A stretch of DNA of 64,000 nt from Aphelidium insulamus. Taxonomy: Eukaryota > Aphelidiomycota > Aphelidea > Aphelidiaceae. Position numbers and translations under genes: made by a program. The notes beneath the pieces are model-generated. The model saw only the letters and a program-made list of their open reading frames with translations, was not told the origin of the DNA and made no database searches. The stretch covers positions 598,501-662,500 of the forward strand of contig JAZDSV010000001.1 in the NCBI GenBank assembly GCA_036784855.1. The letters run 5' to 3'. Shown one piece after another: positions 1 to 64,000 of the stretch (positions within the stretch are counted from its first letter, which is position 1; the number at the start of each line of letters is the position of its first letter).

Positions 1-2758
1 CTGTTTTTCTGCAGCTCTAAGATCTGCCTTCATTTTCCCCACTTCATCTGCCGAGAGTGTCGCGGCGTCGTCCGCAAAACGACCGTTCATTGCACCGCGA
101 GATATGCGATTGCCACCGCCAGACATGGTGCCAGAACGATCGATAACGTTTCCGTCCAACGTTACCACCTTCCATCGAGTCTTTCCAAACGCCCATCGAT
201 TCGCTTGTTCCATGTTTTCGGCTACAAGAGTATCGTTTAAAACATTGTAGAACGCCTTTCGAAATTCTTCATTTCGTGGCTTCACCAAATCAATGAGGCG
301 AGGTGCATTTTCGGGAGTTTTAACACCTCCTTTATATGCCGCTGCTCGCTCTAAAATGATAAATGTTGCTCGACCTGCATTCCTAGACTTCAAAATTGCA
401 ATGCATTTCTCTGCCGATTTAACGTCATCGACAACAATTTGCTTCAGCCGTTCTGAAAATGCAGACGATATGGCAACGTCATACTTAGCATCAATAATTC
501 CAAGATCGCAAAGACGGCCCTATCGATTACAAATAGTATTAGTATTATACACTTCACTTACATGAACACCAGGAATTCGACCCGCACGTTTCTCTTCCAT
601 TAGCAGCGTGATAAGCTGATCTCCAGACTTTGCTGCTTCGTTGGCACTTTTAGCTGCTTGCAAAGACTGACTTAATTCACGGCGAGTCTGGCGTGCCTCA
701 TTCAATGTATCCTCGAGTTCCTAGAGGTCAGATGGCATAAATCAGCGAGTAGTAAGATACCGATCGTCGAGAAGATTTCTTTTCCAGCTCTTTCTGCAAC
801 GTTGTTTGTTGCTTTCTCAAAACAGACGCTTCAGTCTTTCGCGCTTCCAGTAGCTTGATATTCTCGGCCAGATTCTTTTCCGCCGTTTCGAATGCAAGAC
901 TGTCTGCGCAAGAAGCCTCCTCGTACGTTTTGAGCTGATTTTTAATGATACTAACTTCGGATGCTAGAGATGACAACTTTTCGTTCCACGGCATTAGCTC
1001 TCGTTTTTTCAGTTCCAAGCGTTGCTGATGTTTGTCGACTTTGCCTGGCAGGGTTATCATCAAAATCAAAATCCACCAATTTACACACCTTTGAGAGAGT
1101 TGCGGATTGCGCCAAGCTCATCTTCAGCCTTTGCCAACTTTGCCTTTGACTCTTCCAGTTCCCTCGTTTTTTGTTCCACGTCGCCGGCGTAATTTTTGAG
1201 CCACCGCTCAGCTTCATTGAGAGAATAGGTTTCCTGATAACTCGTGATTTTGCTTTACAGGGGACAAGCGCACGTACTTTCTCTAATGCCTTTTCGCCCT
1301 TCTTCTTTCGCGTTTTTAAATGCTTCTTCTTCTCTTCAAACTGGATATACTCTCGCTCAAACTTTGAAAAATCCTTCAACGCCGCTTCAGCCGCAGCTTT
1401 TAATCTCTGATAATGATCACCATCAATGTCAACACCTCTCTGCGTTCCACGGCAACGTACGGTATACTCGGCTGTGACCGCAGCATTCTCCTTTTTCTTG
1501 TCTTTGATCTGGACCGCGAGAGCGTCAATGTGAGCCGTTCGCTCGCTCAAGGTTCGCTCTTTAGCCGCCTATTGATTAAGGTAATAGCTACCTAGTGCAG
1601 CAAAGTACCAGCGACTCTGAATCATGTTCAAGTTTCGACTGTAGCGAGTGAATTTTCCCGCTGTAGAAGTTGGACTTGAGCGAAGCTAACTCGTTCTCTG
1701 CCTCAAGAAATGTTTCGGCCTCACGCTTTTGCGGCTGCCGCAACATGACCAGTAGGTAACAAATTGGACAAATATTTGTACCTCGAGAGACTTCACATGA
1801 TGTTCGGCCAGTTTGACGCGATTGAGTTTTTCAGTGCGCTCTTCCGTAATCTTTTCCAGTTCTTTAAATGCATCTTCAATAGGCTGTTTGTAAACGTTGG
1901 TGCCTATAATGTCTTCCAGATACTCTAGTAAACCGTCCTCGTGTTCATTTGCAGCCTTTGGTTTCATCTGAGCAATTGATTCCACCTCGCCCTGATCGAT
2001 AAGTTAAACCAATAGTTCAAACGAGAACACAAAGTACCTGCAGAATCAGGAATCTGTTGTGATCTAGATCGATACCGCGCGATTTCAACAGTGCCGTGAC
2101 CTCGGTGTATGTGCTATTGCGGCCATCAATGTGGTACTGGGACTTATTTTGCTTGTTGGCTGATCGAGATACGATGAGCTCTGTTCCGGGAACAACTTGA
2201 AACTTATCATCATCGTTCTCCTGAGCCACGTTAACTTTTTGCAAGCAGACTCCCAACTTACATAGTCATCAATTTCTTGAAAATGAATCTCCACCGAGCA
2301 CTGCTGCAAGTCGGGAAACTTTTTTGATGTGTGAATAAGTCCAGACACCTTTTCCTGTCGCATTTTTTTCGCCTTGAATCCAAACACAAAGAGCAGAGCG
2401 TCAATGACATTGGACTGTGAACCAGTTAGAGATACAGAGCATTGCAACACAAAGAATCGCACCTTGCCACTGCCATTAGGCCCGACGATAGATGAGAATG
2501 ACTACATCGATGGCGGGCGGGTAAGGTAGAGCACCGTGCCTCTAATGCCAGCATGTGTACCTTGTGAAACGGTCCAATTTCCACGGAGCCAGCGTATGAC
2601 TTGAAATCGTTCAGCACCATCTTCTTGATGATGAGACGACGACAAATGCCGGTCGCGGTGCTCTCGGCCACCAAAGAAGTGGACATGCCAGTATTCGGCA
2701 AGGTATCCATGAAAGGATTCGGCGTCTGAGCGCTCAATGCCACTTCGTCGACTGTCAT
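1..2758 (-). CDS. SMC4: Condensin subunit SMC4, N-terminal half (3' part beyond window)
   Basis: SMC4 is an ATPase of the condensin complex that compacts mitotic chromosomes. Read right to left, the N-terminal part has the family pattern FKSYAG followed by Walker A GPNGSGKSNVIDALL, assembled from three exons (2561-2758, 2463-2501, and from 2414 down). SMC4-specific blocks follow: LLFVFGFKAKKMRQ, VEIHFQEIDD, ESIAQMKP and DGLLEYLEDIIGT. Long coiled coil comes next. The hinge end reads KVVTLDGNVIDRSGTMSGGG near 190-120. The second coiled coil and ATPase head lie beyond base 1. There are many 40-60 bp introns, and I did not fix every boundary between 300 and 1990. The frame stays open upstream to 2974, but without an ATG there, so I chose the ATG at 2758. 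This leaves about 230 bp to the divergent LYS2 start. Confidence 0.93.
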
Positions 2759-2986
2759 CCCTTTTCCCTTTTCGTGGACAATGTGCACAACCCTAATTGC
2801 AGAGAGATAATCTTCGATAATCGCCGTTTGATATAATGACGGCCGGCTCGCCCGTCGAATCTTTGTCGCCGCTCGGCGGAAGCGTTCTTGCCCAACGCGT
2901 GGAATGGTGGAAATCTCGGTAAGTAGTAGATCTGCTTGTTTTGTGACCCTTCTACCGTTCTCCCTTGACACCAATGTAGGCTGAGC

Positions 2987-5900
2987 ATGATGCCCGAGTG
3001 GCTGCTGCCTACTGATTATCCACGGCCGCTACCGCTTCAAATGGTCGAAGCTGACCGGACGCTTCATCTGCCCGACCCGATATGTCTTCGGCTCTTGCAG
3101 CTTTCTCTTGCACTGACGGTTTGCGTTGGCTTTGCACTCTGCGGCACTTTCTAATTACATATACGCAGCAAGACGCGCCGCAAAATCATCATGTTACTCC
3201 ATTTACATTGGTGCTGTCGGCGTTTGCTGTGCTCATTCACCGCTGGACAGGTGAGGAGGATGTGGTGGTGGTGAGCAGTAGTTCTCAGTCCGAGTCTCGC
3301 AATCCGCTGTTCCTTCGTCTGGCAGTCGCACGCGATAATTCCTTTCGTGCCCTCGTTCAAACTGTCCGTGCCGTGGAGCATGAGGCGGAGAAAAATGAAG
3401 TTCCATTCGATACTCTGCTCGAGTCTCTTGTAGCCTCTAATTTCCCGAACGTGTCATCGTTGACGAGAATTAGATTTTTCAACCTTATCGACACTGATGC
3501 GGCCACGCTGGCCAGCTCCTCTGCAGCATCCGACATCACGATTCTGATTTCTCAGGTAAAATTTCGCATATAAATTCGCTTACATATTATACCTTTATCT
3601 AATGTAGACTCCTACGGCGCGACGGCTGCTTCCTGTGGAGATTCGTCTAGTGTACAACAGCGTCTTGTTCAGCTCCGAGCGCATCGAAGAGATATTTAGT
3701 CAAATCTCTTCTGTTCTCGAATCTGTTACCCTGGTGCGTAAATACTATATGTATTGCATTTAATATAGAATTTTTACGACAGAATCCCGATGTATGTCTA
3801 AATGACATTGACTTGGTGACTGCCGATGCGGTGAATTCAAACGTGCTGCCAGACCCGTCTTCCCAGCTCGTCGACTGGAAGACAGAGTGGCCTGGAGCTA
3901 TTCATCGCATTTTCATGAAAAAGGCGCAGGAAATGGCGACGAAAGATTGCATTGTAGAATATCGTAAGTTCTTAACTCCTGATCATGCTCTGATGTATCT
4001 ATAGTCGAAAATGTCGAACATCCTCGTCGCTTCTCGTACAAGATGATCAATGACGCTTCCAGTTTGCTGGCACATGCTTTTATCAAGGGTGGCATTCAGC
4101 CGGAAGACGTCATTGTGATTTATGCGCATCGCTGTGCCGAATTGGTTGTGGCTATAATGGCGGTCTTGAAAGCTGGTGCCACCTTTAGCGTGATCGGCAT
4201 GTATCGTGATACTTGTATGCATGACCTTGCTTGATTTGCTGACAATGTACGGCCAGATCCGCAATATCCGCCGAGTAGGCAAAAAATTTACCTGTCGGTA
4301 GCTCAACCACGATGCCTTGTTGTTTTGAAGCGGGCTGGAACGCTTCAAGAAGAAGTGTTGTCTTTTTCCAAGTCCGGGGAGGATTTTAAACTTTGCTGCA
4401 CCATTCCAGACATGAGTCTGGCTGACGGAGGTACCATCAAGTGCTCGGACGACTTGTTGGCTGCTGGAACGAATTGGATTGATATAGCGCGCATGGCTTG
4501 CAACTCTGAAGTGCATCATAATCTACCCGACATTGGACCGGACAATATTGGTACGCTTTCGTTCACGAGCGGTTCAACTGGTGTGCCAAAGGGTGTTCGT
4601 GGAAGACATTTTTCGTTGACTCATTTTTATCCTTGGATGTCGTGCGAGTTTTGCCTGAGTGACAAGGACCGCTTCACCATGCTAAGCGGTATAGCACACG
4701 ATCCAATTCAGCGCGACAGTAGGTTTAAACTTCCAATCCAATGCACCACTGACTATATGTCTACTACTAGTCTTCACGCCTTTGTTCTTGGGCGCACAAG
4801 TGTACATTCCGACTGCTGAAGACATTGGCGTTCCGGGACGGCTTGCAGCGTGGATGGCCGAAACCAAGTGCACAGTGACACACTTGACACCCGCTATGGG
4901 CCAATTACTCTCGGCAAATGCGTCATCGCTAATTCCTGCTCTGCGGCATGCGTTTTTTGTCGGCGACATCTTGACAAAACGAGATGTCATCCGCTTGCAA
5001 CAGCTGGCCTTGAATTGCACTATCGTAAATATGTATGGTTAGTAATTAGTGAGGTTATTTTAACTGAACTTAACATTAAGGTACCACTGAAACCCAGCGC
5101 GCTGTATCGTATTACAAAGTCACACCGGACGCACGACTAAATAGCGAGAAAGATGTTTTCCCAGCGGGCCGAGGAATGCGAGGAGTGCAGCTACTCGTGA
5201 TAAATTCGAAGGGAAAAATGTGCGGCGTTGGCGAGCTTGGAGAAATTTATGTGCGCAGTTTTGGTCTGGCAGAAGGCTACTTGCGCAATGATGCCGAGAC
5301 GGCCAAGAAATTTGTCGCCAACTTTCTAAGCAATGGCTCGAACGCTGCGGTAGATGCCGCTCACAATCAAGTCGTTCCTGGAAACCTTGGTCCGCGTGAC
5401 AGGCTTTATCGTACAGGCGATTTAGGCAGATACCGTCCCGATGGAGTGGTTGAATGTTCTGGCCGAGCAGACGATCAGATCAAGATCCGAGGCTTCCGTA
5501 AGTTAATGAGTAATTTGAAGGGCACTAACTCATTTGAAAGGTATCGAGCTGGGTGAGGTGGACACGCACTTGAGCCAGCATCCGGGTGTTCGCGAGAATG
5601 TTACTCTGGTGCGACGTGATGCGTATGAGGAAAAAACTCTGATTGCATACTTTGTGCCACACTCCAAAAATGTGTGGTCAACGCTGTCAAATGATGGCGC
5701 GCCTGTAAGGGAAATTCACGACTTGATCACAAACATACGCGCCTACTTGCGGCTGAAGCTCCCAAGCTACTCTGTTCCCAGTGGTAGGAACTGTTTGCAT
5801 TCTGTAGAACATTGATCCTGATTGCAGTGTTTGTGCCGCTGGTCAAGATGCCGCTCACGCCCAATGGAAAGGTGGACAAGAATTCACTTCCCTACCCAGA

Positions 5901-7981
5901 CACTGCGATTGGAGCAGGCTCGGTCCCGGACAGCGCCACAGCCGGGCCTGTCAATCTATCGCCACTGGAATTTCAACTGCGCGATATTTGGTCACAAACT
6001 CTGTTTCCAACAACGGCTGGCTCGGAAAAGCAGCGCTTAATCGGTGTTGACGAGAACTTTTTTGACGCTGGAGGCCACTCAATTATCGCCACCAGGCTCA
6101 TATTTCAGGTTGCGTTAAATTTTTTCATCCTTGAAATTTTACCTTTAACACGCTTTCCAGATTCGTAAACGACTCAAGGTCCCCGCGGATGCGATTCCCC
6201 TCAATTTGCTTTTTAGCTGCCCCACCGTGCGATCCATGGCTGCGGAAATTGAAAAATTTGTGAATTTCGGCGTGGTCGAGAAGCGTGATAGACAAGATGA
6301 CTCGGTACCTGTCTCAACAGCAAATGACTCGGACAAAACACTTGTCGATTTGACATCTGAAGTGCAGCTTGATGACAGCATCAGACCTCGCCCCGGGCAG
6401 AAGCTAGTGTTTGAACTGCCGGAAATTCAAGGTACTCTGCCCGGTTCTTTCGAGCCAAAGTCAATATTTCTTACGGGAGCCACTGGTTTTCTTGGCGCTT
6501 TCATTTTGAATGACTTGTTGGTGACGTTTCCGCGTGCAGTTGTGCACTGCTTGGTCCGAGCAAAGACGCAGGACGCGGGATGGACCAGGCTGGAGAAGAA
6601 TATGATTGCGCATCACTTGTGGCGTGAAGGTTCCGCACGTAGTGATGTGCTCAAGGACTTGAAGTCACGGACGCGAATTGTACTCGGCGATCTGGCGTTG
6701 CCGTACTTTGGCGTCGGTGCCGACAACGACAGCAATTCCGATCTGCCTGCAGACTTTGTGCAGCTGGCAGATTCGATCGACTGTGTTGTGCACAATGGGG
6801 CACTTGTGCACTGGGTGTATCCTTACGCCAAGCTCAAACCGGCGAATGTTGGTGGTACCGTCGAAGCGTTGCGGCTATGCGTGACAGGAAAGTACGTTAA
6901 GCCGCTTCATTTTGTCTCGTCGACGTCAGTGCTGGACACGCCGCACTACACGGAGCAGCGGTTCACCAGTGTACTCGAGAGCGACGACTTGGAAGGCAGT
7001 AGGCATGGACTGAAGAGTGGATACGGACAAAGCAAGTGGGTTGCCGAGAAAATCCTGGAGCTTGCAGCCACAAGAGGTCCAGCCAATGGGGCCGAAGGTC
7101 CTGTGGGAGTACCCGTGACCGTCATACGTCCCGGCTACATTCTGGGCGACTCGCGAACTGGCGTCACCAACACGGACGACTTTATTTGGCGCCTTGTGAA
7201 GGGCTGTCTGGAGCTGGGCCAAGTTCCCGTCATGATCAATGTAGTGAATGCAGTGCCGGTGGACTACTGCGCCAAGATCGTGAGCTGCGTGGTGCAAAAG
7301 GGCGCGGCAGCTATCAAGCGTGGAGTGTTTCATGTGTGGAATCCACAGCGAATCCGCTTCTGCGACATCTGGGACTCGATGGTGGAGTATGGCGGGAGTG
7401 CCGCGAAAAATGGTATTCGTGGTGGCTGCACGGACGAAGGACATACTGAGGAACCGTGGAATTTGCAATACTGTCCATATCTGGAATGGCGGGACGCACT
7501 CAGCGAACGCACACTTGCCACTGATGACCACGCGCTGTACCCGCTGTTGCACTTTGTTCTGGACGACTTGCCCACCTCCACAAAGTCTCCGGCGCTGGAC
7601 TGGAAGAATTCGCGCTGGGCCCTTGAAGGCAGCGGTGTACGGTGCAGAGCTCTAGTGCGAAATCCCGCACGTAGATCTAGTCCGCGAAAGAGGTCGGGCG
7701 CTGCGGGATCACTGCACGGGCGCACTTCAAGCGGGCGTGGGACGCTCGTGACCCAAGTGTCCAACCTCAGCATGGCGGGAAGTGACGGCGCTGGCTCTGA
7801 AGACGATGTGACGCCGATGGAGGACAATGATGAGGAGGGCGATGGACAGGGGCCGCTGATGGAACGTTACTTTGACTACTTGTGCACGGTGGGATTCCTG
7901 CAGTGGCCGGCACACCGACGCCCTGCAAATGCATCGGAGACTGCTTCAGCCGACGCTATAATCACCCGTTCAAAGGGTTGA
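2987..7981 (+). CDS. LYS2: L-2-aminoadipate reductase (alpha-aminoadipate pathway of lysine synthesis)
   Basis: This enzyme activates alpha-aminoadipate as the adenylate, loads it on a phosphopantetheine arm and reduces it with NADPH to the semialdehyde, a step of fungal lysine synthesis. Eleven exons (2987-3118, 3169-3555, 3608-3733, 3783-3963, 4005-4196, 4257-4718, 4771-5037, 5081-5497, 5541-5783, 5828-6108, 6161-7981) sum to 1,502 aa. Domain order: condensation-like N-terminus; adenylation domain ([35 protein letters not shown]); carrier site DAGGHSII with the attachment Ser near 6080; reductase Rossmann fold ([13 protein letters not shown], about 6470) with a YGQSKWVAE catalytic block. 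The intron after 4196 is GC-AG (donor GCATGT). An acidic, low-complexity insert of about 70 residues (7650-7840) precedes the conserved C-terminal [11 protein letters not shown]. Length is about 100 aa above typical yeast Lys2. It needs a PPTase partner, which is not in the window. Confidence 0.96.
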
Positions 7982-8042
7982 GCTCCACCATGAGAGCTGG
8001 ACAGAGTACATATAACCGCTCTAATTGTGTGTTCTGTAACTG

Positions 8043-9082
8043 TCAGCGAGCCAGTTGAGCCATCTCCGCCACGGACAATGTGTCAACGGCGTTTTCCACG
8101 TCGGCATCCTGAGCTGCTATCCAGTCTAGTATTGCCTCGGACACTGTGTCAACGCTAAGTGGCTGCGCGGGTGGCGGTGGCAGTACTTGGCGGAGCGCTT
8201 GTGGCGCCAGATTGTGTTTGACGCAGCGCATTGTTTGCAGCACGGCAGCCACTTGTAGAGTGGCCGGCACACTATCAGAGTACATGACCCCTACACGCAA
8301 ATTACATATAAGAGTACACGCGTACACACATGTTTCTACATATGTATATATATATAGGTATCCAAGGTACCTACCGGGGCGCACAATAAGCCGCGACGGA
8401 GGCACGCGAGGCTGCTTATCAGCGGTGCCGACAATGCGGTCAAATACTCGAGGTTCACTGGCAGTGCGCACAAAGCGCTCAGCGGCATACTTGGAAGTCC
8501 AGTACCGTCGGTCGAGCACATACTTGCCGGGGAAAGGCACCAAGTCCTCTGCCGCAGATACAACCGTGAATGAGCGTACATTTGGCATTTGGAGCGACGC
8601 AAGGGCCAGCGATGCGTAGACTGCCCACACCGACATGGTAAGCTACGCGAGACCATAAAGAGTGCACGTAGAAACGTACCGGTGTCTCGATTAACGCGCT
8701 CGTACGTGGAACCAGTATCGTGGCCGGCGATGCTTGAGCTGCCCTTGCCCAGGAGTCGCTTGTATACGCTGGACTCTAGCAGTGTGCCCGCTGTGTGCAC
8801 AACGTCCGTCACCCGGGACAACACAGGTAATATATCTGGGCGCTCGCACGCACGATACTCGTATAGAGACGCAGTAGATGGCGTGGCATTATCCGTGGAT
8901 GGCGTACGAGATTCCAAGCAGTCCAGAATGTCCATCTGGAGGGATTCCACGCCACCGCCAGAGTCACCTGCAGGTGCACGTCTACTGAGTGCTATGGCAC
9001 CCCATCCACGCTTCACGGCATGGCGCAGTAACCGCGACCCCAGCATTCCCGTGCCGCCCACAACCAGCACCGTGCGCGTCAT
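8043..9082 (-). CDS. NAD(P)-binding atypical short-chain dehydrogenase, COQ11-like
   Basis: The protein has 298 aa in three exons (8680-9082, 8375-8620, 8043-8290), and the frame closes exactly. The N-terminus is a Rossmann fold with VLVVGGTGMLGSRLL, the GGxGxxG dinucleotide-binding motif at residues 7-16. VVHTAG and YERVNRD follow at the positions typical of atypical SDRs of the COQ11/NDUFA9 type. The middle has a YWTSKYAAE segment resembling the YxxxK catalytic pair. COQ11 family members act in mitochondrial coenzyme Q biosynthesis, but the assignment rests only on motif spacing. An in-frame ATG at 9145 would add 21 residues. I prefer 9082 because the beta-strand then starts at residue 3, as in relatives. 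It is convergent with LYS2, with 61 bp between stop codons. Confidence 0.62.
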
Positions 9083-9302
9083 CGCGTATTCAATGGTGTT
9101 ACAAGGAGTCAATACCGTCTGTTTACACTTCAACCAGCCGTCCATACCGTGAAAAAGCTTTCAACCACGTCAACCAATCAGTAATAGTACTGTACTACTG
9201 ACTGACTGTACTTGACTGTAACTACATATTTATGTATGCACGCATGCATAAAGCCACGATAAAACAGAAATATATTTGGCTGAATGTGTGCGTGTATAAA
9301 CA

Positions 9303-10019
9303 TTAATCTTGCAGGGTGAGAAACTTGCTGCGGTACAGCGACTTGAGCACCACCTCTTTCACACCGTTGGGCGGTTCCGGCACCTCGACGCACGTATCAA
9401 ATGGCTGCGGCGGCAAGAACTGCTCGTCGGGCACCTCGCGCTCAAAGTCATGCAGATTGAGCGTGGCGTCCATCTCGCTGTCTGTCAGACGGATGTAGTT
9501 GCGCGTCGCGTGGTCCACAAAGATCTCGTTGTTGGACTCGTCCTTGAACAGGCTGTAAACGCCCACATATCTGTCCAGCACCAGCCCGTCCAATTCTACA
9601 GTCTCCTTATACTACATCATGAGTTAGCATCAATGAGAAGGTTCAAGTTAGTGTCTCATACCTCGACATCGCGGAATATATCAACATTGGTCTCCACGGA
9701 CCAGCGCAGGCACAGTGGCACACCCGCTGTGAAAAAGTATGTGGCGTCCTAAAAGATAAGTTACTATAACACATACAAGTAGTGTACATACCTTCTCCAC
9801 GAAGATGCTATGCGCTTCTTCAATGTCGATACGAACATGTCCCTCCTCAATGTCAAATGCAAGTTCTCCCACCGATGCGTCTCCATTAACCGAGTAGCTG
9901 GCCTTGAACTGCGGCTCGTGCGGGAATTCGATTGGCTGTTCCAAAGGCGCTGCTTGGCCTGTCACGGCGAGTGCCACGCATGCCGCCAACGAGCACCAGT
10001 TATTGTTCATCATCATCAT
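9303..10019 (-). CDS. Small secreted protein, single-domain member of the local family
   Basis: The predicted protein has 207 aa in three exons (9792-10019, 9662-9748, 9303-9611), with both introns in phase 0. Four methionine codons in a row open it, followed by a signal peptide (CSLAACVALAVTGQAA, probable cleavage before PLEQP). The mature domain shares the plan of the paralogues at 26.3-28.3 and 50.8-52.6 kb: an N-terminal exon ending in VEK, a middle exon of exactly 87 bp (DATYFFTAGVPLCL), and a last exon with NEIFVDH and the PPQPFDTC block. Two cysteines, in the middle and last exons, are conserved across copies and may pair. I do not recognise the family. It is the most diverged copy. 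Both introns here have GT donors, unlike the GC donors in the triple-domain gene. Confidence 0.8.
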
Positions 10020-10773
10020 CGTATTAATCAGTATTGCAAGTGGAATTGTAGGAGACTGTTTGCGGGTGTGGGTGGGGTTGTAGGCGGTTGTAGGCGGCTG
10101 TATTGTAGGTGCAGTATAGGAGGAAATCTCCGCCCTGAGAACTGAGGCTTAAGTATCTTGGCACCGTGGGTCATCGGGAGATCGATGAGTCAGCGAGATT
10201 TCGTCGATGAATCACTTTGCAGTGACGTTGGTGGCGTGCCTAAATGCATCTTATATGTAAATTGTATATATCGGTACAGCTTGGATGACGATAAGGGCGG
10301 AGTCAGCGGAGCGCCATTTCGTCATATGCGTGTTGACAACGCACGTGCCTTGCTATCTCGTCACGATAATGCAGATCTTTCCACTCACGCATTCCACTTC
10401 TGCTTCACATCCCCGCACTACATGTGATTTTCATTGCATTATGATCTGGCGGTCATACTAGTATTAGTTTGTATACACATATTTACATAGTGATGGAGAG
10501 AAAATCAGATAGGAGCGAAAGAATTTTGATCTTCACTTTTAAATTCAGAGTGAACTATGTAAATCAGTCATCACTTTTTCTCTCCACCACAGCTTTCGGT
10601 GGTACGGTTGAAGAGGTCACGCAGTGCTGCATGGCTGCATAGCTGCGCGACCGGCACACAACTTGAGCGCGCATATGTATTTAGAAGTAAGTGAAGAACG
10701 CTGATAGTGATCGCGTTTTTATTTCTTTGGGTTAAGGTTGCAGTAACCTTAATCATTGTCCCACCAATACATC
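10020..10773. other. Intergenic region between divergent genes
   Basis: No convincing coding sequence. It should hold the promoters of the secreted-protein gene (left) and the Scm3-like gene (right). An imperfect inverted repeat is visible: the arm tggagagaaaa near 10494 recurs in reverse complement near 10577, around 70 bp of AT-rich sequence. Confidence 0.5.
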
Positions 10774-12243
10774 ATGTCACACGGCTGGCGACGACGGCAA
10801 GAACGCCTGGCAGACGACGCCGGCATATCGTCGCCGCTTCAAACGCTATTCAGGCGGACAACCAGTAAAGTCGGCAACGAGACATCACTGAAACGTGCAG
10901 CCGACTGCGGTTTCGAGAGTGGCGGCGATAGTGATGAGTACGACAGTGATACACCGGCAGTTGTTCCACGGCACGAACCGCCGGACCACACCGCAACTCG
11001 ATGCGGCATGACCCCGTTACGAGTGTACGCTGCGCATTCACGAGCTGCTCAGCAATCGCTTCTCTTTGCCAACCAGCTCTATCGGCCATGTCACTCATCG
11101 CCGATAAAGAAGCTGCGACGGTGCCTGGCCCCGCTGTCTTCGAATACTACTATCGCAACAGATAGCCTGCAGTCCAAGGATAATACTGGTTATGATAGCG
11201 GGCCCGAGCCTGAGTCCGACGGCGACGATACGGAAAATCAGGCACCGATTTGTTGTGACAGTCCGCCAACTAGTGCATTGTGCTGCAACCCAACCGACTT
11301 GGATGGTAGTAACGCCGAGACGCCCGCAGAAGCAGCATCTGACATATATGCATCGACCGAGTGGTTGTCGGGCTCCGAGAGCGGCGATGAAGTGACTGCG
11401 CCGATGCTGAAGAATTGCCCGCTCAGCCTGCAGCGCCGCAAGCCGGATGCAAAGGCCAAAAAGCCCCGCCGGCACAAGAAGCGATACAAGATTGACCAGG
11501 GACTGTCTGTGCTGCATTACGGGGCCGAACTAACCGACACGGGTCTGCTGCGTAAACGCTTTGAATCGCAACAGCGACTCGCGCAGAACTTTGAATCCAT
11601 CTTTGAAAAGTACAGTCACGCGTTTGACGAGGAGGGCGACATCATTGACTTTGAGACGGGCGAACTGCTGGTGGATAATGGATTTCTACGGCGACTGGAT
11701 GCCAGCTCGATGCCGTGGCGCAAAGACGATTTCTGCTTTGCCGATAGCGACAACTCCGATGTCGAGTCGCTGGATGCTATCACTGACAAGCAAGACGCCA
11801 TTGTAACTGATAGTACTCCGACTAAAATTGACGATATTGCGGACAGCACTTTTTTTAAGCGCGAGGCAGTGGCTGACGATTGCTGCACGAAACAAGAGGC
11901 CTTGGAGACTGCTGTGAATGCACACATTGAAGATGTGTCGGATAATGGCGAGGGCCAGAGGATAATTATTAAAGAATCAGAAGCTCCGATTATCGTCGCT
12001 CTAGAGAGCGGCGATGACTGTCGACACGATGCCAACGGATGCGACAGCGACATAGATGCCGATACAGTCCACCACGGCGACGCATTATCACCCATAATAC
12101 CGTCGCCGGACTTGCGCTCAAGCGACGCGGAAGATGCACAGTGCAGCATTGTTGCCTCGATCTCGCAGTGGAGTGAAGCGCAATCGGCGCTTGCAGGCGG
12201 AACCCCGCGCAGTTTTAACGAGTTTCTCAACAGTACTATATAG
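10774..12243 (+). CDS. Scm3/HJURP-like centromeric histone chaperone (putative)
   Basis: This is a single exon of 489 aa; the ATG at 10774 is the first in the frame. The central block at about 11555-11700 reads FESIFEKYSHAFDEEGDIID then FETGELLVDNGFLRRLD. That resembles the conserved heart of the fungal Scm3 family (IFEKYG...DEIDLxTGEIVVDNGHL), which binds CENP-A/H4 and delivers it to centromeres. A basic stretch (KAKKPRRHKKR, about 11450) lies just before it and could bind DNA or act as a nuclear signal. The rest is low-complexity, rich in Asp/Ser, and probably disordered. The match is confined to about 60 residues, so another protein with this motif is possible. Its stop is 24 bp from the convergent TTL-like gene. 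Confidence 0.6.
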   Translation: MSHGWRRRQERLADDAGISSPLQTLFRRTTSKVGNETSLKRAADCGFESGGDSDEYDSDTPAVVPRHEPPDHTATRCGMTPLRVYAAHSRAAQQSLLFANQLYRPCHSSPIKKLRRCLAPLSSNTTIATDSLQSKDNTGYDSGPEPESDGDDTENQAPICCDSPPTSALCCNPTDLDGSNAETPAEAASDIYASTEWLSGSESGDEVTAPMLKNCPLSLQRRKPDAKAKKPRRHKKRYKIDQGLSVLHYGAELTDTGLLRKRFESQQRLAQNFESIFEKYSHAFDEEGDIIDFETGELLVDNGFLRRLDASSMPWRKDDFCFADSDNSDVESLDAITDKQDAIVTDSTPTKIDDIADSTFFKREAVADDCCTKQEALETAVNAHIEDVSDNGEGQRIIIKESEAPIIVALESGDDCRHDANGCDSDIDADTVHHGDALSPIIPSPDLRSSDAEDAQCSIVASISQWSEAQSALAGGTPRSFNEFLNSTI

Positions 12244-12267
12244 AGTAACGTGCATCAATATCAATAT

Positions 12268-13647
12268 CTAATTTGTCTTTGGCGGCCGCATATTCGAGTG
12301 AACCAAGTGAAAGTTGCCCTCGCCAATGCATGTAACGTTTTCCACTTGGCTTTTCAACAACGCGACATGAACAGTCTGACGGAATAACCTGTCGATGATT
12401 CCTCCCAGCTGTGCGCCAGTCTGCTTGAAATCTGGGCAGCTTTAAAGAGACTGGAATAATAATCAGCTGAACATACCCGGGAAGGCGTTGGCCTCCAGAA
12501 AGTGCACGCAGTACGCCTCATCAACTACGAAATCCAGACCAAACAGTTCAAAAGCGTTCGGAAGCGGCTGGAACATGGTCGCCTCCGAGGCAGCGGCTGC
12601 AAACACTTCAGCAGTGACCGACTTGATCTGCTCAAAGACGGACTGCCAGCGAGGTGATGCTGTGCCGGCCACGCCGTCGCCATCTAGCAGACTCCAGAAC
12701 GGCATCACGGCATCCGACATGGAAGCACCGTCACCGCTCTGATCATCATCGCACTGCAGACACGTGTTGGTGAGGTGGACGAGCATGTCTGCGGTGTCTG
12801 CCATGCTGTAGGGCCGCAACGAAAACAGCGCCAGTATCTCGTCAAACACGTACACCGACAGCGCACCCACGGCCAGCACGTAGACACGCAGGTGAAACTT
12901 GCGGTTGCCGTGCGCCGCCAGCAGCAACGGCCGTGCAATATACTCTTGCAGCACCCACTCGCGCACAAACGAGAACTGTGCCATATCGCACTTGCCATCA
13001 TTGCTATCGTTGCTTTCATTGTCACCATTATCACTGTCTGCTTCATCATCATCATCACTGTCGCCCATGGAATCGCTGTATATGCGCTCAAAGGTGTCGG
13101 CCAGGGAGGCCAGGCGCGAAAACAGTACAATGCCGGCGCCCTTGTTGGCCATGGACGGCTTGAGCACGAACCACTTTTCTTCATCCTCACCAGCAGCAGC
13201 ACACTGTTCATTGGCCAGCAGCGCGTCACGCACCTCAAACGCGTCACTGAGCGCCTCGTCCAGGTACTCGGGATGGTCCAGCTCCAGGATGGCGGTGTGC
13301 GGCACGTGGCGATGGAGCACACTGTGCGGCCGCTTGGTGCACCATTTGTGCAGCGTGTGTGCCAGCTGGGCCTTGCGAATGAGGGCCTTGCGTATGCAGT
13401 ACGTGTTGGCAGTGGGTCGACTGCACAGCGGCACCGTGTGGTCGGCTACGCGGTGCCACGGAATCTCCTCATACTCCATCCAGTACACAGTGGCAGCGCT
13501 GTCAACAGAGCCAACGCCATCAGCACCACCATCACCACCACAAGTAGATATCACCTGGAACTGTCCAGGAAAGGCAAGCAGGGCGGCCACGACGCGCTTC
13601 TGCGTGTACTCGTCGTCCATGCGGACCAGAACGCGTCGCGCGATCAT
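12268..13647 (-). CDS. Tubulin-tyrosine-ligase-like ATP-grasp protein (fungal Pby1 type)
   Basis: The protein has 444 aa in two exons (12477-13647 and 12268-12431), with a frame-consistent 45-bp intron. ATP-grasp/TTL motifs are visible: KWFVLKPSMANKGAGIVLF (nucleotide-binding strand and loop), WVLQEYIARPLLL, KFHLRVYVL, HLTNTCLQ, and FLEANAFPDFKQTG, where the last metal-binding region is rebuilt across the intron. TTL enzymes ligate amino acids to tubulin tails or other proteins. Fungal Pby1-like members have no proven tubulin substrate, so the substrate is unknown. An Asp/Ser/Asn-rich insert lies at about 12990-13070. Without the short second exon the protein would lack its C-terminal helix. 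Confidence 0.82.
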
Positions 13648-14036
13648 GTTGCTGTTTAAATGTTTTCCTTCACAGAGCTCACAGTATTATTGCTGTCCAA
13701 GTTTCTGCGTGCCAGAGTGCTCTGCTGTATGTAGTGCCTGTCTGCCACACTGGTATTTATAGTGACATGGGTGCTGTATCATGGACCTATCTATCATGGA
13801 TATCTATGATAGTCCACGAGCGACTTGCTTATGTCGAAGAGCTGCCAGCTTTTGCCGGCATTGATTGCTGCCCTCAATAACATCAATGCATCAACACATG
13901 TGTGACAGTGCCGTGACTGCGCTTGATGCTGACACTGCGCCGCGTCACCGCAACACCTGATGCCAACACATTCTGACGAGGGTGTGCACTTCACACTTTC
14001 ACGTCACTCCCATCTCAAGCTTCCATTTGGCCGTTG
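13648..14036. other. Intergenic region, divergent promoter space
   Basis: No supported gene. Short repeats of tatctatgat/catggatatc near 13785-13815 give a small imperfect palindrome. Nothing else stands out. Confidence 0.4.
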
Positions 14037-14629
14037 ATGGAAACACCGCCACCGCCCTATACACCACCGGCACCAAATGCCCGCATTGGTCGCGGCAATG
14101 CCGACGTGCCCCCAGAAATCGTCTCTTCCATCCCGCTCACGGCAGCCGACGAACAGATGATACGCTCACTGGTGGCGCAGTCTGGCGCTGGTGGCTCAGC
14201 ATCATCATCATCGGCATCATCACCATTATCAAGCGGCGGCCGTAACACGCCTGTCGTGTCTCCTGTTCACAGTGCATCCAACACTCCGTCAACTGCACCC
14301 ACGGCCCCGAAACAATCAGGAGGCGCGCGTATCCGCCGTCGCAACAACCGCACGGATGCCGCGTTCCTGGCCACACCGGATCCCTCCACGACGACGAGTA
14401 CAGCAAATGCCGCCAGCCCACCATCACACCACCAACCAGTCGCTGGGAGCGCCTGAAGCAAAAGTTGAAACGGCGCCATCGCAACAATCAGCAGCACCAC
14501 CACGACGACCACTACTATGACAGCGACGAGTTCTACCACTCGATCGGCGTGGTGGCGTGGGTGGTGCTGTACGGTCTGCTGGTGGCCGTGTGTGTCACGC
14601 TCCTCGTCGGGCTTATTATCCTCATCTGA
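14037..14629 (+). CDS. Proline-rich protein with C-terminal membrane anchor (model uncertain)
   Basis: I do not recognise this protein. The first frame (ATG 14037) encodes a Pro/Ser/Ala/Thr-rich, probably disordered N-terminus starting METPPPPYTPPAP, with a PPPY-type motif. It stops at 14456. A second frame then encodes a basic segment (WERLKQKLKRRHRNN, 14444-14490), a His/Asp/Tyr-rich stretch and a hydrophobic helix (GVVAWVVLYGLLVAVCVTLL) ending two residues after LIIL at a stop at 14627-14629. This looks like one tail-anchored protein. The frames could be joined by a short intron (for example donor 14339, acceptor 14403) or by a one-base sequence error. I cannot decide between them. Confidence 0.45.
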
Positions 14630-14879
14630 GCTCATCTGAGCTCTGTGGACAGTGGCTGGTTGCACTTCATACATGGAATGTTCTCCAAGTGTTTAGCCAT
14701 CTGTCTCTGAAGCTTCTACATAGTCAGCATTTTTGGGATATCTTGCAGTGTGCCAGTGTCGGCGGCTCAGCTGTATCTATGAGACAGCCATACATATGTA
14801 ACACACTCGCACACACACCTACCAACAGCTACAACAGCACTACACACACCACATAGTATATCTGCACATATACATACAT

Positions 14880-16038
14880 ATGTCAGACAAGGAGCTGCGA
14901 CAGATCCGCCACCACACCAGCACATTTCTGCGAGAGTTGCGGCAGGCCAGGCTCCGGTCCGCGACTCCAACCACTCCGTCTGCGCCACGCCCCAACACAC
15001 TGCCACTGTCACAGCCACAGTTGTCGTCGTCGTCACTGCGGTCTCGGTCCACACGGCGCCATCCAGCTGCCGATATACATGTGCCGCCACACCCGCCATC
15101 GACAACGCCCAGACAGCATCGCCACACAGGATTATCCACCAGCACGTCGCCCGTCAAGGAGGAAGACTTCTCCGTGGGTGGTTCGTACTGTGCACGGCGC
15201 CAACTGCAGCGCGACCTCTCGCCACTGCGCAACCAGCCACAACTCCCCGACCCGCGCCCATTTGGCTTTCATAGCGGCAATCGGCGACGGCCGGATGAAC
15301 TGTATACTCTGGCCCGCGGACATATTGCTGATGATGATCAAGCCAATGTGGATGATGAAGATTTTCTCGCCTCGTTGGCCAAGTTCCGCAGCGAGCACGC
15401 GGCGCTGTGCCAGCATACACCGCACGGCACCGCGGCCATTTCTCCCATCAAGCCATCTGTGAATGTTGTAACTGACGGAGATGCACCTGAACTGGCCGTC
15501 GACCCGGGCTACTGTATGTTCCTCCGCACACACCTAGTTCCTGCATATTGATTGCCCTCACTCACACGGTATAGATACGGGCGGCTACTTTACGGTGAAC
15601 TCGCGATACTTTCCCGTTCATCGGCCGAACCCGTTTGCCTCAGGACAGCCATTTGACGCGGCAGATGATGCGCCTGTCAAGTGGGCCAATTATATCTCAT
15701 GCTTCATCATATTCACATTGCTCAGGGTGAGTATACCGGCCAGAGTGGTGCAGCAGACTAGGCGCACGTACACACCGAAATGCAGACGTGACTATGACCC
15801 GGGTGACAGTATCAGCCTGGGTGATCATCTGTGTCGCGGGTACGAAGTCTCGCTGGGTAGTCGATTGTCGCGGCGACGCACCTCCGAAGCTGGTACACAT
15901 CTTGACATATATGTATATCTATCTATGGATAGAAAGTTTAAATTATCAGGATCGCTGTCCTTTAAGCAGCAGTTCAGGCATTTGCGGCGCGAAGAGGTGA
16001 CGCTGGAGTCTGTGCACTTTTTCGATGCATTTGAATAA
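14880..16038 (+). CDS. Unrecognised protein with a probable membrane segment
   Basis: Exon 1 (14880-15513) encodes a basic, Ser/Pro/Arg-rich N-terminus and an acidic middle (DDDQANVDDEDFLASLAKF). A frame-consistent intron (15514-15574) leads to a conserved-looking stretch, GGYFTVNSRYFPVHRPNPF, and a hydrophobic segment WANYISCFIIFTLL (about 15684-15725). At 15727-15753 a GTGAGT...CAG stretch of 27 bp could be a very short intron that keeps the frame. The open frame then continues to a stop at 16036-16038. No domain family was recognised. Exon structure after 15726 is uncertain. Confidence 0.45.
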
Positions 16039-16052
16039 GAATATAGATTAAG

Positions 16053-16057
<5 letters not shown>

Positions 16058-16086
<29 letters not shown>
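16058..16086. repeat. (TA)n microsatellite
   Basis: An uninterrupted run of ta dinucleotides lies in the AT-rich spacer between two convergent genes. It is followed by a gtgtgtgtg-rich stretch at 16119-16140. Confidence 0.9.
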
Positions 16087-16088
<2 letters not shown>

Positions 16089-16191
16089 GCGTGTATTTAA
16101 GTTGTAGTGTGTATCTGCAGTGTGTGTGTGCGTGTGTGTGCAGGTATACTTGTACTAGTCTAGTCTAGTGGTTTGCTGTTGTCGTCAAATG

Positions 16192-17703
16192 TCACTTTGG
16201 CAGCTCCAGCATCATCTCGGCAATCACGGAGCGTATCCACGGGTCCGTGTGGTACTTGCGGTGATCTTGCTCTGGGGAGGGCGCCGCGGTCAGCTCTCGT
16301 GCCAGTGCCTGCCATCGCTGGCGCTCCGTGTCCACCAGGTCCTTGTCGCGTCTGGCGTGCGACAGTCCATCCAACAAACTCCATCCGACCGTGGAGAGCA
16401 GGCGGTCGGAGCAGCGGCGCCACTCGTCCGTCAAGGCCATGTACGCGGAAAAGTGTTCCAGTAGCGAGTGTGTCGAGTGCATGAACGCGCGTGAAGTTGC
16501 CTCGTACGGGTCGCGTAGTTGTGCATTGGGCAGGCGCACACTGGGTGCCGCAGAGTGCTGTCTTGTAGCATTGCCGTTCAGTGAAGAGCGGGTGGATGCG
16601 CCGCTGGTACCGCCGCCACCACCACTCGTGGATGCCGCTTGCAAAGTTGTCGAGTGTGGCCCAGAGATGGACATGTCCCGTCCCGTGGCATTCCCATTAT
16701 CACCGGCACCACCACCACTACTAGTAGTATTAGTGCCATTATTGCTGGACTGCGCCGTGTCCGAGGTGGACATGGATATGGGCATGGCGGAGGAGTAGAG
16801 CTGTAGCAGGCGCATGGTGGCCTGATGCACCGCCACCTCCTTGTCAATTCGGTGGCGCAGTTCCGACAGCTTGCGCGACAGTGACTGGCGCTCCAGGCGC
16901 AGTAGCTCCACACTGCGTGCACTCTTGGGATCGTCCCATGCAGGCCGTGTGACGGGCGGCGGGAGGGCGCTGTCGGTGTCCTGGTCAGCAGTGCCATCAG
17001 TGGTGGACATGTCGTGCGCCAGCAGTCCAAATATCGACGTTAGTAACTGCGAGTGCATCTTGGACATGTTCTGCACGATCCAGTCGGGATACTGCACCAC
17101 CGCGCGTGCCGTCTGCATTGTCATCTTTGCGGGCGCGGCGACACTGATATCATTGGCGGCGATGTCAGCACGGCTCGGTTCCCTGCTGGTGTCGTCGTCG
17201 TCGTCATAGTTATCATTGGCAGCAGTGTCCATCGTGCAGTCCAGATGGCCAGAAGCCACCGCCACCCGGGACGGCAGATCGTCGTATGACTGCGGCATTG
17301 GACCGCCATGCTTGGACAGAGACGCTGACAGCGGCTTCCACTTGCGCCACCACTGTTTATGCGCGGCGGACGGAGATGCCTGTCGCGGCAAACTGGTATT
17401 ACTCGCCATAGACATTGGACCGGCACTGTCGGCAGCGGAGGTGGCGGCCACAGCATCCGGCACCGACACACTGGGACGGTGGCGGCGCACGAACTTTTTG
17501 GACGGCGCCGCCGAGACACTGGGCGCACCACCCGCAGGCTCTGCCACAGCGGCCTCCATCACGGCCACGGTGCCGGCTTGCACCGTAGACTCGAACAACC
17601 AGGCACCGGCATTCCTCGCGTGCTGTGGAGATGTCTTGGGCGGCAGCGGCGGCGGTGGCAGCGGCGGACTAGCGCCTCGCCCGTCGTTAAACAGCGCCGT
17701 CAT
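16192..17703 (-). CDS. Unrecognised 503-aa protein, low-complexity with helical segments
   Basis: This is a single-exon protein. The N-terminus is proline-rich (SPPLPPPPLPPKTSP), a possible SH3 or profilin ligand. Ser/Ala-rich regions and an Asp-rich run (NYDDDDDTS) follow. Likely helical parts are near 16880-17110 (YPDWIVQNMSKMHSQLL, and the segment ending LSRKLSELRHRIDKEVA, which looks like a short coiled coil) and at the C-terminus (RWQALARELTAAPSPEQ). The Gly/Ser/Thr-rich spacer at 16560-16760 looks disordered. I know no family with this plan. The gene diverges from the glycosyltransferase-like gene at 17901. Confidence 0.6.
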   Translation of the reverse strand: MTALFNDGRGASPPLPPPPLPPKTSPQHARNAGAWLFESTVQAGTVAVMEAAVAEPAGGAPSVSAAPSKKFVRRHRPSVSVPDAVAATSAADSAGPMSMASNTSLPRQASPSAAHKQWWRKWKPLSASLSKHGGPMPQSYDDLPSRVAVASGHLDCTMDTAANDNYDDDDDTSREPSRADIAANDISVAAPAKMTMQTARAVVQYPDWIVQNMSKMHSQLLTSIFGLLAHDMSTTDGTADQDTDSALPPPVTRPAWDDPKSARSVELLRLERQSLSRKLSELRHRIDKEVAVHQATMRLLQLYSSAMPISMSTSDTAQSSNNGTNTTSSGGGAGDNGNATGRDMSISGPHSTTLQAASTSGGGGGTSGASTRSSLNGNATRQHSAAPSVRLPNAQLRDPYEATSRAFMHSTHSLLEHFSAYMALTDEWRRCSDRLLSTVGWSLLDGLSHARRDKDLVDTERQRWQALARELTAAPSPEQDHRKYHTDPWIRSVIAEMMLELPK

Positions 17704-17802
17704 TGTTCGGCGTGGCTGGCAGCTGTTGGCGATGACACAACGCTCTTGTTTCCCTTTTTGGCGCGCCTGTCACGGGCCTGTCACTCTCCTATATAAAGTC
17801 GT

Positions 17803-17824
17803 TGTCTGTCTGTCTGTCTGTCTG
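17803..17824. repeat. (gtct)n microsatellite
   Basis: About five copies of a gtct unit lie in the short divergent promoter region between the genes ending at 17703 (minus) and starting at 17901 (plus). Confidence 0.85.
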
Positions 17825-17900
17825 TCACGGCAAGGCACAGTCACGGTCGTTGTGGTGTCTGTTAGTCACAGTGCACACGCAGACACACTCTCTGCACGCA

Positions 17901-20444
17901 ATGACGACATACCCGCGCAGCAGATCACTGAATCTTTCACAGTCGCCGTTTGCCGCCCACACATTCATCGATGCAGTGGCGCCGCCGACGATTCGCCGCC
18001 AGCAACAGAATAAGAGTGGCGCTGCCTATTCATATGCAGTTCGCTCAGACCGGCGTTCTGCCCGCCACTGTTCTCGGCTGAAGCGTGGCTGGCTGGCAGT
18101 GCTTGGCTCAGTCCTACTCTTGGCCACTATTCTGCTATTCCCGTGGCCTTATACACTGCGCCTCCTGTCGTCTGGATATCGGTCTTCAGCACTCTATGAT
18201 GCCGCAGAGACTGACTCGTCGTCGCCGCCACTGGCCGTCATCTATCGCGTCATTGGCAATGATCTGCCACCGCGGCACTCGCCCGCCCAAGCACTCAAGA
18301 ATCTCATATTCATCCTGGACAATGAACCAGAGCTGCCCGGCGTGACCAAGGTGTGGGTGGTCAATCGCCTGACGGACCGGCGAAAGGAACAGTCGATTGT
18401 CGAGTTGCTTCGTCGATACAGTCGTGACGTGCTCGTGGTGCCGTTCGTGATGGACGAGTATGAGCAGTTGCCACCGTATGACTATCCGCCGGCAGTTGCC
18501 GACCTGTTCTACTCGGACTTGTATCTGGGGCTGACACCGTATGCCAAACTGCTGGCGCGTGACTTCACCTACCACAGCAAGAATCTATACGCCATGAATA
18601 ATAATGGAGCGAGGAATTTGGCGCTGAGTGACGGGCGGTCACGGGGCGCTACCTGGATCTTGCCGTGGGATGGCAACTGTTTCCTCACCGCGGAAGCTTG
18701 GGCCGACATTCGACGCAGCCTTGTCACTCTGCACCCATCGGTGCACTATGTCTACGTCCCAATGGTGCGCGAGACCTTTTTACTGGTCCGACATTTACAC
18801 ATCGTAGATGCGGCTGATGGACAATAATATGGTGCTAAGTGGGAATTTGTCGGTGAACCCGGTCGACGAGCCGCAGGTTATATTTCGCTCCTCCGCCATG
18901 CAGTCATTTGATCTCTCCATGCGTTACGGACGCCGTTCCAAGGGTAAGATTACTGATAATAGTATGCTTCATCTATCTACTTCCAGTTGAATTGCTTTGG
19001 CGACTCGGCATCATTGGCGACTGGGACAAGTACAATTTCTTTCCATGGGAGGCATTGCCTGCTCGTGCACACGATTCCGGGGATGTGGTGTCGGTTGGTT
19101 GGGTGGCGCGACTCTCGTCAGGTCACACGGAACAAGAGACAGCTGGATCGGCGCGGATCCGTCAAAAAAATCGCATCCTCGGCATTCATCGGCAAGTAAT
19201 GATATAGGTAATGTGTCTTACCTGCTGATATTTCAATGCAGCTTCATCGACTTGCTGGATGACGAAGTAATACGCCGGCGTGGCTTCAATGCTCGCGCGT
19301 TATTCCGCTTCAGCGAACTGCAGTTGGACACTTCTCGTCGTCTTTACTGGTCGGGGGATCGCGCGGCTTCCGCTTTGGTGGACATGCTACTCAGCCTGAA
19401 GCACATTGGCCCGGAGCGAGCCGTCGACACTGATTCCATCATTATGGACGCCATAAGTAATCCTGGTCGGGGCATTAAGTCGCTGTACGAATTTCAGTAC
19501 GATTTCATCTGGGCGGTCATGTGTTGGACATTTACCGACGACGCTTTATACGCACAGCACGGGTCACAGCTGCTTCGAGCGTGGCTAATCAATTTCTTGA
19601 ATTCTAACGCAATCGTCGGCAAGATCAGTTCTCAAAGGTATTTAATGTGGTTTATATGGCTTCACTTCTGTATCTATACAGTCGAGCACTTCCCGGAGCG
19701 TCAGTGGCCATATTGATGTTGCTTGGAGAGCCGCTGACCCTGTTTGATTTTGTTGCCAGCACGTGTGATGCGTACGACGAAGATCTGGAACTGATGTCCC
19801 GTTGGATGTTATTTCCCGAGTTTCTTGATAGTGCTCGATTGCTGCATCGTGGTGGATTCATCAAGCATTCCGAGATGGCCACATTGTCTGCGTGGTCATT
19901 GCGGCTGTTTGAGACGTTGTCCGGGGATACGTTCGTGCCGAACTTTGGCCGAAGCCTCCATCTGCGCTCATATTTCGACCTGCAGTTGGCAGCTCTGGCA
20001 GCTTTCAGCGATTTGGCAGTATCATTTGCGCAGCTGGTCGATCGAGCAAGGTCTCGCGAAACTATGATTAGAAATTTCGCGGGACGAGAGTTAGCCGACC
20101 GTTCTTGTTGCTCACGACTCGTGCCTTACGCCAAGAGCTATGATTCTCTACTCGCGGTCGAGGCGGCACTTGGACTGGCCAAATATGGCAACGTAACCAT
20201 TTTAAGCGATGTGGAAATTGCCAGCTATTGTTTAACCATCCAATCTTGTCTGTACAATAGCATCGATGCTCCGGCAATTGATAGACTCTGGCTGCTGGCG
20301 ACCAAGCATACGATTCAATTGTCCGCTTCTGGCTACATCACAGAGGAAGAATGGCGGGAAGATGTTGAACTTTTTCGAGACGCATGGCACCACAGCGATG
20401 ATGCTGACCGTTATATGATACTCATCAGGCTTTTAGCCTCATAG
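17901..20444 (+). CDS. Type II membrane protein with glycosyltransferase-like lumenal domain and helical C-terminal domain
   Basis: The protein has 787 aa in five exons (17901-18764, 18808-18943, 18987-19191, 19242-19637, 19682-20444) that close in frame. One membrane helix near residue 65 (WLAVLGSVLLLATILLF) after a basic cytosolic tail gives type II topology, as in Golgi glycosyltransferases. The next domain opens with VIYRVIGNDLPPRHSP and ends in DNNMVLSGNLS, with a GATWILPWDGNCFLT segment that could carry an acidic metal-binding site (WDGN). The second half, from about 19242, is mostly helical (TDSIIMDAISNPGRGIKSLYEFQ, LYAQHGSQLLRAWLINFLN) and resembles the alpha/alpha-toroid of alginate-lyase-like enzymes. 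The function is inferred only. Intron 3 is GC-AG (donor GCAAGT at 19192). It is convergent with the myosin fusion, 33 bp apart. Confidence 0.65.
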
Positions 20445-20477
20445 AAGTATGTTTAAAGATTATTATCAAAAGTACAT

Positions 20478-23400
20478 CTAATTGTCAAATGGGTACGACT
20501 GAATGTTGCCATCCGATGGAATCACTATGCAGCCCTCCGAGTCAATGGTAAAGTCTTCAAGGATTTTTGCCCCGTTTCGGCTAGACAGCGGCAGTCCATA
20601 ATCCAATAGCTCTTTCCGGTCAAAGCTCTGGAGAACGTTGGTCAATTGAGTGCACCAATTGTCGCGTTGACTATCATTCGCTACGGAGAACATGTACGAC
20701 ACCTTCTTGCCAGCATTTGGATCAGTGTGTCTCGCTTTGATTTGAAAAACGTGTTTCATGAAAGGAGGCTCAACAACGCAACTCTTCCCCTGTGGAAGCG
20801 ACGCTCCGTTGTAGCGGAACGCCGAACGACCAGAAGTCAAAAAGGTAATCCCGTATCGACCCAATGTATCGCCCTGCAGCTGAAACGTGGCCTGATTCGT
20901 TTCCCCAAAAGTGACAAAAGACGGGATCGCCTTCATGCCATTGTGAGGAAATATTTTCACAACCAAGTCCGAATCTGGCCTCGGTATGGAGATTATAATG
21001 GGGGTCGATGCTTCGTGAATAGTCAGGCGAAACGGCAGTCTGGTCATTTTGATCTTGATCTTGTTGATTTCGTCGTCATCTTGCACCGCAGCCACGCCAA
21101 GCTTCTCCAGCAGCACACTTTCGTAGATTTGTTTCAAAATATCCACTGAAATGCTCCTATCGGAATCATGCACCCTGACTTTTGCGACAAAGTCTTTCAG
21201 CGACAAGTTGAGTTGATCCGCCGTGTAGTGCTGCGATGCCGATAAACCATCGTCATCTTTACGGTGCAATTCGGCGTTCAACATCAATATTGCGAACACA
21301 AGCTTCAGAGTCAGCGCGTTGGAGATAAATACATCCGAATTCGCAGCGTAAAATGAAGCCGAAAACTTGTCCAATATCCGATCAATTGTGGTTGGTTCAC
21401 CAGGGAGCCTAAATGATGCCAGAAAGACGCGCAAAGCTTCGTCGGGGCGCATTCCACTGAAATCGAAGGCTTGAAGAAATGCTGATAGAATGTCTTCATT
21501 TTCCTTGTTGCCAATAAATTTGCCAATTTGACGACGATTAAGCCCAGGAGTGCGGTACATGAAGGTTGCCATAGCGGACGGGCTGGCAATCAGCGCGCCA
21601 CGCTCAACCAGGTACGAAATTGCTTTCTTCGGATTAATTTCAAATTTGGCTATGGCTTTTGCCATTGTTGGTGTTTTTCGCATGGCGTCGAGAGAGTCTT
21701 CATTGCGAGTTGCTTTGAGCATCATGCTTTTCAGCATGAGCACAGATTTAAGCACAAATCGTCCTCGAGGTGGCGATCCACCGGAAGGATCTTGATTCGA
21801 TTCCTTTCCAATGATCAGAATGTCATTAAATAAGAACAGAGACCTTTCTTTAACCAAATTGGCATTGATAACTTCCCACACCGATCCTTTACATATAAAT
21901 CGGCGCCAAGGAGTTTCCAAATGTCTTACACTGCGTAACAGCGTATGAGTTGTAGAACCACGAGTGTCGACCGTGGATGTTTGTTGAATGTAATTTTCGC
22001 TTCCGAACGGGACTTTACTGCGTGATACCGTGTCGTCTGCAAATTATGTAATTGACCATACGCGTGAACGACAATAGCGGACTTACCTTGGTGTATGTTC
22101 CTCAACAAGACGTTAAAGTCCAGCTCGCCGCTTATGAGAGCATGTCGATCCAAATCGATAATGTCGCCTAAGTTACGCTCATCTTGTCCACCCAGCACGG
22201 AAGCACGCGCATACTCGAATTCGTCAACAAGCCTTTTAAATCGGGACAAGACCACAGTTAATAGTTCCTTATCTTGATGATCACTGGATGTAAACTCGTC
22301 AATTGCCACCAATTGCGAAACGTATTCTTCCAGCCGATCTAATGGTCGCAGCAAGAATTTTCCTAATTCCACACCAGCACCAAAGTCAATATCAACCTTG
22401 AAAGAATCCATGAGGTTACGAAACCCCGATGATTGTGCTGCATTCGCCGCTAAGCGCTGTTTAATGGCAGGGACTTGCTCCAAATAGCCTTGGTATAAGC
22501 TAGCAATGTTGGGCCTGTTATCCGCATCTGAGCTCACCAGCACGTCCAAAAATAGATCGCCCAAGCATAATACGTCGATTGCGCCATCATTTGGGGAAAC
22601 AGAGTAATCAACACTGCTGACACCAAGTGTGGCGCATAACGGTTTGTACACATTCTCCGCATGATACAGCTCAATGCTTTCGATCCCTGAAAAAAGGGAC
22701 GTGGCTTCCGTAGCAGGCAGAATCATTTGCTCCGCTACAAACGTTTTAACGGATCGCATAAGTAGCAATGTTTGCAGAAATCGTTGCTCTGATTGCAGCA
22801 GATCCCTTATAGCCTGTCGTCGATGTTGCTTCAAGTTTTTCAAGTTGGTGATATCAACTTCACGAAGTATCAGCAATAAATTTGTGCATAGTTGGCGCAC
22901 GCGTACCTGGTTTGTTCAAAACAGAAGCACGGATAGTGCGCAACATTTCAGCGGGCAGCATCTTTGGGGTGTCCTTCTTCACTGTCAGTGACTCCACGTG
23001 TGCTTTAAAGAGCATCATCGTTGACAAAACGCGCTCCGGATTCGTCCCATCCAGTAGCTCATCTACAGAGAATAGACTCTCTTCAGGAATGCCGCACATG
23101 TCGTACGCGGTAACCAGAAACACAAGGATCAGATTTTCCTCATTGGCTCCATTTTTGCGTAGTTCAGTCACAGTAGGTATATGCGAAAAATACATGCGGG
23201 CGAGCGACACCAACACACTTCCATCGGCCAGCATCTGCATCAGTCCTCGAAAGGCTCCATTATGCAGCCTTGGACGGCATCCCAGAATTTCTTCCAGCCA
23301 CTCGTTGATTACAGTTGCATCTTGATCCCATCGTGCGTTTGCATTTTGTGCATTTAGAGTAACGTCATTGGCATCAAGAGCATCCCATGCGCCGTATGAC

Positions 23401-26020
23401 GGATAAGCTGTTAGTTAGTGTATCAGCTGGATTTACCAAACTACAAAACAACTTGCCGTCTTGTGTTTCCGCGCTATGCAATAAATCTAAAGCGGATCCA
23501 GTAGAGCTTTTATAGTGTGAATCAGTGCTTCCTCGGCCTTGAGCTGAATTAAGGAATGAATTAATATCTGGCACGTAGGTAATCATTGCCTACCCTGGTA
23601 ATGACCACCGCTTAGCTGGCCAGAAGAATTTTGGCGACGACTAGGTCTTGCTGGTGCACTGGGCTGATGGTGCATCTTTGGCGCCAAACTGTTGCGCAAC
23701 TTCCTTGCATAATTTCGCCCAATGTAGCCGCGCCAAGCGCGCTGTATTTCCGTGGCCCAGTAGCTACGCTTCTGCTGAAGTAAATAATCCAGTACGGATA
23801 CCGCGACGGTCGATAGATGCATTCGCTGAAGTCCAATTTGATAAAGCGGCCCGGCCTCAGAGGTATCAAGCTGTTTAAATGCATGCTGCGCGATGTCCAC
23901 GCACTTGGCTTGCAGATCCGACATTGTATTATGCAAGTCCTTTTTGCCTTTTGCTTTCCGTCTACTCACCGTATACTGGTCGTGAGTGATGACATTGTAT
24001 CGTCGAAAGAATTCGAGGAACGTCATCTGGACTGGATACCCACTGCGATAGAGATGAACCACGTTTTCGAGCTGAGCAGATCGGGCCTGAACCAGCGCAT
24101 AATCCACATCAAATTCATTTACGTTCATATATACATTAGGCTTGATGCAAATGACGGAATGTATGTCCAGAGTGCCAACATGGTCTTGTACCAGCTGCAT
24201 GGCGTTGGTAAATCGGCCAATTAGGCCATGTGTACCGTCTGCGGGCATATAGTTATTAAATAATCGAGTAACTGACCCAATTCTCTGGCCCTCTAGTGCA
24301 CGAAGGAACATCTCGGGTGGGACCATTATACTATTGTGTGCCAGGAAATCTTCAACCTCGTACACCATTTCACCAAACGCGTGCACAACACCAAAAGCGC
24401 AGTCTTCCTGTTGCTGCGGGATAAAAACTTCCCCAGAATCACCGAAAGATTCCTGAATCTGGTATAGTAGTGTGTAAGTGGAAGGGTCGCGTTGGTTGGT
24501 TTCAAACTCGACCAACTCGTTAACGCTTTCAGCACCGGATTCCTGTGAGCCGTACATCAGATCGCGCCCGCATAGTATGGCGGCACAACGCTGCGTTGAC
24601 GCAAATTGTATGCGCTGCCATGGAATCCCATCCTCTTCATACTCGTCCTGCTCGCCTTCCAGAATTGACCGGGCAATCATGGAGTGGACAAGCTCGGCCG
24701 ACATATTAACCATATACTGGTTGAAGCAATTGCGTTCGCTCATTTCATTCCCCGGCATATCGAGTACACCTACCCACGCATCGTCGCAGTCTGGCGGGGG
24801 CGGCATCGCATCATTGGCGGCAGCAAGAAGCATATCGACCACTCGAGTGTATAAAATTTCCATAATTTTGTTACGACGGTCTACCAGCACACCAATTACG
24901 CTGTCGCCAACCGCCTGGCCAAAGTCCACACTGAGCAGGAAATCTTTCATGGCGGCGAAATCGGCGCCCAGAAGCAGACATGCATCGCGCAACGAGTCCA
25001 CCGAAAGCGGTTTGATGGTCACCTGTCGCTCTGTGGCGGACCTACCGCCAAGAACCGGCACAGCGATGAAATCAACATTGCCCAAGTGCAACAAGGCAGC
25101 AATCCAGCTGAGAACTTCGTGGCGTCGATTCTCCATGCCAAATGCTACGAGGCCTCGCCCCACTCTCTCAGTCCGTCGATACACTTGGCATCCATGTGCC
25201 GGTTGCTCTCGCCGCCCGCATGCCGAACAATGGCATAGTCGTGTAGGCGGTCAGAGAGGTAGAGCGCCTGCAGTTCATGCGGAGCGGCACCGCGCACCAG
25301 GTGGTAGAATATGTCATAGTTTTTCTCGCCGTCTTGCCGCGTCCACACTCGCGACGGTTCCATGCCGACAGCAGTGACGCGACATCCACTGATCACGGTG
25401 TTTGGGCCCTCGCCATCTGTGTCAAAGTATATTTGCGTGAATGTTCCCACCCGACTGGACCCGTGTGCGTTGAACAGTGTCTCGGCGCATATGAAGGGCC
25501 GTAACAGGGCCTGCACACTCTGCACGCGGTGTTCCATAGATTGCGGGTGCAGTTGGGCATCGTATATGGCGACGTCATCAGTGGCGGAAACACCGTCTTG
25601 GCGGAAGATGGCCGCAGTGCTCCTGCACGCCAGATAGTCCAGGATCATGTGGGCCGCGAATGACTTGCCACTTCCACTCTCGCCCGCCATAATGATTGTC
25701 TGCGGCCGCCGAGTAGACACCACTTGTCGGTGTGCGCGCTCAGCCACATCGTATGGATGAGGTGGCAGTCTCGACTCGACCTGTTCGGCGCTGCGCATAT
25801 TCGCGTATGCATACTTGTAACCGGGCGACGTGAATGTGGGCAGGTTCTCCCCGGGGTTGACGGCAAGCAGCACGCGTCCGCCCACGCCCGTGTATATCTC
25901 GCCGCTGGTGAAACGAGCGCGGAGCATATCTACAATTTCCTCTGTGCCCAGCGCATCCTGCGCACTGTTCTCCAGCAGATCGTCGGGCGGCAGCGCTGTT
26001 TCGGCGGCATTGTCGGCCAT
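20478..26020 (-). CDS. Myosin motor fused to IQ, calponin-homology, RhoGEF (DH-PH) and Arf-GEF (Sec7-PH) domains
   Basis: About 1,790 aa. From the N-terminus (right end): motor with P-loop GESGSGKS (residues 113-120), altered switch I NAHGSSRVG, switch II LDMPGNE, actin-site block VICIKPN, and one IQ motif IQRAWRGYIGR (about 23720). A CH domain follows (NEWLEEILGC to about 22990), then DH (about 22880-22080), PH (WRRFICKGSVWEV onward), Sec7 (about 21680-21100) with the glutamic-finger block FRLPGE, and a last PH (FSVANDSQRDNWCTQL). Introns at 23568-23593 (26 bp), about 23390-23440, 22862-22910 and about 22035-22085 join in frame, and DH, PH, Sec7 and PH share one message. The motor frame breaks by one base near 25145-25165. 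DH activates Rho-type and Sec7 Arf-type GTPases in known families, so an actin-based carrier of two GEFs is inferred. I know no described myosin class with this order. Confidence 0.85.
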
Positions 26021-26260
26021 GTCAAAATGGCTGTTGTTACAGCGGCGCCTCAATTTGCATTCGCACAAATACTCGCACGTGATTGGTCAAAAGCCTTGGC
26101 GCAAAGTCATTGCCGTCGATGAAAGTCTGCGACAGCTTCGCTTACATCCCGTACTTCAAATTGCACAGTCAGAAGTGTTCATTTGACCGCCGTTTTTTAT
26201 TTGTCGGTCATGGTGCTGTTGGTAGTTGGCATTGATATGGCTGTAGCACTGTAGAGACCT

Positions 26261-28270
26261 CTATGCCTGCAATACGAGGCTCTTGCGGGCCTTTAGAGTG
26301 TGGGCGACAAAGTCTTTCACGCTGGCGAAGGGATCTGCCTCAACACAGCTTTCAAAGGGCATAGGCGGCACAAATGCACTCGGCTCCACGGTGGTGGTGT
26401 AGTCGTTGAGCTCCAACTCCTCCTCCAAAACACTCTCGTACACCGACACGAAGGTGCCGTCCTTGTGGTCCACGTAGATCTCGTTGGTGTTGACATCATC
26501 CAAAACGCTGAGCACGTTGATGAAATGGTCCACTACGCGTCCATTGCGGGTGACGGTAGCGTTGTACTGTAGGACGTTAATACTACATCAAGTAATTTAG
26601 CAGATGACTCTCTGCTTGCCTCGACCTGCTTGAAGACGTTCAGCTCCGTCTCGGCCTTGACACTCAGGCAGGTGGGCAAGTCCGTCACGTACAAGTACGC
26701 GGCATCCTATGACAACATGGAAATCTCAGTATGGTGCTCAGTATGGGATGCGCAGACTACCTTTTCAATGAACAACTGGATGTCGTTGTCAGTGGTAGCG
26801 AGTGCAACGTGACCGTTGGCAACGTCAAATGCGATTTGACCGTTCATCTCCAAGCCGCCGTCAGTGAACTTGGCCGCAAACTGCTCTACCTTGGGGAACG
26901 CAATAGCTTTCGATGCTTGTTTCGAAAAGTTCTTGTACTTTTTAGCCACCAATATCGCATCTTTCACACTCTTGATGCTATCCGGTGCCTCGACACAGCT
27001 TTCAAAGGGCATAGGTGGTACAAACGCACTCGGCTCCACGGTGGTAGTGTAGTCGTTGAATTCAAGCTCTTCCTCCAAAACACTCTCATACAGCGCGACA
27101 AATGAGTGATCCTTGTGGTCCAAGTAGATCTCGTTACTGCTGACATCATCGAGAATGCTGCGCACATTTGTGAAATGGTCCACTACGCGGCCTTCGCGGT
27201 TGATGGTGCCATTGTACTACGGCAAAGTAAATACTAGGGTATTGATACTTGATAGTTCAAACTTGCCTCGACCTGCTTGAAGATGTTCAACTCGGTCTCG
27301 GTTTTTACGCTAAGGCACACGGGCAAGTCCGTCACGTACAAGTATGCGGCGTCCTACATAAGTCAGAATTAATTGTATCATTGGACCACCACGCTTGCGT
27401 ACCTTTTCAACGAAAAGTTGGATGTCCTTGTCACTGGTGGCAAGCGCAACATGACCATTGCTCACGTCGAATGCAATTTGGCCGTTCATCACCACGCCGC
27501 CGTCGGTGAACTTGGCGGCAAACTTGTCCACCTTGGGGAACTCGATAGCGCTTGAAGCAGGTTTCGCAAAGTACTTTTTGTACTTTTTCGCCACCAAAAC
27601 CGCATCTTTGATACTCTTGATGCTGTCGGGAAGAGGGGTGCAGACTTCAAATGGCTGCGATGGCACAAACAGGCTTGGCTCCACGGTGGTGGTGTAGTCA
27701 CTGAATTCAAGGTCCTCCTCCAAAAGGCTCTCATACAGTGCCACAAATCCGTGGTTCTTGTGGTCGACGTAGATCTCATTGTTGCCGTCTCCATCGAGCA
27801 GGCTGAGAACATTGACAAAGTGATCCACAGCTTGTCCATTGCGCATGATTGTCGCGTTGTACTGTAGGTACGATAAGTCAATGATCAGTAAGAATATCAA
27901 TGCACTGACTTGCCTTGACATTCTTGAAGATGTTCATCTCGGTCTCTGCCTCCACGCTGACGCAGACGGGAAAATCTGCCAAGTACAAGTATCCGGCGTT
28001 CTTCATTAATATTAAATATTCAGCGACTATAAATGTCATGCACGTAAATAATACCTTTTCAATAAACAGCTTGTCGCCCTCGCTGGATGTGAGCACAGCG
28101 TGTCCGCCGGGCACGTCATATGCAACGTGGCCATTCAACTCGTTGCCACCATCGGTGAACTTGGCAGCAAACTTGTCCACCTTGGGGAACGGGATGTCTT
28201 TGGGGGTCGGGCTGGCCAAAGACGTCACGGCCAGCACGGAGAGTGCAAGGGCAGAGTACTGAGCGAGCAT
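26261..28270 (-). CDS. Secreted protein with three tandem copies of the local family domain
   Basis: The protein has 565 aa in seven exons: 28055-28270, 27914-28000, 27403-27861, 27267-27353, 26761-27216, 26620-26706 and 26261-26566. All introns are phase 0. One signal peptide (AQYSALALSVLAVTSLA) precedes three repeats of about 185 aa. Each repeat has a KFAAKFTDGG start, a VEK or IEK exon end, an 87-bp middle exon (YLYVTDLPVCLSV type) and a last part with NEIYVDHK, DYTTTVEP and PPMPFESC. The first intron of each repeat is GT-AG and the second is GC-AG in all three. This shows that whole intron-containing units were duplicated. Repeats 2 and 3 are closest to each other. Two Cys per repeat may form a disulphide. 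No family was recognised. The absence of membrane segments fits a wall, vesicle or secreted role. Confidence 0.85.
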
Positions 28271-28438
28271 TTTAAAATCTCTTGAGGATTGCCACCGTGT
28301 GGGAACATTACGGCGCTTTGTAAGCACGTGGCGCAGTGATTGTCCAAGCACGGATTGTCAAAGGCGGCATAGGTTGTTAGCTTGTTGCCTAGCAACGCTT
28401 TGAGCATAAGTGACACGAGCACCGGCACTGTTCCTCAT

Positions 28439-28740
28439 CTTGATAAGATTTGAGGTGAAGTCTTATCAAGTTGCACTTACTCTGCTTGAAGGTAATAGAC
28501 CTTGATAAGACTTGAGGTGAGGCGCGTGTTGCTTGACTCACTCTGCTTGAAGGAAATAGATCTTGATAAGACTTGAGGTGAAGTCTTATCAAGTTGTACT
28601 TACTCTGCTTGAAGGTAATCTTGATAAGACTTGAGATAGAGCGCGCATTGCTTGCACTCACTCTGCTTGATGGTAATAGATCTTGATAAGACTTGAGGTG
28701 AAGCGGGCGTTGCTTGCACTCGCTCTGCTTGAAGATCACG
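28439..28740. repeat. Five-unit tandem repeat of about 60 bp with palindromic units
   Basis: Units start with cttgataaga at 28439, 28501, 28562, 28620 and 28682. Units 1 and 3 contain a near-perfect inverted repeat: a 13-base arm (cttgataagactt) and its complement around a gaggtg loop. Units 2, 4 and 5 replace the second arm with a gcgcgtgttgcttg-type sequence. All end in ctctgcttga. The array lies about 170 bp upstream of the triple-domain secreted-protein gene. Confidence 0.9.
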
Positions 28741-29171
28741 AGAGACCTACCGGAGAATCTTAATAACAGAGCACTCAAGGTCGTCAGTCACTCGAACTGA
28801 ACTAGAGTTTCTTTCGGATGTCCGACATATGTTGGTCCTTAAAAGAATGAGTCATTGTCTATAAAAGATCAAATTGTGCATGCAAAGTCCACAGGTTTGC
28901 GTGTAGCCGAACAAACTTCTGTATTAGTTCTGTTCAGTACATGTATTTATATACAGCTATTGGTGTAAGATACTCTGAACAATTGAAGTTACTGTATCCA
29001 ATGCAGGATGCTCCCCCTCGCAAAGAGTAAGTAAGTACGTAGATTGTATCTGCTGGGCTGTATTAATATGAGATGCGCAGAGTACATAACCGGGATGCCG
29101 CATTGTTATGCAGAGTCGATACAAGCACATGCGCAGAAATTACCAGACCCACTATAATAGAAATAGAATTA
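28741..29171. other. Intergenic region
   Basis: AT-rich spacer between the palindromic repeat array and the mitochondrial IF3 gene. I see no RNA gene or coding exon in it. Confidence 0.4.
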
Positions 29172-29834
29172 ATGCTCCGACTAATCAGGTGGCGACACGT
29201 TGCCGCGACCGCCCTGAAGGCGCCGGCTGCCCCGCAGTCCCCCAACGGCCAGGCGCTTGTCATAGGCGCGGATGGAGTCAAGCTGGGCTTCCGGCCACTG
29301 CGCGATCTGGCATCGCTGCGGTACTCTGCGGTCGGCACCACCACGCACCCGGATGACGGGTTGCGCGTCCCAGTGTGCCGCATCCAGCCCGCCGCATCTG
29401 CACAGGCTCCATCCACATCTACACCACCATCACCATCACGCGACGACCACCAGGGTAAAGTCGCGCAGACAAAGCAGCAACAGCAACAGCAACAGCAACG
29501 CATGAAGGAAATCAGGATACGCGCCGCCATTGGCGAGCACGACTTGGACGTCAAGATGCGGCACATGCACGAGCTGCTCACGCGGCGCAACTGCCGAGTG
29601 CGCATCACCCTGCTGCAGGATGAGCGGCGGCGGTTCTCACTGCACCAGCCGCCCCCGATGGACACATCGCTGCTGCAGCGCATACAACAAGAGCTGGTAA
29701 AGTCCGCGGGTGCCCGCGTATTCCAGCCGATACAACTAGTCGCCTCCTCGGCCTCGGCCAGCGGACACCGCGGAGGTCAGTCGGCGGCACTGGTGCTGCA
29801 ACCGTCCACGAAGCCGTCCGCGCCAGATGAATAG
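29172..29834 (+). CDS. MTIF3: Mitochondrial translation initiation factor IF-3
   Basis: This is a single exon of 220 aa. The N-terminus (MLRLIRWRHVAATALKAP) is basic and amphipathic, like a mitochondrial presequence. An in-frame ATG at 29073 would add 33 residues and hide it, so I chose 29172. The IF3 C-terminal domain is clear near 29505-29620: KEIRIRAAIGEHDLDVKMRH then RVRITLL, the family pattern KEIRLxxxIxxHDxxxKxxxAxxFL...VKVxL. IF3 keeps the small mitoribosomal subunit free and helps start-codon selection. A polyglutamine run (29478-29500) links the N- and C-terminal domains. The C-terminal tail is Ser/Ala-rich. Confidence 0.85.
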   Translation: MLRLIRWRHVAATALKAPAAPQSPNGQALVIGADGVKLGFRPLRDLASLRYSAVGTTTHPDDGLRVPVCRIQPAASAQAPSTSTPPSPSRDDHQGKVAQTKQQQQQQQQRMKEIRIRAAIGEHDLDVKMRHMHELLTRRNCRVRITLLQDERRRFSLHQPPPMDTSLLQRIQQELVKSAGARVFQPIQLVASSASASGHRGGQSAALVLQPSTKPSAPDE

Positions 29835-29875
29835 AGAGAGAGACTATCGTTGCTGTGTGCTGTCTGCTCAGGTTG

Positions 29876-29876
<1 letters not shown>

Positions 29877-29959
<83 letters not shown>

Positions 29960-29965
29960 ACACCC
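29877..29965. repeat. (CA)n microsatellite, about 40 units
   Basis: A long ca-dinucleotide run lies between the stop codon of mtIF3 (29834) and the start of the SH3 gene (29973), so it occupies the whole promoter interval of the downstream gene. Confidence 0.97.
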
Positions 29966-29972
29966 GCCAACA

Positions 29973-31051
29973 ATGGATGCAGGCAGCGGCACGGCTGGGC
30001 AGGCAACCGGCGCACCTGCTCCCACGGCCAAAGCGTCTCGGTCTGCATCTCCCTCATCGGACAGTGCACCGCCATCCGCCACGGCGCTCGACTTGGGTAG
30101 AGTGCTCCCGTGTCCACTTCTTCTATGGCATGTACGCTCACGCTGCCGTGTGCACCACCGCTAGAGATACACGAGCTGGGTGCAGTGTACAGCATTGGTG
30201 TAGCTGCAGAAGAGTCTGCCACCGCCGACCGAGTGGTATATGTCCGGTTGGACTTGCAGTCATCGCTGGACGGCTCATCCACAGCAACTACTGCCGCCAC
30301 CACCGCCAAGAACAAGCTTCCCGTTACCGCAGATAATGCCGGCATTCAACTCAACATCAAGCGGCAGCCAGGGGATGTTGCCAGTGAAGAAGTTGCTGAT
30401 GGCATTCCCGTTGAGGCGCTTACACTTACATTGCTGGTACAGCATCCACACTATTACTGGCAGCGGTGAAATCTCATTGCCCTGCACGCAGCCACCACTG
30501 CACAGTATAAGAGAACAACTGGTGGCGGCAGGCTACGTGGATGCATTAAATAACTGTGTTGTACTGGACAAGCTGCCTGCATTCCCTGGAGCCAAGGACT
30601 CCACTGTCAGCTTGCCCGATGTCGTGGATGCTGTCGTTGTACAGCTGGAACTGGCACTCCAGACAAGTCGGGCCAGTATAGGTAGTGATACAATAACTGT
30701 ATTCTCAACTTATATTATTGAAACTATATCCATGCAGCGTCACCAATAATTGTGCGCGACTTTGCATACCCGGTGTCTTCGCCATTCCATTGGGCGCGTT
30801 TCAGCCTGTCGCCGGCAGTGCCGCTACGGCAGGTCAAGGCGCTGTACGACTTTGAAGCACAAGATGAGAATGAGCTCAACTTCAATGCCGACGACATTAT
30901 CGATGTTATTGATGAGCGGGCCGATGGTTGGATAATTGGAATACTGAATGGGCTGAGTGGTTTGGTGCCGGCAAACCACGTGGAACCTGTTCAGAACTCT
31001 GTCAAACAAGAGCAGGTGGCACCCACCGCTCTAAACAAGGTGTCGGCATAA
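29973..31051 (+). CDS. SH3-domain protein
   Basis: The protein has 299 aa in four exons (29973-30096, 30165-30436, 30492-30681, 30738-31051) that sum to whole codons. The C-terminal SH3 domain (about 30833-30990) is canonical: ALYDFEAQDENELNF, then WIIGILNGLSGLVPANHVE with the ALYDF, GLVPxNHV and Trp ligand-binding positions. The N-terminal 200 residues contain EIHELGAVYSIGV, beta-rich sequence and VRDFAYPVSSPFHW before the SH3. I do not recognise this part. Proteins of this size with a lone C-terminal SH3 usually act as adaptors in actin or membrane traffic. Which proline-rich partner it binds is unknown. Confidence 0.78.
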
Positions 31052-31242
31052 GTTATTTTCAGTTCATTTGGTTAACAGAGCTGTTGCTACAATAATTTTG
31101 CTGTTCTACATTATCTACATTGTGTGAACATACATAACTGCAATCAAGAATAGGGTTTCGGTTGAGAGCCAGATTGCAATTGCCCCTCCTTGACCAGCCG
31201 CCGCCGCCCATCCATCCATCCACCCGTCATACACAGCCCGCA

Positions 31243-31726
31243 ATGGTACGTGTGTGCGCCGGCATTGAGTACGCGTGTGGATGCCCTATGCTCACATTTG
31301 CTGTGTGCGTGTAGGTGAAGGCATACGAGTTGCGCAGCAAGAAGAAGGACGAGCTGGTCAAGCAGCTGGAGGAGCTCAAGCAGGAGCTTGCCACTCTGCG
31401 CGTGCAAAAGGTGGCCGGCAACCAGAAGGTGTTCAAGATGTACGTGAATTTTCATTTGGAGACTCAATGGCATTGTACTCACACGCTGACGCAGCCACTC
31501 TGTCCGCAAGTCCATCGCGTGCGTGCTCACTGTGATCAGCCAGCAGCAGCGTGACGCACTCAAGCTCGAGTACAAGGGCAAGAAGCACCTGCCGCTGGAC
31601 CTGCGCACCAAGAAGACCCGCGCTATCCGCCGACGACTGACCAAGGCTGAGAGCGGCCGCAAGACCGAGCGACAGATGAAGAACCTTCGACACTTTGCAC
31701 CCAGAAAGTACGCGGTCAAGGCCTAG
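31243..31726 (+). CDS. RPL35: 60S ribosomal protein L35 (uL29)
   Basis: The protein has 119 aa in three exons: 31243-31245 (the ATG alone), 31315-31439 and 31495-31726. The sequence [20 protein letters not shown], then [12 protein letters not shown] and the basic tail [19 protein letters not shown], is diagnostic for eukaryotic L35. It sits at the peptide exit tunnel of the large subunit. The first intron directly follows the start codon, an arrangement also known in yeast RPL35 genes. The upstream 31180-31240 stretch contains tccatcca repeats and pyrimidine-rich sequence, as in many ribosomal-protein promoters. Confidence 0.96.
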
Positions 31727-31947
31727 ATGAGCAGCCGCCGCGTCACTGAGCTTACGTGGAGGGAATAAAGATACTTCTTCGCAAGTATCCTGACAGTGTC
31801 CCCCGTCTCGGCTACTGTTTACGATGTATCGTGCATTCCGGTGCGATCTGGATTACTATCCATCGACTCTCGACGTACAACTACGTACGCCCACATGCAA
31901 CATAACATACAGCATACACGCAAATCTATGCACACACAACAGTCCGG

Positions 31948-32862
31948 TCAGTCTTCAAAGAGCCAGCGGTTCTTGAGTTTCTTCTTCTCGGCATTACGCC
32001 GCTTGTAAGTCTCCAGCTCCTTCTTGGTGGGCTTGCGCGCTCTTTGTGCCTGTCCCGCAGCTCTACCGCTACTCCCACTGCCAGCACCACTTGCAGCAGC
32101 CGCTCCCTCCATGATGAGCCGCTTGCCGCGCTCCTCCGCCCACGTGTCATAGTCAAAGTAGTTGTGCATGAGGCGCTTGGTCTTGGCCGCGGCGCCCATG
32201 GCCACCGGATTGTGGTCGGCGGGCTTGGCCTCGAACTTGTTGGACCGCGCGTTGAAGAAGCCACCAACGGTGTAGTCGGCGTAGTGAGACTGGCCGGCGG
32301 CAGCGTACACGCCACCCGGCTCCGCGCCGGCATTCACGCCGGCAGTGTACTGTGAATTGGCGCCGGTGGCCGCGGCAGATGACATTTGCGCCGACGGTCC
32401 AGCCGTGGTGGCCAATGCAGCTGCGTGCTGGTCCTTCACGTGGTGCTGTGACGTGATGGCGGCAGATGACGAGGTGGGTGCCACGCCGACGCCGCCGCCA
32501 CCGCCACCACCACTGGTCGCTTCGTAGTTGTACGCGTAGCCACCGCTGTAGTAGTCATATGCCGGCTGCTGCGTGAGAGGAGTGGGCGCTACCGTGGGCG
32601 CTGTACTGATGCCGATACTCGCTGCACCCACGGTACCGCGGGTCGCAGATGATGTGGCAGCATCAGCGGCAGCATCGTGACCAGCCTGCCCACCCAGCGC
32701 CTCGTCCAGCTCCCAGACGGTGGCATTGGTGGATACGTTCCAAAAGTAGTGCGCGCCACTAGCCTCGTCCCAGACCGGTTTCCACGACGTGCCACTGAGC
32801 TGCTTCACCAGCGCGGCATGCTCCGCGTGGCGATCCACGGCGTCCGGCTCCTCCGCGGGCAT
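31948..32862 (-). CDS. WW-domain protein, probably nuclear (splicing-related type)
   Basis: This is a single exon of 304 aa. A WW-like domain lies at residues 27-58 (WKPVWDEASGAHYFWNVSTN, then TVWEL). The final proline position is not conserved. The middle is Ala/Gly/Ser/Thr-rich with polyglycine. The C-terminus is conserved: YTVGGFFNARSNKFEA, MHNYFDYDTW and KPTKKELETYKRRNAEKKKL, ending in WLFED. I associate this tail with small fungal WW proteins that have basic, nuclear-localising ends and sometimes occur with the spliceosome, but that is memory of the family type only. The gene faces RPL35, 221 bp away. Confidence 0.7.
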   Translation of the reverse strand: MPAEEPDAVDRHAEHAALVKQLSGTSWKPVWDEASGAHYFWNVSTNATVWELDEALGGQAGHDAAADAATSSATRGTVGAASIGISTAPTVAPTPLTQQPAYDYYSGGYAYNYEATSGGGGGGGVGVAPTSSSAAITSQHHVKDQHAAALATTAGPSAQMSSAAATGANSQYTAGVNAGAEPGGVYAAAGQSHYADYTVGGFFNARSNKFEAKPADHNPVAMGAAAKTKRLMHNYFDYDTWAEERGKRLIMEGAAAASGAGSGSSGRAAGQAQRARKPTKKELETYKRRNAEKKKLKNRWLFED

Positions 32863-33448
32863 AATGTATGGGATTGTTGTTAAGTATTTAAAGCTGGCGT
32901 CGATTTTCTTCCTTTCATTTTGGACTCGTTTGGTGGTTTTGGGGCTTTGACCAAGTTGGTGACTCTACGGCTTGCGCGCGCTGCTGCTCCCAGGTCCAAC
33001 ATAGCGGTTTGCGAAAGTTCTCGTCGTTTAAGGACACGTTTGTCTGTGGCCGTCATGAAGGCAACCGCTTGCAGCTTGCTTGAGCGTTGTGGGCAATAAC
33101 TTCATCATCCATATTAAACCCCCAATAACGTCTAATCATGCAAGGCGCAGCCAATAAGCTGTGCCTCTGCGACGCCGGCCAACTTGGCGCATTATCATAA
33201 TTACAAAGTCCATGGCAGTTATGGAGCGCAAGCGTGTTCAGGGCTACACTATTACGTGAATAACTATAGTGTATCAGTGTATGCTTCAGACTGTACCGGA
33301 ACCAACTGGAGGTACATGCACAAGGTGCAGACCTACTGCTGGTGGAAACTATAGTGATCTGACCATGCTGACCTGTTAACTATGCAACTTATTAATGACA
33401 GCTTCCTGACACGGACAATGTCTCACTGAATATATTCCAAGCATGCTG
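32863..33448. other. Intergenic region
   Basis: 586 bp without a supported gene, lying upstream of the WW-protein gene and downstream of Spc24. I found no tRNA-like cloverleaf, long repeat or transposon end. Confidence 0.45.
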
Positions 33449-34304
33449 CTAGTGCACGCCCTCACTGCACAGGGACCAGAGTCGGTTGCAGGTGGCAAAC
33501 TGTTGTGCATCATCCACACCACCATCCTCGGCACTGAGCAGCAGCACAGTCTCCACATCACGGCCGCCCGCAGACTCTGCGCGTGCACATATTAAGCGTG
33601 TGTGTGACAGTGAGTGTGACTGCACAGCACGTACTGACACGGCACTTGACTTGCTGCTGCCCGCCGTGGCCATCCACTGTCTGCATGTCAAACCCGAGGC
33701 TCTTGTAGATCTTTAGCCGCAGTCTGGCTCATTATTGATACATATTATGGACATGCATATATATATATATATATATAGGAGATACAGTATACAGTACCCA
33801 ACGTCGTCAATGACTGGTTGTTGCTCCTCCTGGCGATGTCGCTCCAGCTGCACCTCGGCAGCACTGCACTTGTCCTCCAGGGTGCGTGTGGAGTCGTGCA
33901 ACTGGTTCAGTCGGCGCTGCAGTTGCCCTCGCTCCTCCGCCCACTGCTTCATCTTGCCCGCGTGGTCCAGCTGGCGGTGGGCCCTGTCTGCCTGTTCCAA
34001 CAGTGCGCGGCCCTCCTCCAGCTTGCGTGCCAGCACTGCGCACAGTGTCAACACTGGTTATGTGCATGTGTGTACTATGTGTGTATAGATAGACAGACGG
34101 AGCACACAGAGAGTGACACGGTATACAGACACAGTACACAGACCGACCCTTCTGCTGGGAGAGCACGGCTGCTAGTTGCTGTTCCCGCTGGCGGGCAGTC
34201 TGCTGCATGAGGGCAGACACCCGGCCCAGCACCGCATACTCTTCGCCCGACACAAACTGCTCGCTGAGCGCCTGGATAAAGCTCTGCGTCTCGGGCAGTG
34301 TCAT
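33449..34304 (-). CDS. SPC24: Kinetochore protein Spc24 (Ndc80 complex)
   Basis: The protein has 201 aa in four exons (34148-34304, 33798-34035, 33641-33723, 33449-33576) that close in frame. The N-terminal two thirds are a coiled coil (LARKLEEGRALLEQADRAHR and MKQWAEERGQLQRRLNQL). The C-terminal globular domain begins GLRLKIYKSLGFD, the signature of Spc24, and ends FATCNRLWSLC, matching the family's closing NxLW pattern. With Spc25 it anchors the Ndc80 complex to the inner kinetochore. The match appears only after splicing, because the LRLKIYKSLG block spans the joined exons 2 and 3. The intron at 33724-33797 carries a (TA)n run. Confidence 0.82.
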
Positions 34305-34436
34305 TGCCGTGGGTGGCTGTGTGTCTGTGTGTGTATCTGTATGTGTGCGTGTGTGTATGCTCAGGGACGCGCCTATACGGGAATGCCACACGCGTCTCTA
34401 GCACTACATCTACAGCATATATGTACAGGTGGGCGT

Positions 34437-34853
34437 CTATTGCGGCGGTGGCGGCGGCTGCGGCTGCTGCAAGTGCTGCTCAATGAACTGGTTGAGGCTG
34501 TGGCGATGGGTGCGTCGGTGTGCGCGCTGCTCCTCCGCCGTCAGTGGCCGGTCCACCACCCGGTCCAGCAGGTGTGCGTCGCCCTTGCCGCGGTAGAAGC
34601 GCTCCTGCTGCTCGGGCAGGCAGTACGGCCGCGCCTGGAGTCCAGTGGTGATGGCGGTCATTCTGGTTGTGCCGGCGGCAGATCTGCCAGTGTCCACCTC
34701 GCGGTCCAGCAGGTGCACGTCGTACACTGGTTGATGTGGCTGTGTGGCTGGCTGCTTGACCTGACCCGTGGCTGCTGGATCTGCCGTCACTGCCTGCACT
34801 GGCGCCGTCTGCGCAGGTGTGGCGGCTGCTGTGGGCGTGGACAGCGGCGGCAT
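34437..34853 (-). CDS. Unrecognised small protein with a repeated HLLDR motif
   Basis: 138 aa in one exon. The sequence is Pro/Ala/Thr/Gln-rich at both ends. Two copies of a short motif, DVHLLDREVD and DAHLLDRVVD, lie about 45 residues apart, the second followed by RPLTAEEQRAHRRTHRHSLN. This internal similarity suggests a real protein. No domain was recognised. It ends in a QPQPPPPPQ tail. It is 18 bp downstream of the kinesin-like gene on the same strand, so a missed splice making it part of that gene cannot be excluded. Confidence 0.5.
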   Translation of the reverse strand: MPPLSTPTAAATPAQTAPVQAVTADPAATGQVKQPATQPHQPVYDVHLLDREVDTGRSAAGTTRMTAITTGLQARPYCLPEQQERFYRGKGDAHLLDRVVDRPLTAEEQRAHRRTHRHSLNQFIEQHLQQPQPPPPPQ

Positions 34854-34871
34854 TAAGTGATGATGAGGATC

Positions 34872-36386
34872 TCAGCGCGGGTCAACCTTGTTCTTGGCGA
34901 CACGGCGCCGCCCCCGCCACGGTGTGGGTGGCCGGCACGCGGTGGCAAGCAGCTGTCTCCACCGCCACCCGCAGCTGCCATTAGCGGCGGTATCCACCAT
35001 GCCGTGACTGTTAGCCCCGCCCGCCGCAAGCTCCTGCAGCCGCCTCACTGTTGGGTCGTGGCAGCGGCGCAGCACCTGTTCCTGTGCCTCTGACCGCAGC
35101 CGCTGTGCCGCCGCCAGTGTGGCAGAGGTGCGCGGGGCATCGCGTCGCAGCGGACTCACGCACGCCACGGTCACGGCCATGCACCCGCTCATAATAATCG
35201 ACTGCATGAGGGGCGGTGGCACCGTGTCGGACGTTGATTCATCGCCGCCACCGCCGTCCACCAGCCACAGACGCAACACCGTGCGCTGCGTGCAGTATGG
35301 AGCCGCCGTGTCAGCTGCAGGGGGCTGTTGCTGCTGCTGCCGCCACCGCCTCTCCTCCACCGTGTAACAGAGCGCCACATCCGCGCCTGGCGGCACTGAG
35401 CTGCCTCGGTGTCAGACTCCTCTCTCCTTTTGGCACACATAAGTACCTCTTGTTGCGCTGCCCGATTGCCACCACCTTGAGCACGTCTGCCACCCCTTCC
35501 ACCACGCGCTCTGTAGCGCCGTGAATGTGTGCGCCGTGCACGCCGTCCGCATCTATAAGTGTGTAAGGGTCACGGTACATGCTGCAGTGTACACTTGCCG
35601 CGCTGCCGTATGCACAGACTGTCACTCTGCTCGGTCTCGGACGCGACAAGCAGGTCCCTCGCAGTCCACGCACCGTCGCCGACATCCGTGGTGGCAGTAC
35701 GTCGTCGGCTGAATGCACAGTAGCTGCACCGGACCACGTAGGCGCGCTTGTGCAGCACCGCAGTGGCGGCAATGTGCTCAAACAGTTGGGCGGCCACGCG
35801 CTGCGCCACGCCGTGCTGGTCGGGGAGAGGCGCGGCCACCACACCCTCTGGCCCAAACATTGTGTATGTCCTGCCGCTTCCCGGGGCACCGCCCGCTGCG
35901 ACATCAAAATCAGTATGTATGAGAGGGTGTGTGTGTGGGTGTGCTTATTCACGCATACCCGCCACCACCAGTCCGTACGCCTCTGTCAGACAGGTGGCAA
36001 GCACGGGACGCACAGTCGCGTCATACACCTTGCGCTGGCCGGCATCGCCATCAAACACCTCCATGGCGGCATTAGACTGTAACACCATGCATACACACAC
36101 TCACCGCGTCCATGTGGTACTCGTCGCGCCGGGCACCCAGTCCAGCATCGGGCTGGACGCGGACACGACGCGATGCACCCAGCACGTGCACACAGATGGC
36201 GGCATCGTCGGCACTGTTGCTGCTGCTCATGTGTCGCGCCAGCTCGGCCAGCACGGGCGGTCTGACGCGGGCGCACACTTTTATCGTGGCCGTCTGCCCA
36301 AGCTTCACGGTGCCGCCAGTCACTGTTTTGCCCGCGCCCTGCGCATCCTTTGGCGGCAGTGGCGGTGGTTGCTCTGCCTGCTGCAT
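34872..36386 (-). CDS. Degenerate kinesin-like motor protein
   Basis: The protein has 445 aa in five exons (36105-36386, 35959-36076, 35593-35895, 35447-35552, 34872-35400); the lengths sum exactly to 446 codons. The kinesin fold can be followed end to end: IKVCARVRPP (beta-1), VYDATVRPVL, EAYGLVVAAGG and P-loop APGSGRTYTMFG, the ATERVVEGVADVLKV helix, NKSSVPPG where kinesins have switch I NxxSSRSH, LWLVDGGGGDE where they have LVDLAGSE, and AVTVACVSP. Key catalytic positions are altered: the P-loop Lys is Arg, and switch I and II are broken. The SKLT microtubule-binding segment is not evident. There is no long coiled coil, so it may be an ATPase-dead, regulatory kinesin. The 36077-36104 intron is only 28 bp. 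Confidence 0.72.
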
Positions 36387-36511
36387 ATGTCTATATACTA
36401 TGTCTACTTATGTGTATATCTCTCTGTGTATATGCGGTAGTTGTGTAGTGCGTATATACGGATGTGTTTATATACGGAGTTATAAATAGGAATGATATAG
36501 TACATTAAATA

Positions 36512-37308
36512 TTACAGACTGTCGTCGGTGCGAATTCTCTTGCCGTGACTCTCCTCTGGCTGCTCTGTGGTGTCTTGGCTACTTGATGCTTCTTGCGTAT
36601 CCGGAGACTGCTGCCGCGCAAATGCCCGCTTCAGTCCACCGTTGTCGTCAACGTGCATGGCCTCACTGACTGCATTGTTGTCCAGCTCCACGTCGTCATT
36701 GTAGTCTTCGCCGTCACCGTCATCATCTGCGCCGCTGTTGTGCGCGGTGGCCACGCTGTTGGACTCGTCCACTCCAGCATCCGCTGGTTGCTGCTTGCCG
36801 GCACGCGAACGACGCCGCTGTTCCTGCCGCTTGACCGTCTGTGTCTGGCGGTGCTCTACAGTAATAAATATTAATAGACGTTAGCTTACATTATATGTGT
36901 ATATGTAGATAGCACTCACCCTGTAAAAGTGTGCGCACATGCGGTACAAATGCCTCCAGGTCCAGCTGTTCCAGTGCATTCAACACATCCTCTGCGCCAA
37001 TGCTCTTGTGCGCGGTAGTGCCACCAGCGGCCACCTCTTGCGCCCTGCCGTGCTCAACAATTAGCTATCTGCAATTGCACTCGCTGCACTTGCATGGCCG
37101 TGAGGTAGTTGATGAATATGGTGGCGCCACGGCTGATGGCCTGCTTGGCATCCTTGTTCAGCATGGTGCCATCGGGCAGCTGTGCATTTATATGTATGAG
37201 TATATGAGAGAGAATTCAAGCATCCATGGCACCCACCACGCCCTTGCATATGCGGGCCAGCGCGCTCTTTGGCAGCTCCAAGTCGTCCACGCTGGTCGTT
37301 GATGCCAT
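36512..37308 (-). CDS. DPB4: Histone-fold subunit of DNA polymerase epsilon / chromatin remodeller (Dpb4/POLE3)
   Basis: The protein has 206 aa in four exons (37237-37308, 37090-37179, 36920-37034, 36512-36855), closing in frame. The histone fold is typical of Dpb4/POLE3: LELPKSALARICKG, LPDGTMLNKDAKQAISRGAT, IFINYLTAM, then SIGAEDVLNALEQLDLEAFV. Family members pair with Dpb3/POLE4 in DNA polymerase epsilon and also occur in ISW2/CHRAC remodellers. A basic segment (KRQEQRRRSRAGKQQ) follows, then an acidic tail (DDDGDGEDYNDDVELD), ending KRIRTDDSL. Acidic tails are usual in this family. It lies 126 bp upstream of the kinesin-like gene on the same strand. Confidence 0.85.
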
Positions 37309-37571
37309 TATTGATTGTTGGCTGTAGTACCTTGCTTACACATACTGTGACAATGTTCTGCATTGCTAAGCACCTGTTCAACTATACGCAAATCTCTTGA
37401 CCTGTCTATGACGGTCTACAGGTCTGGAAGAAGATCACATAACATAACCCTGCTCCTGACAACGACGCACACTGCACATATTTATAGTGCTGCACTCGCC
37501 GTTGCCATCCAGTCCTCCTACAGCTACATACACCACATCCATATAGATAATAATCAAAGTAAAAGTTCAAT

Positions 37572-40500
37572 ATGACTTCACTGGCACAGAGGTCTGTGCA
37601 ACACAACTACATACTATTCCAATACACCTTGCTGACCAATGTAGATTTGCATTTGGACTGCGTGTCAGTGGGCATGGACCGGCAGCGGGATTCGTGGACG
37701 AGTTCCACATGGTGTACGTGGCCGGCGCCGCCATCGTCGCCTTCAACACCGAGAGCAAGGCGCAAAAGTATTTCACCGTGCTGGACAGCGCCTCTGCCAG
37801 CATCACCTGCATCACCACGAATATAATCGGGCGACTGTTTGCCGTGGCTGTCAGCGATCCGGCAGCCGGCGCGTCCGTTCTAGTCTATGATTTCCTGACC
37901 GGCAAGCGCCGCAAAACTATTCAAGTGTCTACGGCCAGCGCCGCTTCATCTACGGCCGGCAAGGTACTTACGCGTGCTGCTAGTTTTGTTCTTGTTCTTT
38001 CTGACACTTTCGGCAGGGACTGGAGATCGTGGCGCTCGCCTTCTCGAATGATGGCAAGTTCCTGCTGACACAGACGGGTGGCGGCGTTGGCGGCGCGGAA
38101 CTGTCCACCACAATGTGGTCCTGGGAGCGTGGCAAAGTACTCGCGACCGTCAAGAGCACTCTGAGCGCCGACGCCACCGTGACGCAAGTGTCGTTCAATC
38201 CGACGGACGCCACGCACATTTGCGTCACTGGCCGCAACACGCTGCGCTTCTTTCGCTACGTCGAAGGGCAGCTGAAGCCGGGTGGTGGTCGCTTTGAACT
38301 CAACGTACGTTCGTGCTGTATGAATGTATAGACTGGATCTGACGGTCTTTGCAGAACTACCAGTGCCATGCGTGGACTGCCGACAACAAGGTGATTGCCG
38401 CCGCGGAGAACTCGGCATCCATGCTGCTGTGCAGTGCCGACGAGTATCGCTCTGAAGTGGCGGTGCGTGAAGGTGCCGCGCAGACCACGCCCAACGTGAC
38501 ATGTCTGCTGACCGCCGACAATGCCATCATTTGCGGCACCGCGTCCGGGCATGTGAGCATTTATGAGCGCGGCAGCGGTGAGGAAGCCTACACCAAGGTC
38601 AAGGAGTATCCGGTGCTGGATGCTAGTGCCGGTCTCCAATGTCTGGCGTCCAACTCGGCGCGCGATAATGTGGTCTGCATCACGGACGCGGCGCAGATCT
38701 GTCACATTCCCTTTGTGACTATCGAAGTGGCCAAGGTGAGCGGATGTTTAGGACTCGCAGTACATTACTGACACATGTATCCACAGAGCGATGAGGCCAA
38801 GTTTGACCTGCTGTGCGCCCCGTGCCACAGCGGTCCCATCACCGGCATGGACGTGTGCATACGGAAGCCGATAGTGGCCACGTGCGGCGCCGATCGCACC
38901 ATCCGCATCTGGAACTACCACGACGACTCGCTAGAGTTCGTCAAGTCGGTCAATGAGGATGTGCACAGCGTGTCGGTACATCCGTCCGGCCTCTACTTGC
39001 TTGCCGGCTTCAGCGACAAGGTCCGCATGATGACGATTCTCATTGACGATTTGCGAACGTTCAAAGAGTTCAACATTCGCAACAGCAAGGAGGTACCCAG
39101 CTGCTATTTGAAGCTGCTATATTATTTACATCTCTGTAGGTCCGGTTCAGCTCTGGTGGCCAGTACTTTGCCGTGGTGAACGGGGCTCTCATTCAAGTGT
39201 TTGACACGTGGACATTTGAGCAAATCGGCACCCTGCGCGGACACGAAGGCCGCGTAAAGTCCCTGGCGTGGACCGAAGACGATTCCAAGTTGATCTCGTC
39301 CGGGATTGACGGCGCAGTGTACGAGTGGTCCGTGCGCACACTGAAACGCACCAAGGACTACGTGGTTAAGACCTGCTCGTACAACAATGCCGTCCCGTCC
39401 GCCACCACGAACGACACTCTGTTCGCCGTTGGGACCGATGGCAACATCAAGGAACTGTGCGACTCGGCCGTGGTCCGTGAGCTGAAGTTGCCCGCGGTGG
39501 GCACCCAGATTCAGACACTGGCCACGGTGCGTGCCATGTTTGTGGCCACCAGTGCCGGCACGTTGCTGCACGCCACCCTGCCGCTGGACAGTGAGGCCAA
39601 GTGGACCGAAACGCGGGCGCATTTCGGATCCATACTGCGTATGGCCAAAACCGCCGATGACAAGTATGTGTTCACCGCGGGCGAAGACGGGTGTCTGAAT
39701 GTGTTGCGCGTGGAGGCGCCCGAGTTCAACACCAAGGAGCAAGAGGTTGTGCTGGCGGCCGAAGTGCTTGTAAGCCGCTCCGAACTAGATGCAAAGATCA
39801 CTGCCATGAAGGACCTCAAGACCCGGGTGGAGGAGCGTAAAATGGAGCACGAGTACCAGCTGCGTGTCAAGGACATGACATTCACCGACAAGATCAAGGA
39901 CATCAATGAAAAGTATGGCGAAGAGCTGGAAGCGCTTCAGCAGCAGCACGCATCCCTCATCAAGGAGAAGGAGAATGAAGTCAGCCGGCACCAGCAGTCC
40001 ATGCAAGATGAGACCGACCGGCACGCCAAGGAGATGAGTGAAATGGAAGCGACGTACAATAATCGTCTGAGCGCCGAGTACACCAAGTTCCAAACACTGG
40101 AAACCAGGGCCAACGAGATCAAGCTGCAGTGGGAGAAGCAGCTGCAGGATATGGAGCAGTCCAAGGATGCGGCCGTGGCAGAACTGGCACAGTCCTACGA
40201 GAAAAAATTGGGCGCACGCCAGGCCGAAATTGAATCCCTGCAAGAGGAGATGAAGACTCAGCTGCTCGAGTTTGAGGAAATGACCAAGGAGATGGAAGTG
40301 GACGCCGACAATGAAATCATTGAATTGAAGACGCGGTTCGAGAAAAAGGTACAGGACGAAAAAGAGCTGTGCATGCGGCTCAAGGGCGAAAATGCAATAA
40401 TGAAGAAGCGGTTCCAGACGCTGCAGTCCGAGATTGCCGGCTACAAAGACGAGCTGCAGCGGATGACGGCGGAGGAGAAGCGACTACAGACCGTCATCAA

Positions 40501-41331
40501 GGGTCTGGAGAAGGATGTGATCAGCTTGCGCAAAGAGGTCAGTATTGCAGTAGTATCTGTAACACAATGATTATAACTGTACTGTCAGGTTCAAGAACGC
40601 GACGAGACCATCCAAGACAAGGAGAAGCGCATATACGACTTGAAAAAAAAGAACCAAGAGCTGGAAAAGTTTCGATTCGTGCTCGACTACAAGATCACCG
40701 AGTTGAAGCATCAGATTGAACCGCGCGAGAATGAAATCGAAGAGCTCACGGCCAAGATTGCCGATATGGACAGCGAGTTGGAGCAGTATCATCGCATCAA
40801 CACCGACTTGGAAGCGGTGGTGGCCGACCTAAAGTTCAAGGTGCAAACTTGTGAAGCCGAAGTGGCCAAGGAGAAGGAGCGTGTCCACGTGGCCAGCGTG
40901 GTTGTCAAACGCTTCAAAGTGGAGCTCACCCACTGCATCGGCAACATCAAGGACACAAATGCTTTCAAGGTGCGTGTGAAGTGTATTGAATACCTAGATC
41001 TTGCTTGAATACTTACATTGCAGACTCAACTGCGCGCTCTGTACCAAAAGTACTGCCAGGGCATTGACTTGGTCAATGAGACGGAAAAGGACTTTCAGCA
41101 AGAGTTCAAGCGACAACGCGCCCATCTGGAGTTGTCGATATCATCGCTGCGCAATAAATACCAAAAGAACCAGCTGGTGCACCGTGCCGAGAACAATCGC
41201 ATGATCTCCGAGAACATGGCCATCATCCAGTACGTGTCCATGCACGGATATATATGTGGCTTAATAACACAATAACCTGTAACAGGGAAATCAACGACCT
41301 GCGCCGCAGCATGAAACACGGCCACCAGTAA
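37572..41331 (+). CDS. CFAP57: Cilia- and flagella-associated protein 57 (WDR65)
   Basis: The protein has 1,114 aa in nine exons (37572-37591, 37645-37963, 38017-38304, 38355-38735, 38787-39092, 39140-40537, 40589-40969, 41024-41229, 41286-41331), all joins in frame. The N-terminal 600 residues are WD40 repeats (GADRTIRIWNYHDDS, LRGHEGRVKSLAW, SSGIDGAVYEWSVR). The rest is continuous coiled coil from about 39790. The short first exon joins to give AQRFAFGLRV, the start typical of CFAP57. The protein belongs to the axonemal regulatory region around inner-arm dynein g/d and the modifier-of-inner-arms area. Its presence implies a motile flagellum. Confidence 0.95.
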
Positions 41332-41572
41332 TATCACAGCCAGCAGCAGTGATTATTAGTACTCACTCATAATATAAACGCTCGCTGCCAAGAATGCGCG
41401 TGCTTTGTTGTCGTCGTGGCGCCCCCGCCTAAATAGATGGACACTTGCACAACGCTGGTCGCTGTCATTGTGCACGTTTACTCGCACTCTCTGTACACCT
41501 GCCTGCGTACTGCTTTACTTGGCCGATACGAACGCTGCAGCCCTCTTCCACTGATCGTCCACAACAGCAGTC

Positions 41573-43543
41573 ATGAGTCAGCGGAGCCGGGTGTTTGCCG
41601 CGGCGGAGCGGTACTGCACCTACATGCTGTGCTTGGCCGCCTGCATCACGGTCTACATCGCGGGAATGAACCACTACCTGGCGCACAATGTCAATGGCGT
41701 GCTGGGCGGCGACGACGCAATGGCCACCATCAACACTGGGTACAGCGCACGCGGACGGCTATCTACCCCGCCACTACTGCCGCCTAATCCATCCCGACCG
41801 CAAGTTGTGCTATCGGATGATGCAGCAGCGTCGGGGAAGAATGGGACTGATGTTCCGGCCGCAGAGTCGGCGCTGCTCATGCCAGTGTCTGCGCCAGTGT
41901 CGATTGTCACCACGCTGTACACTGGCCAGATGGCGAACCTGCGCCGATTCATCGGGGTAAGTGCATGCATCGCGTCGGTGTATCCTCTTGCTCACTACCC
42001 CGCAGTCCATCCACCGGCTACGCGAACGAAACTACAAGGATCTACCGCGAATCGTGGTGTACGGCCACGGACTGACCGCGCACGAGCAAGAAGAGATTTC
42101 ACTGTGGTGGAATGTTCATCTGCGTATGGTACAGTTTGATGCCGCGGATGCCAGCACGGACACATTGGTGACACAGAGTGAACTGGCAGACACGCTCAGT
42201 GCGCTTAAAGAAACGGTGCTGCAAGACGGGGCGGCAGCATTCATTGACAGCTCTCAGACTGTGGCTGATGCAAAAGCGTTGCAGCGTATCGGCTCTCATC
42301 TGGACAAGAGTGGATTTGTGCTCGCGGCGGCCAAGTTGGCGCGCAGCGGTGGTAATGCCGCCGCCGATACAGCTTACTCGACAACATCTTCGGCCAAACT
42401 AGTTATTCGAGCATATCACGCGCAAAACGAGTACTTTCAGCACCAGGTGGTAGATTCACTGAACTGTCTGCGCGGCCACAACTGTCCCGTCGATGGCTCC
42501 GTGTTTGTGGATGAGAGCGACATGGTCGAGGGGGCAGAGAGCGCCGAATCGCTGCTAGGCGGTCAGGCTTCGCCAGAATCGATGCGATACTTTTGCAATA
42601 TCCAGCTCCGTGAGGATGTCATATACGAAAACATTGGCGATTCTTCGACGGCACTCAATTTTACAGATGGCGAAGTCTTTAACAAGTCAAGCCACGCTGA
42701 TACCATACACATTGGAGTCGGCGTGCCGACGACCAGCATGCGGCAAGCGGACTGGCAGTCTTCGTCTGTACTGACGACATTTCTGCCCGGCTTTCTGCAG
42801 TCTATTCGAGACCAAGACACGGCATCTCGATTTCATTTCACGCTCTACATTGGCTACGATTCCGGAGACAAGTTCTGGGACGCCGAAGATGGCGGCAAGT
42901 TGGTCAAGTCGGCAGTCAGGGACGCAATTGCCGCGCACCCAGACAACAATGTGAGCGTCAAGTTTGTCCGCCTGCCCTACTCCAACGGCTGGGTGACATT
43001 TATTTGGAATCGTTTGTACGCGCTCGCAATGCATGACGGTCAGCACTACTACTACCAGGTGAATGACGACTTGGTGCTGGAGTCGGGTGGCTGGGCTGGA
43101 CGGCTCGTCGGCATGCTCTCCGCCAACGATGACTTTGGTGTTGCCGGTCCGTTCGATCCGAAATGGAATTGCACAATCCTTACGCAGGCCATGGTATCTC
43201 GCACGCACTGGTCCATCTTTGGCACATTCTATCCCGTGGAGGCAGGTGGTGACTACTTGTTTATCTGTATGTCAACAGCAAGTAATCCGATGACTAGATC
43301 AAGGACTGGTATAGCGATTTCTGGCTGTCCAAAGTGTACGGGCCAGAGCACACTTACTGTTCCAGCGATAACAGGGCGGTAAACCTGCGTGACAAGGGCA
43401 CACGCTACACTCTCTGCAACAGAGTCAACTGGTACGAGGCCGTTGTCCGCGACCGTGGCGTGGTCAAAAAATGGCAAGCTGCGCACGAGCAACAACTACA
43501 GCAGCAACAATCTCCTCAGCAGCCCGCGCCTACAACATTGTAA
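41573..43543 (+). CDS. Type II membrane glycosyltransferase-like protein
   Basis: The protein has 621 aa in three exons (41573-41956, 42006-43241, 43298-43543), closing in frame. A short basic tail and one membrane helix (YMLCLAACITVYIAGM) give type II topology. A Ser/Pro stem follows. The catalytic-type region shows IHIGVGVPTTSMR, TLYIGYDSGDKFWD, a probable DxD-like site YYYQVNDDLVLE, FGVAGPFDPKWNCTILTQ, HWSIFGTFYPVEIKDWYSDF and WLSKVYG. This order suggests a GT-A glycosyltransferase of the secretory pathway, but I cannot name the donor or acceptor. Intron 2 is best read as GC-AG (donor GCAGGT at 43242), because that join alone gives PVEIKDW. The C-terminus is Gln-rich. The gene diverges in sequence from the 17.9-kb gene. 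Confidence 0.72.
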
Positions 43544-43579
43544 TCAATTCCACGACAACGCATGAGTACACTAAAGCAT

Positions 43580-44729
43580 TTAAGCCAACTTTCTTTTTGC
43601 CTTCTTTTTCTTTGTGTTGGCATCGACAAACACCGACAGTGATGGCTGGATAGCGACAGGAGGTGGTGGTGGTGCTGCAACAGGTTTCACTGGTGATGAA
43701 GGCGTTTCGAGAGGTGGATTATCATCTGGGGCTGTCTGTGTGTTTACAATAGGCTGTGCGTCCACCGCAGGCTCCGTCGCAGTTTGCGTTTCGGTCGGTG
43801 CCGGCTGGCTACTATTAATCTCTTCTGACGGCGCCAAATCATCTTGAAGTGGTACTTGTTCGTATTGTTCATTGGGAGTGTGAAAAGCTGTCCAGAGCTG
43901 TGAGACCGCATTATCCGTGACAAAGTCTACGATAACCTTGTCCCGCTCGTCCACGCTGTAGGCAGACACTGTCCGCTTGCCAAACAATGCCGCGTCCTCT
44001 GTGTCCCTCAACTTGACATAGCCTGAAAATGAATGTAAATAAGTGTAAGTACACAGTTCACTCACGCAGTCGCCAGCTCTTGGTCATGTCCCTGGGAAGC
44101 TCCTCCAGCATTGCGTTGATAAAGTCAGTTTGCCGCGCGAGAGCCTGAGACAGGTGCTGGACCGTGCGCGCCGAGCCCGCAGACAGTGCCAGCAGTGGCA
44201 CGATCGCATGTCGACTAACCTCGTCCGCGGATGACTGCGCCATGCTGCTAGTCCACTTGGCCGTGCGTGCACCGCCAACCGTGAACGACACTGTCAACGA
44301 CATGGTGGCCGGCTGCAATGTGTAAACAATACGAATGCACGGCATCATACCACGACACCGCACCGTGGAGGCCGCAAAGTCGATGCTGACCGTGCCTGGT
44401 TTGTCGCCATTGATGGTCGACACGATGAGCGATAGGACGGGCGGCACGGACGACGCGTCCAGACCTGGTACGGCACGCTGTAGGTTAATGACCGGTCTGT
44501 GGTGTAAACGCATACGCAACACACAGATGCATACCGCCACCCGCGCGACTACTGTATCCCAGGCCTCGATACGCTCCGACCAAAACTGTGAAAAGTCTCG
44601 CGTAACCATCAGATGCCAGGCAGCGTCGGGGGAGTTCACTGGCGATGCAGTAGTTTCAACTAGCGCATAGACAACCATGGGCATTGGACCCATGGGCGTG
44701 CTGGCTGTGCATTTCACCTGTTTCCACAT
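43580..44729 (-). CDS. NHEJ1: XLF/Cernunnos (Nej1)-like non-homologous end-joining factor
   Basis: The protein has 347 aa in three exons (44541-44729, 44066-44477, 43580-44022). The N-terminal head has AWHLMVTRDFSQFWSERI, matching the XLF pattern YxLLVTDLxxVWxE. Then comes a block RHAIVPLLALSAGSARTVQH and LARQTDFINAMLEELP, matching the end of the head and the start of the helical stalk in XLF. The long C-terminal tail is disordered and ends in a basic KKKKAKRKLA, like the Ku-binding tail of XLF. XLF filaments with XRCC4 bridge DNA ends for ligase IV. Similarity is patchy, as is usual for this family. The first intron (44478-44540) is 63 bp without an in-frame stop, so retention would only insert 21 residues. 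Confidence 0.6.
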
Positions 44730-44780
44730 TGGTGATGGGCTGTGTGTACTGTGATTACATTGTGCGGTTAAACTGAGCAA

Positions 44781-45048
44781 CGCATCTCGGACATAAGTAT
44801 CTGTGTGAAAGCATTACATTCCTATGTACCACGATGAAAGGACAGACCCATACGTGATATACTAAACTCTGGTATTGTTCAACTGCTTTGATCTTGTCCC
44901 ATTCCGTATCCTACGTGGCCGCATTGTCTCTATCATTTAGGCTTTATGCAGTGGTCATTGTGGAATGTCAATCTTGCCAGCCAAAGTTCTTAATCCTCTA
45001 GTGATACTGTAAATATGCAAATATTGTCACGTTAAGCTAGAATATAAA
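44781..45048. other. Intergenic region
   Basis: AT-rich spacer between the XLF-like gene and the 96-bp tandem repeat. No exon or RNA gene was recognised. Confidence 0.4.
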
Positions 45049-45416
45049 GTGAACTTACAACAACGACACTGCATATATGCTCAAGAAGCGTTTGGTTATA
45101 GGCAATTTGTCACGCGCTTTTTGTATGCGGATAGAGCATAGAGAGTGAACTTACAACAGCGACACTGCATATATGCTCAAGAAGCGTTTGATTATAGGCA
45201 ATTTGACACGCACTTTTTGTATGCGGATAGAGCATAGAGAGTGAACTTACAACAGAGACACTGCATATATGCTCAAGAAGCGTTTGATTATAGGCAATTT
45301 GACACGCGCTTTTTGTATGCGGATAGAGCATAGATAGTGAACTTACAACAGAGACACTGCATATATGCTCAAGAAGCGTTTGATTATAGGCAATTTGACA
45401 CGCACTTTTTGTATGC
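45049..45416. repeat. 96-bp tandem repeat, four copies
   Basis: Units begin gtgaacttacaac at 45049, 45145, 45241 and 45337, an exact 96-bp period. Copies differ by a few substitutions (cgacac/gagacac, ggttata/gattata, cgcgct/cgcact). Each contains tgcatatatgctcaagaag and ends near ttttgtatgcggatagagc. The last copy breaks off after about 80 bp. It lies 70 bp upstream of the SmD1 gene. Confidence 0.96.
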
Positions 45417-45487
45417 CAGCTAGAGACACTAAGTGCAGTTACACACCAGGGTTACAGCAATCACGTACAGTACGCAATCATTTCATC

Positions 45488-45977
45488 ATGAAGCTGGTCA
45501 GGTATGCCAAACTGCCGCAACCTGCCACTCCCGGGGCTTACTTGTGACACGCGCGCAGATTCTTGATGAAGCTGCACAATGAGACGGTGACGGTGGAGCT
45601 GAAGAACGGCACCATTGTGCACGGCACGGTTGTCGGTACGCGCGCGCTTGATTCTTTATACACACTGCACCCTCACTCACTCACTCACTCACTTATACGA
45701 TCTCAACCATGCAGGCGTGGACATGTGCATGAACACCCATTTGAAGACGGTCAAGATGACGGTCAAGGGCCGGGATCCGGTGCAGCTGGACACGCTGTCT
45801 GTGCGCGGCAACAACGTGCGCTACTTTGTGCTGCCGGACGTGCTACCGCTGGACCAGTACCTCATTGACGACACGCCCAAGATAAAGAGCAAGAAGAAGG
45901 AGTCGGCGGTGGTGGGCAAGCTGCGTGGACGCGGCCGCGGTCGGGGTGGCCGGGGCGGAATGCGCGGTGGCCGTTAA
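45488..45977 (+). CDS. SNRPD1: Small nuclear ribonucleoprotein Sm D1
   Basis: The protein has 117 aa in three exons (45488-45501, 45559-45635, 45715-45977). The Sm1 motif reads [19 protein letters not shown]. The Sm2 motif follows with [18 protein letters not shown], including the RGNNVRY block typical of SmD1. The C-terminus is an RG-rich tail ([16 protein letters not shown]), a target of arginine methylation in the family. SmD1 is part of the heptameric Sm ring on U1, U2, U4 and U5 snRNAs. The first exon encodes only MKLV plus part of a codon. Intron 2 holds a short tcac repeat. Confidence 0.97.
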
Positions 45978-46184
45978 TAGTTGAGGGCGGCATTGCCAAT
46001 TGCAATACACTGAAGTATATCTCCGTGTGCATTCTCTCTCTGTGTGTGTGTGTGTGTGTGTCTGCATACATATACTTATGTATGTGGAGAGAGAGCTTAT
46101 ATCTGCACTATAGACGTATGTAGGTCTATACACTATTCACAGGCACTGTTGACAACTGCGGGACTCATTCACAGGCATTCACCG

Positions 46185-47057
46185 TTACTCCAGCTGGAAT
46201 CCATGGTCCGCGCTGCGCAGACCCGTGCCGCAGTACCACCAGCCGTGCTGACGTGTGGCGGGCGAGTAGTAGGCCGTGTGTCCCGGCCACGCTGCAGCAC
46301 GCAATGTCACCACCTGTTCGCCATTGTGGTGCTCCAGGCGCAGTTGCCAGCCGCTCGGTGCCGCCTGCGCGTCCTGCAGCGTGACATTGCCGGCGCCAGT
46401 GGCGGTCAGACAGTAGGCACTGGGCTGCAGCAGGTCCGTGTCGGGCACGCCCGCAAACAGTGCATTCGGCTGCTGTCGCGTCTGGTCGCCCGCCTTGGCC
46501 ACAAAGGCGCCCCGTGGTGCCACGGCTGTCTCGGCAAACAGTTGCTGCGCCACCCAGGCCAGGCGCACTTCCTCGCGCACACTCTCGGCCACGCCCTCGC
46601 CCGCAGATGCTGTACATGTTATAGCTCGACAAGTACATCCATGTGTGTGTAGACGTACCACTCGGCGTAGTGTGCATAAAGGACATGTCGCCCTGGAAGC
46701 GGCGATTAATGGCGGCACACGCACGCTTCTCACTGTCAGCGGGCTGTGGCAGCGGTGCCCATCCAACGCCGCCGTCACAGCTGCACTCATGTGAGACGGG
46801 TATGTATTATATGTATAGAGAAGCTGGGCGTACCTGTAAAAGAACTTTGCAGGGCGCACAAGGTCTTCGGTGCGGTAGCCACAGGCCAGCAAGTAGTCTC
46901 GGCCGCCGCCGACAGTCTCCACACGGCCAATGACCAGGCAGTGGTCCAAGCGCTCGCTGGCCGTCACCTCCAGCAGCGATGGGCGCACACACGCTCTGTC
47001 CTCCGGGGTGAGCACGTGGCCGCCCAGGGCCATCATTGGCAGCTGTTGCACTTGCAT
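46185..47057 (-). CDS. RSPH9: Radial spoke head protein 9
   Basis: The protein has 256 aa in three exons (46834-47057, 46659-46780, 46185-46609), closing in frame. Family blocks appear in order: HCLVIGRVETVGGGRDYLLA, FFYSCDGGVGWAPLP across the first splice, RRFQGDMSFMH, REEVRLAWVAQQLFAE, VAPRGAF, WQLRLEHHNGEQVVTLRAAA, then WPGHTAYYSPATRQHGW and YCGTGLRSAD at the C-terminus. The last segment is the signature WPGxTxYHxPxTxxxGxxYxGTG of RSPH9. The protein sits in the radial spoke head of 9+2 axonemes. With CFAP57 and Chibby it shows that the organism makes motile flagella. Confidence 0.93.
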   Translation of the reverse strand: MQVQQLPMMALGGHVLTPEDRACVRPSLLEVTASERLDHCLVIGRVETVGGGRDYLLACGYRTEDLVRPAKFFYRYAQLLYTYNTYPSHMSAAVTAALDGHRCHSPLTVRSVRVPPLIAASRATCPLCTLRRVVRLHTHGCTCRAITCTASAGEGVAESVREEVRLAWVAQQLFAETAVAPRGAFVAKAGDQTRQQPNALFAGVPDTDLLQPSAYCLTATGAGNVTLQDAQAAPSGWQLRLEHHNGEQVVTLRAAAWPGHTAYYSPATRQHGWWYCGTGLRSADHGFQLE

Positions 47058-47232
47058 CCTGTGCTACTACTGGGAGCTGTGTTAAATATGTGCTCTTCGC
47101 CTGCGATAAACACTTCCGTATATTTAATTTATATATTTATATATATATATATATTGTTTATAGGCATGCATGTGCCTCCAGTATAAAGAGAAATAATTAT
47201 TATACAGAACATTCAATGACGGATGTATGAGG

Positions 47233-49751
47233 CTAAAAGACAAAGCTGGCGGCGGATACGGGCGCCAGTCGGCTGATGGCGTCCTTGATGTGCGACGCAT
47301 TCTTGGGGTCCAGATCCAACGCACGCATCAAGTGTTGCAGTGCGTGAGTGATTTCGCCCAGCTGCTGGTGGATCGCGGCCTTTTTCAGGTGGACGTGGGA
47401 CTCGCGCGGTGCCAGTGCTATTGTCTCGTGGAACTCGTGGATAGCCGCGCGGTGCTGCTGCATGTCCGACAGGCACACTGCTTTCCGGTAGTGCGCCTGC
47501 GGGTTCTTGCGGTTCAGCTGGATGGCCTTGTTAAACAGCTTCACCGCCTCGTCATATCTCTTTTGCTTGTGATACGTCTACATATATGATCACTGTAGTC
47601 ATCCAACTGCATAGTTGTGTTGTGATTACCATGCCGAGAAACGAGTGCAGAACTGTGCTGGTGCGGTGTATAGTCAGCGCGGTCTGGAAGTGGTGCTCGG
47701 CCAGTTGCCACTTTTCCTGCTTAAAGTACACCATGCCCAGTCCATACCAGGCATTGTAGAGACGGGGGTTGGCGCGGACAGCGCTCTGGAAACACACAAT
47801 GGCCTTGTCGAACGCCTCGCTAGTGTGGTACTGGAAATAATCATTATCAAATAAAGTACGGATGTATAGATGAAACTCACCTCGTGCCCGCAAAGACTGT
47901 GCGCGTACGCATAGTCAGGGCGGATCGTCACAGCCTTCTTGAAGCAGGACAGAGCGTTTTCGTGTTCACGCTGCAGGCTGAATGCATTGCCGGCCGCGCA
48001 CCACGCTATCGGATCATCGCTATTGGCGGCAAACAGGTCGTGAACTAGAACCCGGAGCCCCGCCGCATCCTTCATGTGCCACAGCGCCGTGGAATACTTG
48101 TCCATGCCGGCACAGTCAAAAGGTTTCAATTGTCGCAGCCGTTTGAAGCGCTTGGCAGCCTGCATTACAAAGCTTGATTATCGCAGTAATAATAGATGAA
48201 AAGCTCACCAGTTCATACTCGCCCATGTCAAAGTGAGCGAGTGCTTGTACGTGAATGCTCCACGGTGCCAGGCGTACCTGCTCATCCAGCGATGCCAGTG
48301 TCTGCAAGCACTCTGCGTTCGTGTGCGCATCCTTTTGAAACAGTGCGCGGCACATTGTCCGCAGCGTGACTAGCAGTTTGCCATTATTCAAAACTGCGTC
48401 CAGGTGTGGGTCAGTCCCATTGTCAGCTGCGGTGGGGCGCTTATCGCCGTGCGCCTTCGGTATAAGCTATTTTATACATTCATTATTACCTACCACAGAG
48501 TCCACAATGGCAACAGCGGGCGCGGCCGGAATAGTCTCGCCGCTGCGGGTACGCTTTTTCTCTCGCACAGTGGCTGTAGTTGTTAGCTGTGTTGTTGTGG
48601 CGGTTGTGGACATCGCCTTGTTGGGCACCACGCCACCCGCGGTTTTTGCAGTGAGTGTGCGTGGAATGCGGCTTGCCTGACTATTAGAACTGCAATATAG
48701 GTGTTGCACATGACCGACAAGCACCCTAACAGTAGTCATCGACACCGTGGCAGTGGACTCGGTGACTGCGCGATGTGTTCTCGTTGCTGGCTTGCGATCT
48801 GTAGACGCGGAATTCTCGTTATTCTGCACCGGCATACTCTTGCTACAGCGGGCAAGGTCAAGAATGGCACAACAGCACAGCGCATGTACACAAACCTGGA
48901 TATGGCTGCCGTGAGAGTGCTGGCGTTCTTGCTGCTTCTACAGTGGCTGCGCTGCCACCCAGAGACTCGTGCGGCGCTCAGCAGATTATTTAGATCAGGC
49001 ATGGCGGCGCCTATTGGTCAGCAACTCAAGTATCACTGTCATGCATTGCACACACCTATGCTGGCGAGATCGTGCACGGCCGTGACAAGCAGTGGGTCAA
49101 GTGTGGATGCGGCACGAAGGCACCGCTCAGCATCGTCCACGCGGTTGGACCGACTGCGGGCAGAAGCAGTGTCAGGTGTGTCACAGGCAAGCACCGGATA
49201 CACACTTACACGCACACCTGGCCGAGCAGGTGCAGCGCGGCCGCCCGGTCTTTGCAACATATACCGCCACTTCCGCTACTACTACTGCCATCGGGAGATG
49301 CGTCATCGGCGCCGGTAGACACTGTATCGCCACCGACTCGCGGTATGCGCGGGATCCACGAGCGCAGAACAGTCTCGGCTTCGGCAAGGAGGCGCAACTC
49401 TACACAGCACCGCGCCAGCAGGAACCGACAACGGAACGAGTGACCACCATTCCTTGCCGCTGCCACATCCTCCTTGCCAGAGTGGAAGTGGCAGCCAGGA
49501 ACGGCGGGCGTGGTGAGCAGGTGCTGCCGGCACTCGTGCAAGCGCCCCGCTTGGAACAGTGCGTCGGCCAGACAGTAGACGGCCTCCTCGTCCGCGGGCG
49601 CCGTCAGCTGGCACCACAGCTGGGCCAGGTGCACCGCATTGTCAAAGTTGCGGTAGCGCAGAGAATCGGCCACGGCGGCCGCCAGCACTGCTTGTTCAGG
49701 TGGCTGCAGTTGCGCGGCCGGTGGCGTCGCCGTCTCCGCCACGGCCATCAT
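47233..49751 (-). CDS. CDC27: Anaphase-promoting complex subunit CDC27/APC3
   Basis: TPR scaffold of the APC/C ubiquitin ligase; it binds the IR tails of Cdh1/Cdc20 and Apc10. The N-terminal exon (start ATG 49751, to about 49207) reads RYRNFDNAVHLAQLW, EAVYCLADALFQAGR and CRFLLARCCVELRLLAEAE, like the APC3 dimer domain. It splices to NRVDDAERCLRAASTLDP. A low-complexity linker (about 48490-49000) follows. The C-terminal TPR block is well resolved: exons 48209-48439, 47881-48159, 47630-47830 and 47233-47577, with GMDKYSTALWHMKD, DPIAWCAAGNAFSLQREHEN, RLYNAWYGLGMVYFKQEK and ALDLDPKNASHIKDAI, all hallmark CDC27 sequence. Boundaries in 48500-49200 are less certain. The gene is divergent from the SAP30BP-like gene, 160 bp apart. 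Confidence 0.92.
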
Positions 49752-49911
49752 TGCAGAGCTGCACGTTGATGTGTAGATGGGTAGATGGGTGTGTGTCTAC
49801 TTGTCTTGTCCACACGGTGCTGGCAAACAAGCACCTGGGTGACGCGCGCGCTCACACTAGGACGCGGTCTCAACCGGCGAGAGTCTCGCGGGACAGTCCG
49901 CGATCGGTTCT

Positions 49912-50694
49912 ATGCCATCTCCGCCGCCTCCAGTGGCTCCCGTGGCCGCGCTGCCAGATGCCGACGCTCCGGCAGTCACCGCGGCCGACACGCTCATACA
50001 GCAGATGATGCGCGAGAGGCAAATGCTCCGTCACTCTCTCCGGCCATCACGCGACGAGTACCTGCTTTCCGCGGACACCGATGCCGCGGACAAAGGGTAT
50101 GGCATGCATGCAAGACACTTTGGCCCGTCTCCTCACCCATTGCACAGTGCCGGCACCAGTGCAGACGCACCGCCACCCACTCTCAACGCCGCCCTGCAGC
50201 TCAAAGTGGACCGGTGGCTGCAGCTGGCGGAGCAAGGTGCGCGATCGACGCCATATGCCCGCTGCTGCTAACGTGCCGCCCAGGCCACCGCTTCAATGAC
50301 CAGCTGCGCGCCAATGCCACGTTCCGTAATCCCAATATCTACCACAAGCTTGTAGGTGCCTGTGTGGTGCAGTGACTGATGTGTTAACGCTGAAGGTGGA
50401 CTATTTAGGGCTGGACGAGTATACGTCATTCATTCCGTCGCTGGACAGCTTTGGCATCACCGACGACGATGCTGGCTTCTACGACGTTCTCGGTATGCAA
50501 ACATACGTTTATTGTATATACGCCTATGTGAAATGATATGCGCAGACCAGATGCAGCAAGCGCATGCGTCAGCTAAACAGCAGCAAGCATTGGACGCGGC
50601 TAAACAGAAGCTGCAACCGCGTCCCGCCGTGCCATTTGTGCCCGGTAAGGAGCAGAGCGAGGACAGCAAGAAGCGCAAAAGTCGCTGGGACTAA
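49912..50694 (+). CDS. SAP30BP/HCNGP-family nuclear protein
   Basis: The protein has 212 aa in four exons (49912-50236, 50284-50351, 50396-50492, 50546-50694), frame closed. The HCNGP core is recreated across splice sites: HRFNDQLRANATFRNPNIYH, KLVDYLGLDEYTSFIPSLDSF, matching the family pattern FNxxLxxxxxFRNPxIxxKLVxFxxIDExxTN. Family members (human SAP30BP) are nuclear and linked to transcription repression and to splicing of short introns. The tail ends in a basic KKRKSRWD, a common ending in splicing factors. The N-terminus is Pro/Ala-rich with a helical RERQMLRHSLRPSRDEY stretch. In a genome full of very short introns, a splicing role would fit. Confidence 0.8.
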
Positions 50695-50771
50695 TGGAGA
50701 GCCTATATTGCTGTATTATTGATTTATTGTTTGGTGCATTGAATATTGGTAGGGTTTACTCTGGCCGCCAG

Positions 50772-51544
50772 TTACTGAAGCTGCTTTAAAACTTGTTGGC
50801 GATATTGCGCCGAGTACAGCAGCTTCTTGTCATCTACCTGCAGAACCTCCGGGATCTCTATGCACGAGGAAAACGGCATCGGCGGCTCAAACGCATCAGC
50901 AGACACCTCGGTGGTAAAGTTGTCCAGCAGCATCTCGTGCAGCTGCACATACTCGCCACTACTGGGATTCACGTAGACGTCCCCGCCCTTGGATTCGTCA
51001 GCTATGCCACGCACATTATTATAGCGGTCCAGCTTGACTCCGTCGCGAACAACGTGCTCCACGAACTGCAGTTATTAGTCATTAATGTTTAATTACATTG
51101 ATATAATAATAATGAATTACATTGACTTGACCGAATATCTCTGGACCGATATCGACTTGGATGCGGGCGCACACAAAGCCCCCAGGAGGAAAAATGTAAA
51201 CCGCGTCCTGTGATTAAATATAAGTAAGTCAATTCTATAACAGCCATGTAATCTAAACAAAAGTATGCCCGACCAACCTTTTCCACCATTACATCAGCAC
51301 CGCTTTCACTCACACGACCATGACCGCCCGGGAAATCAAACAAGATCTCACCGTTGACAACGTCGCCTTGATAAATCACGGTAAATGCCGCCTTAAACTT
51401 TGGCAAGTACGGAAATTCAGGTGGAGTCGCCGAAAGCTGATCTTCACCGCGTGCAATAACTAGCTGTTCAGTATCTGCTCGAGGAGCAGCCATGACATTG
51501 TATGCAAGCAAGCATGACGCGACGGAAAGTGCGGCGACAAGCAT
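50772..51544 (-). CDS. Small secreted protein, single-domain member of the local family
   Basis: The protein has 215 aa in three phase-0 exons (51278-51544, 51121-51207, 50772-51065). The signal peptide is LVAALSVASCLLAYNVMAAP. The domain follows the family plan: KFKAAFTVIYQGD, an exon end VMVEK, an 87-bp middle exon with YIFPPGGFVCARI, then RDGVKLDRYNNVRGIADES, DVYVNPSSGEYVQLHEM and the PPMPFSSC block. Conserved Cys residues lie in the middle and last exons. An upstream in-frame ATG (51610) would bury the signal peptide, so I chose 51544. Function is unknown. It pairs in tandem with the copy at 51830-52573. Confidence 0.82.
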
Positions 51545-51829
51545 TTTTTGGGATGGGAAAGATGCGCCATATTTTTCGCGTTTTTCGCCCTCAGACGTAT
51601 CACGGCACACACAAATATTACCAAATTATTGTGCAAAAGGTACAAACGATAATCCACAGAATTGGTGCATAGAGGGCTGATGGAAACTCGGTGGTTACTT
51701 GTCGCTGTGTAGGCGAGCGGCCAGCCACGGACAGCAAGAAGCGCAAAAGTCGCTGAAGAGTTTATATCGATGTATTATTATATTTATGTGTGGGCACTAA
51801 TGGAAAGTTGGATTTGGACAACAAGGCAG

Positions 51830-52573
51830 CTACTGAAGCTGCTTTAAAACCTGCTGGCGATATTGCGCCGAGAACAGAAGCTTCTTGGCATCCACTTTCA
51901 AATTTCCTGGTACTGGAATACAAGAAGAAAAGGGCATCGGCGGATCAAAAGCATCAACAGGCACTTCGGTGGTAAAGCTGTCCAACATCATCTCGTGCAG
52001 CTCAACGTATTCGCCACTGCTTGGATTCACGTACACGTCCCCGCCCAGGGAGGTGTCCATTACGCCACGCAAATTATTGTAGCGGTTCAGCTTGACTCCA
52101 TCGCGCACCACGTGCTCCACAAACTGCACAATTTAGCATCATTAAGCATATACACAAACATGCCCAGAATAACTTACATGGACTTTGCCAATATGTCTGG
52201 ACCAATATCACTTGGAATACGCATGCACATAAATTTGGGAAGAAACATATAAATCGCGTCCTGAGACGTTGGCACACAATATTATAAGCAAAAATTCCTG
52301 ACAAACTTTTTTCACTAGCACTTCTGTACCATCCTCGCTGATGCGACCATGGTTCTCTGGAAAAGCGAACACGATCTCACCGTTAAAATGATTGCCTTGA
52401 TTAATCCCAGAAAACGCAGCCTTAAACTTTGGCAAGTGCGGGAATGGCGGTGGAGCCGGCGAAAGCTGATCTTCACCGCGAGCAATAACTAGCTGTTCCG
52501 TATATGCCCGAGGAGCAGCCAAGGCATGGCACGCGAGCAAGCATGACGCGACGAAAAGTGCGGCGATAAGCAT
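51830..52573 (-). pseudogene. Tandem copy of the secreted-family gene with a one-base frame break
   Basis: This copy has the same architecture as its neighbour, with identical exon 1 (267 bp, 52307-52573) and exon 3 (294 bp, 51830-52123) lengths. The signal peptide (LIAALFVASCLLACHALAAP), RGEDQLSPAPPPFPHLPKF and PPMPFSSC are all intact. The middle exon (52178-52260) has 83 bp instead of 87. It lacks one whole codon and, near 52183-52190, one further base, so canonical splicing shifts exon 3 out of frame. A GC donor at about 52187 would restore the frame but drop four conserved residues. It may be a dying copy, a gene with an altered splice site, or an assembly error. The upstream coding parts look conserved, which favours a recent break or an error. 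Confidence 0.7.
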
Positions 52574-52783
52574 TTTTGGGGATGGGAAGCATTTTTTTGC
52601 GCCGTATTTTTGACGTCACTTAAATATTGTTTCCATCGAGGCACCTTGTACAATTGCATGACAAAGATAATTCATATATAGAGTTATATTGAGTTCTGGC
52701 CGCACCTGAGCGGTTATTTGTCGTTGTGTGGGCGATGGCGAACACTCTTTCCGCACTTTTGCCAACAACTCTTCTTACTATCT

Positions 52784-54559
52784 ATGGACCACAATACAGC
52801 TGCCGATGAACTGGTCAAATGTGTAGTGCAGTCGTGTCAGACCGCGCTGGCCCGCTGCAGCGACGATGCCGCAAATGGACCAAGATATGTGGACGCGATA
52901 CTGGCGCCGATAACCCACTTGAACAGACGGTACCTTTCACGCACGAGCGGCGACACGACGATGCAAGCGATCGCCGAACCGCTGGCTCACGATGAACTAC
53001 TACTGGCCAGTTTGCGCGATAAGTGGACCACACGCACCGCGTCTGAGAATGTGACGATATTGCGACATGGCGTGACACAGCTGCTGCGGCACCTTCGCGA
53101 TGCACACCGACACCTGCGCACTGCCACTGTTACGCACCATGGCAGTGATAAGACTACGCCACCGAAGATTCCATCGGCACCGCAGCCGATTGTCGATGAT
53201 TGCGATACCACTTCGTCGAATAGGTCATTGGCGAACGGGAAGAATTTGACGGTAATATTTCTCCAACTGGACAGCCATTGCAGAAGACATTTTGTGGAGT
53301 GCAATGGGCCGCCTTCATTGCCAGCAATATTTGGCGCTGTATATCCCGAATACGACTGTAACACCTGGCAGCGCGCACGTTACTTCCACCTCAAGCTCGA
53401 CGCAGAATTTGGGGTCATGTACGAGGATGGCGTGGATAATTCGCTACCAGTCCACAATGGCGACATCTATCGCGCGCAGTTGGCTCCTAGTACCACAGAT
53501 AACACGACACCAGTTATGGGTACCAAGAACCCATCAAGTTGCTCAGAGAACATGACCTCATCTCGGCCAACACTGCAAAAGTGCCTGCAAGCAGCAGCAA
53601 CACTTCGACATCACCTGGCAACTACCCGACTAGAGTTCGATTGCGGTCGACGCGACATTGCCACACAGCTGGATGCGACGCGGTCCAGGCTTACCGAAAC
53701 CATGGCTGGCATTCTGTCTGCTCTTGATTCCTCATCACAGAGCTCAACGCCGGCCATCAACAACAAAACCACCACGACACGGCCCTACATGCCGGATGAG
53801 AAGCGCGTCCATGGTCTGGCGGTTCAACTGGCGGCGGTGGCCGAGCACACCGCAATCCTAAAACAAGATTTGGTGGTGAGGTCCGCGGTGCCGCCACCAG
53901 CGCTTCTGCAGCACTCGCTGGCCGACATTGAGACTGTTCGCGCACACTGCCACCAACAACTGGCATGCGCCACCGCAGCCAAGGCGCAGTGGAAGGCGGT
54001 GTGGGAAACGGAGTTGGCGCGTATTGTCGGCGAGCAGACGCGTTTGGGGCGCTGTACTGCCGACCTTACGGAAGCCGTGGCGGCGTGTGACGAGCTGGTG
54101 GACACTGTTAAACAGCTGCAGCAAGCATCGGCACTCAAGGCGACTCTGCCGGTCACTCCTCCGCAACTGGTTGATTCAAGCGCTGCTTCCAGTGTATCGG
54201 GCAGTCAAAGCAGTCTGGAACAAGTGCTGCATGAACTCACGGCAACTGTGGCACTGGCATCTGTCACTGGTGATTCTGGCAACACTACAGCTGCGGACAA
54301 TGAGACACCCGCGTCATCATCATCGGCTAATTCGGGTGCCAGTGACAAGCGCGTGCAAGCGATGGAAAAGCATGAGCGGTGGAGGCGGCGGGAGCTAGAG
54401 TGGCGCAGACGCGAGGGAGACACGTTTGGGAGGGAGCTGCATGATTTCGTGGCCGGGAAGTGTCTGAGACGGACGGACGGCGGAATCGCCCTTCTGGAAC
54501 ATGAGAGGAGTGTTCGTCGACGCGCGCTGCTCGCCGCCACCGTAGTGCGGCCCACTTGA
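52784..54559 (+). CDS. BUD6: Bud6/Aip3-family actin and formin cofactor
   Basis: This is a single exon of 591 aa; ATG 52784 is the first in frame. The Aip3 central domain is recognisable at about 53240-53500: LTVIFLQLDSHCRRHF, PPSLPAIFGAVYP, GVMYEDGVDNSLPVHNGDIY. The C-terminal core is the strongest match (about 54345-54540): KRVQAMEKHERWRRRELEWR, FGRELHDFVAGKCLRRTDGG, ALLEHERSVRRRALL, the family pattern ELxDFVxxxKLKKxGGxEEVERxR. Bud6 binds actin and formins and promotes filament nucleation at polarity sites. The family is best known from fungi, which supports the fungal assignment. The N-terminal half before the Aip3 domain is less conserved. Confidence 0.85.
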   Translation: MDHNTAADELVKCVVQSCQTALARCSDDAANGPRYVDAILAPITHLNRRYLSRTSGDTTMQAIAEPLAHDELLLASLRDKWTTRTASENVTILRHGVTQLLRHLRDAHRHLRTATVTHHGSDKTTPPKIPSAPQPIVDDCDTTSSNRSLANGKNLTVIFLQLDSHCRRHFVECNGPPSLPAIFGAVYPEYDCNTWQRARYFHLKLDAEFGVMYEDGVDNSLPVHNGDIYRAQLAPSTTDNTTPVMGTKNPSSCSENMTSSRPTLQKCLQAAATLRHHLATTRLEFDCGRRDIATQLDATRSRLTETMAGILSALDSSSQSSTPAINNKTTTTRPYMPDEKRVHGLAVQLAAVAEHTAILKQDLVVRSAVPPPALLQHSLADIETVRAHCHQQLACATAAKAQWKAVWETELARIVGEQTRLGRCTADLTEAVAACDELVDTVKQLQQASALKATLPVTPPQLVDSSAASSVSGSQSSLEQVLHELTATVALASVTGDSGNTTAADNETPASSSSANSGASDKRVQAMEKHERWRRRELEWRRREGDTFGRELHDFVAGKCLRRTDGGIALLEHERSVRRRALLAATVVRPT

Positions 54560-54735
54560 AGCTGCTGGAGCAATAAATTGGTATGCATTTAGCTGTGCCA
54601 TATAAATTGCCTTAGGGCGCTAATAAATAATGTGTAATATGTATAAAGCGTGTAATATAAAATATTATATCTTTAATTACAGCTATTTATTACAGCCCAT
54701 TAATTAAAGGTCTGCATCGTCATTGTAAAGTCCAC

Positions 54736-55772
54736 ATGAATATCGACGACGACGACGACGACCAGGGATTCGTGCCGTCCAGCCTGGCAGCGGTGCCCAG
54801 CTCCACGCGGCCCACCAGCACCGCCCCAAATACGCTTGGTGGTGGCATCAACAACAGCAATATTAGTAGCAGTGGTGGAGCGTTTAGACCGCCGCCGCCG
54901 CCCGCCGGATACACTGGGGTGCCGGTCCAGCCTGATGCGGGTGGAGCCGCTGCCGCTGCCGCCTCATTCTCCACCCTCGATGAACCTATATCAGCGACAC
55001 TGGCAAGTAAAGCCGTTTGGGGATAGTTATCAAGTTTCTCGGTGCTAATGCTCCCATCAACGTAGATGAGAGATGCACGAAATATTGGGCGGAAGCTGTC
55101 ACAGGTGCTTATGCCGCGCTCTAGTCGGAAAGATATACTGCGTGACTGTGAGTACAAAATAGCCATGGTGGTTATAAAATTGGACTGACATGCTTGCAGG
55201 GGATCTGTGGGGACCACTGTTGCTGTGCCTTACACTGGCGGTGTATGTGTGCGCACATATTCTCTATTGATACTTACATGCTTCAGTCTGCTTGGACTGA
55301 GAGCTCCCAGTGATCAGCAATCGCTCGTGTTTACCGGAGTCTTCTTTATTGTGTGGTTTGGAGCCGCTGTGGTCACACTGAACTCGCAGCTGCTTGGCGG
55401 GAAAATGTATTTATGCGATCTTGATATTGCACATCCATCGTATTTACTCACACATGCAGTTCATTTTTCCAAAGCGTATGCGTGCTCGGATACTGCGTGT
55501 TCCCGCTGACAATTGCGGCGCTCATTTGTCAATTTCTGTCATCAATAGTTGTGCGTGCGATAATTGTTTTGCCCACATATGGCTGGTCTGTCTTTGGCAA
55601 GTGAAGTGCATTATATTTTATTTCACGGCATACTTATTAAGAAATGGTAGCTGCCGTCGGGTTTCTGGGCGACTCTGGGTTGGAGCGGCGCAAGGTGCTG
55701 GCTGTCTATCCGATATTCCTCTTTTACTTTGTGCTCGGCTGGATAATTCTCATCACACAGCCGCTCTTTTAG
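54736..55772 (+). CDS. YIPF6: Yip-domain Golgi protein YIPF6/Yip4
   Basis: Six exons: 54736-55002, 55066-55147, 55200-55242, 55287-55406, 55460-55600 and from about 55642. Family blocks appear in order: TLDEPISATL, RNIGRKLSQVLMPR, DWDLWGPLLLCLTLAV, VFTGVFFIVWFGAAVVTLNS, SFFQSVCVLGYCVFPLTIAA, YGWSVFG, FLGDSGLERRKVLAVYPIFL and LGWIILITQPLF. Five hydrophobic helices fit the YIP1 topology in Golgi/ER membranes, where these proteins bind Rab GTPases. Intron 1 is GC-AG (donor GCAAGT at 55003). The last join does not close: the exon lengths leave one extra base, so either the acceptor near 55641 is non-canonical or one base is wrong. Confidence 0.88.
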
Positions 55773-55882
55773 CCCTGGCGATATCGGTTGCCATCAATAA
55801 AGTATGCTCGCATAATTCATTGCAATATTTGCACACACAAGAAATCAAGTCGTTCAATCATTCAATCACAATACACAATAAT

Positions 55883-57131
55883 ATGAGCGGCATTGGCACC
55901 GGGGCAAGTTTGATCGTTGTGGGCCGCGGCGGGGCGGCACTAAGCACCGCCCCGCCGCATAGACTCACAAATTTGCACACACTGCACCACATTTACTGAC
56001 ACCGTGTGCCTGCAGTACGATCTGTCTGCATCCACCTACTCGCCGGACGGCCGGGTGTTCCAGGTGGAGTACGCCAACAAGGCTGTCGACAATAGCGGGT
56101 GCGTCGCCTATATACTGTCACGGATAAAAGTGTGGCTCATGGTGTGTTTGTGTGTGTGTGTAGAACTGCCGTGGGACTCCGTGTCAAGGACGGCGTAGTG
56201 CTTGGTCTCGAGAAGCTTATCCAGTCCAAGCTGCTGGTACGTAGTTACGCATCCAATTCACACATGCATTATATAGATACATATGTGCATATACTTGGAG
56301 TACTACTCTGCCAATGGCACTTCATCTAACTATGCAAGGTGCCGTTCTCAAATCGAAAAATCCAGTCGGCCGACATGCACATTGGCGTGGTGAGTGCTGC
56401 TTCCTCTTCACTGACGACACTTAACCTGTGCAGGCGTGCAGTGGACTACTTGCCGATGGCCGCCATCTTGTGAAGCGTGTTCGCAGCGATGCGGTAAACT
56501 ATCGTGACATTTACCGGTTGCCCGTGCCGGGAAAGGTTAGTGTCGCTGATTTATGGTACCTCTTATAATATCTCATGATAACGCCCAGATTATCGCGGAA
56601 CAACTGGCGCAGTATATGCAGGCACACACGCTGTACAGTAGCGTGCGACCGTTTGGTGCCAGTGCCCTGCTAGCCATAATGTCAGAGTACCACGGACCGG
56701 AGCTGTACATGGTGGAGCCGTCTGGTGTCTACTGGGTACATTAATGTGTTTAAATATTCTATAATCATTAACAATTGTAGGGCTATCACGGCTGTGCCAT
56801 TGGCAAGGGGCGGCAGGTGGCCAAGACGCAAATTGAAAAGTTGGACTTGAAGAACATGACTGCTCGCCAGGCCGTTGTTGAAGTTGCTAAAATGTGCGTT
56901 ATGTAATATAGAGTATCTTGCGATACTCTATATCTGTGTTTACTACATCTTATAACCTCGCACAGTATCAATATTGCGCACGATGAGAGCAAAGACCGCG
57001 ACTTTGAATTGGAGCTGAGCTGGATATGCGCCGAGTCGGGAATGAAGCACTGCGCGGTGCCAAAGGATGTGTATGACGAGGCGATTGCCGCCGCTCAGGC
57101 CGCCAACGACCACGACGAGATGGAGGACTAG
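55883..57131 (+). CDS. PSMA3: 20S proteasome subunit alpha-7 (PSMA3/Pre10)
   Basis: The protein has 251 aa in eight exons (55883-55903, 56016-56098, 56164-56236, 56339-56389, 56434-56535, 56589-56735, 56781-56893, 56966-57131), frame exact. The alpha-subunit signature is complete: [20 protein letters not shown] and [55 protein letters not shown] and [15 protein letters not shown] identify alpha-7. The C-terminus is acidic (NDHDEMED), as in this subunit. It forms the outer ring and gate of the 20S core. Intron 1 is GC-AG (donor GCAAGT at 55904) and lies between the gate-forming N-terminal tail and the YDLS motif. Confidence 0.96.
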
Positions 57132-57198
57132 CTAGAGCCGCCACGTACAGCAGTTTCCGACAAGTAGTAGTCTCTCTCCTAAAACATGCAGCGTGTGT

Positions 57199-57559
57199 CT
57201 ATTCCTGTCTCTTCCCTTCTGGTGGTGTGTGCATTGGTGCCGTCTTGCTAGCGTCTGAGCCTGGCCACCGTGCACGCGCGGCCGCCCTGGTGGCGACACG
57301 TTCTTCTTCAGGCATGCGATCTAGACGACACGTGTAATCGAGCAGTGTAGTATATGTAGCGCGCAGATTCACGTACACAGCTGGACCAGCGTGATGAGCG
57401 ACGATAGCGCAAGAATACTGCCGCAAATCATCATCGTGTAGCCATTACTGCACAAATGATAAGCATACGCGGGTATTGACGCGATACGAGATCCTACCGC
57501 AGGCGCTTGTATCGCCGCTGCTGCTCCGGTGAAAGTGACTTCCACTTGTCGGCGTCCAT
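57199..57559 (-). CDS. Small single-pass membrane protein, unrecognised
   Basis: The protein has 84 aa in three exons (57498-57559, 57377-57447, 57199-57320) that sum to whole codons. The sequence is a charged N-terminus (DADKWKSLSPEQQRRYKRLR), one hydrophobic helix (MMICGSILALSSLITLVQLY), then an acidic-basic segment (PEEERVATRAAARARW) and a flexible tail. Size and layout resemble small mitochondrial inner-membrane assembly factors, but I cannot name a family. All three exons support one another: only the spliced frame gives a clean helix. Confidence 0.6.
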
Positions 57560-58212
57560 AATATTTTGTGATTCAACTCGGCCTTGCCATGTTGATGTAA
57601 ATACGTACAGACTTGATGCGAATGTTTACTTGCTGGCTTACAGTTAATTACGACCGACTCTATTTACACTTTGCGACGTCTGCGTCCCGAGAAAACCCAC
57701 CAGTGGCGGGAAATGACCCCGAGTCAAATCCGTCTCCCGTAAATATCGCCTTGCCGCGTAACCGCAATTATCTTTCGACAGTCCGGTTCCAAGAGACCGC
57801 CAAAATGCCGAGGTGGGACTTACACTACTTCTGCCCTTCCTGGCTCGTGCCGGGGAGCGCCAGCAGTTTTTTTACAGTTAATTTTAATGCTGACTTACAA
57901 GATATGTAAATACATCAAGATCTGTATTAAACATGTATTAATCACAAATTATCACTGCATATCATATCATCTTTCACGGATGTATTGGTGCTGGCAACTA
58001 CCTATATACTACGCCCCACCGTTATTACACACATGTTACAGTATGGAATCGTTCGTTGCGTGATACCGTCTGGCGTCCCGATACTTCGGAAGTCCTTGCG
58101 AATAGCAGACCTCAACCTCAAGGTCTTAACAAAAAGGCATGGCAACCTGAACCATTGAATAGTAGCAATGATGTATTTTTGAGAAGAGTGACACAGCGAA
58201 TGGGCAGAGAAT
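57560..58212. other. Intergenic region
   Basis: About 650 bp with no supported gene. It holds the promoter of the small membrane-protein gene and the 3' region of TUP1. A chance open frame on the plus strand (57613-57909) has no recognisable features. Confidence 0.45.
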
Positions 58213-60504
58213 TCACTGCTGCATAGGTTCGGCCGGCTGGACCGCGGGTGCCGACCAGGACTCAACGCTCCAGATGCGAGCACGAAAATCACCAGAGCCG
58301 GTGGCAAACAGTTTCCCCGCGGGACTAGTGGCCACACTGATCACCGAGTTCTTGTGGCCCTGCAGCATGAATAGCGGCTGACCGCTCTTGTGGTCCCACA
58401 TGTGTACAAACCGGTCCTTGGACCCAGAGAGCACCGTTTGACCATCTGCCGCGAACGCTACCGACAACACAAAGTCCTGGAATTAATATTGATCAGTCGT
58501 GACGCTGTTTGGATGAAGAACGTTACCTTGTGACCGGAAAATGTGCCGCGACAAGTAGCACGCAGCGTGTTGTTTGGCGGTCCAAACGCCAGGTCCCACA
58601 CCTTGAGCGTCTTGTCCAGCGATCCCGAGACCAGCGAGCAGCCATCGGGGGCAAACGCAACAGAGTACACCGAGTCCTTGTGGCCTTCCAGCTTGGTCAT
58701 GAAGTGACCCGTTTGTGCGTCCCAAATGCGGACAATACGGTCCAGCGATCCGGCGGCAATCAGCCGGCCGTCGGGACTGAGTGCCACGCTGGTAACGCCG
58801 GCATCTTTCGGGCCGACTTCATTGTTGCCCAGCGTGAACAGACACTCGCCCGTCTCCACATTCCACACTTTGGCAGTGCGATCGCCGCTGCCGCTGACAA
58901 TTAGGCGGCCATCCGCGGAGAAATCCAGCGAGTAAATGTCTTGCTCGTGGCCCGAATAGCAGGCCTGTACCGTGCCCGACTTGATATTCCACAGCTGGAA
59001 CGATGTTGGTGGTGTGTCTATATGCAGATAATAAATATATAGCAAACCTACCCGAATTTGTTTGTCTTCAGCGCCCGTGGCAAGCAAAGTGCCGTCAGGG
59101 CTAAAACACACGCTGCGGATGTAGAGATCGCTGTCTTTGCCCGTGTCGTCGGCCAGATAGCTGCAACGGTAAGATAATGTGCTAGATAAATAACAAACAC
59201 TTGCGATATGCGCGCTCCAGTGGCCACGTCAAAGATCTGCGTGCTCTTGTTGCAGCCAGTTGCGAGCATGGTTCCGTCCAGCGAGAAGCGCACGCAGCAC
59301 ACCACCGACGAGTGGTCCAGCGAGTGTACCAGCTGCGTGTCCAGCGTGCGAGCCAACTTCGGATTAAATCTGCACATGTAATCAGATATCTAATAGAAAA
59401 AATATAGCTTATAGCTTTTTAGAAAACTCACAATGCAAGCCAGTCGCTGCCCTCTTTTCGCATGGTAGGCGGAATCGAGTCCACTTCCACGTCGCCAAAC
59501 ACAATATTATTCTTGGCCGGGGCAGAGGGCCGCGGTTGCACCTGCTGTTGTTGCTGTACCTGCTGTGCGGGCGCCTGCTGCGACGGGAATGGCTGTCCCT
59601 GGAGTTTGTTGCCTGGCAAAACAATTGTATTAGCTTATGTAGTTGCATGTGCACACACACAGCGAACCGTTATTGCCATTGAAGGGCGCCTGGGGAGCAG
59701 ATCCCAGCTGCTGCAACCGCTTGCCTTCGTCCATCGCGTCAACATTGCTGCCGTTGCCAGTCGCGTACGATCCGTTGAATGATGCTTGTGTGGCCGGGTT
59801 TAGACTGCCGGCGCCTGCATTATTGCCACCGGTGCCCGGCAATTGCGTCGGTCCCCCGGCCATCGACGAGAAGAATCCGGCCTGCCCGCCACTGGACAGC
59901 GAGGGCGGGGCACTGCTGCCATTAGCAGCCGCAGCGGAAGGCTGAGCCGAATTGGATGCGCTGGACGCGCCGGCAATATTAGTGCTAGGCGGAGGCGGCA
60001 TGATGCCCCGCGATTCCAACTCGCGCCGCAGCCGCATAATCTCCTCTTCGTACCTGGTCAAAGAGGTGGTCAGTCCCCGAATACTATCCACGCACAAGAT
60101 GTCAGGCACTCAACTGCATCTTCATCTTTTGGTGCGCCCGCTCCAGCTCGTACACGGCCTGCTGGATCTGCTGCACCTCAGAGATTTGTGCGCCGACTAC
60201 ATGTGACGGTGAGTCGGTGCATACGGATGCACTGTGGGCAAATAGGGATGGGCATACTCTTTTGCTCGAATTCATCGCGCTGCATGCGGAAAATGGACGT
60301 GTCCTGCACCACGCTCTCAAACTCGTTCTTCACGGCGTCCAGCAGGTCGTTCAGTCGCGCCGAGGGGATGCCGGCCGGCTGGGACTGGTGCGAATGCTGT
60401 TGCTGTGGGCCTTGCTGCTGGTGCGGAGCCTGCTGCTGTTGTTGCTGGCCCTGCATCTGGCCCTGCATCTGGCCGGGCATTGGCCGGTGGACGTAGACGC
60501 TCAT
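58213..60504 (-). CDS. TUP1: Transcriptional corepressor Tup1 (Groucho/TLE-like WD40 protein)
   Basis: The protein has 633 aa in eight exons (60258-60504, 60115-60196, 59668-60053, 59432-59612, 59205-59369, 59052-59160, 58527-58994, 58213-58476), closing exactly. Tup1 tetramerisation coiled coil: [19 protein letters not shown], then [19 protein letters not shown] and [13 protein letters not shown] Gln/Ser/Ala-rich linker follows, then the [20 protein letters not shown] block that precedes the propeller in Tup1. Seven WD40 repeats follow ([58 protein letters not shown]). Tup1 with Ssn6/Cyc8 represses many fungal genes. Intron 5 is GC-AG (donor GCAAGT at 59204). The frame is open upstream to an ATG at 60768, giving an N-terminal extension I consider less likely. 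Confidence 0.95.
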
Positions 60505-61030
60505 TTTCTGGTCAATCACGGAACGTGCGAAGAGGTGAAAGCTGTAAATATTGCCATTTGCTACAATTACAATTACAAGTTGTATTGCGTCCTTGTCGGT
60601 GACTATCCTTGTCCGGCTCATGGCGATGGCTGTAACTAGCCTGTCCAAGATTTTTATCCATTGCGATTCCAAACCGTCCTGTCTTGTTAACGAGGTCTCA
60701 AGCGACTTCAAGTACGGTTTAGCTGTGCCACTCGATGCCATTTTATATAGCAGGCAGTATGATTTCATCCTTCAGCGAGGAATTCTCGTCGCGAATAGCG
60801 TTTATCATCTGGAGGCAATTTATCATCAGCATAAAGGCAGAGTTTGTCGCCATTTCAATAGTCTGGGAATGAATTTTGCCAATTGATCCAAACGGTGCAT
60901 AACCGAGACGGCTTGATTTTGGCGTTAAGAACTATGCAAAGGTAGTAGAGTCAATCTATGTATGTACAGCGTATGCACAAGGACACCGTTTAAAATATTT
61001 ATGCTTTTAATCAATTCAATGCATTAGTCG

Positions 61031-62983
61031 CTATTGACTGCTTCGGGCTGAAAGTGCTCGTATGGCAGCTCCGTAGCCTTGTATGGCGACCAAGTCGGTA
61101 ATTATGGCAACCGCCGCCAAAAGATAAAACAGTACCTTGATACTTGTTGCCTGAAAGGTGTCAACAGAGTCAATACATGGTGTAAGATGTCGCCTACAAC
61201 ATCACAGTCGCCAATTGGGTAATTGTATTCCGAGAAGGGCGCTGCCGTACAGGCATACATATCGTCAGTAGACGCCGACTGACGATGTAAGTGCAAGTGG
61301 ATATTTCAATGTAAATGTGCTTGCCTGTGACAATCTAGACAGTGATGCCAACTTGGCCATGTTGCACTGGGAGGAGGAGGCGTTGTCTGCACAAAATGAG
61401 CGTCACAAATCGATTGAATTCGGAGTACATACATAGTGCCGCAGAGCCCATATCAAGCTTGTGGCCGAATCCAATTGAACCATTGGCCACATTGTACGCC
61501 GTGAACCAATTCTCCACGAATTGTAGGCCCAATGTTATCTCGTATGACTTTACATCATCGTACGACAGACTGGACATGAACTGGGTTTGTATGCAGTAAT
61601 ACTGGCGAAATGGAGTTGAAAAAAGGAGCGAGCTGACGGGAAACTTTAGCACTTGACCGTCGGCACCGAGCCTGAAGCTAAAATATGTCGAGCCAAAACT
61701 TTCAGTCTTGTATGTTGAATTAAGCACGCAGTAAATGTCGTCAGGAGATGAACAATCCGCCGGCAGCACCGACATCACCTGAGCGTTAGTGTCGAATGAT
61801 GCACTTTAAATGTGGAGTACGATACCCGCTGATAGAGCCAGCCGGGGAGAGTGATACAGCTGTCTCCGGTGCTCACAGTCGCAATCAGGTTGACGCCTTG
61901 ATCTGCGGCGAGAGGCTGGCCGCACAGCGAGAAATCGTAGATGCTAAACGAAAACGATCCAGCACAACTGGAGGACTGGACTCGACGAGAGCTCCATGCC
62001 ATCACCGGCTGTTCCGGCGGTAAACCTAGATTGATCAGACAACGAGGACTTAATAGTATAATGGTATTACTCCCGATGTAGAGGTAGCTGGGCGACGTGG
62101 CGCTACCAGACAAGTCCAAACTGTACACTGGCAGTTCCGCGCCTCCCGCCCATTGCAGCAACTCATTCTGGCCGCCATACCGGACTGATGGATAGATAAG
62201 TAAATGTGGAATGTATGACAGACGCTTACCCGGATCGAACAGGCCCAGTCGACACGGAATGTCCAATGTGGACGCGGTAATGCCCCAGCGGTTGTAGGAA
62301 GCTGCAGCGCTGTCAGCTCCAAGTACAATGGCGCTGTCTGCCACCATATCCCCGATGGAAATCTATGAAATGAACAATATAATGCTATCATGCTAGTGTA
62401 CTGACCTTTGTCCTGAATGCGCGAAAGTTGCACGCCGAACACTGCGACCGGGCACACGTGGTGTCACAGGGGTTGGTGGCGCTGCACGTATCTGCCGAGG
62501 CCATCAGTCAATAGAGATGGCCGACGCTCAAAGCCGCACCGTTAGTGGCCACGGAGAAGCACGAGACTGTAGTGTCCACCAGGGCAGTTGATTTGGGACA
62601 GGGCGCATGTTCGCAGTCGTAGTAGCAGTACCGCTGGTCCAGCACCGCCAGGAAACTAATGTCCGAGTCTGCGAGTGTGATTTGCGGTGTGGGCATGGTG
62701 CATGTAGAGGAGAGTGAGAGTGCGAGTAAGTTCCACACGACGCACCCAGCAGACAGTGCAGCAGCTTGTTGTCAGCGCCGGCGCGGACGTCCAGCGTGTA
62801 GCCGCCCAACTGTTCCAGGTACCGCGTGGTCTGCCATTCGGCCCAGTCGAAGCGGTATTCCAGCGGTATGACCACCGGTCCCTGGTTGTGCCACCAAGTT
62901 GCCGGCACAAATGCGTGCACCACACCCGGCACTGTCACCGCCACCGCCGCCAGCAACAGCAGCACGGCCGGAATGCACTCCAT
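61031..62983 (-). CDS. Pepsin-like (A1 fold) membrane-anchored protein, probably inactive
   Basis: A signal peptide (IPAVLLLLAAVAVTVPGVVHA) starts the protein. After the first splice, YTLDVRAGAD and LLDSDISFLAVL stand where pepsins have YxVxxxxGTP and LDTGSSxLWV. A Cys-rich insert follows (CSATNPCDTTCARSQCSACN). SLDLSGSATSPSYLYIG and ATVSTGDSCITLP match the second lobe, where pepsins have AIVDTGTSxxxLP; the catalytic Asp is Ser here. FSFRLGADGQVLKFPVSSLL and FVENWFTAYNVANGSIGF complete the fold. A C-terminal helix (VLFYLLAAVAIITDLVAI) ends at the stop 61031-61033. The first motif keeps Asp but has DSD for DTG. So the fold is supported and activity is doubtful. The intron after 61325 is GC-AG (donor GCAAGC). 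Some exon joins near 62400-62520 are uncertain. Confidence 0.72.
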
Positions 62984-63095
62984 GTGTGTCGGTGTGCGTG
63001 CAAACTGTGCGCGCTTTGTTGTTTATCACACCCCGACGCACACACACACACACACACCGACACTCACACAGACACCAGACATACACAGACACAGC

Positions 63096-63699
63096 ATGGC
63101 GGCCACGGTATCGTCGTGGGACACTGTCAAGACACACTCGAGGCGCCTGTCTGGCAAGACACTGCGCAGCTTCACCCCCGGCGGCGACAAGGACATCAAG
63201 GTGCAGTAGACACAATGCCCACCGAATGCATCTCACATGCACCCCAGTTCTCAAAGTTCCAAGACAGCTCGGCGCCGATAGTGCTCACGCTGGACGGCAA
63301 CGAGCTGGTCTTTGATCGTCATGTCTGGCAGCTGGGCACGTTGGCATCTGTCGATGCACCATCCATCCATCCATCCATCCATCCATCCATCCACTTACAT
63401 CAAGTGTTACAGCGTCGGCGGGTGGTGGAGAACGTATTCCCGGCCAGCTACAGCAGCTAAAGGCGCACAACCAGTCGCTGCAGGAGGAGAACCAGCTGCT
63501 AAAGTTTAAGCTGGACATGGTCATGGACATGGCAAGTATATTTTTGATACATATACACTATACATATATATATATATACATATATCTATATATATATACA
63601 GACATACGGTGCACTATCTTGTAATAACCACGACAGCTGGCAACGACGAAATTGGATTTGCTGAACAGCGAGTTGGAGTTGCAAAAGCTGCAACTGTGA
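63096..63699 (+). CDS. CBY1: Chibby-family basal body / ciliary protein
   Basis: Four exons: 63096-63200, from 63248, an exon ending 63531, and 63637-63699. The N-terminus has SGKTLRSFTPGG. The domain core is VLTLDGNELVFDRHVWQL, where Chibby has SLKFENGQWIAE. Then comes the coiled coil LQQLKAHNQSLQEENQLLKF, KLDMVMDMLATTKLDLLN and ELELQKLQL, matching the Chibby leucine-zipper region (RNQQLEEENNLLRLKVDILLDML). Chibby proteins sit at the distal basal body and transition zone and help membrane docking. Intron 3 is GC-AG (donor GCAAGT at 63532). Intron 2 spans a tccatcca repeat (63356-63392), and its donor is uncertain; a GC donor near 63329 fits the frame. Confidence 0.8.
63541..63600. repeat. 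(TA)n/(CATA)n-rich intron microsatellite
   Basis: Alternating tatata and catata runs fill most of the third intron of the Chibby gene. A second (TA)n run lies at 63780-63811, just downstream of that gene. Confidence 0.9.
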
Positions 63700-63778
63700 C
63701 AGCGATTCTTTTTCTCGTGGAACAGACTTTGTGTTCATACAGTTCATATAGTTCATACACATGCGTGGCCCATGAATA

Positions 63779-63813
<35 letters not shown>

Positions 63814-63839
63814 TTATCTTGTGCATATCTATTGAAGGA

Positions 63840-64000
63840 TTACTGGTGTCGCGCTGCCCTGAGTGCCATATCCTGCTCCCAGTTCATTCTGGTCAGGTGG
63901 GCGATTATCTTTGTGAGCTGTTGCACGCGGCGGCTAAGTCGTTCTGCTGTGTCATCCCGCAGCGGTACTAGTGGTCTCTGCTGTGCACAAGTCATCTTGC
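63840..64000 (-). CDS. C-terminal end of a gene running off the right edge (coiled coil)
   Basis: Read leftwards from the window end, the open frame gives PLRDDTAERLSRRVQQLTKI, IAHLTRMNWEQDMALRAARH, then a stop at 63840-63842. The segment is helical and looks like the LxxKVxQLTKVIxxLNxxN pattern I associate with FAM184-type coiled-coil proteins, but that rests on about 25 residues. An ATG at 63993-63995 could be the start of a 51-aa protein. Continuation beyond the edge is more likely. Confidence 0.4.
   Translation of the reverse strand, partial: KMTCAQQRPLVPLRDDTAERLSRRVQQLTKIIAHLTRMNWEQDMALRAARHQ

What the first reader, a model, noticed from the sequence alone, without database searches (positions are those of the whole stretch)
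20478..26020. One gene fuses a myosin motor with CH, RhoGEF (DH-PH) and Arf-GEF (Sec7-PH) domains
Seen directly: reading leftwards, the frame carries a myosin head (GESGSGKS, LDMPGNE, VICIKPN), an IQ motif, a calponin-homology domain, a DH domain, a PH, a Sec7 domain with the FRLPGE glutamic-finger block, and a final PH. DH through PH2 are joined by one 50-bp intron that restores frame, and the CH-DH and IQ-CH joins are also in frame, so this is not simply adjacent genes. Known: DH-PH activates Rho GTPases, Sec7 activates Arf GTPases, and myosin moves on actin. Inferred: an actin-based motor that carries two GEFs could couple cortical transport, Rho-driven actin assembly and Arf-driven vesicle budding in a single polypeptide. 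I know of no described myosin class with this order. Switch I and switch II of the motor are altered, so it may be a slow motor or an anchor.
Basis: partly seen in the sequence, partly recalled or inferred. Interest (0 to 1): 0.93.

Follow-up and report, generated by a model that had tools for sequence, protein, structure and literature searches.

The report
Myosin head joined to two GEFs
One gene of a flagellated fungus-like organism joins an actin-binding motor head to two switches for different small GTPases (Rho and Arf), and the same unusual build is found in a parasite of algae and in two other sequences, so it is a real and probably undescribed kind of myosin.

Summary
The gene is real. 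On the minus strand, 26020-20478, six exons give about 1770 aa: myosin head, IQ, CH, DH, PH, Sec7, a beta-rich stretch and PH. Four short GT-AG introns each restore frame. The same order occurs in three other proteins; one, P0002, is a transcript-derived protein of the aphelid Paraphelidium tribonemae. This rules out adjacent genes as the general explanation. A 38-nt GT-AG intron can bridge it, but a frame slip fits the myosin profile better (259.9 against 250.8 bits), so an assembly error or a real lesion is possible. The most conserved part is PH-Sec7-PH (40-67% identity); motor, CH and DH share 14-38%. Related PH-Sec7-PH proteins without motor or DH occur in Basidiobolus and Gigaspora. Most likely it is an actin-anchored Arf/Rho exchange factor whose head works like that of class XVII chitin-synthase myosins: a tether, not a transporter. 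GEF and motor activity are untested. The paper searches made (listings, and passages of six papers) showed no myosin-Sec7 fusion.

The parts
25183..26020 (-). Exon 1: start codon and N-terminal part of the myosin motor (P-loop GESGSGKS, switch I NAHGSSRVGTF)
25145..25182 (-). Frame break in the motor: either a 38-nt GT-AG intron (63% GC, unlike the other introns at 36-45%) or coding sequence with a frame slip (assembly error or real lesion)
23594..25144 (-). Exon 2: rest of the motor (switch II LDMPGNE, relay region, VICIKPN) and the IQ motif (IQRAWRGY)
23544..23593 (-). Intron a, 50 nt, GT-AG
23445..23543 (-). Exon 3, 99 nt, poorly conserved linker between IQ and CH; skipping it also keeps frame
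23408..23444 (-). Intron b, 37 nt, GT-AG with a CTAAC-like branch point
22907..23407 (-). Exon 4: calponin-homology domain
22858..22906 (-). Intron c, 49 nt, GT-AG
22087..22857 (-). Exon 5: DH (RhoGEF) domain, Pfam match 22810-22220
22037..22086 (-). Intron d, 50 nt, GT-AG
20478..22036 (-). Exon 6: PH1 (about 21926-21672), Sec7 (21671-21105, FRLPGE glutamic finger), beta-rich stretch and PH2 (about 21071-20637), stop codon
   Evidence: (model of the relative P0008)

Best explanation
The gene encodes one protein in which an actin-binding myosin head with an IQ neck and a CH domain holds a tandem exchange factor (DH-PH for a Rho-family GTPase, PH-Sec7-PH for an Arf-family GTPase) at the actin-rich cell cortex. 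The PH domains would dock it on the membrane, the Sec7 glutamic finger would load Arf with GTP to drive vesicle traffic, and the DH domain would load a Rho GTPase to build actin at the same spot. The head would serve mainly as a regulated tether rather than a cargo transporter, as in class XVII chitin-synthase myosins. Shown here: domain order, its presence in other organisms, the Sec7 catalytic glutamate, faster divergence of the head than of PH-Sec7-PH. Inferred: actin binding, both exchange activities, membrane docking, tethering.
For: Same motor-IQ-CH-DH-PH-Sec7-PH order in P0001, P0002 and P0003, the 3 of 7 hits that cover over 90% of the query region (the call scored only the 8000 best candidates); P0002 comes from a de novo transcriptome. 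Four GT-AG introns restore one frame from the second part of the motor to the stop. The motors of the four proteins form one supported branch (98/97), and their tails lie together, with P0008 and P0009, apart from six motor-less relatives at 100/100. Identity by domain: motor 26-32%, IQ neck 30-46%, CH 14-28%, DH 25-38%, PH1 49-61%, Sec7 49-54%, beta stretch 40-56%, end of PH2 64-67%. FRLPGE aligns with the ARNO/cytohesin-2 finger block. CH is nearest in fold to Rho-GEF CH domains. Tether precedent (PMC4425547, passages): the class XVII heads of A. nidulans bind actin in vitro and need it for localisation, P-loop or switch I mutation of CsmA is tolerated, no motor activity was detected for U. 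maydis Mcs1, and tethering is proposed for Mcs1.
Against: No biochemical or RNA evidence for this genome. The frame break in the motor is unresolved. The window's head keeps P-loop, SSR of switch I and D, G, E of switch II, so it may be an active motor; even the aphelid head scores 262.6 bits as a myosin. The DH domain is weakly conserved, with a changed CR3 segment in P0002 (FLMIPLYRTDIH), so Rho exchange may not be general. Motor and tail trees differ on P0002 and P0003: paired in the motor tree (97/94), not paired in the tail tree (weak forks, 68/90 and 43/38). Faster divergence can mean adaptation rather than relaxed constraint.
Confidence: 0.6

Rival explanations
1. An active, slow or processive motor that carries the two GEFs along actin to growth or phagocytic sites.
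For: GESGSGKS, the SSR of switch I, D/G/E of switch II, the relay helix and VICIKPN remain in the window protein; P0001 has an intact LDVGGFE.
Against: One-residue insertion in switch I and F to N in switch II; in P0002 the P-loop reads GRHGSGKT, the switch I motif is not recognisable and switch II reads DLPGYR; the head is among the less conserved parts.
Confidence: 0.22
2. The copy in this genome is damaged: a true frame shift cuts the motor, and only the downstream GEF part may be made.
For: Reading through the break with X scores higher than the two introns tested (259.9 against 254.5 and 250.8 bits); the 38-nt candidate is GC-rich.
Against: The rest of the gene is free of stops and all four other introns are intact; a single assembly error would look the same; a canonical GT-AG intron of a length like intron b is available.
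Confidence: 0.12
3. Two or more adjacent genes read as one.
For: Introns were placed by hand in the absence of RNA from this species.
Against: Same order in three other proteins, one from a de novo transcriptome assembly; the joins from the second part of the motor to the stop are in frame.
Confidence: 0.03
4. A scaffold in which the DH domain, and perhaps the motor, are inactive relics and only Arf activation by Sec7 matters.
For: DH 25-38% identical against Sec7 49-54%; PH-Sec7-PH exists without DH in Basidiobolus and Gigaspora proteins.
Against: The window's DH keeps the RP-x-x-R-x-x-x-Y, T-x-x-x-H-x-D pattern of active DH domains (pattern recalled; sequence), and RhoGEF passes the Pfam cut-off in the five proteins scanned that hold it: the window's, P0001, P0002, P0003 and P0008.
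Confidence: 0.2

Closest known systems
Dictyostelium myosin M (MyoM), an orphan myosin with a RhoGEF tail
   Same: Myosin head and a putative DH (RhoGEF) domain in one protein (title of Oishi et al. 2000 in a reference list; a RhoGEF-bearing orphan myosin in a figure legend)
   Different: The passages seen mention no Sec7; that MyoM lacks CH and Sec7-PH is recalled. Orthology was not tested.
Class XVII myosin (fungal chitin synthase with myosin head)
   Same: Diverged head that serves as an actin tether for a membrane enzyme; the GEF myosins and the three chitin-synthase myosins of this genome lie on one side of the motor tree, weakly (90/96)
   Different: Tail is chitin synthase, not GEFs; this genome has three separate chitin-synthase myosins
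Vav, PIX and Cdc24 type CH-DH-PH Rho exchange factors
   Same: CH, DH, PH order; CH fold nearest to ARHGEF7 and Vav1
   Different: Here preceded by a myosin head and followed by Sec7-PH; no PB1 domain as in Cdc24 (that Cdc24 has PB1 is recalled)
Cytohesin/ARNO and IQSEC/BRAG Arf exchange factors
   Same: Sec7 domain with glutamic finger followed by PH; nearest solved Sec7 sequences and folds
   Different: An extra PH in front, a beta-rich stretch between Sec7 and the end of PH2, and the motor-CH-DH part
Unnamed fungal PH-Sec7-PH proteins (Basidiobolus ranarum, Gigaspora rosea)
   Same: Same PH-Sec7-beta-PH module
   Different: No motor, CH or DH match in 6 of 6 such proteins, P0010 and P0021-P0025, P0025 being unnamed

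Membership tests
Myosin superfamily | Myosin_head domain over the curated cut-off | tested here: met
   246.8 bits against cut-off 33.3
Myosin superfamily | Intact P-loop, switch I and switch II of an active motor | tested here: inconclusive
   P-loop GESGSGKS; switch I SSR kept after a one-residue insertion; switch II DMPGNE; lost in part in P0002
Myosin superfamily | Binds actin and hydrolyses ATP | not testable with these tools
   needs protein
Class XVII myosin | C-terminal chitin synthase | tested here: not met
   no chitin synthase among the 12 families listed at E up to 10
Class XVII myosin | Motor groups inside class XVII | tested here: inconclusive
   The four GEF myosins are their own branch (98/97) without the three chitin-synthase heads, but the forks around those heads are open, the branches are long, and only 16 rows were used, so nesting among them is not excluded
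RhoGEF-bearing orphan myosin (MyoM-like) | DH domain C-terminal to a myosin head | tested here: met
   RhoGEF 54.3 bits against cut-off 27.6
RhoGEF-bearing orphan myosin (MyoM-like) | Motor or DH orthologous to MyoM | not tested
   no MyoM sequence was aligned
CH-DH-PH Rho exchange factor (Vav, PIX, Cdc24) | CH, DH, PH in that order | tested here: met
   PH below its Pfam cut-off and CH not listed by Pfam in the window protein itself
Cdc24 | C-terminal PB1 domain (recalled) | tested here: not met
   no PB1 among the 12 families listed at E up to 10
Sec7-PH Arf exchange factor | Sec7 domain with catalytic glutamate | tested here: met
   162.3 bits; FRLPGE aligned with the finger block of ARNO/cytohesin-2
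Sec7-PH Arf exchange factor | PH after Sec7 | tested here: inconclusive
   by homology only: partial PH over cut-off in aligned P0024; weak in P0001-P0003; not listed in the window protein
Sec7-PH Arf exchange factor | Exchange activity on an Arf | not testable with these tools
   needs protein

The most novel reading that the evidence does not exclude
A separate myosin class of flagellated fungi and aphelids in which a myosin head became the actin-anchoring part of a dual Arf/Rho exchange factor, wiring cortical actin, Rho signalling and Arf traffic in one chain; either the head-CH-DH part was lost in land fungi, which kept the bare PH-Sec7-PH unit, or it was gained once in the flagellated group.
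Probability: 0.4. Interest if true: 0.82.

Novelty: new variant of a known kind. Interest (0 to 1): 0.68.

Why it matters
Arf and Rho pathways are normally coupled by separate proteins that find each other at the cell cortex. A single chain that holds a myosin head and both exchange factors would give a direct physical link between actin, Rho and Arf, and could show how aphelids and flagellated fungi organise feeding, crawling or early cell-wall delivery. It would also add to chitin synthase a second case in which a fungal-lineage myosin head is welded to a membrane enzyme, which suggests that heads used as anchors are a repeated solution.

Tried and rejected
Adjacent genes: rejected as the general explanation by three other proteins of the same order.

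Intron search at the motor break: GT-AG and GC-AG pairs of 20-139 nt between 25330 and 25060 that restore frame without a stop were listed. Most remove conserved motor sequence; only the 29-nt and 38-nt GT-AG options and a frame slip were scored. Not resolved.

Naming the organism: no named close relative was found. A radial-spoke match suggests that it is flagellated. The protein database gives no organism for P0001, P0003, P0008, P0009 and P0025. Whether it is a chytrid, an aphelid or another zoosporic lineage stays open.

Absence claims: one search did not list P0001-P0003 or P0008 although they are relatives, because candidates must share exact words; searches scored only the best 8000 and 7998 candidates. 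So 'no motor in land fungi' rests on six proteins (P0010, the query itself, and P0021-P0025), one of them unnamed, and on their gene models. P0008 (751 aa) and P0009 (481 aa) lack a motor, but both come from short contigs (8702 and 1736 bases) and may be cut at an exon or contig edge.

Structure: the beta-rich stretch between Sec7 and PH2 was not identified; the structure comparison was filled by Sec7 and DH matches and barely tests it. Foldseek searches of 'pdb' were not run because the machine was busy.

Papers: no myosin with Sec7 was seen in searches. These were listings of titles and abstract starts, some capped (20 of 36 papers shown, 20 of 42, 12 of 95); two searches found no paper with the terms. 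The domain table of the Paraphelidium paper (its Supplementary Data 5), which should list P0002, could not be opened, so its authors may already have recorded the architecture. Searches were for precedents. In PMC6299283, PMC3942036, PMC5583752, PMC2375034, PMC1634994 and PMC4425547 I saw only the passages returned by term searches.
Full report
What is there. The window lies in contig C1 of an 18-Mb assembly of 169 contigs. It is eukaryotic, with short GT-AG introns. A radial-spoke family is present, which suggests a flagellum; an AIP3 (Bud6-type) gene and three chitin-synthase myosins point to a fungus or a close relative of fungi. On the minus strand the gene starts at 26020 and stops at 20478. 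Four introns of 50, 37, 49 and 50 nt, none a multiple of three, each restore the frame from the second part of the motor to the stop codon. An open frame on the plus strand, without a Pfam match, ends 33 bases beyond the stop.

The break in the motor. The first exon and the rest of the motor are in different frames. A canonical GT-AG intron of 38 nt at 25182-25145 restores the frame but shortens a segment that P0002 keeps longer; its GC content is 63%, against 36-45% for the other four introns. Scored on the myosin profile, the 38-nt intron gives 250.8 bits, a 29-nt option 254.5 and a plain slip of frame 259.9. The slip fits best, so an assembly error or a true lesion is at least as likely as an intron. 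This does not touch the tail, which is intact.

The order is conserved. A search with residues 800-1770 gave 7 hits among the 8000 candidates scored; the 3 that cover over 90% of that region (P0001, P0002, P0003) all carry a myosin head, a RhoGEF and a Sec7 domain, and they align with the window protein in the same order. P0001 and P0003 lack the first part of the head. P0002 bears the prefix Partr_v1, the name of the Paraphelidium tribonemae proteome, which was built from de novo assembled RNA (PMC6299283, passages). A profile search with the GEF tail gave 14 hits among 7998 candidates, among them P0008 and P0009, partial relatives without a head in their short models. A search from the Basidiobolus protein P0010 gave 37 hits; the 6 that cover over 90% of the region (P0010 itself, three more Basidiobolus proteins, Gigaspora P0024 and unnamed P0025) have Sec7 with PH matches and no myosin, CH or RhoGEF match. 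That search did not list P0001-P0003 or P0008, so it is no census.

Trees. In the tail tree the four proteins with a head, together with P0008 and P0009, are separated from these six at 100/100, and the window, P0008 and P0001 group at 95/97. In the motor tree the four GEF myosins are one branch at 98/97, with the window next to P0001 at 94/89, a join that the program flags as one of long branches. P0002 and P0003 pair in the motor tree (97/94) but not in the tail tree, where the forks concerned are weak (68/90 and 43/38). On the whole head and tail appear to have travelled together since one event. The root, and so gain against loss, is open. In the motor tree GEF myosins and the three chitin-synthase myosins lie on one side at 90/96, but these are the longest branches and the join may be false.

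Which part is under the strongest constraint. Pairwise identity among the four proteins is 26-32% in the motor, 30-46% in the IQ neck, 14-28% in CH, 25-38% in DH, 49-61% in PH1, 49-54% in Sec7, 40-56% in the beta stretch, 64-67% at the end of PH2 and 31-40% in the last 52 residues; the two linkers range from 4 to 31%. The glutamic-finger block FRLPGE (FRLSGE in P0001) is kept in all four and aligns with that of ARNO/cytohesin-2. The window's head keeps GESGSGKS, the SSR of switch I after a one-residue insertion, and D, G and E in LDMPGNE; in the aphelid head the switch I motif is not recognisable and switch II reads DLPGYR, although it still scores 262.6 bits as a myosin head. So the Arf exchange part is the stable output, and the head seems tolerant of losing motor residues.

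Mechanism. The best-supported reading is an actin-anchored exchange factor: the head, and perhaps CH, hold it on cortical actin; the PH domains hold it on membrane; Sec7 loads Arf; DH loads a Rho-family GTPase. Precedent (PMC4425547, passages): the heads of the A. nidulans chitin synthases CsmA and CsmB bind actin in vitro, this binding is needed for localisation, P-loop or switch I mutation of CsmA is tolerated, no motor activity was detected in vitro for U. maydis Mcs1, and a tethering role is proposed for Mcs1. Every activity here is inferred. An active slow motor is the main rival.

What is known. Myosin with a RhoGEF tail is known from Dictyostelium MyoM (a reference-list title in PMC1634994; a figure legend in PMC2375034). 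In the two large myosin classifications PMC3942036 and PMC5583752 term searches found neither 'GEF' nor 'Sec7' as a word start, and the search listing counts no 'RhoGEF' in either. Searches that combine myosin with Sec7, Arf-GEF, RhoGEF, chytrid or aphelid showed no description of this order in their listings; the lists were partly capped and most subscription papers are not in that library. The Paraphelidium authors recorded domain architectures of their myosins in a supplementary table that I could not open, so the aphelid protein may be listed there.

The same genome has at least 12 other myosin genes, grouped by hand from 49 matched segments that include the window's two, and further Sec7 and RhoGEF matches elsewhere: 10 and 29 segments in all, the window's own included (lower bounds). 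This gene is therefore an addition to the usual set, not a substitute for it.

Noticed in passing
window 26261-28357, minus strand: Upstream of the gene lie three tandem copies of a small-protein gene (shared stretches VDHF-N-V and DYTTTVEPS-FVP, frames 26261-26587, 26707-27216, 27310-27933) and a partial fourth (27878-28357); the last three frames were scanned and have no Pfam match.
   Followed up: partly
L009, L010, L011 (contigs C97, C53, C22): Three chitin-synthase (class XVII type) myosins in one genome (Chitin_synth_2 matches), two of them with very long branches and strongly diverged heads.
   Followed up: partly
window 21071-20800 and aligned parts of P0010, P0021-P0025: A conserved beta-rich stretch between Sec7 and the end of PH2, shared with land-fungal PH-Sec7-PH proteins and predicted with high confidence in the relative P0008; its fold was not identified.
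   Followed up: no
window 52682-54559, plus strand: AIP3 (Bud6-type actin interacting protein) gene in the same window (E 4.9e-20).
   Followed up: no
window 6149-7981, plus strand: NAD_binding_4 reductase that looks like the end of a Lys2-type aminoadipate reductase (E 5.4e-62; Lys2 is recalled).
   Followed up: no
G000 C17:18560-18910 and C155:3335-3685: Two Sec7 segments with the same score and profile range, perhaps duplicated or haplotype contigs.
   Followed up: no
window 29877-29963: A CA repeat of 43.5 copies.
   Followed up: no
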